NCBI GenBank assembly: GCA_029227155.1
Contig: JAQXZJ010000055.1
Coordinates: forward strand, 1 to 34,453
DNA length: 34,453 bases
Direction of reading: 5' to 3'
DNA from: Erysipelotrichaceae bacterium
GTDB taxonomy: Bacteria; Bacillota_I; Bacilli_A; Erysipelotrichales; Erysipelotrichaceae
The notes beneath the pieces were generated by a model, which made no database searches, had not been told where the DNA came from, and was given only the letters and a program-made list of their open reading frames with translations. This document shows positions 1 through 34,453 of this stretch, in pieces. Positions within the stretch are counted from its first letter, which is position 1, and every line of letters starts with the position of its first letter. A program made the translations under genes and the position numbers.

Positions 1-14
1 CCTTTTTTTGCCAT
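1..14 (-). CDS. rplK: Start of a gene, probably ribosomal protein L11 (partial)
   Basis: Only the first codons are inside the window (M-A-K-K-G or similar), preceded by an AGGAGG ribosome binding site at about 21-26. Many ribosomal proteins, including L11, begin Met-Ala-Lys-Lys. The identification rests mostly on context: the leader upstream (45-80) looks like the L1-binding site that precedes rplK-rplA in bacteria, and nusG, the usual neighbour of rplK, lies upstream on the same strand. The fifth residue (Gly) is not the most common one in L11, so the call is tentative. Confidence 0.5.
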
Positions 15-106
15 AATTTCCCTCCTATTTGGTCAATTAATAGTCGTGGTCTTATTGGGCGTGTAATACTCCCTCCCACGCTAAAAACGAGCTACTTTCG
101 CGTAGC
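15..106 (-). promoter_or_regulatory. Leader RNA with an L1 ribosomal-protein binding motif
   Basis: Read on the minus strand, a CGTGG arm (80-76) followed by GAGG pairs with a CCACG arm (49-45) preceded by AATAAGA. The layout GTGGGAGG...AATA(N)(N)CCAC is the L1-binding helix of 23S rRNA and of the rplK-rplA leader, where surplus L1 represses its own operon. A second hairpin (GCTAC/GTAGC, 91-95 with 102-106) sits at the very 5' end of the predicted transcript and is followed by a TCGTTTTT run. It could protect the 5' end or act as a weak terminator for the upstream HAD gene. The motif is visible in the sequence; the L1 role is inferred from the known family of sites. Confidence 0.6.
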
Positions 107-112
107 ATATCT

Positions 113-140
113 ATTATACCCGATATCTAATAGATGTCAA
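113..140 (-). promoter_or_regulatory. Sigma-A promoter for the probable rplK operon
   Basis: A perfect -35 TTGACA (140-135) and a perfect -10 TATAAT (118-113), with a 16-nt spacer, read on the minus strand. The start of transcription would be near 106, just before the leader hairpin. This gives the ribosomal-protein gene its own strong promoter, independent of nusG. Confidence 0.75.
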
Positions 141-159
141 TCAAATATTCTACTATTTC

Positions 160-966
160 TTACTTCTTTATTTCATCAATCAAGCCAAAATAATACAACG
201 CTTTCGCTAAACCGTCTTCATGCAGATCTTCCGCATGATAATCAGCCACCGCCAACAATCGTTCATCACATTGTTGCATTGCTACACCAATTCCTACTTC
301 TTCTATCATTTCTAAATCATTAATGGCATCACCGAACGCAATACATTCATCCAAAGTAAGACCAATCGCATCCAATAATTGTTTTAAACCCGTTCCTTTA
401 TTGACACCCTTTAACGAAACATCATAACGATCTTTCTCAAAAGGTAAAAATACGATGCCCGGATCCACTTCTTCTACATAGCGATCCACTACCTCTTGTG
501 GTGCATACATCACTGCCCCAAATGGTAATTCTTCTTTGTGATGATCACATGTAGAACAATCTAAAGATAAGTGTGCTGGAATCTCTAATTTCTTATGGAT
601 CTTTCTTACTTCTTCCAACCCATGATAAATATAGTTTCCTTGGGAGAATTTCCACATTAATGCATAATCATTTTGCAAACAGAATTGTGTTAATTGTTCT
701 ACTTGATCATAAGTGAAACAAGCACCTGCAATCAATTTTCCTGTTTCATCATGTACCATATGGCCATTACAACCAACCACATAATCTGGATGAATTCCAG
801 CATTGGTAATATTTTGTAACGCATGGATCGGTCTGCCTGAAGCTATCGCAACTTTGATTCCCTGTTCTTGTAAATCCTCGATTGCCCTCACTGCACTTTG
901 AGGCACTTGATAAGTGATCGGAGAAAGCAAAGTCCCATCCACATCAAATACTGCTAGTTCTATCAT
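160..966 (-). CDS. Cof-type HAD-superfamily phosphatase
   Basis: A 268-residue cytosolic sugar-phosphate/phosphate hydrolase of the Cof/HAD-IIB type, the usual length for that family. Motif I is DVDGTLL near residue 7, motif II is the SGRP stretch near residue 43, the motif III lysine lies in the KGVNKGTGL segment, and motif IV is FGDAINDLEM near residue 227, all with the expected aspartates. An upstream ATG at 1005 is in frame, but the ATG at 966 has an AAGGAG site at good spacing and starts directly at the core fold, so I use it. Its start lies 4 nt after the stop of the ABC transporter gene, so the two are probably translationally coupled. The substrate cannot be told; these enzymes are typically promiscuous. 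Confidence 0.88.
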   Translation of the reverse strand: MIELAVFDVDGTLLSPITYQVPQSAVRAIEDLQEQGIKVAIASGRPIHALQNITNAGIHPDYVVGCNGHMVHDETGKLIAGACFTYDQVEQLTQFCLQNDYALMWKFSQGNYIYHGLEEVRKIHKKLEIPAHLSLDCSTCDHHKEELPFGAVMYAPQEVVDRYVEEVDPGIVFLPFEKDRYDVSLKGVNKGTGLKQLLDAIGLTLDECIAFGDAINDLEMIEEVGIGVAMQQCDERLLAVADYHAEDLHEDGLAKALYYFGLIDEIKK

Positions 967-970
967 TTTC

Positions 971-2695
971 TTACTCCTTAAATTGATATTGATACAAAGA
1001 TGCATAAATTCCTTGTTTATTTAACAATTCTTCATGCGTTCCTCTTTCTTCGATTCCTTCTTTTGTTAGCACAATAATTTCATCCGCATGCTTGATCGTA
1101 GATAGTCGATGCGCAACAATCAAGCTGGTTCTTCCTTCGCTTAATTTCTCTAACGCTTGTTGAATCTGCATCTCTGTCGCATTGTCTAAAGCACTTGTTG
1201 CTTCATCCAAAATTAAAATAGATGGATTTTTCAAAAAGACACGAGCAATGGATATCCGTTGCTTCTGGCCTCCAGAAAGTTTGATTCCACGTTCTCCAAC
1301 ATTAGTCTCATATCCTTCATCTAAACTCATGATATAATCATGAATATTCGCTTTTTTCGCCGCTTCTATGATTTCTTCATCACTTGCATCCAAATTTCCA
1401 TACGCAATGTTTTCACGAATCGATCCGTTAAATAGGAATACATCTTGGGCAACCATTCCTATATTTTTGCGCAAAGATAAACGTGTCATTTTGGTAATAT
1501 CCAATCCATCGATCGTAATATGTCCATCATCTACTCCATAGAATCGTGGAATCAAATGACAAATCGTTGTTTTTCCTCCGCCACTTGGTCCAACCAAGGC
1601 AACCGTTTTCCCTTGATCAATTTTTAATGACAGATCCTTGATAATCTTATGTTCTTCATCATCTGCACCTTGATAATGGAAACTCACATGATGAAATTCA
1701 ATATTTCCTTTAAGTTCTTCTACATCAATTGCTTCAGGATCTTCTAACTCTTCTGGTTGATTCATGATTTCTTGAAAACGTATGAATCCAGTCATTCCAT
1801 CTTGAATCTGTTCATAGATTGCTACTAACCGTTGGATTGGTTTTAGAAACATATTGATATACAGCAAATATGCCGCAAATTCTCCGGTGTCAATCAATCC
1901 GTTGAAAAAGAATAAACCACCAAATAATAGAACAATCAAATATAAAATGTCCATTAAAAGAGACATCCCACTATTAAAGGTTGCCATTACTTTATACGCA
2001 TTTGCTCTTGCCGTTTGATATTGCATATTGACATCATCAAACTTATCAATTTCATGTTCATCACTAGTATAAGCCCTTGTCACACGGATTCCAGCAATAC
2101 TCGTTTCTACATTAGCATTAACTTCCGCTACTTTTTCCCTTGTTTTACGGAATGTCGTATGCATATGAGTTCGCATCTTGATTGCAAAAAAGACAATGAA
2201 CGGTAACACACCAAATACGATACAGGTTAATTGTATATTAATTTTAGCAAGCATGATAAAAGAGCCTACTAACATAATCATTGATAAGAATAAATCTTCT
2301 GGACCATGGTGAGATAGTTCAGAAACTTCTTGTAAATCATTGATGATTCGAGACATGATCGTTCCTGTTTTGGTTTCATCGAAGAATGAAAATGGTAATC
2401 GCTGTAGTTTTTCAAACATATCTCTACGCATATCTGCCTGGATCCGAACTCCAACAATATGTCCCCAATATTGAATGATAAAGTTCAAGACAGCTTTTAA
2501 ACAATAAATTCCTAGCAAAGCCAATGACCAGATCAATAATAAACGTAAATTCTGATTTGGCACATAATCATTGATAATGTTCTTTGCAATGATTGGATAA
2601 AATAAATCACATACCGCCACAATTAAGGCACAAAACATATCTAATAAAAATAATTTTAAATGTGGCCGATAATAGCTAGCAAACTTTTTGATCAT
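971..2695 (-). CDS. ABC exporter half-transporter (permease-ATPase fusion)
   Basis: A 574-residue type IV ABC exporter. An N-terminal six-helix membrane domain (about residues 15-310) is followed by an ATPase domain with Walker A GPSGGGKTT near 369, signature LSGGQKQR near 471, Walker B ILILDEATSALD near 490 and H-loop VAHRLST near 522. One half-transporter gene alone suggests a homodimer. A GGGAGG site precedes the start. A TATAAT at 2730-2725, without a convincing -35, may be a weak internal promoter; otherwise the gene is read from the lipoprotein gene upstream. The substrate is unknown: family members export lipids, drugs or peptides. The neighbouring thiol-type lipoprotein gives a faint hint of a redox or peptide link but no proof. 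Confidence 0.92.
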   Translation of the reverse strand: MIKKFASYYRPHLKLFLLDMFCALIVAVCDLFYPIIAKNIINDYVPNQNLRLLLIWSLALLGIYCLKAVLNFIIQYWGHIVGVRIQADMRRDMFEKLQRLPFSFFDETKTGTIMSRIINDLQEVSELSHHGPEDLFLSMIMLVGSFIMLAKINIQLTCIVFGVLPFIVFFAIKMRTHMHTTFRKTREKVAEVNANVETSIAGIRVTRAYTSDEHEIDKFDDVNMQYQTARANAYKVMATFNSGMSLLMDILYLIVLLFGGLFFFNGLIDTGEFAAYLLYINMFLKPIQRLVAIYEQIQDGMTGFIRFQEIMNQPEELEDPEAIDVEELKGNIEFHHVSFHYQGADDEEHKIIKDLSLKIDQGKTVALVGPSGGGKTTICHLIPRFYGVDDGHITIDGLDITKMTRLSLRKNIGMVAQDVFLFNGSIRENIAYGNLDASDEEIIEAAKKANIHDYIMSLDEGYETNVGERGIKLSGGQKQRISIARVFLKNPSILILDEATSALDNATEMQIQQALEKLSEGRTSLIVAHRLSTIKHADEIIVLTKEGIEERGTHEELLNKQGIYASLYQYQFKE

Positions 2696-2756
2696 CCTTT
2701 CTTCCCTCCCTTAATTCTTACCTGATTATACTACAATTTATTGAAAAAGGAACATG

Positions 2757-3419
2757 CTAACAGGCACTGTTGCACGCTCCTTTTACCTTTTTCATGGCTT
2801 CTTTATATACAGATTTCAATTCTTCTATCTGTTGTGGTGTCATATCTTGATGAGGATCTGTTACTCCTTCAACTACCGATTGATGAAAATCAACAATTTT
2901 ACCTTCACTAACAAATACCATGGTTGGATAATACAATCGTTTGATACTTGGATCATTTAATCCATCATATTCACTCGCATATTCTCCTAATAAATCGAGA
3001 ATCTGATAATACTCCTCTGATCCTTCCTTTGTAGTAACGACTGTATCCCCTTTTAATTCCTTCACATCACGTTGATCACGATTATTATAATATAACACCT
3101 GCGTAATCAATTCTTCTTCACATGCCTCCAAAAAGACCGGTAAAGCCGCTCTGCACCATGGACATTCCGGGAAACCAAAATAAATAATTCCCGAACCTTC
3201 TTTTAATAAAGAAATTACATCATCACCGCTTGCATAAACAAGAGGATTCTTATCTGATAACGTAATTGTTTTATGCATAACGCTCGATTGATTCGCTTGA
3301 CCATTTAGCGCTTCATATTCTTCCTTGATCTTTTCTGCATCCGTTGGTTCCTTCTTCTGATTAGTAGTACAACCCACCAATAGAACCAATACAACCAATC
3401 CCAGTAATATCTTTTTCAT
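2757..3419 (-). CDS. Thioredoxin-like lipoprotein with a CPWC active site
   Basis: A 220-residue protein with a lipoprotein signal peptide (MKK start, hydrophobic core, lipobox LLVGC with lipidated Cys17) and a thioredoxin-like fold. The active-site motif is ECPWC (Cys86 and Cys89), followed by a YYPTMVF strand-proline loop near residue 165. It resembles proteins annotated as bacteriocin-transport accessory or thiol-disulfide lipoproteins and should sit on the outer face of the membrane. Two further cysteines lie in the last six residues (C-x3-C at the C terminus), which is unusual. An in-frame ATG at 3431 overlaps the rlmA stop, but the ATG at 3419 has a GAGGG site and begins the classic signal peptide. 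The specific thiol substrate is not evident. Confidence 0.8.
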   Translation of the reverse strand: MKKILLGLVVLVLLVGCTTNQKKEPTDAEKIKEEYEALNGQANQSSVMHKTITLSDKNPLVYASGDDVISLLKEGSGIIYFGFPECPWCRAALPVFLEACEEELITQVLYYNNRDQRDVKELKGDTVVTTKEGSEEYYQILDLLGEYASEYDGLNDPSIKRLYYPTMVFVSEGKIVDFHQSVVEGVTDPHQDMTPQQIEELKSVYKEAMKKVKGACNSAC

Positions 3420-3427
3420 GTTATCCC

Positions 3428-4234
3428 TCATTTCTTTTGATAAATCAATACCAAAAAGTCAATTGTTGTTTCCAACGAATCATAACTCCAAAGCTTTTGG
3501 GTATCTTCCAATCGTGTTTTATGAACATAAGGAGTCATCGTCCACAATGCTTGAATATCCTCCTTGCTTTGTAGCACGATCTTCTTCGTTACCTTTCTTG
3601 ATTCAATCAAATCAAAATCTGGTAATTGATACCCTGCTTCCTCATTCTCATATGGTTGCTCATATACAATCTCTTTCATCTCATACAGATGCCGTTTCCC
3701 TGGCATAACAGCAATCACATAACCATGATCCTTAATAATCCGAGAGAACTCTTGTGCACTATAAGGACAAAAAACGCTCATCAAAGCATCAAAACTTTGA
3801 TCTTGAAGAGGTAAATGAAACACACTAGCAACAGCAGTATGAGCCTTCGGATTCAGCTTGCTACACATCTTCACAGCTTCTTTTCCAATATCGACTGCAT
3901 AGAATGAACATGACACCCTCGTCGCATCTATTAACCGTTTTAAATAATACCCTGTTCCACATCCTGCATCAAAAAAAGTCGAATTTTCTTTTAACAATGG
4001 AACAATGACATGATTCAGCTCATCACTCAAAGCTTCATAATATCCCTTACTCAAAAACATCCGTCTAGACTGTAGCGATTCTTTCGGATCTCCCGGTTGT
4101 TTCGAATTCTTTTGATTCGCCAAAATCAGATTGACATAACCTTCTTTAGAAATATCATACTGATGTCGATTACAACAGGTATACCCTTGTTCCACTTTCT
4201 TCAAAGGTTGTAAACATTTTGGACAAATAAACAT
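3428..4234 (-). CDS. rlmA: 23S rRNA (guanine-N1)-methyltransferase, RlmA family
   Basis: A 268-residue SAM-dependent methyltransferase that modifies N1 of a guanine in 23S rRNA hairpin 35 (G745 or G748 type). The N terminus is a zinc finger (C4-x2-C7, then Cys20/Cys21 and His24) followed by the family segment YDISKEGYVNLIL. The SAM-binding motif I is FFDAGCGTGYY near residues 88-97. The length and the zinc-finger plus Rossmann order fit RlmA(I)/RlmA(II, TlrB); which of the two guanines is modified cannot be decided here. The gene follows the MFS gene by 15 nt and its stop is followed closely by the lipoprotein start, so it sits inside a compact operon downstream of nusG. Confidence 0.88.
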   Translation of the reverse strand: MFICPKCLQPLKKVEQGYTCCNRHQYDISKEGYVNLILANQKNSKQPGDPKESLQSRRMFLSKGYYEALSDELNHVIVPLLKENSTFFDAGCGTGYYLKRLIDATRVSCSFYAVDIGKEAVKMCSKLNPKAHTAVASVFHLPLQDQSFDALMSVFCPYSAQEFSRIIKDHGYVIAVMPGKRHLYEMKEIVYEQPYENEEAGYQLPDFDLIESRKVTKKIVLQSKEDIQALWTMTPYVHKTRLEDTQKLWSYDSLETTIDFLVLIYQKK

Positions 4235-4249
4235 ATGATCTCCTCACTT

Positions 4250-5419
4250 CTAGTATGTCACACGTTTCATTTTACGATAAACAAAACACAATAAAATTGG
4301 CAAAATACAAATAAATACAATCATAAGCAATGATTGATTAACATTGGTGACATCCATCATGATTCCACCAACTAATGGTGCTAAAAAAGCAGCTCCACAA
4401 TTATAAACAGAAAAAGCAAACTGTTGTCCAGTAGAACGCAAATAATCCGGAATCTCTTGTTCCACCATTTCTTTACTTGTAATTGTTAATAATGGATAAG
4501 TTAACATCTGTAAAGCAGAAACATACACGATATGAATCGCTTCTGTAGACATCATGCTTAAACTCGCCCGTAACATATAGGCAAATAAAGCAACCATCAA
4601 TAGTTTCAATGAACCATATCGTTTAATCAAATAACCACCAAGAAAGAAAAATGGTAACTCAAAGATTGCTTGAAAGCTTGACTTCATACTTATAAACGTT
4701 TCTTTTTGTTCACTGGCTAATATACCAATTTTCTGTACCGCTAAAAATCCTTCTGCTTGTAAAATAAAGAAAGCTAAAAAGAAAATTAAAACCAAAACGA
4801 CATACCGTTTATTCTTTAATAAAACACTTACATCCGAAAGTTTTAACTCTTGATGTTGTTCACTTTTTTGTGCATCCTGTACTCCATAAGAAATCGCAAA
4901 TGCCAAAATAGTCATCACTAAATATGCATATCCTAAATAACTATAATCAAAACGAGAAACGATATAAGCTACAATTGGCCCACCAACGATCCATCCTAAA
5001 GCACCAAAAGCTCGGATACTTCCATAGTTTTCACGGCTTGTTTCATCTACTTCCAATGCCCAACTATCCAAAGTACCACAAAGGATCAAAAAGAGTCCTT
5101 GAACAAATCCACCGATTGCTAAATGTAGGAAAAACTGTTTTGTACTAATAAAATAGAAAACCCAAGTTGAAACTAATAGAATCACCGTTCCTAAATATAC
5201 AAACTTCTTAACAGAACGATACTTATCACAAAGATATCCAAAGATCATCTGACCGATCATACCAATTAAAGAACCAGTCGCAATAATGATTCCTTGTTCA
5301 CTGCCGCTATAACCAATTTGTTGCAAATAAGGAATCATAAGTACATATGGAGTCGCAAAACCTAAATAATAGATAAAGAAAACTGCCATCATCCGAAACA
5401 TTGATTTCTTATTCTGCAT
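4250..5419 (-). CDS. Major facilitator superfamily transporter
   Basis: A 389-residue membrane protein with about 12 predicted hydrophobic helices. The loop between helices 2 and 3 carries the MFS-type signature (GYLCDKYRSVKK near residues 61-72). The overall look is of the MFS_1-like group related to LacY and nucleoside or phenylpropionate permeases, but no substrate-determining residue can be named. Its start overlaps the end of the UPF0303 gene by 11 nt, which implies translational coupling with that cytosolic protein. The ATG at 5419 is preceded by a GGAGAAAC stretch that serves as ribosome binding site inside the upstream gene. Confidence 0.85.
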   Translation of the reverse strand: MQNKKSMFRMMAVFFIYYLGFATPYVLMIPYLQQIGYSGSEQGIIIATGSLIGMIGQMIFGYLCDKYRSVKKFVYLGTVILLVSTWVFYFISTKQFFLHLAIGGFVQGLFLILCGTLDSWALEVDETSRENYGSIRAFGALGWIVGGPIVAYIVSRFDYSYLGYAYLVMTILAFAISYGVQDAQKSEQHQELKLSDVSVLLKNKRYVVLVLIFFLAFFILQAEGFLAVQKIGILASEQKETFISMKSSFQAIFELPFFFLGGYLIKRYGSLKLLMVALFAYMLRASLSMMSTEAIHIVYVSALQMLTYPLLTITSKEMVEQEIPDYLRSTGQQFAFSVYNCGAAFLAPLVGGIMMDVTNVNQSLLMIVFICILPILLCFVYRKMKRVTY

Positions 5420-5891
5420 GTTGTTTCTCCTTTAAGTTTTTCAAAGCATCGATAATTAATTGATGATCATCCCATATTCCGGAATAACCACTAACAGCTA
5501 CAGCACCAATTAGGCCTACTCCTTTTACAAACAGAGGAACTGCACCACCAGATACCGTATAATCCTCCATTGATAGCCCATACTTCTGCATCAATTGTTG
5601 GCTATCACCATTTGTTTTATAATAAAGCCATAAAGAAGAATGTCCAAAATTCATAACTGTATTGATTTTTCTTCTGACCCAATTGTCTTTATCTAACGAA
5701 TTCTGATTTGCTACATACGCAAATAGAATCTGTTGTCCTTTTGTAATCCGAATCGTTAAAGGAATTGTACTTTCATCAGCATGCTTCATTAAATCAAAAG
5801 CAAGCAGTTTTAAGTCATCTTGATCAAAATGATCTAATATAATTTCCTGTTCCTGTTGCAAAATCAACGCTAACGCTTCTTTGGCATCCAT
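5409..5891 (-). CDS. UPF0303 family (heme-degrading-domain-like) protein
   Basis: A 160-residue protein of the UPF0303/DUF336-like fold (GlcG/HbpS relatives). Visible family features are the RRKINTVMNFGHSS segment near residues 93-106, the SGGAVPLFVKGVGLIGAVAVSG core near 135-155 and the DDHQLIIDAL end. Function is not established for this family; some relatives bind heme or small molecules. The start has a GGGGG site 7 nt away. It is the first gene after the nusG terminator and overlaps the MFS gene, so the pair may handle the same small molecule (inference). Confidence 0.75.
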   Translation of the reverse strand: MDAKEALALILQQEQEIILDHFDQDDLKLLAFDLMKHADESTIPLTIRITKGQQILFAYVANQNSLDKDNWVRRKINTVMNFGHSSLWLYYKTNGDSQQLMQKYGLSMEDYTVSGGAVPLFVKGVGLIGAVAVSGYSGIWDDHQLIIDALKNLKEKQHAE

Positions 5892-5909
5892 TTTTCTTCC
5901 CCCTTTATC

Positions 5910-5934
5910 AAAAAAGACAATTCAACGAATTGCC
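5910..5934 (-). terminator. Intrinsic terminator after nusG
   Basis: On the minus strand GGCAATTC, loop GTT, GAATTGTC, then TTTTTT. The first stem base is shared with the nusG stop codon. Only 18 nt separate the T-run from the next start codon, so there is no room for a new promoter, and the downstream operon must depend on read-through. Confidence 0.75.
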
Positions 5935-6482
5935 TAATCTACTTTTTCTAAATCACCATAGCTAATTTCTGTTGGTGTTTCACGACCAAATAAAATCGTT
6001 AATACTGTAGCGACTTGAGAATCATCATTCAATGAATCAATCGTACCTTCAACATCCTTAAATGGACCACGCAAAATCTTCACACGATCGCCTACCGTAA
6101 AATCGATTACATATTTTTGTTCACTCATGCCCATTCTTTGCAAAATACTTTCAATTTCAGCTGTTGCTACTGGGAATGGTTTTGCTCCACCACCACTAGA
6201 CCCAATAAATCCAGTTACACCAGGTGTATTACGAACTACATACCAAGCTTCATCTGTCATGATCATTTCTACAAACAAATAACCTGGAAATAAATTCTTT
6301 ACTTTTTCAATCTTCTTACCTGTTTTGCTATATTCAACTTCTGTTTCTTCTGCTACTAGAATACGCAACAGGTTATCTTGCAGACCCATGGTCTCTGCAC
6401 GACGTTCCAAATTCTCTTTAACCCGGTTTTCATGTCCGGCATAGGTATTAACCACATACCATTCTTTCTTCATCTCAGACAT
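5934..6482 (-). CDS. nusG: Transcription termination/antitermination factor NusG
   Basis: A 182-residue NusG: N-terminal NGN domain (WYVVNTYAGHENRVKENL near residue 8, FPGYLFVEM near 65, RNTPGVTGFIG near 84) and a C-terminal KOW domain (DRVKILRGPFKDVEGTI near 131-147). It binds RNA polymerase and links it to ribosomes or other factors. The length is normal. It follows secE by 4 nt, as in most bacteria. Unlike most Firmicutes, it is followed by a terminator and unrelated genes, not directly by rplK-rplA. Confidence 0.97.
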   Translation of the reverse strand: MSEMKKEWYVVNTYAGHENRVKENLERRAETMGLQDNLLRILVAEETEVEYSKTGKKIEKVKNLFPGYLFVEMIMTDEAWYVVRNTPGVTGFIGSSGGGAKPFPVATAEIESILQRMGMSEQKYVIDFTVGDRVKILRGPFKDVEGTIDSLNDDSQVATVLTILFGRETPTEISYGDLEKVD

Positions 6483-6486
6483 CTTA

Positions 6487-6672
6487 CTATGCTCCTATAC
6501 CTATTAATTTCAAAAATGAAGCAACAAGCACTTCACAAGTCATAAAGAATACAGCAAATAAAACACAGAATAAAAGTGTTTTTGCTGACTTCGTTGCCAA
6601 ATCCTTCGTATTTGGCCAACGAATTCTTTTTACTTCTGTCATGATTCCTTCAATACTAAACCACTTTAACAT
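6487..6672 (-). CDS. secE: Protein translocase subunit SecE
   Basis: A 61-residue short SecE of the Gram-positive type: an amphipathic segment (EGIMTEVKRIRWPNTKDL), whose RIRWP motif is typical of the family, and one membrane helix (about residues 30-58). It forms the SecYEG channel with SecY. A ribosome binding site TAGGAGG overlaps the rpmG stop codon, so rpmG, secE and nusG are one unit. Confidence 0.96.
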   Translation of the reverse strand: MLKWFSIEGIMTEVKRIRWPNTKDLATKSAKTLLFCVLFAVFFMTCEVLVASFLKLIGIGA

Positions 6673-6681
6673 ATATGCCTC

Positions 6682-6831
6682 CTATTTTGTTTCCTTATGG
6701 ACTGTTTTCTTTCCACACTTTTTACAATACTTTTTAAGTTCTAAACGCTCTGTATGCGTTTTTTTATTTCGTGTTGTCGTATAATTTCTCGACAAACACT
6801 CTGTACAAGTCAAAATTACTTTATCGTTCAT
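6682..6831 (-). CDS. rpmG: 50S ribosomal protein L33
   Basis: I translated this 49-codon gene by eye. The product begins [12 protein letters not shown] and ends KTVHKETK. It has two CxxC pairs (C9-x2-C12 and C36-x2-C39), the zinc-ribbon form of L33, and the family stretches NYTTTRNKK and [12 protein letters not shown]. The start is preceded by an AAAAGGGG site. Its place between sigH and secE matches the rpmGB-secE-nusG order of Bacillus. It is too short for usual ORF cut-offs and easily missed. Confidence 0.95.
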
Positions 6832-6858
6832 TACCAACAACCCCTTTTATGCTTAATA

Positions 6859-6887
6859 ACTTTATCATAAAGCGAATCGTTAGTCAA
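6859..6887 (-). promoter_or_regulatory. Probable promoter of rpmG-secE-nusG
   Basis: On the minus strand TTGACT (6887-6882) and TAAAGT (6864-6859) with a 17-nt spacer. The -35 overlaps the sigH stop codon. The -10 is imperfect, so this is a moderate call; it would let rpmG-secE-nusG be expressed apart from sigH. Confidence 0.4.
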
Positions 6888-7482
6888 ACATGCGATTCAG
6901 CTTTTTACGCACTCTTTGCAAGGTATTATCAACTGCTTTAACACCCATTCCCATCCTTTGAGCAATTTCTTTATAACTCGTACCCTCTAATTGCAATTCA
7001 TAAATCATCCGATCTTTTGTATTCAAATCATTTAAAAGGTTTTGATACTTCTCTTCTAGGGAACAATATTCACAATACCAAGATGGATTAAATTCAGGAT
7101 GATTATTCTCAATAAAATCAACTAAATAAGATCCTTCCTCTTCTTTCACCATCTGATCTAACGATAAACTTCTATAATTGGCTCGATTATGATTGAAACG
7201 TTCTTTCCGCAACATACTACGAACTTCTCTTTCTGCACACATCCGTGCAAAATAGCGAAAGCTCACATCTCGATCCGGTCGATATGTTTGAACCGCAGAA
7301 AGAAAACCAACAAATGCCATCTGCAAAGCATCATCTATCTCTAAACATCCTTGTTTTCGTAATAGCTCTTTGGTTAAAGGATATAAGATCCTTTCATAAC
7401 GTTCTAATAATAGGCTCATTGCCCACTCATCATTCTGTTGAACCATATACAATAATTCTTCATCGCTAATTTCATAGCGCAT
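6880..7482 (-). CDS. sigH: RNA polymerase sigma factor, SigH type
   Basis: A 200-residue sigma-70 family protein. Region 2 spans about residues 18-90 (core-binding LLERYERILYPL, -10 recognition FRYFARMCAEREVRS). Region 4 spans about 145-196 with the helix-turn-helix YKEIAQRMGMGVKAVDNTLQR. The position between rlmB and rpmG-secE-nusG is exactly that of sigH (sigma-30) in Bacillus and Clostridium. In those it drives transition-phase, competence and sporulation genes; whether this organism sporulates cannot be told here. The linker holds two cysteines (YCEYC near residue 136), a minor oddity. The AAGGAGGG site overlaps the rlmB stop region. Confidence 0.88.
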   Translation of the reverse strand: MRYEISDEELLYMVQQNDEWAMSLLLERYERILYPLTKELLRKQGCLEIDDALQMAFVGFLSAVQTYRPDRDVSFRYFARMCAEREVRSMLRKERFNHNRANYRSLSLDQMVKEEEGSYLVDFIENNHPEFNPSWYCEYCSLEEKYQNLLNDLNTKDRMIYELQLEGTSYKEIAQRMGMGVKAVDNTLQRVRKKLNRMFD

Positions 7483-7494
7483 ACAACGCCCTCC

Positions 7495-8223
7495 TTATTT
7501 GAATGGAAAACGTTGTGAATACACCTGATACAATAATACTGCTGTCGCAATGGAAGCATTAAGAGAACTTACTGTTCCAACCATTGGGATACTGACACAA
7601 TAGTCACACTCTTTCTTCACCAAACGGCTGATTCCAAATCCTTCTGAACCAACAACAAGCACCAACGGTACATTATAATCAATCGCACGATAATCCTGCG
7701 CTTCATATCCATCTGCACCGCATACCCAAAATCCTTTTTCTTTTAATTCTTTTAAGGTTTGGGTTAAATTGGTCACTTGAGCAACCTTGACCGTGTCAAT
7801 CGCACCTGTAGAAACCTTCGCAACCGTCGCATTTAACGAAACAGAACGGTGTTTCCCAATAATGACACCATCCACTCCAACACAATCACACGTTCTCAAG
7901 ATGGCACCTAAATTGTGAGGATCCTCTAATCCATCTAACATGACCAATAATGGCTGTTTACCACTAGGAATTGCATTTAAAATCTCGTCTAATGAATACG
8001 TACGATATTCTTTGATTTGAGCTACAATTCCTTGATGCTTACTTGTCTTTACCAAAGTATCCAAACGATTTCGATTGACATATTGAATCATAACCTGATT
8101 TTTTCGTGCCAATTCTTCTATTTCTTTTTGATTACTTTTCTCCAATAAATAGAGTTGTTGAATCTCACTCTGATTCTTCAACATCTGCATCACAACATTT
8201 TTTCCATATACATATTGTGCCAT
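7495..8223 (-). CDS. rlmB: 23S rRNA (guanosine-2'-O-)-methyltransferase RlmB (TrmH/SpoU family)
   Basis: A 242-residue SPOUT methyltransferase. The N-terminal substrate-binding domain begins YVYGKNVVMQML, and the C-terminal knot domain has the three SpoU motifs: DPHNLGAILRTCDCVG near 104, VVGSEGFGISR near 190 and SIPMVGTVSSLNASIATAV near 210. The family methylates a ribose in the peptidyl-transferase region (G2251 in E. coli numbering). An in-frame ATG at 8238 lies inside mrnC; I prefer the ATG at 8223, which directly follows the mrnC stop codon and begins the conserved YGKN region. It is the middle gene of mrnC-rlmB-sigH, a standard Firmicute order. Confidence 0.93.
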   Translation of the reverse strand: MAQYVYGKNVVMQMLKNQSEIQQLYLLEKSNQKEIEELARKNQVMIQYVNRNRLDTLVKTSKHQGIVAQIKEYRTYSLDEILNAIPSGKQPLLVMLDGLEDPHNLGAILRTCDCVGVDGVIIGKHRSVSLNATVAKVSTGAIDTVKVAQVTNLTQTLKELKEKGFWVCGADGYEAQDYRAIDYNVPLVLVVGSEGFGISRLVKKECDYCVSIPMVGTVSSLNASIATAVLLYQVYSQRFPFK

Positions 8224-8224
8224 A

Positions 8225-8608
8225 TTACTCACCCACAATCGTCTTGATCACGTCCCAAATCTGTGTCAGACGCTCTTTCTGTCCTGTTAAATACCAATAG
8301 CCCCACAATGCCTCGAATCCAGTAGACATATGATAGGTTTGAACATCCGTGTTCTTGGGAACATTACCGCTTTTAGCATTTCTTCCCCGTTTATAAATTT
8401 CAATCTCTTCATCACTTAATAACTGTTGTTCTAATAAATAAGATATCAACTGCGCTTGTGCTTTTGCTGAAACATAATGTGTTGATAGCCGTTGCAATTG
8501 CTGAGGCTTCGCATTACTTTTTCGCACTAAATATTCCCGTACCATTAAGCTAAAATGAGCATCCCCGACAAACGCTAATGATAGTGAACTGATTTCTTTT
8601 ATTTCCAT
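8225..8608 (-). CDS. mrnC: Mini-ribonuclease III
   Basis: A 127-residue stand-alone RNase III catalytic domain without a double-stranded-RNA-binding domain, as in MrnC, which matures the ends of 23S rRNA. Visible motifs are LAFVGDAHFSLMVR near residue 11 (the GDA catalytic loop), KRGRNAKSGN near 69 and the second acidic motif STGFEALWGYWYL near 90. Upstream in-frame ATGs exist (8641, 8614), but the ATG at 8608 has an AAGAGG site at 7 nt. The gene follows cysS, its usual neighbour, and is separated from it here by a terminator. Confidence 0.93.
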   Translation of the reverse strand: MEIKEISSLSLAFVGDAHFSLMVREYLVRKSNAKPQQLQRLSTHYVSAKAQAQLISYLLEQQLLSDEEIEIYKRGRNAKSGNVPKNTDVQTYHMSTGFEALWGYWYLTGQKERLTQIWDVIKTIVGE

Positions 8609-8630
8609 ATCCATTCCTCTTATCTCTTTT

Positions 8631-8636
8631 ATTATA
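8631..8636 (-). promoter_or_regulatory. Possible -10 box for the mrnC-rlmB-sigH unit
   Basis: A perfect TATAAT on the minus strand, placing transcription start near 8624, 16 nt before the mrnC start. The -35 region at 17-nt spacing (TTTCTT) is poor. It falls immediately after the cysS terminator, where a new promoter is expected. Confidence 0.4.
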
Positions 8637-8650
8637 CACAATTTCTAATC

Positions 8651-8677
8651 GAAAAGAAAAGAACACGAATGTGTTCC
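8651..8677 (-). terminator. Intrinsic terminator after cysS
   Basis: On the minus strand GAACAC (8676-8671), loop ATTC, GTGTTC (8666-8661), then TTTTCTTTTC. It lies 8 nt after the cysS stop codon. Confidence 0.8.
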
Positions 8678-8684
8678 TTCTGTA

Positions 8685-10022
8685 TTATAGTAATCCTTTT
8701 TTTGTCAATTGCAAGCGATATTCGTCTGCTTTCGCAAAATCTTTCTGACTTTTTGCCTCATTCCATAATCGATAGGTCATTTTATCTTCATCAGTAACTA
8801 CGATTGGCTCAAATACAATTCCTAAAATCGATAACATTTTATTTAATGTTGCCAGATATTTCCCTACCTGAACCCAATCAACTTCTCTTACGCGTAAGGA
8901 TTGATTTAATACTTTCGTCGTTTCAAAGATTTCTGCATAAGCATTTGGAGTATTCAGATCATCTCTCATCGCATCCATAAACCGTTCAAAATGTTCGATA
9001 TCAATCGTATGTTCATCCAATGTTACATCTTGTAAGATAGCCTTTAAGGTTGCCTGTTTCCATGGAGCATACACCTTGTTAAATTCTTTTTGTGCAGCTT
9101 CAATCGCTTCTTCAGAATAATTCAAAGAATCACGATACCGTGCAGACAATAATATCCAACGAACAAAGTTGCTACCAAGACGCGCGATTTCATCTTTTGC
9201 CCACATCACATTCCCCATAGATTTGCTCATTTTTCCACCATTTAGATTCAACATTCCATTATGCATCCAGATATTTGCTAATGAATGATGATTGACCGCA
9301 ATGGATTGTGCAACTTCATTTTCATGATGAGGGAATTTTAAATCTTTTCCACCACCATGAATATCAATCATATGATGATCAAATTCTTTTCCAATCATGA
9401 CGACACATTCTGTATGCCAACCAGGACGGCCTTTTCCCCAATAGGAATCCCATTTAATTCCTGCTTCTGTCTGTTTCCATAAAGCAAAATCTAAAGGATT
9501 CCGTTTCTTAGAGTTTTCATCAATTCGAGCCCCTACTTGTAGCTCTTCAATATTCTGATGAGATAGTTGTCCATATCCTTTAATCTTATCAACACTAAAG
9601 AAAACATCTCCATCTACCTCATATGCATATCCTTCATCAACCAACTGTTTGACAAATTCAATGATATCATCCATTGTTTGTGTTACTTGTGGAGCTGCTG
9701 ATAAAGGAATGGTATGTAACATTTTACGAACTTGATCATATGCTTCCATATATCGATTCGCAATTACCCGTTCTTCTACGCCCTCTTCCAAGGCTTTGTT
9801 AATGATTTTATCGTCAACATCCGTATAGTTTGATACATATTTTACTTTATAGCCATCTTCTTCTAACACTCTTCTTAGTGTATCAAAAACAACAATCGGT
9901 CTAGCATTTCCAATATGCACATGATTATATACCGTAGGTCCGCACACATACATGCTAACCTCACCCTCTACAACAGGTTTCAATTCTTCCATTTGTAAAC
10001 TTTTAGAGTTATATAGTTTCAT
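8685..10022 (-). CDS. cysS: Cysteinyl-tRNA synthetase
   Basis: A 445-residue class I synthetase that charges tRNA-Cys with cysteine. The HIGH-type motif is HIGN (36-39), the zinc ligands include Cys27 (YVCGPT), Cys206 (WHTEC) and the HHENE motif near 232-236, and KMSKS is at 264-268. The C-terminal anticodon-binding region is slightly shorter than in E. coli but complete. The start has an AAAGGAAATG-type site. Expression should be controlled by the T-box leader directly upstream, whose specifier reads UGC (Cys). In many Firmicutes cysS is followed by mrnC and rlmB, as here. Confidence 0.97.
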   Translation of the reverse strand: MKLYNSKSLQMEELKPVVEGEVSMYVCGPTVYNHVHIGNARPIVVFDTLRRVLEEDGYKVKYVSNYTDVDDKIINKALEEGVEERVIANRYMEAYDQVRKMLHTIPLSAAPQVTQTMDDIIEFVKQLVDEGYAYEVDGDVFFSVDKIKGYGQLSHQNIEELQVGARIDENSKKRNPLDFALWKQTEAGIKWDSYWGKGRPGWHTECVVMIGKEFDHHMIDIHGGGKDLKFPHHENEVAQSIAVNHHSLANIWMHNGMLNLNGGKMSKSMGNVMWAKDEIARLGSNFVRWILLSARYRDSLNYSEEAIEAAQKEFNKVYAPWKQATLKAILQDVTLDEHTIDIEHFERFMDAMRDDLNTPNAYAEIFETTKVLNQSLRVREVDWVQVGKYLATLNKMLSILGIVFEPIVVTDEDKMTYRLWNEAKSQKDFAKADEYRLQLTKKGLL

Positions 10023-10045
10023 CTTTCATTTCCTTTCTATCAAAT

Positions 10046-10310
10046 AAAAAACGTCTCTAATCAAGAGACGATAATTCCGCGGTTCCACTCTTATTGAACA
10101 CAATTGTTCCACTCAATTTGTTAACGCCAACAACGTCTTGTTCTACACAAGCCCTCCTAGGTGCATTCCAACTGTTTCTACTTGAAGCTCTTTCACCAAT
10201 ACAAGCTTTCTCTAACAAGTTCCACAATCCTCTTTCCTCATCTTCAGTTTTAAACACTATATCAAATTCATCACTCATTTTCAAGATATCTAACCGTTCC
10301 TGATTTATTT
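10046..10310 (-). promoter_or_regulatory. T-box riboswitch (tRNA-Cys) controlling cysS
   Basis: The T-box core AGTGGAACCGCGG lies at 10089-10077 on the minus strand, followed by a terminator stem CGTCTCT/AGAGACG (10070-10064 with 10058-10052) and a T-run to 10046. In stem I the usual terminal-loop sequence GAGAAAGC...GGTGAAAG is at about 10212-10185. The specifier region reads GAA-TGC-ACC at 10168-10160, so the specifier codon is UGC, cysteine. Uncharged tRNA-Cys should pair with UGC and, through its acceptor end, with the T-box bulge, favouring the antiterminator. An open reading frame across this RNA (about 10057-10284) is a by-product and not a gene. Confidence 0.93.
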
Positions 10311-10312
10311 CC

Positions 10313-10343
10313 TTGGAAATAATTGAAAAAACAGTGTTATACT
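10313..10343 (+). promoter_or_regulatory. Promoter of the PHP phosphatase gene
   Basis: An extended -10, TG-T-TATACT (10335-10343), with an imperfect -35 TTGGAA (10313-10318) at a long 19-nt spacer. On the opposite strand TATAAC (10341-10336) may be the -10 of cysS. The core TTATA-C-TATAA is symmetric, so the two divergent promoters may overlap almost completely. Confidence 0.45.
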
Positions 10344-10372
10344 ATAAAAGAGTATAGAATTGAGGGAAGAAA

Positions 10373-11095
10373 ATGAAAGATTTAATTGATATCCATACCC
10401 ATTCCATTTCCAGTGGACATGCTTATAGTACACTTCAAGAAAACATTCAAGCAGCCATGGAAAAGGGATTGAAATACTATGGTCTTAGTGATCATGCGCC
10501 AGAAATGCCAGGGGCATCTCATGGAATACACTTTGGAAATATGCGAGTGATTCCAAAAGAACTCAACGGATTAACGATTCTAACCGGAGTTGAATTGAAT
10601 ATCATGGATCCTAAAGGAACGGTTGATTTGAAGGAACATACCATTGCAAATCTAGATTATGCAATCGCTTCTTTACATATTCCTTGCTTTACACCAACAA
10701 CCAAAGAAGACCATACCCAAGCCTATCTAGAAGTATTAAAAAATCCTTACTTGAAAGTATTGGGACATCCAGATGATGGACGTTTCCCATTTGATGTAGA
10801 AGCTGTAATAAAACAAGCGAAGCAATATCATGTAGCAATCGAAATCAATAACTCTAGCTTAAAACCAGATGCTTTCCGAGTAAATGCAAAAGAAACATTA
10901 AGAGAAGTCCTTCACTATTGCACACTGTATCAAGTACCTGTAATTATGAGTTCTGATGCTCATATTTCCTATGATATCGGAAACCATCAATATGCAGAAC
11001 AGTTCTTACAGGAACAGAATTTTGATCCTGAACTAATCATTAACTATCATGAACATTTAATCAAAGAATATATCCTTGATCCAAAAAGGGTTTGA
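10373..11095 (+). CDS. PHP-domain phosphatase, YcdX-like
   Basis: A 240-residue PHP (polymerase and histidinol phosphatase) metal-dependent phosphoesterase. Metal-binding motifs are DIHTHS (His8, His10), LSDHAP near residue 41, a glutamate in TGVELN near 75, LGHPD near 130 and SSDAH near 199. The size and the GIHFGN/SDHAPEMPGA segments are closest to the YcdX type, trinuclear-metal phosphatases whose substrates are largely undefined; histidinol-phosphatase (HisK) is a less likely alternative. The start has a GAGGGAAGAAA site. It is the only plus-strand gene of the window, convergent with glgA, and its stop codon is part of the shared terminator stem. Confidence 0.85.
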   Translation: MKDLIDIHTHSISSGHAYSTLQENIQAAMEKGLKYYGLSDHAPEMPGASHGIHFGNMRVIPKELNGLTILTGVELNIMDPKGTVDLKEHTIANLDYAIASLHIPCFTPTTKEDHTQAYLEVLKNPYLKVLGHPDDGRFPFDVEAVIKQAKQYHVAIEINNSSLKPDAFRVNAKETLREVLHYCTLYQVPVIMSSDAHISYDIGNHQYAEQFLQEQNFDPELIINYHEHLIKEYILDPKRV

Positions 11096-11116
11096 ATCAT
11101 ATGATCCAAACCCTTT
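11086..11116. terminator. Bidirectional terminator between PHP gene and glgA
   Basis: AAGGGTTTG (11086-11094) pairs with CAAACCCTT (11107-11115). The loop contains a further palindrome (ATCATATGAT), so the stem can extend almost to the centre. A T-run follows on the plus strand and an A-run precedes it, so the hairpin can serve both converging units. Confidence 0.85.
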
Positions 11117-11120
11117 TTTC

Positions 11121-12554
11121 TTACATACTTTCGTATAAATCAATATACTTGCGACAGCTTGCTTCCCAAGAAACATCTGCCTTCATTGCATTTTGTACCA
11201 GTTTCTTCCAATCTTCCTTCTGCATGTAATATACATAAATTGCATACTTGATCATATTCATCATATCATCACTGCTGAAGTTCGCAAAAGTGAATCCGGT
11301 ACCTTCTTTGGTATATTGGTTATAAGGAATAACGGTATCCTTTAAACCACCAGTTTCTCTTACGATTGGCAAGGTTCCATAACGCATAGAAATTAATTGT
11401 GACAATCCACATGGTTCAAACAAAGATGGCATTAAGAAGGCATCTACACCTGCATAAATCTTATGTGCCAATTCTTCATTATATCCACAATAGTAAACTG
11501 CACGTCTTGGGAAACGATATTCAATCTGCTTGAATTCATTTTCTACATTGGTTTCTCCAGTACCCAAGATAACGAGTTGTACATCTTGTCCCATCAATTC
11601 ATACATTTTTTCAATTAATAGGTAAACACCCTTTTGCCACGTCAAACGAGATACCATACCAATCAAAAGAACATCATCCGCAACCCGTAATCCCATTGCT
11701 TCCTGAAGAGCTTTCTTATTTGCAGCTTTATTCTTCACAAATGATTTGACATCATAATTCTTCGTCAACAATGGATCAGTCTTTGGATTCCACAAATCGA
11801 TATCAATACCATTAACAATTCCACTCAGATCCCAAGAACGACTTGCTAATACGCTTTCCATGCATTCACCAAAATCCTTCGTTAGAATCTCATGAGCATA
11901 GGTATCAGAAACTGTAGTAATCTTATCTGCATATAGAATACCAGCCTTCATGAAACTAATTCCGTTATGAAAACGAAGCGTTCCATCAAAGTAATATCTC
12001 ATATCAATACCTAAACAACTAGATAACATATCAGCTCCAAAATTACCTTGGAAAGCTAAGTTATGAATCGTAAAGACATGTTTGATTCGTTGATACCGTT
12101 CATCATCACGATAATGATCTTTACACATCAATGGCAACATACCTGTATGCCAGTCATGACTATGAATGATATCTGGGAAATAATTAATGTGATGCAATAA
12201 TTCTAATACTGCTTTTGTAAAGAAAGCAAAACGTTCTCCATCATCATCATATCCATACAAACCACCACGTTCAAAGTATCCTTGATGTTCCACAAAATAG
12301 TAAACAACTTCATTTGCTGTACAAGAATAAATCGTCGCAACTGAATGCAAATTACCGGAATGAACATCATAAGAACATACTTTTTCTAATTGATCTTTAT
12401 TGTTATTAACAATTTTTAAGTACAATGGCATGATTACTCTAGCATCATAACCTTTGCGAACTAATTCTTTTGGTAAAGATCCAATAACATCAGCTAATCC
12501 ACCACTTTTAATAAATGGCAAACCTTCCGATGCAACAAATAGAATAGATTCCAT
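11121..12554 (-). CDS. glgA: Glycogen synthase (ADP-glucose)
   Basis: A 477-residue GT5 glucosyltransferase that adds glucose from ADP-glucose to the non-reducing ends of glycogen. The N-terminal Rossmann domain begins SILFVASEGLPF with the ADP-glucose-binding KSGGLADV at 16-23. HDWHTG near residue 138 and, in the second domain, SRLTWQKG near 305 and the PSLFEPCGLSQL motif near 378 with the catalytic glutamate are all present. The length is normal. It is the last gene of glgC-glgD-glgA: 10 nt after glgD and followed by a strong terminator. Confidence 0.96.
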   Translation of the reverse strand: MESILFVASEGLPFIKSGGLADVIGSLPKELVRKGYDARVIMPLYLKIVNNNKDQLEKVCSYDVHSGNLHSVATIYSCTANEVVYYFVEHQGYFERGGLYGYDDDGERFAFFTKAVLELLHHINYFPDIIHSHDWHTGMLPLMCKDHYRDDERYQRIKHVFTIHNLAFQGNFGADMLSSCLGIDMRYYFDGTLRFHNGISFMKAGILYADKITTVSDTYAHEILTKDFGECMESVLASRSWDLSGIVNGIDIDLWNPKTDPLLTKNYDVKSFVKNKAANKKALQEAMGLRVADDVLLIGMVSRLTWQKGVYLLIEKMYELMGQDVQLVILGTGETNVENEFKQIEYRFPRRAVYYCGYNEELAHKIYAGVDAFLMPSLFEPCGLSQLISMRYGTLPIVRETGGLKDTVIPYNQYTKEGTGFTFANFSSDDMMNMIKYAIYVYYMQKEDWKKLVQNAMKADVSWEASCRKYIDLYESM

Positions 12555-12564
12555 CAGTTACCTC

Positions 12565-13683
12565 CTAAATGCGATCACGACGTTTAATATATACAAGAGC
12601 ATCTCTTGTACCAACAATCTCTTTCACATTCTCAATCTTAGCTTTTTTATCTACAACTGCATATTCAATCACTGCATCTTCACCAATATAAGTTTCTGGC
12701 AAGATAATTGAATTCTTGATCTTACATCCTTTACGAATCGTAACACCACGTCCTAATACGCAATTTTCCAATTCGCCTTCAACACGACATCCATTTGCAA
12801 TCAGACAGTTCTTAACTTTTGCATCTGAAGAATAGAATGCAGGCGCAGAGTCATTGGTTCTTGTATGAATTGGCCATTCATCCTTAAATAATTGTTTCGC
12901 CTTCTTATGGTCAATTAATTGCATGTTTGCTTCATAATAACGATCCAAAGAATTGATACATGCACAATATCCACGATATGCAAATCCCTTAATATTCAAA
13001 GGAACAACCACATCAGCCAAGATATCTTTGAAAGTATATAAAGAACTTGTACGAGCAGCTTCATATACTAAATCCATAAACAATTTTCTAGACAATACAT
13101 ATGTATCCAAAGATACATTGCGTTTCTTATATTGACCAGCATTGATCGCAATCGATTCAATCCGTTTTTCTTTATCCATCGTCAAAGTTGTACAACCGAT
13201 AAAGTTTTCATTCGCATCATCAATCGTCTTATAGACAACAGTCACATCCGCATTCGATTCAATATGTGCTTTGATTACTTCATTATAATCCAAAGAGTAC
13301 ACCATATAACCAGGCGCAATGACTACATATTTTTCATTGCTTTCTTCAATAAACTGCATATTTTGAAGATAAGCATTGATATCATGATTATAAATACCAG
13401 TCGTAATTTCATTAGATTCTCCATAAAGAATCTGTAAATGACCACGTTTTGAGTTGATATTATAATGACGACCTGTGCCTAACTGTTCAATCAAAGAACG
13501 TGGTTGTTTCTTAACAAATACCTTCAAATTAGAAATCCCTGAATTTGACATATTTGATACAACAAAGTCAATTAAACGATATCTTCCTAAAAATGAGATT
13601 GCAGGAATTGGACGATATTCCATCAATCCTTCTACACGCATATGATCACTTTCAAATGATACAATACCTAGTACATCACTCAT
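12565..13683 (-). CDS. glgD: Glucose-1-phosphate adenylyltransferase, GlgD (regulatory) subunit
   Basis: A 372-residue paralogue of GlgC. It keeps the nucleotidyltransferase and left-handed beta-helix layout (YRLIDFVVSNMSNSGI near 35, hexapeptide repeats from about residue 290). The N-terminal GGxGTRL loop of GlgC is replaced by a SFESDHM-type sequence, and the catalytic residues are degenerate. In Firmicutes GlgD partners GlgC to form the active, more strongly regulated ADP-glucose pyrophosphorylase. A GTG at 13692 is in frame, but the ATG at 13683 has a GAGG site at 8 nt that overlaps the glgC stop. Not a pseudogene: the frame is intact and the loss is family-wide. Confidence 0.93.
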   Translation of the reverse strand: MSDVLGIVSFESDHMRVEGLMEYRPIPAISFLGRYRLIDFVVSNMSNSGISNLKVFVKKQPRSLIEQLGTGRHYNINSKRGHLQILYGESNEITTGIYNHDINAYLQNMQFIEESNEKYVVIAPGYMVYSLDYNEVIKAHIESNADVTVVYKTIDDANENFIGCTTLTMDKEKRIESIAINAGQYKKRNVSLDTYVLSRKLFMDLVYEAARTSSLYTFKDILADVVVPLNIKGFAYRGYCACINSLDRYYEANMQLIDHKKAKQLFKDEWPIHTRTNDSAPAFYSSDAKVKNCLIANGCRVEGELENCVLGRGVTIRKGCKIKNSIILPETYIGEDAVIEYAVVDKKAKIENVKEIVGTRDALVYIKRRDRI

Positions 13684-13693
13684 TATTGCCACC

Positions 13694-14824
13694 TCATTTC
13701 GTCACTTTCTTTTTCGCAATCAATTGAATATCGCCATCTTTTGCACCAAGTTCTACACCTTCACCAATAGTTACACCTTCTGCAACGATTACGCGTTCCA
13801 ATCTTGCACCTTTTTCAATTACTACATTTGGCATGATAACAGAATCTTTAACATAAGCTCCTTCTTCTACTGTTACATCAGTAAACAATACAGAGCCTTC
13901 AACATTACCATCAATGACACATCCTTGGTTAATGAAAGAATGTTTAACTTCTGCTTTGTCGGAAATAAATTGAGGTGTTGTTGCAACATCTTCTGTATAG
14001 ATCTTCCATGAATTATCAGCTAGATCCAAACGATTCTTTTCATCCAACAAGTCCATATTTGCTTCCCAAAGAGAATTGATCGTTCCAACATCTTTCCAAT
14101 AACCATCAAATTTCCAAGCAAAAACATTTCTTCCTGTATCAATAAAATGAGGAATAATATTTTTACCAAAGTCATGTGCAGATTCTTCGATCTTTTCATC
14201 TTCAATCAAAGCTTTCCGCAACAATTTCCAATTGAAGATATAAATACCCATTGAAGCCAAATTACTCTTAGGTACTGGTGGTTTTTCTTCAAATTCAATA
14301 ATACGGTCATTATCATCCGTATTCATAATTCCAAACCGACTTGCCTCACTCATTGGTACTTCTAATACTGCAATCGTAACATCAGCACCTTTTTCTTTAT
14401 GATGAGCCAACATTTTTGAATAGTCCATTTTATAAATATGGTCACCAGATAAAATCAGAACATATTCTGGATCATATTGATCGACAAAGTCGATATTCTG
14501 TGTAATTGCATCAGCTGTACCACGATACAATCCAAATCCACTATCCTTTTCCCGTGGTGGCAATACAAATACGCCACTATCCTTGGCATCCAAACCCCAA
14601 CGATGATCTTGAGCAACGTAAGAGTTCAAAAATACAGATTCGTATTGTGTTAGTACACCAACTACATCTACATTGGAGTTAGCACAGTTACTTAAAGGAA
14701 AGTCGATAATCCGATATTTCCCACCATAGTAAACTGCAGGTTTTGCGACTTTTTTCGTTAAGTCATATAGCCGTGTTCCTCGACCCCCAGCAAGAATCAT
14801 GGCTAGCATGTTATTTTGTCTCAT
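13694..14824 (-). CDS. glgC: Glucose-1-phosphate adenylyltransferase, catalytic subunit
   Basis: A 376-residue ADP-glucose pyrophosphorylase (glucose-1-phosphate plus ATP gives ADP-glucose and PPi), the committed step of glycogen synthesis. The catalytic loop LAGGRGTRL is at residues 11-19, followed by [19 protein letters not shown], a metal-site [11 protein letters not shown] near 122 and EEKPPVPKS near 180. A C-terminal beta-helix carries the hexapeptide repeats. The start at 14824 has a GAGAGGAG site at 6 nt. It heads glgC-glgD-glgA under a promoter with an upstream cre site. The absence of a second glgC points to a GlgC/GlgD heterotetramer. Confidence 0.96.
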
Positions 14825-14849
14825 AGAGCTCTCCTCTCATTCTAAAGTT

Positions 14850-14878
14850 ATTATACTATTTATTTGAAGAAATAAAAG
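14850..14878 (-). promoter_or_regulatory. Promoter of glgCDA
   Basis: A perfect -10 TATAAT (14855-14850); at 17-nt spacing the -35 is CTTTTA (14878-14873), a poor match to TTGACA. Start of transcription would be near 14843. A good -10 without a good -35 is typical of activator-dependent promoters, and a cre site lies just upstream. Confidence 0.6.
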
Positions 14879-14886
14879 GATAAATC

Positions 14887-14901
14887 TGCAACCGCTTACA
14901 A
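14887..14901 (-). promoter_or_regulatory. cre site (CcpA operator) upstream of glgC
   Basis: Minus-strand TTGTAAGCGGTTGCA fits the consensus WTGNAANCGNWNNCW at every fixed position. It begins 31 nt upstream of the -10 box, about -44 to -58 from the predicted start. That position is used for CcpA activation in Bacillus (ackA, pta type), not for road-block repression. Confidence 0.7.
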
Positions 14902-14957
14902 TTTATTTAAAAACTTGTTATTTTTTACAAATTTTTATAGTGATCTATAAAGCCGTT

Positions 14958-14990
14958 ACAGAAAGAAACAGGATTTCCCATCCTGTTTCT
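14958..14990 (-). terminator. Terminator after npdA
   Basis: Minus-strand AGAAACAGGAT (14990-14980), loop GGGAA, ATCCTGTTTCT (14974-14964), then TTTCTG. The 11-bp stem overlaps the npdA stop codon. The T-tract is interrupted, so it may be leaky. Confidence 0.7.
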
Positions 14991-15705
14991 ACTGTAGTTT
15001 AGAAAATACAGATCCTAATGACTGATGCAACAACAGATCCGCATTTCGATCAAAATCTGTTACTGTTTTATTAATTAATACTAAATGATCTCCTCTGAAA
15101 TAACGAATCATTCCCGCAGCTGGATAAACAGACAATGAAGTACCTGCTACAATCAGTAGATCTGCATGTTGGATCGCAGATAACGCTTGTTGAATATCCT
15201 GTTCTTTTAGTGGTTCTTCATATAATACAACATCAGGCTTAATCATCCCACCACACTCACAATGGGGAACCCCACTTTGTTGCATAATTGCATCCACATC
15301 ATAGAACTTTCCACATTTCGTACAATAGTTCCGTAAAACGGAACCATGTAACTCAATGACCCGTTCACTTCCTGCCTTTTGATGTAAACCATCAATATTC
15401 TGGGTCACAATAGTAATCTGTTTCCCTTGTTTCTCCCAATCTGACAATACTTGATGTGTAATATTTGGCAAAGCTTCTGGAAATACCATCCGTTCTTTAT
15501 AAAATTCATAGAATTCTTTTGGACGTTGTAGAAAGAAGGAATGAGAAACGATTTCTTCTGGTCGATATGCATATTCTTGTTGGAAGATTCCATTTGCAGA
15601 ACGGAAATCTGGTATTCCACTTTCAGTGGACACTCCCGCACCACCAAAGAACACAATCCTCTGAGCTTCGTTGACCCATTTTCTTAATTGTTCAATTGCA
15701 TCCAT
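14989..15705 (-). CDS. npdA: NAD-dependent protein deacylase (sirtuin)
   Basis: A 238-residue Sir2 enzyme that removes acyl groups from lysines using NAD. Motifs: GAGVS (22-26), the IPDFRS loop near 31-36, TQNID (101-105), catalytic His120 in ELHGS, a zinc site C128-x2-C131 and C149-x-C151, and GTSLSVYPA near 190. The second zinc pair is C-x-C, one residue tighter than the usual CxxC. An ATG at 15714 overlaps the folT stop; the ATG at 15705 has an AAAGGGTG site at good spacing and is preferred. It is the last gene of ung-folC-folT-npdA. Confidence 0.92.
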   Translation of the reverse strand: MDAIEQLRKWVNEAQRIVFFGGAGVSTESGIPDFRSANGIFQQEYAYRPEEIVSHSFFLQRPKEFYEFYKERMVFPEALPNITHQVLSDWEKQGKQITIVTQNIDGLHQKAGSERVIELHGSVLRNYCTKCGKFYDVDAIMQQSGVPHCECGGMIKPDVVLYEEPLKEQDIQQALSAIQHADLLIVAGTSLSVYPAAGMIRYFRGDHLVLINKTVTDFDRNADLLLHQSLGSVFSKLQ

Positions 15706-15710
15706 ATGAA

Positions 15711-16523
15711 TCACCCTTTATATAAACGACGAACTATTCTTAATAATGCAAATCCTAATACTGTCATGGTAGGAATCATTATCAATGCTTTTATTGCCCG
15801 CAAGAAGAAGTTAACCATATATGGAATTCCATACATTACTTGTAGCCATATCGGTGTCATCACCAAATTCAGAATCAGTTCCACACATAATACACAAACC
15901 ATCCAGTTAGCAACTTCATTGCCATCCTGTTGATACTTTTTCATGATCTGGCTCATTACGATCAATAAAATACCTACAAAAACAAATACAGCAACCGTAA
16001 TTCCTACTCTCGTTTGATTCGTTAAGGCAAAGTACTTGGTTATAAAAACTTCTGAGTAAGTATAACTCCATAAATAGATCAAAACAACAGCTACCAATAC
16101 ACAACAAACCATCATTACACCACGAACGATCTGTTTCTGATTTCTTTTTTTATGGCTATGAAACCATAAAGCAGGTAAGACACAAACTAAGATATTATTC
16201 AAAGTAAACCCTAGAAAAGGGAAGTCTGTTGGGGTAATGATTAACCCTATGAGATCAAAAATCAACCCTGCTAGAAAACCATAAGAAGGCCCAAATAAAG
16301 CTCCTAATAACATCAAAGGTAATTGAGCAAACCCAATTTTTAAACTTGGAAATCCTAATAGAGGAATCATCAGTGAAAAATAGGATAAGACAAATCCAAT
16401 AACCATGAATAAAGAAGTTAGCACCATTTCTTTGATTCTAATTTTCAATGGATACCGTCTAAAGATAAAAACACCTAGAACGATAATCGCAACAAGACAA
16501 ATTCCTTGAACAATAAGTGCCAT
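15711..16523 (-). CDS. folT: ECF transporter S component, probably for folate
   Basis: A 270-residue integral membrane protein with about 7 hydrophobic segments, the substrate-binding subunit of an energy-coupling-factor importer. The segment FPSLKIGFAQLPLMLLGALF near 58-77, followed by GPSYGFLAGLIFDLIG, matches the folate-type (FolT) S components. The gene sits directly behind folC, the enzyme that traps imported folate as polyglutamate, which is strong contextual support. The energising EcfA/EcfA'/EcfT module is not in the window. The C-terminal half, from a loop near residue 125 on, is longer than in typical S components (about 180 residues). Confidence 0.8.
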   Translation of the reverse strand: MALIVQGICLVAIIVLGVFIFRRYPLKIRIKEMVLTSLFMVIGFVLSYFSLMIPLLGFPSLKIGFAQLPLMLLGALFGPSYGFLAGLIFDLIGLIITPTDFPFLGFTLNNILVCVLPALWFHSHKKRNQKQIVRGVMMVCCVLVAVVLIYLWSYTYSEVFITKYFALTNQTRVGITVAVFVFVGILLIVMSQIMKKYQQDGNEVANWMVCVLCVELILNLVMTPIWLQVMYGIPYMVNFFLRAIKALIMIPTMTVLGFALLRIVRRLYKG

Positions 16524-16526
16524 ATC

Positions 16527-17759
16527 TTATACCCATCCTTTCGTTTTTAAATAACTGCGTACATCACTAATAAAATATAAAGACCCAGTAATCAATACCA
16601 TTTCTTTCTGATGAGAAAGTGCTGTCGCGATGGCTTCTTTCCAGTCATAAACTACTTGTACCGGATAATTGCCCGCTAAAGCATCCGCAGATTTTGCCCG
16701 ATAGAACGTAAACTCTGTCACGATGATATCATCACTCACACTCAGTAACATTTCTAACATCTTATCTGTTTCTTTATCTCGCAAAGCAGAAAAAACAATA
16801 GTAAGTGAATAACCCATTTGTTTTACGGTATCTACTAATGCCATCATTCCATGCTCGTTATGAGCTCCATCTAGAAATACCAATGGATTTTCATGCACAA
16901 GTTCAAAACGACCCTTCCAGTTTGCTTCTTTTAGCCCCTGACGAATCTGTTCATCTGTAATAAGAACCTGATGATCCCGTAACCATAAGCAGACTTCAAT
17001 CGCATTACAAGCATTCTCTACTTGATAATGAGCATAAGTACAGATTTTAAGATTAGAAAGATTTTGATAATCAAAGATTATTTCCTTTCCATATTGAATC
17101 TTCTCTGCATCTTTTACCTCAATCAATTCCGCCTGTTTTTCTTCACATACTTCACGCATGATCGTTAAGCAGACATCCTTTCGTTCATGAGTAATCAATG
17201 GCGTTTGATGTTTGATAATCCCTGCTTTTGCTCTAGTAATTTCTTCTATCGTATTTCCTAAATAATCCATATGATCATAACCAATGGTCGTAATCACCGA
17301 TAATAAAGGATGAATGATATTGGTTGCATCTAATTCACCACCCAAACCTACTTCATAGATGGCATAATCCACCTGATTCTCAAGAAAATACATCACAGAA
17401 ATAAACATATCAATTTCAAACATTGTGACTCCATATGCTTCCCATTGATTAACATATTGGTTCGCATAACGCACTAAGTCTTCATCAGAAATTGATTGAT
17501 CATTGATGCGGATCCGATCATGATGTGTTTCTAAATGTGGAGATGTAAAAGTACCTACTTTATATCCTGCTTGTTGTAGGATACTGCGAATATAGTTTGT
17601 AGTACTTCCTTTCCCATTGGTACCACCCACGTGGATACAACGTAATTGATCTTGAGGATTTCCGATATCTTGCATAAACTTTCTAAATTCGGATAATCCA
17701 TAAGTACGTTTGGTACGTTTGGTTATATAATCAATGACTTCATAAGAATTTTGAAACAT
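16527..17759 (-). CDS. folC: Folylpolyglutamate synthase / dihydrofolate synthase
   Basis: A 410-residue Mur-ligase-family enzyme that adds glutamate to folates (and possibly to dihydropteroate). The ATP-binding loop is GGTNGKGS (45-52), followed by SPHLETHHDRIRIN near 72-85. The family motif YEVGLGGELDATN lies near 135-147, and FLDGAHNEHG near 290 marks the C-terminal domain. An ATG at 17774 is in frame, but the ATG at 17759 overlaps the ung stop as TAATG and has a GGAGG site at 8 nt. Whether it has the dihydrofolate synthase activity cannot be told. Confidence 0.93.
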   Translation of the reverse strand: MFQNSYEVIDYITKRTKRTYGLSEFRKFMQDIGNPQDQLRCIHVGGTNGKGSTTNYIRSILQQAGYKVGTFTSPHLETHHDRIRINDQSISDEDLVRYANQYVNQWEAYGVTMFEIDMFISVMYFLENQVDYAIYEVGLGGELDATNIIHPLLSVITTIGYDHMDYLGNTIEEITRAKAGIIKHQTPLITHERKDVCLTIMREVCEEKQAELIEVKDAEKIQYGKEIIFDYQNLSNLKICTYAHYQVENACNAIEVCLWLRDHQVLITDEQIRQGLKEANWKGRFELVHENPLVFLDGAHNEHGMMALVDTVKQMGYSLTIVFSALRDKETDKMLEMLLSVSDDIIVTEFTFYRAKSADALAGNYPVQVVYDWKEAIATALSHQKEMVLITGSLYFISDVRSYLKTKGWV

Positions 17760-18421
17760 TAGCGAATCCTCCAATCAATTGGTGAACAACCATGTTCTAT
17801 TAAGAACCGGTTGGATTTAGAAAAATGTCGACAGCCAAAAAATCCTTGATATGCACTCAAAGGAGAAGGATGAGCAGCCTTTAATACAAGATGATTAGGA
17901 TTGTTTAAAAAAGCTGCTTTATTTTGTGCTGGCCTTCCCCACAAAAGAAATACCATTGGCTGATCCAAGGTATTCAATTTCTGTAATACATGGTCTGTAA
18001 ATATCTCCCAGCCTTGATTCCGATGAGAAAATGCCTGATTATATTCTACTGTTAATACTGTGTTCAACAATAATACTCCTTGATTTGCCCAATCCATCAA
18101 ATACCCATGACTGGGAATTTCATATCCTAGATCATCATGAATTTCTTTATAAATATTCATTAAACTTGGTGGTATCTTAACTCCTTTTCGCACCGAAAAG
18201 CACATTCCATGTGCTTGATGTGGCTGATGATACGGATCCTGACCTAGTATAACTACTTTGATATCTTTCATGTCTGCATGTTCAAAACTACTAAACACCT
18301 CTAGTCTAGGTGGATAAATTGTTTTCGTTGCATATTGTTCCCGCAAAAATGCAGATAGCTGTTTAAAATATGGTTGTTCAAACTCTGCCTTTAAAAACGG
18401 TGTCCATTCATTTTGAAACAT
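17759..18421 (-). CDS. ung: Uracil-DNA glycosylase, family 1
   Basis: A 220-residue UDG that removes uracil from DNA. The water-activating loop is GQDPYH (60-65, catalytic Asp62), followed by the HGMCFSV segment. The leucine/minor-groove loop HPSPLSAYQGFFGC near 184-197 holds the second catalytic histidine. Length and motifs are standard. The start has a GGGGG site at 8 nt. It is the first gene of an operon with folC, folT and npdA; folate-dependent thymidylate synthesis and uracil removal both limit uracil in DNA, which makes the pairing sensible but not proven. Confidence 0.96.
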   Translation of the reverse strand: MFQNEWTPFLKAEFEQPYFKQLSAFLREQYATKTIYPPRLEVFSSFEHADMKDIKVVILGQDPYHQPHQAHGMCFSVRKGVKIPPSLMNIYKEIHDDLGYEIPSHGYLMDWANQGVLLLNTVLTVEYNQAFSHRNQGWEIFTDHVLQKLNTLDQPMVFLLWGRPAQNKAAFLNNPNHLVLKAAHPSPLSAYQGFFGCRHFSKSNRFLIEHGCSPIDWRIR

Positions 18422-18451
18422 CTTCTTTTCCCCCTAAACACTCATGGCTCT

Positions 18452-18457
18452 ATTATA
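18452..18457 (-). promoter_or_regulatory. Possible -10 box for the ung operon
   Basis: Minus-strand TATAAT 31 nt upstream of the ung start, directly after the T-tract of the manA terminator. The -35 region is only a T-rich stretch, so the promoter is weak or the call is uncertain. Confidence 0.4.
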
Positions 18458-18464
18458 GCACTTC

Positions 18465-18497
18465 CCAAAAAAGAAAAAACATGCATTTTCATGCATG
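18465..18497 (-). terminator. Intrinsic terminator after manA
   Basis: Minus-strand CATGCAT (18497-18491), loop GAAA, ATGCATG (18486-18480), then TTTTTTCTTTTTT. It starts 8 nt after the manA stop codon. Confidence 0.85.
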
Positions 18498-18505
18498 CTT
18501 ATTTC

Positions 18506-20245
18506 TTAAGCAACTTTTACATATGCTTGAACAAATTTAATTTCAGAACCATCTACAGAACGAATCGTGTAATCTTTAATTTGTTCTGGAATAATGAATG
18601 TTTCAGCATAGTGAACTTCGTATGGTTCAAATGCATTCGTAGGACTTTCTACGATTGCTGCTCTACCATCAACTAAGTTACAAACGTTAACACTTTCTTT
18701 TGTGTGTAATGTTACTTGAGATTTTGTTGTAAAACGACGTGTTTCAATGAATTCTAATTCATGTAAACCTGTATGTTCTTCTAACATTGTTTCATCTTGT
18801 TGAATCACTTTGAAATCATTTACTAAATGTTCTTTTACCCATTCTGTTGTACGATCGAAACGAATGTTGTGTTTACCATGTTCCAAGTGAATTGGACGAG
18901 GTAAACCATCCATTCCTAAACGATCCCAGTCCCACAATTTGAAAGTAAAGATATAAGGTGTAGCACTGATTTCAAGTACCATACATCCAGGTGCTGAACA
19001 GTGTACTGTACCTGCAGGAATTAAGAAATGATCATGTTTCTTAGCAGGGAAACGATTGACAAATTTTTCAGCAGGGAAAGAAACACCCTTTTGACCATCA
19101 GCCAATGCTTGAATCATTTCTTCTGGATTAACTCCTTCTTTGATTCCTAGATATACACTTGCGTCTTCTTTCGCATCCAAAATGTAGTAACTTTCATCTT
19201 GTGTATATGGCATACCACATAATTGTTGAATATAATCACGGTTTGGATGAACTTGTAATGACAAGCTTTGTCCTTCCATGGTATCCAAGAAGTCGAAACG
19301 AATTGGGAATTCTGCGCCAAAACGAGCAAATACTTTTTCTCCTAATAATTTCTTAGCTTCATAGAAAACAACATCGATAGAAGGAATTTCGATAATTTCA
19401 CCAGCTACATCTAATAATAAACTGTTTTCTTCAGGAACTCCATCAAAGCTCCATGCATAGTTTTCTTTATCAGCATCTAAGCCACAAACTTCTTTCATCC
19501 ATTGTCCACCCCAGACACCTGGATCAAAGTATGGAGTCGTACGGAATGGGCCTTCTACTGTATGATGTAATGCTGTTCTAAATGCATCACCAGTAATCAT
19601 CTTTGGATGATCTTTTTGATTCGTATCTAATAAGAAATCGATGGAATCAAATAAACCACGTTTGTGTTTATCTGCAATTCTCCATTCAATAAAGAATGCA
19701 CGTTTATATTTGCGTAAGGTATCTTCTTTATAGTTATCACATTTGTAGTTACCCATTTCTTGGCTACGATAACGTTGTTGAATTTCCCAACGAGCTAAAT
19801 CAGCATAAACTAATACATCACCTGCATGAACTAATTGAGCCGCAAAACCATAGATCAATACTGTTCCATTTGCTTTTTCTACTGCTTCTTTTGCACTAGC
19901 AACTTTTTCAGCATCCATGAAATCTTGTACTTTTCCATAGTACATAATTCCGAATACTCTGTCATCTGTTAGATGGCTTTGCATTCTACGTGTTAATTCA
20001 TCTTTTTCATAGAATAAATCAATGGTTTCAATTACTAAGCTTGGTTGTAACGCTTCTTTTAATACAGGAAGAATTTCTTCATCACGTACACCAGGATAAG
20101 TATCTACAACAACGATTTTCCCTTGGTAAGCACGTAATTGATTAGCAATCGCTTCATAACCTACCCATACATCATTTGTTGTAACATTTGGTACTTTTAC
20201 AGTTGGTTGTTTTACATAGTTTGCTGTTCCTTGTAAATATTTCAT
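18506..20245 (-). CDS. manA: Class I mannose-6-phosphate isomerase with an extra N-terminal kinase-like domain
   Basis: A 579-residue protein, far longer than the 310-390 residues of ordinary ManA. Residues from about 225 to the end are a zinc-dependent type I phosphomannose isomerase (mannose-6-P to fructose-6-P). The segment VWGGQWMKEV lies near 244-253, the metal-site LSLQVHP at 328-334 (Gln331, His333), Glu351 in DESYYIL and His415 in IPAGTVHC. Residues 1 to about 215 form a separate domain resembling uridine-kinase/P-loop proteins in outline (strand KIVVVD at 43-48; VLIYGFAAQLV...ADLARWEIQQRYR near 129-160). The P-loop position reads TYPGVRDEE and lacks GxGKT. The ATG at 20245 is chosen for its AAAGGAAAC site. 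The GntR regulator upstream probably controls it. Confidence 0.85.
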   Translation of the reverse strand: MKYLQGTANYVKQPTVKVPNVTTNDVWVGYEAIANQLRAYQGKIVVVDTYPGVRDEEILPVLKEALQPSLVIETIDLFYEKDELTRRMQSHLTDDRVFGIMYYGKVQDFMDAEKVASAKEAVEKANGTVLIYGFAAQLVHAGDVLVYADLARWEIQQRYRSQEMGNYKCDNYKEDTLRKYKRAFFIEWRIADKHKRGLFDSIDFLLDTNQKDHPKMITGDAFRTALHHTVEGPFRTTPYFDPGVWGGQWMKEVCGLDADKENYAWSFDGVPEENSLLLDVAGEIIEIPSIDVVFYEAKKLLGEKVFARFGAEFPIRFDFLDTMEGQSLSLQVHPNRDYIQQLCGMPYTQDESYYILDAKEDASVYLGIKEGVNPEEMIQALADGQKGVSFPAEKFVNRFPAKKHDHFLIPAGTVHCSAPGCMVLEISATPYIFTFKLWDWDRLGMDGLPRPIHLEHGKHNIRFDRTTEWVKEHLVNDFKVIQQDETMLEEHTGLHELEFIETRRFTTKSQVTLHTKESVNVCNLVDGRAAIVESPTNAFEPYEVHYAETFIIPEQIKDYTIRSVDGSEIKFVQAYVKVA

Positions 20246-20344
20246 CTTGTTTCCTTTCCTATGGTTCATAAATTTCTTTTGTTGTTGATGCAAATAATAT
20301 CCAGATTACTTGAATCATTGCCAGAGAATGTTTCATCCATGCAG

Positions 20345-20359
20345 ATTCAACATTTGAAT
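20345..20359. repeat. Inverted repeat in the manA upstream region
   Basis: ATTCAA-CAT-TTGAAT, about 100 nt upstream of the manA start. Related GATTCA/TGAATC half-sites occur near 20309-20316 and 20399-20406. It may be an operator for the adjacent GntR-type regulator, but I cannot show this and no clear promoter is visible in the 173-nt gap. Confidence 0.35.
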
Positions 20360-20418
20360 ATCAGATGACGAACTTCAGGTCACTGTATTCCCATGTTAAT
20401 GAATCAAACGTAGGTCTA

Positions 20419-21132
20419 TCATCCATTCTCAATCGTTAACTGATACCCTTCTGCCAAATAGGTAGAATAAGTATACTCAATCGGTTGGTCTTGATGATAA
20501 CTGATTCGTGTTCGATATACCACAGCACAGATTTCATCCAAGCCAAAGTATTCTTGATCCTCAGGTCGAATCAAACCAGCAGTGATGGTATCCGTAATCT
20601 GTGTCACTTCATAGTTTCGATCCTTTAAAGCTTCATATAACGAATCAGAAACTTCTGACAACTGAGATAACGGTACACTTGGATGCAAATACGTTTCAAA
20701 ACGATTCACTACTTTTTGTTTTAAATACGTACAGCGAACAAGGCAGTAAATTGGCTGAGGTTCCAAATTCCAATAATCATAGACTTCTTCTGGCGCCATC
20801 TTCTTTTCAAAAGAAATCACCCGACGATTCTTGTAATTCTTGCTCTCAGTCAAACCATGAATCGAAGAAACAAAACTGGTAGATAGCTTTTCAACGGGTT
20901 CTAACACGATTGTTCCTTTACCACGTGTACGTTGCACCCGACCATCCATCATCAACTTATCCATTGCTTGCCTTACCACAATACGTGATACTTCAAACTC
21001 ATTCATAAGATCCTTTTCTGCCGGTAACATTCCATTAATAGGATAAACACCAGCATCAATCCGTTCACAAAGGATATCATACAGTTGACTCCACAAAGGT
21101 CGTTCTCCAGGTTTCGCGATTAACTTCATCAT
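20419..21132 (-). CDS. GntR-family regulator with UTRA domain
   Basis: A 237-residue HutC/FarR-type GntR regulator. The N-terminal winged helix covers residues 10-78 (LWSQLYDILCERIDAGVYP, LPAEKDLMNEFEVSRIVVRQ, the wing RVQRTRGKGT near 65-74). The C-terminal UTRA ligand-binding domain covers about 90-235 and ends in the family pattern PIEYTYSTYLAEGYQL. UTRA regulators usually sense phosphosugars. Being directly upstream of manA on the same strand, it probably controls hexose-phosphate use and itself. The ATG pair at the start makes 21132 and 21129 both possible behind a GGAGG site. Specificity is unknown. Confidence 0.85.
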   Translation of the reverse strand: MMKLIAKPGERPLWSQLYDILCERIDAGVYPINGMLPAEKDLMNEFEVSRIVVRQAMDKLMMDGRVQRTRGKGTIVLEPVEKLSTSFVSSIHGLTESKNYKNRRVISFEKKMAPEEVYDYWNLEPQPIYCLVRCTYLKQKVVNRFETYLHPSVPLSQLSEVSDSLYEALKDRNYEVTQITDTITAGLIRPEDQEYFGLDEICAVVYRTRISYHQDQPIEYTYSTYLAEGYQLTIENG

Positions 21133-21152
21133 CCCAACCTCCTACAGCCTCT

Positions 21153-21180
21153 AGTTTACACATATTTTTGAGAATGTCAA
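21153..21180 (-). promoter_or_regulatory. Promoter of the GntR regulator
   Basis: Minus-strand TTGACA (21180-21175) and TAAACT (21158-21153) at a 16-nt spacer. The predicted start is near 21146, 14 nt before the start codon. Confidence 0.7.
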
Positions 21181-21184
21181 CAAT

Positions 21185-21196
21185 ATGTTATAACAT
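21185..21196. promoter_or_regulatory. 12-bp perfect palindrome, candidate GntR operator
   Basis: ATGTTATAACAT lies 4 nt upstream of the -35 box of the GntR gene. GntR/HutC-family operators are short palindromes of this general type. Autoregulation is inferred from position only. Confidence 0.4.
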
Positions 21197-21218
21197 TATG
21201 ATTTTATTTTTAAGTATT

Positions 21219-21246
21219 TAAAAAGTCACTACTTTAAGTAATGACT
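21219..21246 (-). terminator. Intrinsic terminator after pulA
   Basis: Minus-strand AGTCA-T-TACTT, one-base loop region, AAGTA-G-TGACT (21246 to 21224; one mismatch in the stem), then a TTTTT run. The first stem bases are the pulA stop codon. Confidence 0.7.
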
Positions 21247-23383
21247 ATCTAGCTAATACGACCACGCTTAATGGTTCTATTTGAATTTGATCAGTCAATG
21301 TTTGATCATGAACCAATCCATCATCATTGGCTAATATCTGATATGATTTTTTCAATTCTCGAGACAATATTTGAGTCGTTGGATTGATCATAATCATCAA
21401 TTCTTCATACCCATCATATTGCTTAATATCCACTAAACGATAGACTAACAGTTTCTGTTCCTCCAGCTCGAATTTCGCATGTTGTTCAATTTCTGCAGCC
21501 GTTCTCATACGCAATGCTGATAAGCGTTTTCTTAGTTGGATCATATCCATCGTATAATCTACAACTTGTTCATATTTATCTTTACGATCCCAATCCAAGC
21601 GATTAATCAAATCACTAGATGCATAAGAGTTTTGAACTCCATTTTTCGTACGACAGAACTCTTGCCCACTATGAATGAAAGGAACCCCCTGAGACAAAAG
21701 AACCAATGCCAACATCATCTTCTGACGCTGTATTCTTGTTGCATTATCTTCACCCGTACAGCACACTTTCATCTTATCCCAAACGGTACCATTGTCATGA
21801 CATTCTACATAATTGGTTGATTTATTGGGACTATCAAACAGTGTTACATATCCATCCCGTTTTAGAACGCAACCACTTAGACATGCTGGAATTGCATAAA
21901 TATAACTGGTATCTCCTGTACAAAAGCCTTTAACCATGACTTCATGCTCATTTGATTTTCCTTTCACATGTTCCCGGAAGAAATCATTAAACTGCCCAAT
22001 ATGGTCTAATTTATCCTGATTATGTAGTGTTGCCTTCTTCTCATCTGGCAAAATCGTTGGCATATTCCAACCTTCACCATGTAAAAAGACATTTGGATTA
22101 ATTCTCATTGCTATATCTTTAATCGCATTCATCGTTTCTATATCAAGGATTCCCATCAAATCAAACCGGAATCCATCAACGCTATAGTCCTTCATCCACA
22201 TTGAAATGGAATCCACGATAAATTTACGAGACATTAAACGTGTAGAATCAAAATCATTCCCACAGAAAGAACCATTAGAAGGTGCTCCACTATCTGATAA
22301 ACGGAAATAATAATTTGGTACTAACTTTTCAAAATCTGAATTCATCTGACTTTGCATGTGGTTATACACTACATCCAGAATCACTCGAATCTTATTTTCA
22401 TGAAGTTTCGCAATCACTTGTTTTAATTCATTTACTCGGCTATAAGGATCATTAGGATCCGTCGCATAACTACCCTCTGGGCAATTATAATGACCCGGAT
22501 CATATCCCCAGTTGTAATAAGCATTCACATTATATTCATCAACACTCGTAAAATCATTGACAGGTTGTAATTGTAAATGCGTGATTCCCAACGTTTTTAG
22601 ATAATCTAATCCTGCTGGTTTCCCAATTGGTGTTTTTAACCCTTCTAAAGTTAAACCAAGATATTTACCAGCCCATGGATGAGGAAGCTGTTTGGTAAAA
22701 TCACGAACATGCGTTTCATAAATAATACAATCGGTATACGATTCTACCTTAGGCAATTGTTCTGTATGCATATCCATTTCGGTTCGTTTTGGATTAATAA
22801 CAAATCCTCTTTCTTTATTGGCATTACAACTTTTTGCATAAGGATCTACCGCCTGAACCCATTGGCCATTAACTTTTGCTAAATAAACATAACTTGCACC
22901 ATCAAAATCGCCATTTACTGTTGCACGATAGACACCCTTATCCGTACGTTTCATCGCTACCGTCAACATCTGATTCTCTTTTTGCAATTCCACCTTCATG
23001 GCAGTAGCTGTTGGAGCCCATACAGCAAAGGATGTGCTTTCAGAAGAATAAGTCGCCCCTAAATCATTGCCATCATAATAAAACTGTTGATCAAATTCTT
23101 CCGTACGTACCACATATCCAAAACGCAAAGGACACTGTAACGCATAATCAATCGTAACCGTATATTCCTTACCAATCACAATATTCTTTGGTGCAACTAA
23201 TTTATATTTATTATAAGCTCTACTAGAACGTTCATTGCTTAAGATTGCTAGTGTTTGGATGTTCCCGTCTTCATCCCGTAGGCGAAAGGTTTCAGATTTC
23301 CCCTGATAAAACTGTTCATGAATGTATACCACAATTAAATCATATCGATCTAAATAGGCCTCCATGATTTCATCTTTCCGCAT
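21245..23383 (-). CDS. pulA: Type I pullulanase (glycogen debranching)
   Basis: A 712-residue GH13 enzyme that cleaves alpha-1,6 branches. A CBM48-type beta domain covers roughly residues 95-190 (YSSESTSFAVWAPTATAMKV near 110). The pullulanase-I signature YNWGYDPGHYNCPEGSY is near 290-306. Catalytic residues by reading: nucleophile Asp408 (DGFRFD), acid Glu437 (HGEGW) and Asp530 (ECHDN). There is no signal peptide, so it should act in the cytosol on glycogen or on maltodextrins left by GlgP. The start has a GGAGGGG site at 7 nt. A near-consensus promoter precedes it and a terminator follows, so it is a single-gene unit. Confidence 0.94.
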   Translation of the reverse strand: MRKDEIMEAYLDRYDLIVVYIHEQFYQGKSETFRLRDEDGNIQTLAILSNERSSRAYNKYKLVAPKNIVIGKEYTVTIDYALQCPLRFGYVVRTEEFDQQFYYDGNDLGATYSSESTSFAVWAPTATAMKVELQKENQMLTVAMKRTDKGVYRATVNGDFDGASYVYLAKVNGQWVQAVDPYAKSCNANKERGFVINPKRTEMDMHTEQLPKVESYTDCIIYETHVRDFTKQLPHPWAGKYLGLTLEGLKTPIGKPAGLDYLKTLGITHLQLQPVNDFTSVDEYNVNAYYNWGYDPGHYNCPEGSYATDPNDPYSRVNELKQVIAKLHENKIRVILDVVYNHMQSQMNSDFEKLVPNYYFRLSDSGAPSNGSFCGNDFDSTRLMSRKFIVDSISMWMKDYSVDGFRFDLMGILDIETMNAIKDIAMRINPNVFLHGEGWNMPTILPDEKKATLHNQDKLDHIGQFNDFFREHVKGKSNEHEVMVKGFCTGDTSYIYAIPACLSGCVLKRDGYVTLFDSPNKSTNYVECHDNGTVWDKMKVCCTGEDNATRIQRQKMMLALVLLSQGVPFIHSGQEFCRTKNGVQNSYASSDLINRLDWDRKDKYEQVVDYTMDMIQLRKRLSALRMRTAAEIEQHAKFELEEQKLLVYRLVDIKQYDGYEELMIMINPTTQILSRELKKSYQILANDDGLVHDQTLTDQIQIEPLSVVVLAR

Positions 23384-23415
23384 AAAAATTCCCCTCCATG
23401 ACGATTCGTATTCCT

Positions 23416-23445
23416 ATTATACATATTTTCAAAAAAATGTGTCAA
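23416..23445 (-). promoter_or_regulatory. Strong sigma-A promoter of pulA
   Basis: Minus-strand TTGACA (23445-23440) and TATAAT (23421-23416), both perfect, spacer 18 nt. No cre-like sequence lies next to it, unlike the ptsH and glgC promoters. The rest of the 252-nt gap (23446-23559) is AT-rich and shows nothing else I can name. Confidence 0.8.
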
Positions 23446-23559
23446 TGATTCTCTTTTTTTCACAATTAAAAGATTACATCTTCTTTTCTATTATGATTCA
23501 ATTTATTATTTTTAATCTTCAATCAAATCTAAATTCACCTTATTTTACTTGTGTGCATA

Positions 23560-23593
23560 ATAAAAGGGAATTGTTATATCGATACAATTCCCT
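23560..23593 (-). terminator. Terminator after the collagen-like gene
   Basis: Minus-strand AGGGAATTGT (23593-23584), loop of 9, ACAATTCCCT (23574-23565), then TTTATT. It starts 43 nt after the stop codon. Confidence 0.8.
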
Positions 23594-23635
23594 ATGTTTT
23601 TAATTCATACTGAAGTAACTTAGATTAGCTTTTTA

Positions 23636-25012
<1,377 letters not shown>

Positions 25013-25026
25013 TTTTACTCCCCCTA

Positions 25027-25605
25027 TTACTGACTATATTTTTTTAAAAACATCGGTATAATTCCCTTTAATACTTTTAATTGTGCTTGTAAATAAAATT
25101 CATCCTCGAATAAAGCATAATGAACACTTGCACGAATGAGTATGAAGATAAGTGATGTTATTTCCTCATAAGGTATTCCGATGTTCTTTTCTAACAGTTT
25201 CGCATATTCTATATATCTTCTATTTACTCCTTCAAAGAATAATTTGCCATATTCCCGATATTTTGGATCTGTATACACTTGATACATTAACCTATATTTA
25301 GGGCCATGTTGTTTTGCTGTCCAATATGGTATTTCATTGATAAACGGTTCTATATCATTAACCGTTTTTGGTGCTTTTTCCATAAAGTCATCTTCAACTT
25401 TACTCATACAATACTCTGTTGATTGAACGATTAAATCGTCTAAATCTTTAAAATATAAATAAAGTGTCGCAGAATTACATCCACAATATTTACCGAGTGC
25501 TCTGATACCTATATTTTTCAGACCATTTTCCGCAAAACATTCGTAGCACTTTCTCATAAGTTCTTCTTTTCGAGTCTGATGTGCTTCTTCATTAAATACA
25601 GCCAT
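25027..25605 (-). CDS. TetR/AcrR-family transcriptional regulator
   Basis: A 192-residue TetR-type protein. The helix-turn-helix is in residues 25-52 (NGLKNIGIRALGKYCG, then CNSATLYLYFKDLDDL), with the conserved LYxYFxxLDDL pattern. The C-terminal domain (about 60-190) should bind an inducer that cannot be named. It lies directly upstream of the collagen-like gene on the same strand, 14 nt away, and has a strong inverted repeat at its own promoter. I therefore expect autoregulation of a TetR/collagen-like operon. It differs from typical metabolite regulators of glycogen genes, and the pair looks like an insertion between glgP and pulA. Confidence 0.88.
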   Translation of the reverse strand: MAVFNEEAHQTRKEELMRKCYECFAENGLKNIGIRALGKYCGCNSATLYLYFKDLDDLIVQSTEYCMSKVEDDFMEKAPKTVNDIEPFINEIPYWTAKQHGPKYRLMYQVYTDPKYREYGKLFFEGVNRRYIEYAKLLEKNIGIPYEEITSLIFILIRASVHYALFEDEFYLQAQLKVLKGIIPMFLKKYSQ

Positions 25606-25619
25606 TTGTAGCCTTCTTT

Positions 25620-25641
25620 CACTCGTTCAACTAATCGAGTG
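25620..25641. promoter_or_regulatory. Operator-like inverted repeat for the TetR regulator
   Basis: CACTCG-N10-CGAGTG, a perfect 6-bp inverted repeat in a 22-bp span, placed directly downstream of the -10 box and 15 nt before the TetR start codon. The position suits repression by blocking RNA polymerase, as with many TetR regulators. Confidence 0.65.
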
Positions 25642-25675
25642 ATTATATATTAACATTTCTTTTTATTTCTTACAA
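25642..25675 (-). promoter_or_regulatory. Promoter of the TetR/collagen-like operon
   Basis: Minus-strand TATAAT at 25647-25642 with a poor -35, or TTGTAA (25675-25670) with TAATAT (25652-25647) at a 17-nt spacer. Either places the inverted repeat over the transcription start. Confidence 0.5.
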
Positions 25676-25740
25676 TATTCTTTGAATCATGTACCATTAA
25701 TTCTTACAATTTTTATCTTAAATGGTTTTTTATTGCACCA

Positions 25741-25780
25741 AAAAAGGACATCGTCTTTCCTTTGACGTATGTCCTTTTTT
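25741..25780 (-). terminator. Intrinsic terminator after glgP
   Basis: AAAAGGACAT on the minus strand (about 25779-25769) pairs with ATGTCCTTTT (25751-25742), with GACG/CGTC pairs extending inward. A T-run follows. It begins within 6 nt of the glgP stop. Confidence 0.85.
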
Positions 25781-25783
25781 ATC

Positions 25784-28183
25784 TTATTCAAATTCAATTG
25801 GTTCCAAATGCCAGATATCATCACAATAGTTTTGAATAGTACGATCGGTAGAGAAGAAACCTGCTTTACCAATGTTGTATAAACAGCTTCTTAACCATTC
25901 TTCACGATTTCTATACTTCGCTTCAATTCTTTGTTGTGCTGTTACATAAGCATCAAAATCAGCCAATAACATATATTCATCATTACGATACAATAATTCA
26001 TCATAAATGATTTTAAATGTCAATGGATCTTCATGCCAAGTACCATCAATTAAAGAGTTTAGAACATCTTGAATCCGGCAATCACAAGTGTAATAAGTCC
26101 AAGCATTATAGCCTTCTTTTCTTAATGCTTGAATATCTTCTACTCGTAATCCAAAGATCACATCGTTTTCTTCACCAACCAAACCATGAATTTCAACATT
26201 TGCTCCATCGTAAGTACCAAGTGTAATTGCACCATTTAACATAAACTTCATGTTACCAGTACCACTTGCTTCTTTACCAGCTGTAGAAATTTGTTCGGAA
26301 ACATCAGCCGCATTCATCAAGATTTCTGCAACACTTACACTGTAGTTAGGAATAAATACTACCTTCATGAAACGATTCACTTGAGGGTCATTATTCACTT
26401 TCGCAGCCACTGCATGAATCAATTGAATGACAGATTTAGCAAATACATAAGCTGGAGCTGCTTTTGCTGCAAAGAAGAATGTTCTTGGATGCATCGTAAA
26501 GTCTGGATTAGATTTGATTTGTTGATACAAGTAAATAATATGCATCACATTCAATAATTGACGTTTATATGCATGTAACCGTTTCGCTTGCACATCAAAA
26601 ATTGAGTTGGTATCCACATCAATATCTAACGTTTTCTTAATATAAGCAGCTAAGATTTCTTTTCTTTGTTTCTTCACTTGGAAGAACTTTTCTTGTAATT
26701 CACGATCATCCACATGGGCAATCAACCGTTCTAAATCTTCTGGATGATTGATGTATGAATCTCCAATTGTTTCATTTAACAATTCACGTAATTGTGGATT
26801 AGAATATACCAACCAACGACGGTGTGTAACACCGTTGGTCTTATTGTTGAATTTTTCAGGGAAAATCTGATAGAAATCCTTCATAACATCATTTTTCAAG
26901 ATTTCTGTATGTAATGCTGCTACTCCATTTACAGAATATGCTGCAACAATCCCTAAATTAGCCATGTGAACTTGTCCTTCACGCAAAATCGCTACCCGAT
27001 TTGCCAAGTTAGAATCATGATATTTCTCATTTACTTCCCGAACAAAACGCGCATTGATTTCTTCAATCAACATATAAATTCTTGGCAATAATTTCTGTAC
27101 ATTTGCAATAGGCCAACGTTCCAATGCTTCTTGCATAACAGTGTGATTCGTATAAGCTACTGTATGAGTTACAATGTACCAAGCATCTTCCCATGAATAA
27201 TCATATTCATCTAATAGAATTCTCATCATTTCTGGAATCACTAGAATTGGATGGGTATCATTCATTTGAATACATACTTTTTCATGGAAGTTATCTAAGC
27301 TAGGATAAACACGTAAATGTGATTTTATAATTGCTTGAATTCCTGCAGATACAAAGAAGTATTCTTGTTTTAAACGTAAGAATTTTCCATGTTCCGTAGA
27401 ATCATCTGGATAAACGTTCTGACAAATTTCATTCACTTCTTGAATATATTGTTTAAAATCCTTTTCATCAATGTCTTCTGCCGCTTCTGCACTCCATAAA
27501 CGCAAAGAATTGGTTACCTTTGTACCATGTCCAACAATTGGCATATCGTAAGGCACTGCTCTTACAGTTTCTGCATCCACATGACGAACTTGCATATGTC
27601 CGTCTGCTCGACGAGACATTTCAATACGTCCCCAGAATTTTACATCAACCGCATGTTTTGGTTTCCGAATTTCCCATGGATTTCCGTATTTTAACCACAA
27701 ATCAGGAACTTCTACTTGACGACCATTTACAATTTTTTGTTTAAATAGTCCATATTGGTAACGAATACAGTTTCCACCACCTGGAAGTCCTAAAGAAGAT
27801 AATGAATCTAAGAAACAAGCAGCTAAACGACCTAAACCACCATTCCCTAAACCAGCATCACTTTCCATTTCTTCTAATTCATTTAGGTCAATATTCATAT
27901 CTTGAAGTCCTTCCTTCACGATATCATAGATTCCTAAATTCATTAGATTATTCGTTAAAAGACGCCCAATCAAAAATTCCATTGAAAAATAGAACATCTG
28001 ACGGTTTTGATGCTTCGCAACCATTTCTTTTGTATGTTTCCAATTCACACTCGCATAGTCACGAATCATCTCTCCTAACACAAGGAAACGCTCTGTCGCA
28101 TGAGACGCTTCCACCGAACGACCATAAGTTTCGACCATTCGTTGTGTATAGTCAGTAATAAATTCTTCTTTATTAGTAAACAT
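25784..28183 (-). CDS. glgP: Glycogen phosphorylase
   Basis: A 799-residue GT35 alpha-glucan phosphorylase that releases glucose-1-phosphate from glycogen ends. The pyridoxal-phosphate lysine is Lys646 in SGTGNMKFMLNGA, followed by the TLGTYDGANVE signature. The glucan and phosphate-site segments (LGNGGLGRLAACFLDS near 112, CIQMNDTHP near 304, NGVTHRRWL near 450) are present. The length is typical. An AGGGG site precedes the start, 15 nt after the glgB stop, so glgB and glgP are co-transcribed: branching and breakdown are made together, apart from glgCDA. Confidence 0.96.
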   Translation of the reverse strand: MFTNKEEFITDYTQRMVETYGRSVEASHATERFLVLGEMIRDYASVNWKHTKEMVAKHQNRQMFYFSMEFLIGRLLTNNLMNLGIYDIVKEGLQDMNIDLNELEEMESDAGLGNGGLGRLAACFLDSLSSLGLPGGGNCIRYQYGLFKQKIVNGRQVEVPDLWLKYGNPWEIRKPKHAVDVKFWGRIEMSRRADGHMQVRHVDAETVRAVPYDMPIVGHGTKVTNSLRLWSAEAAEDIDEKDFKQYIQEVNEICQNVYPDDSTEHGKFLRLKQEYFFVSAGIQAIIKSHLRVYPSLDNFHEKVCIQMNDTHPILVIPEMMRILLDEYDYSWEDAWYIVTHTVAYTNHTVMQEALERWPIANVQKLLPRIYMLIEEINARFVREVNEKYHDSNLANRVAILREGQVHMANLGIVAAYSVNGVAALHTEILKNDVMKDFYQIFPEKFNNKTNGVTHRRWLVYSNPQLRELLNETIGDSYINHPEDLERLIAHVDDRELQEKFFQVKKQRKEILAAYIKKTLDIDVDTNSIFDVQAKRLHAYKRQLLNVMHIIYLYQQIKSNPDFTMHPRTFFFAAKAAPAYVFAKSVIQLIHAVAAKVNNDPQVNRFMKVVFIPNYSVSVAEILMNAADVSEQISTAGKEASGTGNMKFMLNGAITLGTYDGANVEIHGLVGEENDVIFGLRVEDIQALRKEGYNAWTYYTCDCRIQDVLNSLIDGTWHEDPLTFKIIYDELLYRNDEYMLLADFDAYVTAQQRIEAKYRNREEWLRSCLYNIGKAGFFSTDRTIQNYCDDIWHLEPIEFE

Positions 28184-28198
28184 AAATTCCCCTTTCAG

Positions 28199-30124
28199 TT
28201 ACTTATTAGCTTTCGCCTCTTTTTTCGTTGATTTCGTCGTTTTCTTCACAACTTTCTTCTCAACCTTTTCACTATCTACTTTTTTCTTCGTAGTTTTTCT
28301 TGTCTTTTTCTTCTTACATTCAAAGATAATACCAGCAAATGGAGCCAACCGTAAAACTAAACTATTCTCAAATTGTTTAAATTGCTGTTTAACGCTCTTG
28401 ATTGGTTTAAAGTTACACATATTGCAACCATTATAGATATCTTTCTCTGTATTGTACATTTCCACATATTCTCCTGCATATGGAACCCCAATCGTAAATG
28501 TTTCATATGAAGCAGGTGTCATATTCAAGACAACTACAAAGCATCCATTTTCATCTTCCCGATAATATGAATATACGCTCTGATTTCCATTATCAGCATC
28601 AATCCATTGGAAACCGCGATAGTCATAATCATATTTGTAGAATGCACTGTTATATTGATAGATCTTCATCAAATCAACAACAGAACGTTCAAATGCACCA
28701 TGAGCTGGATATTTTAATAAGAACCAGTCAAGTTCCTTCTGCTCATCAAATTCCCTAAAATGACCAAATTCATTTCCCATAAAATTCAATTTCTTACCAG
28801 GATGGGTCATCATATATGTAAACAAATTTTTGCATTGAGCAAACTTTTGTTCGTAACTACCCCACATTTTATTGATGATACTAAGTTTACCATGTACCAC
28901 TTCATCGTGAGATAATGGCAATAAGAATCTTTCAGAATAGAAATATGCCATTGAGAAGGTTAAATCATTGTGATGGTATTTCCGATAGATCGGATCACGT
29001 TTGTAATATTTTAACGTGTCATTCATCCATCCCAAGTCCCATTTATAGTCGAAACCGAGTCCCATGTCAAGAGTAGAATGCGTAACTTTTGGATAATCGC
29101 TCGAATCTTCAGCAATTAACATCACAAATGGATACTTTTTCGACAAATTATAGTTCATTCTACGAACGAAATCTAAAGCACCTTGGTTTTCTCCACGGTT
29201 CTTATTTCCTTGCCAGTAAATAATATTACTGATTGCGTCCATCCGTAATCCATCAACATGATAACGATCTACCCAGAAAGAAGCACAAGACATTAAGAAA
29301 CTTCGTGTTGTTTCTTTCCATAAGTCAAAATTATAACTTCCCCATTCACTATGAGCATCGGCATCATTTGGATATTCATATACATGAGAACCATCAAAGT
29401 TTACTAATCCATAAGCATCACTAGCAAAATGAACAGGTACAAAATCCATAATGACCCCAATTCCTGCATTATGACAAGCATCCACAAAATGTTGGAAATC
29501 ATAAACTGTTCCATATCGTGATGTTAAACTATAAAAACCAAAAATCTGATAACCCCAAGAACCATCAAATGGATGTGCACTTAAAGGCATCATCTCTATA
29601 TGAGTAAAACCATGTTCCTTTACATAAGGAATCAATTCTTCTTCTAACTTCTGATAGGTATACCAGTTTCCTAATACATCCCGTTTCCATCCTCCAGCAT
29701 GAACTTCATAAATACTAACAGGACGATCATAGTTTTTGGTTCTTTGTTCAGTCCATTCTTTATCCGTCCATTGATAATTTGCGGTATTTACGATAATACT
29801 TCCCCATTTAGGGCGCAATTCACTGTATGTTGCATAAGGGTCTGCTTTTTCTACCCAACCATTCCCTGTTTCTATGCGATATTTATATACTTGGAATTCT
29901 TTTGCTTCTGGAATTAATGTTGACCATACACCACGATAGTCTACTTTTTCCATCCAACCACAATTTCCATTCCATCCATTGAAGTCACCTGCAACCTGAA
30001 CATTTTTAGCATTCGGAGCATAAACCGTAAAACGAACCCCTGTTTCTTCTAGATGTGCTCCAAATAATTGATACGCATCTATACAATGTCCTGAAAAAAA
30101 AGAGTTGATTAGATCATAATTCAT
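28199..30124 (-). CDS. glgB: 1,4-alpha-glucan branching enzyme with a lysine-rich C-terminal tail
   Basis: A 641-residue GH13 branching enzyme that makes alpha-1,6 branch points in glycogen. A CBM48 N-terminal domain (about 15-115, GVRFTVYAPNAKNVQVAGDF) precedes the catalytic barrel. Catalytic residues by reading: nucleophile Asp296 (GLRMDAI), acid Glu339 (LIAEDSS) and Asp407 (LSHDEVVHG). After the usual end of the family, near residue 602, comes a 39-residue tail with about 18 lysines, plus Thr and Val, like a histone H1 tail. The ATG at 30124 is used because an ATG at 30139 overlaps the GGAGG site. A weak promoter (TTGAAG near 30190 and TATATT near 30165, spacer 19) may precede it. Confidence 0.95.
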   Translation of the reverse strand: MNYDLINSFFSGHCIDAYQLFGAHLEETGVRFTVYAPNAKNVQVAGDFNGWNGNCGWMEKVDYRGVWSTLIPEAKEFQVYKYRIETGNGWVEKADPYATYSELRPKWGSIIVNTANYQWTDKEWTEQRTKNYDRPVSIYEVHAGGWKRDVLGNWYTYQKLEEELIPYVKEHGFTHIEMMPLSAHPFDGSWGYQIFGFYSLTSRYGTVYDFQHFVDACHNAGIGVIMDFVPVHFASDAYGLVNFDGSHVYEYPNDADAHSEWGSYNFDLWKETTRSFLMSCASFWVDRYHVDGLRMDAISNIIYWQGNKNRGENQGALDFVRRMNYNLSKKYPFVMLIAEDSSDYPKVTHSTLDMGLGFDYKWDLGWMNDTLKYYKRDPIYRKYHHNDLTFSMAYFYSERFLLPLSHDEVVHGKLSIINKMWGSYEQKFAQCKNLFTYMMTHPGKKLNFMGNEFGHFREFDEQKELDWFLLKYPAHGAFERSVVDLMKIYQYNSAFYKYDYDYRGFQWIDADNGNQSVYSYYREDENGCFVVVLNMTPASYETFTIGVPYAGEYVEMYNTEKDIYNGCNMCNFKPIKSVKQQFKQFENSLVLRLAPFAGIIFECKKKKTRKTTKKKVDSEKVEKKVVKKTTKSTKKEAKANK

Positions 30125-30196
30125 ATAGCTAACCTCCATTATTTAGTTATTATTAGTGTAATATATTTTGCATAAAATTTCCACCTTCAAGATAAT

Positions 30197-30230
30197 GAAA
30201 AAAGCGGTTGGTTTTTTGACCAATCGCTTT
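30197..30230 (-). terminator. Intrinsic terminator after pgm
   Basis: Minus-strand AAAGCGATTGGT (30230-30219), loop CAAAAA, ACCAACCGCTTT (30212-30201), then a TTT run. The pgm stop codon overlaps the first stem arm. Confidence 0.85.
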
Positions 30231-31923
30231 ATTTGATTAACTCATCAATTGCTGCATATAAGGTTTCAATCTTCGCATGAACATCGTCACTAGAAGCACC
30301 CTTAATGCAATAGTAGAACTTACATTTTGGTTCTGTACCACTTGGACGAATTGCAATCCAAGAGCCATCTTCTAAATAGTATTTCAATACTTCAGAAGTT
30401 GGGAATCCTTCTAGATCACTCATCATACCATTTACCAACACTTTTTGAGTACCATAGTCTTCATACTTCACAACTGCATATGCACCGATATGACTAGGAA
30501 TATGATCACGTAAGCGTTGTAACATTGCCTTCATATTGGCAGCACCTTCACTACCCTTAAAGACAATTGATTTCTGAGTTTCTAAATACCATCCATGACG
30601 AGCATATAAATCATGTAATACATCAATTAATGTTTTTCCTTGTTTCTTGTAATAGTTTGCACATTCAGCCAACATCATGCAAGCTTGCATTGCATCTTTA
30701 TCTCGTACAAATGGTTTTACTAAGCAACCATAGCTTTCTTCATATCCAAAGACAAATTCTTTTTCATTGGTCTTTTCGTATTTTGCTACTTTATCACCAA
30801 TGAACTTAAATCCGGTTAATGTCTTTTCAGTTTCTACTCCATAATAAGTCGCAATTGCTTCCCCTAAATCAGAGGTAACAACCGTATTAAACATAACAGG
30901 ATGTTCAGGCATTAAACCAAGTTCTTTTCTTTGTGAGAAAACATATTCCAAAAGAACAGCAGCAGATTGGTTACCTGTCATTAATTGATATTCTCCATCT
31001 TGTTTAACAGCAACACCCAAACGGTCAGCATCCGGGTCTGTTGTTAAAACGATATCTGCATCAACTCTTCTTGCATAATCAATCGCAAGTTCATATGCTT
31101 TTGGTTCCTCAGGGTTTGGAGACAATGTATTTGAGAATGCAGGATCTGGATTACATTGTTCTTCTACATAAACAACATCATAACCTACCCGTTTGAATAG
31201 TTCATGAATAGATTCATTTGCTGTACCATGTTGAGGAGTAAATACCATTCTAAAATTATCTTTTGGTAATTCTGGATGCAATTGAATCGTCATGACTTCA
31301 TCCAAATAAGGAGCATCTACTTCTACATCAATCATATGAATCAAAGATTCTTGTTCTTTTGTTAATGTAACATCAATACGTAATTCATCTTCTACTTCAT
31401 TGACATGATCAATGACACCTTTTACTAAATGAGGAACTAACTGACAACCATTTTCATCATATAGTTTATATCCATTATATTCTTTTGGATTATGAGAAGC
31501 AGTAATAACGATACCACCAAAACAATGTAAATGACGTACAGCATAAGATAATTCTGGTGTTGGACGTAATGATGTGAATACATAACTCTTAATATTATAC
31601 ATTGCTAGTAAACGTGCAGATTCCATAGCGAATTCTTTTGACATAAAACGATTATCATAAGCAATTGCTACTCCACGTTCCATTGCCTCTGTTCCATGAT
31701 CTACAATGTATTTCGCAAATCCTAAATTTGCTTTACGAATAGTATAAATGTTCAAACGATTAGTACCAGCACCTAATACTCCACGCATACCAGCGGTACC
31801 AAATTCAACATTTGTATAGAATGCATCATTTTTATCTGATTCACTCATATGTAGTAGTTCTTCTTTCAATTCTGGGTCTAATCCTTCAAAATTGAGCCAA
31901 TGTTGATATTTTGTTTCAATCAT
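30229..31923 (-). CDS. pgm: Phosphoglucomutase / phosphomannomutase
   Basis: A 564-residue alpha-D-phosphohexomutase that interconverts glucose-6-P and glucose-1-P, the link between glycolysis and glycogen. The catalytic phosphoserine is Ser143 in TASHNP, metal-binding DPDADR is at 296-301, and the sugar-binding GYEESYG lies near 395. The phosphate-site SGTEPKCKFY near 528 ends the protein. Length and motifs fit the PgcA-type bacterial enzymes; some also act on mannose phosphates. The AAAGGAAATATT site lies just after the ptsH terminator, with no space for a promoter, so expression must come through ptsH. Confidence 0.95.
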   Translation of the reverse strand: MIETKYQHWLNFEGLDPELKEELLHMSESDKNDAFYTNVEFGTAGMRGVLGAGTNRLNIYTIRKANLGFAKYIVDHGTEAMERGVAIAYDNRFMSKEFAMESARLLAMYNIKSYVFTSLRPTPELSYAVRHLHCFGGIVITASHNPKEYNGYKLYDENGCQLVPHLVKGVIDHVNEVEDELRIDVTLTKEQESLIHMIDVEVDAPYLDEVMTIQLHPELPKDNFRMVFTPQHGTANESIHELFKRVGYDVVYVEEQCNPDPAFSNTLSPNPEEPKAYELAIDYARRVDADIVLTTDPDADRLGVAVKQDGEYQLMTGNQSAAVLLEYVFSQRKELGLMPEHPVMFNTVVTSDLGEAIATYYGVETEKTLTGFKFIGDKVAKYEKTNEKEFVFGYEESYGCLVKPFVRDKDAMQACMMLAECANYYKKQGKTLIDVLHDLYARHGWYLETQKSIVFKGSEGAANMKAMLQRLRDHIPSHIGAYAVVKYEDYGTQKVLVNGMMSDLEGFPTSEVLKYYLEDGSWIAIRPSGTEPKCKFYYCIKGASSDDVHAKIETLYAAIDELIK

Positions 31924-31939
31924 AATATTTCCTTTCTTT

Positions 31940-31968
31940 TAAAAAAAGGAAGATGTTTCCATCTTCCT
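31940..31968 (-). terminator. Terminator between ptsH and pgm
   Basis: Minus-strand AGGAAGAT (31968-31961), loop GGAAAC, ATCTTCCT (31954-31947), then TTTTTTT. pgm starts 17 nt after the T-run, so read-through of this hairpin would set the ratio of HPr to Pgm. Confidence 0.8.
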
Positions 31969-31980
31969 CTTCGTTCAAAC

Positions 31981-32247
31981 CTATGCGATTACTTTGTAAC
32001 TACGTAGAACGTCTTCGATAGAAGCAATTGCAACATCTTCGTCTTCACCTTCACAACTGATAACGATTTCAGATTGTGTAGGGATTCCTAATGACATAAC
32101 TCCCATGATTGATTTCATGTTTACTGAACGTCCTTTGTAAGAAATGTTAACGTCACTCTTGCATTTGCTAGCTGCGTTAACTGCGATTGTTGCAGGACGT
32201 GCATGTAATCCAACTGGATCTACCACTAAAACTGTAATTTCTTTCAT
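31981..32247 (-). CDS. ptsH: HPr, phosphocarrier protein of the PTS
   Basis: An 88-residue HPr. The PEP-dependent phosphorylation site His15 lies in GLHARPAT. The regulatory Ser46 lies in NMKSIMGV and is the target of HPr kinase in Firmicutes; HPr(Ser-P) is the co-repressor/co-activator of CcpA. Both sites are intact, so this is true HPr and not Crh. The usual partner ptsI does not follow; pgm does. The GGAGG site lies 8 nt before the start. A cre site stands upstream of its promoter, so CcpA with HPr(Ser-P) may control HPr synthesis itself. Confidence 0.95.
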   Translation of the reverse strand: MKEITVLVVDPVGLHARPATIAVNAASKCKSDVNISYKGRSVNMKSIMGVMSLGIPTQSEIVISCEGEDEDVAIASIEDVLRSYKVIA

Positions 32248-32274
32248 AATAAACCTCCGTCTAATTTCATTATT

Positions 32275-32303
32275 ATTCTATCTCATTTTTATTTAATTTA
32301 CAA
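32275..32303 (-). promoter_or_regulatory. Promoter of ptsH-pgm
   Basis: Minus-strand TTGTAA (32303-32298) and TAGAAT (32280-32275) with a 17-nt spacer; start near 32268. Confidence 0.65.
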
Positions 32304-32311
32304 CACGAAAA

Positions 32312-32326
32312 AGATAACGCTTACAT
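32312..32326 (-). promoter_or_regulatory. cre site (CcpA operator) upstream of ptsH
   Basis: Minus-strand ATGTAAGCGTTATCT satisfies every fixed position of WTGNAANCGNWNNCW. It begins 31 nt upstream of the -10 box, the same distance as at glgC. Confidence 0.65.
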
Positions 32327-32337
32327 AAAAACATAAT

Positions 32338-33195
32338 TTATTTTTTAGTAATCAGAATTTGATTCTGATAAGGATATGGAATTTCGATTCCTACCTCATC
32401 AAATTTCTGTTTTACAGCCTTCCGAATATCAGATAAATACTGTGATTTTTGTTCAAATTTACGTATCCATAAAATGGTACGTAAACAAATCGCATATTCT
32501 CCTAGTTCCTGTACCCGTACCGTTACAGCATCTGCGTCATTTTTCTTTTCTGATGCCGTTCGATGATCGTAGAAATATGGATGTTGTTGAACAATTTCTT
32601 TAATCAATGAAATAGCTTGATCAATATCACTGTCATAACTGATACCAATATCCAAAAAGACGCATTGAGTATCTCCTTTGGTATAGTTTTCAATTACTGA
32701 GGAATTCATCGTCTGATTTGGCACAATGTAATTGTGATTTTCAAACGTTCGTAGTACCGTATGTCTTAATTCGATTCGTTCTACAAATCCTTCTGCATTA
32801 TTGTCTACACAGCGAACATAATCTCCAACCTCAAATGGTTTGTTCCAAGCAATAAATACGCCACTGATTACATTTCCAATAGCATCTTGGGCAGCTAACC
32901 CAAATACCACAACGATAACACCGGAACTAGAAAATAAGAAAACTGCTAAATCTTCTAGTCCTTTGATCTGTCTTGTTGCTAAAAGGATTCCAATACACCA
33001 AATTACAATTCTGGTAATCTTGATAATAATCTCTTTATTCGTTGTTTTTAACGAACGCTTCAACAATGAACGCACAAATGCAGAAATAATCGCTGTTACA
33101 ACTAGCATGAAAAGAATCGCTAGGATGGAGGATAAAGCATCTTGAACAAACAAGCCATCCAAACTAGATAACCAAGTTCTCCATTGTTCCATCAT
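32338..33195 (-). CDS. Small-conductance mechanosensitive channel, MscS family
   Basis: A 285-residue MscS-type channel that opens under membrane tension to release solutes after osmotic down-shock. Three membrane helices lie at about 16-45, 60-76 and 85-115. The pore helix reads FGLAAQDAIGNVISGVF near residues 98-114. The cytoplasmic beta domain follows (PFEVGDYVRCVDNNAEGFVERIELRHTVLRT, then the YIVPN motif near 157). The size is close to E. coli MscS. The start overlaps the stop of the FemABX gene (ATGATG) with a GAGGG site 8 nt away, so the two are translationally coupled. No clear terminator is visible before the ptsH promoter. Confidence 0.92.
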   Translation of the reverse strand: MMEQWRTWLSSLDGLFVQDALSSILAILFMLVVTAIISAFVRSLLKRSLKTTNKEIIIKITRIVIWCIGILLATRQIKGLEDLAVFLFSSSGVIVVVFGLAAQDAIGNVISGVFIAWNKPFEVGDYVRCVDNNAEGFVERIELRHTVLRTFENHNYIVPNQTMNSSVIENYTKGDTQCVFLDIGISYDSDIDQAISLIKEIVQQHPYFYDHRTASEKKNDADAVTVRVQELGEYAICLRTILWIRKFEQKSQYLSDIRKAVKQKFDEVGIEIPYPYQNQILITKK

Positions 33196-34427
33196 GATTG
33201 TTTCCCTCTTTTTCCTATAGATTTAATCAATTTTCGAGCATAAGGTAACGCTTTTTGGAATAGTTGATAGGTTAAAGGAAGAATCGGCAGGTCAAATTCC
33301 CCTAAGTATTCTTCAAATACTGGTAAAAATGTTTCCTTGAATGTTGTTAATCCATCATCCAATGTTCCTTGTACTCCACCAAAATTACATTTTGAGCATC
33401 CTTGTTCTTCTGCCCATTCAATTGCTCGCAAATATGATACATAGCTTCCATAATATTTGTTATATTTTTCATCCATTCCTGCATATAACAGTTCAGAAGT
33501 ATGTTTATCTTTACAAATCAAAGAACCAGAGATATAAGCAATATCTCCATCAATTGGAATATTTTCCTCCAGTCTTTTAATTTCATTTTCTAATCCTAGA
33601 ATCTTTTGTCGGATCGGAACCATTTTCTTTTCTGATTTTGGATTCGCAATCAAATCATCTTGAATTCTTTGCAATTCCTCTTTTGCTTGTGCTAACAGTT
33701 CCTTTTGATTGATATACGTCAAGAAAATGGCACAATCATCTTGATATGTATCTAATAATTTTTTAAAGTAAGCCTCATTTCGTAAAGCAACTCCTTTACG
33801 GTCTCCTGTTTTCTTTAATAGATCCGCAAAGATCGCTAAACCTTCTTCTTTTACTTGCTTGATTTGTACTCCTTTATTTTTAGCTCGTTGTAAATTCTTT
33901 TTAAGGTTCGTACTTGGATGTTCTCTCCATCCTTCATGATAATAGAAAACAGCTTGAGTACGTGGTTGCGTGACTTCATACATATCCATGTTATATCCAT
34001 AGTGATAAGCCCCTATTTTTTTCAAATACTCACATACTGGATGCTCATCCGTTTTGGTTTGTGTATGTTCTTTTAATAAGAAAGAATCATAGATAACCAG
34101 TGGGTCAAATTTAATACAGATAGCTTTTTGTTTTTTCCCATAAGCCTTTAATGACTGAAAATAAAAAGAAACCAACTCCTCATTCTGATAATCCATTAAT
34201 GGTCCACGAGGAATATAGTATAATCGATATCCCAAAGGCAATTCTTTGACCAAGACCATTGCACTTGCGACAATCACACCATTTTCCTGTACACTGGTAA
34301 ACAAATGTCCCCAGTTATCCTTAACCTTTGACCATTTGCTTCCTTGCAAAATCGATGCTAATGGATGTTCTTGAACAAAGGAATCAAATTGCTCGATATC
34401 AGTATCGACATTAAATTGATATTGAAT
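33192..34427 (-). CDS. FemABX-family peptidoglycan bridge peptidyltransferase
   Basis: A protein of about 411 residues that uses aminoacyl-tRNA to add amino acids to the lipid II side chain, outside the ribosome. It has two GNAT-like domains (QGSKWSKVKDNWG near 28-40; YYIPRGPLMDY near 70; CNFGGVQGTLDDGL near 350). These are split by a coiled-coil arm (about 240-290, LLAQAKEELQRIQ onward) as in FemA/FemX. A TTG at 34349 could start it, but 26 further codons in frame encode the N-terminal beta strand expected for the family (QYQFNVDTDIEQFDSFV). They end at an ATT directly behind AGGAGG, with a stop codon just beyond. I therefore propose AUU at 34427. The added amino acid cannot be told. Confidence 0.8.
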   Translation of the reverse strand: MQYQFNVDTDIEQFDSFVQEHPLASILQGSKWSKVKDNWGHLFTSVQENGVIVASAMVLVKELPLGYRLYYIPRGPLMDYQNEELVSFYFQSLKAYGKKQKAICIKFDPLVIYDSFLLKEHTQTKTDEHPVCEYLKKIGAYHYGYNMDMYEVTQPRTQAVFYYHEGWREHPSTNLKKNLQRAKNKGVQIKQVKEEGLAIFADLLKKTGDRKGVALRNEAYFKKLLDTYQDDCAIFLTYINQKELLAQAKEELQRIQDDLIANPKSEKKMVPIRQKILGLENEIKRLEENIPIDGDIAYISGSLICKDKHTSELLYAGMDEKYNKYYGSYVSYLRAIEWAEEQGCSKCNFGGVQGTLDDGLTTFKETFLPVFEEYLGEFDLPILPLTYQLFQKALPYARKLIKSIGKRGKQS

Positions 34428-34435
34428 AAATCCTC

Positions 34436-34453
34436 CTACTTATGATATGGCTC
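34436..34453 (-). CDS. Possible C-terminal end of an upstream gene (partial)
   Basis: The frame GAG CCA TAT CAT AAG TAG would end a gene at 34436, with its stop overlapping the AGGAGG site of the FemABX gene, as at rpmG/secE. Other frames also stop nearby, so this is only a possibility. Tandem fem genes are common, but the sequence cannot show that here. Confidence 0.3.
   Translation of the reverse strand, partial: EPYHK

Follow-up and report, generated by a model that had tools for sequence, protein, structure and literature searches.

A lysine-rich tail of histone H1-like composition on the glycogen branching enzyme GlgB of Erysipelotrichales: occurrence, variation and a tentative role as a nucleic-acid tether

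The histone-like C termini of PhaM and PhaF are reported to hold PHA granules on the nucleoid, with the N-terminal part of each protein residing on the storage particle (PMC13052382, PMC3556143), and AlgP of Pseudomonas aeruginosa has an H1-like C terminus of 154 residues, made of KPAA repeats, which is tied to the positioning of polyphosphate granules (PMC9239181). Lysine-rich, H1-like extensions of variable length on otherwise conserved proteins are described for actinobacterial TopA and HupB (PMC7398561, PMC5676037), both of which already act on DNA. A branching-enzyme homologue drawn to nucleic-acid work is the plastid protein MKIP1, in which enzymatic activity has been lost and a 150-residue insertion binds MatK (PMC13172542). 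For glycogen itself, condensates in E. coli are reported to collect in DNA-free space, to displace the nucleoid and to make division asymmetric (PMC12706056, 2025). In general, low-complexity stretches rich in lysine are associated with DNA-binding proteins, Ser/Thr-rich ones with polysaccharide enzymes.

The window, which is the whole stretch of 34,453 nucleotides that was analysed, derives from an Erysipelotrichaceae genome of a gut bacterium. Its minus strand holds a glycogen operon including glgB, followed after 15 bases by glgP. The relevant features are:

28199 to 30139, minus strand: glgB, an open reading frame with a product of 646 amino acids, above the cut-offs of NF008967 and TIGR01515 and with CBM48, alpha-amylase and alpha-amylase C domains
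28322 to 30139, minus strand: folded branching-enzyme core, residues 1 to 606, from domains, invariant residues and structure model
28202 to 28321, minus strand: lysine-rich H1-like tail, residues 607 to 646, with 18 Lys and 1 Arg and a net charge of +14, from the translation
28202 to 28300, minus strand: residues 614 to 646, predicted to be disordered (pLDDT below 50)
28184 to 28198, minus strand: gap of 15 bases between glgB and glgP, containing AGGGG, from the sequence
25784 to 28183, minus strand: glgP, the next gene of the operon, without a lysine tail, from the sequence

Two other genes of the window were also recorded. Between pullulanase and the glgP/glgB block, a gene (23636 to 25012, minus strand) specifies a protein of 458 amino acids that begins like a lipoprotein and carries repeats of the collagen triple helix (Pfam Collagen, E 1e-16); the gene contains an internal duplication of 225 bases with an 88% match. 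At 18506 to 20293 (minus strand), a protein of 595 amino acids is encoded that weakly resembles type I phosphomannose isomerase (PF20511, under the cut-off) and is apparently a divergent or longer form of that enzyme.

GlgB scored 758 bits with NF008967 (cut-off 577) and 666 bits with TIGR01515 (cut-off 464), and the domains detected were PF02922 (CBM48), PF00128 (GH13 alpha-amylase) and PF02806 (alpha-amylase C). D301, E344 and D412, which from the GH13 motifs we take to be the catalytic residues, are invariant across 42 aligned GlgBs. In a structure model based on this alignment, the core reached a mean pLDDT of 88.4. The last folded strand of the model comprises residues 603 to 609, and residues 614 to 646 are below a pLDDT of 50. 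On this evidence as a whole, the tail hangs off a complete enzyme. It comprises the 40 residues after APFAGIIF, among them 18 Lys, one Arg, four Glu and one Asp, and its charge is opposite in sign to that of the core (-19). The stop codon occupies 28199 to 28201. An abnormal, H1-like tail behind a normal branching-enzyme end had been proposed in a first-pass annotation; this description holds with respect to composition, the last 39 residues do contain all 18 lysines, and the coordinates given (28199 to 28320) were accurate to within about two bases. By sequence, the protein is thus a regular branching enzyme extended at its C terminus by a strongly cationic tail of H1-like composition that is predicted to be disordered.

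The resemblance to histone H1 is one of make-up. The tails are lysine-rich C termini of H1-like composition, as in the granule tethers PhaM, PhaF and AlgP, though low in proline, and that of the window is predicted to be disordered. Kinship in sequence to histone-H1-like families was not detected for the tails searched, four against Pfam and one against PDB sequences. No histone-like family was above the cut-off in Pfam; the HC2 match of one tail had an E value of 0.66 and 10.5 bits, compared to a cut-off of 40. PDB sequences yielded weak matches only, the best one to histone H2B with an E value of 0.18.

Within the sampled part of its genome the tail is exceptional. Together with 20 further stretches the window makes up a sample of 264,116 bases, or about 16% of the genome, in which 118,676 stop-free windows of 40 codons were counted in six frames. 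Only one of these has at least 18 lysines and eleven have at least 14, every one of them overlapping the GlgB tail. With the tail as query, a search of the whole genome found the tail itself only, a weak result in that the first pass scored a single candidate. A proteome-wide habit was rejected for the samples taken: at least 30% Lys in the last 30 residues was found in one of 249 non-overlapping open reading frames of at least 80 amino acids in the 264-kb sample, which is GlgB, in one of 200 in genome G083 and in two of 180 in genome G074, the glgB loci of the last two having been deliberately included. Of the two lysine-rich ends in G074, one belongs to GlgB and the other is unremarkable. 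Among relatives, 2 of 891 neighbours of glgB had such an end, one being a broken piece of glgB (L145), versus 9 of 77 GlgBs; with at least 35% Lys, the numbers were 0 of 891 and 4 of 77.

Three other simple origins were considered and rejected. Read-through of a stop codon, which the first-pass annotation had linked to absence of the tail from all close relatives, does not apply. The tail is placed between core and stop codon in the window and in the sister loci L003 and L004, and the gap between glgB and glgP is 15 bases in the window and 16 in both sisters. Because this gap is of the same short size, the greater length of the window's tail is accounted for within the coding region. AT-driven composition as the sole cause was rejected since tail length is independent of GC3 (rho 0.08, p 0.25); the lysine share does fall with rising GC3 (rho -0.61), yet among 37 tails the half with the higher GC still has a share of about 0.33. 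A counterweight to a more acidic core was rejected as well (rho 0.08, n=197), with mean core charges of -20.7 in tailed and -20.2 in tailless GlgBs.

To define the distribution, GlgB ends were taken from 230 loci, representing 198 distinct proteins, and an end was called a tail if it was 12 or more residues long, had a Lys plus Arg content of 30% or above, and contained more basic than acidic residues. Absent from the set of 198 are L145 (broken frame), L085 (masked bases) and L059, whose GlgB end is acidic and nine residues long. In the search of 117 genomes for GlgB, seven were without a match and 110 had one; nine of the latter were left unread, namely G001, G016 and G029 with a weak, distant match only, G053, G065, G105 and G110 with the gene in pieces, and G078 and G108. 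Counts by genome cover 130 genomes, 60 of the window's family, 38 of the sister family and 32 of other orders of the class.

Lys/Arg tails of at least 12 residues were found in 22 of the 60, 16 of the 38 and 2 of the 32 genomes, respectively. For Erysipelotrichales as a whole, this amounts to 38 of 98 versus 2 of 32 elsewhere in the class (Fisher p 3e-4), and it is to this comparison, the order against the other orders of its class, that specificity refers. Tails of at least 20 residues occur in 12 genomes of the window's family, 14 of the sister family and one of the other orders. In the two Erysipelotrichales families, the main GlgB ends 4 to 119 residues long. A canonical GH13_9 GlgB shares its entire core, its catalytic residues and its operon with that of the window but differs in its end; in the 32 genomes of the other orders, GlgB stops a median of four residues past the last strand. 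A Geobacillus enzyme reportedly has an extension at its C terminus. Among cultured relatives, Holdemania filiformis DSM 12042 (L169) has a tail of 49 residues, and the GlgB of Faecalitalea cylindroides ATCC 27803 (L161) is without a lysine-rich one. Both readable sister species of the window's genus have a tail of 23 residues with a net charge of +7, at a core identity of 78%. The ends thus revealed tails that are present in the sisters and recur in the order rather than being absent from close relatives, and the statement of the first-pass annotation that GlgB does not characteristically carry them fails for Erysipelotrichales.

Paralogues and partner enzymes were devoid of such tails. Eight second copies of GlgB, with 44 to 50% identity to the window's core, all lack a tail and end two to six residues past the last strand; in six of the same genomes the main GlgB does carry a tail, 16 to 119 residues long, and in the other two it carries none. 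Among 193 readable C termini of GlgA, GlgC, GlgD, GlgP, pullulanase and phosphoglucomutase in the relatives' loci, none reached nine lysines within its last 30 residues. Judged from these ends, the tail belongs with the main branching enzyme and not with the pathway.

The same set of ends brings up a serious rival to a tethering function, a tail for stability or expression: a basic C terminus would slow degradation and raise the protein level, and Erysipelotrichales would have exaggerated an ordinary, short basic GlgB end. Lys or Arg is present within the last four residues of 180 of the 198 GlgBs, tailless ones included, and is the final residue in 117; short ends such as EFKK and KYKK (also ELKRK) are common. 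Since basic ends are this general, the long tails may be outgrowths of them. C-terminal lysine is reported to be enriched throughout bacteria and to raise expression, probably via degradation (PMC7246954). However, that study measured the effect at the final two codons and found the natural preference for lysine to have faded by position -20, so that 40 to 119 residues are not required for it; threonine, abundant in the tails, was avoided at the last position. None of the other glycogen enzymes examined has such a tail. Taken together, stability as the explanation is unlikely.

Comparison of the tails among each other revealed fast change within a constant make-up. Forty tails consist of 34% Lys, 14% Ala and 14% Thr. 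Strong depletion is seen for F, W, Y, H, M, L, I, G, N and D; for the aromatic residues, the aliphatic ones except Val, and Gly, Asn and Asp it is three-fold or more. The longest tails (L049, L039, L052, L055) appear to have two parts, a Glu/Lys-rich stretch, which could form a single charged helix, followed by a K/A/T-rich stretch. On our reading of their sequences, L049, L052 and L055 resemble a spacer plus a hook. On a tree of the 198 cores, calculated by a quick method and without bootstrap, tail presence needs at least 28 changes compared to 49 to 69 in 100 shuffles, and presence of tails of at least 20 residues needs at least 21 compared to 31 to 38. Tails are thus inherited, yet often gained or lost, the count being blind to the direction. 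Core dN/dS was 0.02 to 0.11, whereas tail pN/pS was mostly 0.2 to 0.8 and above 1 in two pairs, values that come from overlapping pairs and short tails. Transitions at lysine codons in 15 pairs sharing no sequence were silent in 31 cases, led to Glu in nine and to Arg in four, while equal rates predict one third each (p 5e-7); this retention of lysine is inflated because paired amino-acid alignment with BLOSUM62 favours columns of two lysines. Across these alignments, tail length and residue order change fast, and the K/A/T-rich, aromatic-poor make-up persists.

Such variation would also be expected from tolerated drift of low complexity, in which a disordered gene end lengthens and shortens through slippage of repeats and has little function or none. 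The rapid change of length, the many gains and losses and the divergence of tails far above that of cores fit this explanation. Against it, composition is maintained across GC3 values of 0.17 to 0.72, silent changes at lysine codons exceed expectation, tail states are clustered on the tree, and no comparable open reading frame was found elsewhere in the genome sample. As both AAA (10) and AAG (8) are used in the window tail, it is not the product of one slipping codon. Drift as the whole explanation is considered distinctly unlikely.

A disordered tail with a net charge of +14 could also act as a bristle for solubility or spacing. Through its disorder and charge repulsion, a bristle would keep GlgB mobile at or outside the dense phase of glycogen and would need no specific partner. 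Glycogen condensates do exclude proteins in vitro (PMC12706056). A bristle may just as well be acidic, yet basic ends are far commoner, clearly acidic ones of at least 20 residues being confined to L233, L234 and L080 (in L234, for example, 10 of 27 residues are acidic). In addition, the charge of the tail opposes that of the core instead of adding to it. A bristle is decidedly improbable.

Polycations in general bind polyphosphate and anionic membrane lipid, and PPK1 is present in 58 of the 117 genomes searched. In the genome of the window, which is 98% complete, neither PPK1 nor PPK2 had a match, and PPK1 had none in three congeners; this genome may make no polyphosphate by the known kinases. 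Over a set of 99 genomes, tails and PPK1 showed no association (Fisher p 0.15 and 0.82; median p 0.69 with independent pairs). These results weaken the earlier suggestion of polyphosphate as partner, which is unlikely here, and leave nucleic acid as the most abundant polyanion. For the membrane, no hydrophobic anchor is visible in the tail. Binding to polyphosphate or membrane lipid is, overall, the least probable of the explanations. A switch by lysine acylation, read by a nearby sirtuin, had been suggested too. A sirtuin gene is indeed located in the window, 12.5 kb from glgB, with a Pfam SIR2 match, and according to a review the basic tail of HupB in mycobacteria is modulated by acetylation (PMC7398561). 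Sirtuins act generally, however, and an NpdA match at E 1e-15 was found in none of 80 relatives' loci, which says little because these loci span at most 10 kb per side. Such a switch is very improbable.

The reading preferred here is tethering. The tail would bind to a polyanion irrespective of sequence; nucleic acid is the likeliest one, either nucleoid DNA or RNA and polysomes. The core would hold growing glycogen via CBM48 and other glucan sites. Because the core binds glycogen, a single GlgB with its tail on the polyanion could bridge glycogen and nucleic acid. Bridging would leave the enzyme and the young particles of glycogen spread over the nucleoid and prevent them from coalescing in DNA-free space, and the role that PhaM and PhaF have for PHA and AlgP for polyphosphate would here be built into the synthetic enzyme itself. 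Among the partners suggested in the first-pass annotation, nucleic acid remains the best candidate. The rarity of such ends in the genome sample, their recurrence in the order, their confinement to the main GlgB and their persistent composition speak for this reading. From the chemistry of the tail and the known cases, tethering to a polyanion in general is plausible, if somewhat short of probable. The specific proposal, that GlgB has repeatedly been made the counterpart of PhaM, PhaF and AlgP in Erysipelotrichales, with glycogen spread over the chromosome and shared at division, is tentative and rather unlikely as a whole.

Several further findings bear on tethering. The sole HU protein found in the genome has no extended basic tail by which it might contribute to such a role. 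Against a tether count the 60 of 98 Erysipelotrichales genomes without a 12-residue tail, which evidently live well, the acidic tails mentioned above, and the tail of L058, which is of mixed charge and corresponds to the Glu/Lys-rich first part only. Likewise, 62 of 209 aligned lysine positions in the tails are altered, and proline (3.5%) and motifs of the PAKK/KPAA type are scarce. The shortness of the sister tails, the frequent gain or loss, the divergence beyond that of the core and the lack of a Pfam histone-like match above the cut-off weigh in the same direction.

Like PhaM and PhaF, GlgB combines a part acting on a carbon-storage particle with a basic, H1-like C terminus, but these are granule proteins, not the enzyme building the polymer, and no sequence kinship is claimed. 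DNA binding has been demonstrated for PhaM and PhaF, whereas for the GlgB tail we infer it. The GlgB tails differ from AlgP in being K/A/T-rich with little proline and, in this genome, in the lack of a detectable polyphosphate kinase. Unlike TopA and HupB, GlgB acts on glycogen, and unlike MKIP1, it keeps its catalytic residues. No description of a lysine-rich or histone-like tail on GlgB or another branching enzyme was recognised in the accessible portion of the open-licence literature; the first 300,000 characters of a large review on alpha-glucan enzymes do not contain the term 'C-terminal tail', and the passages on lysine examined there are unrelated. The kind of tail is already known, and its placement on GlgB appears to be new.

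The placement of glycogen in bacteria is little explored; in a 2025 review on organelle positioning, the word glycogen is absent (PMC13052382). The natural series of GlgB ends from 4 to 119 residues within one clade provides a ready test of whether cells control where their glycogen lies, and the tail could be used as a simple module to relocate glycogen in a laboratory strain. If the tether is true, tail length would set how strongly glycogen follows DNA, and the arrangement of glycogen in these bacteria would be the opposite of the polar, nucleoid-excluded condensates of E. coli.
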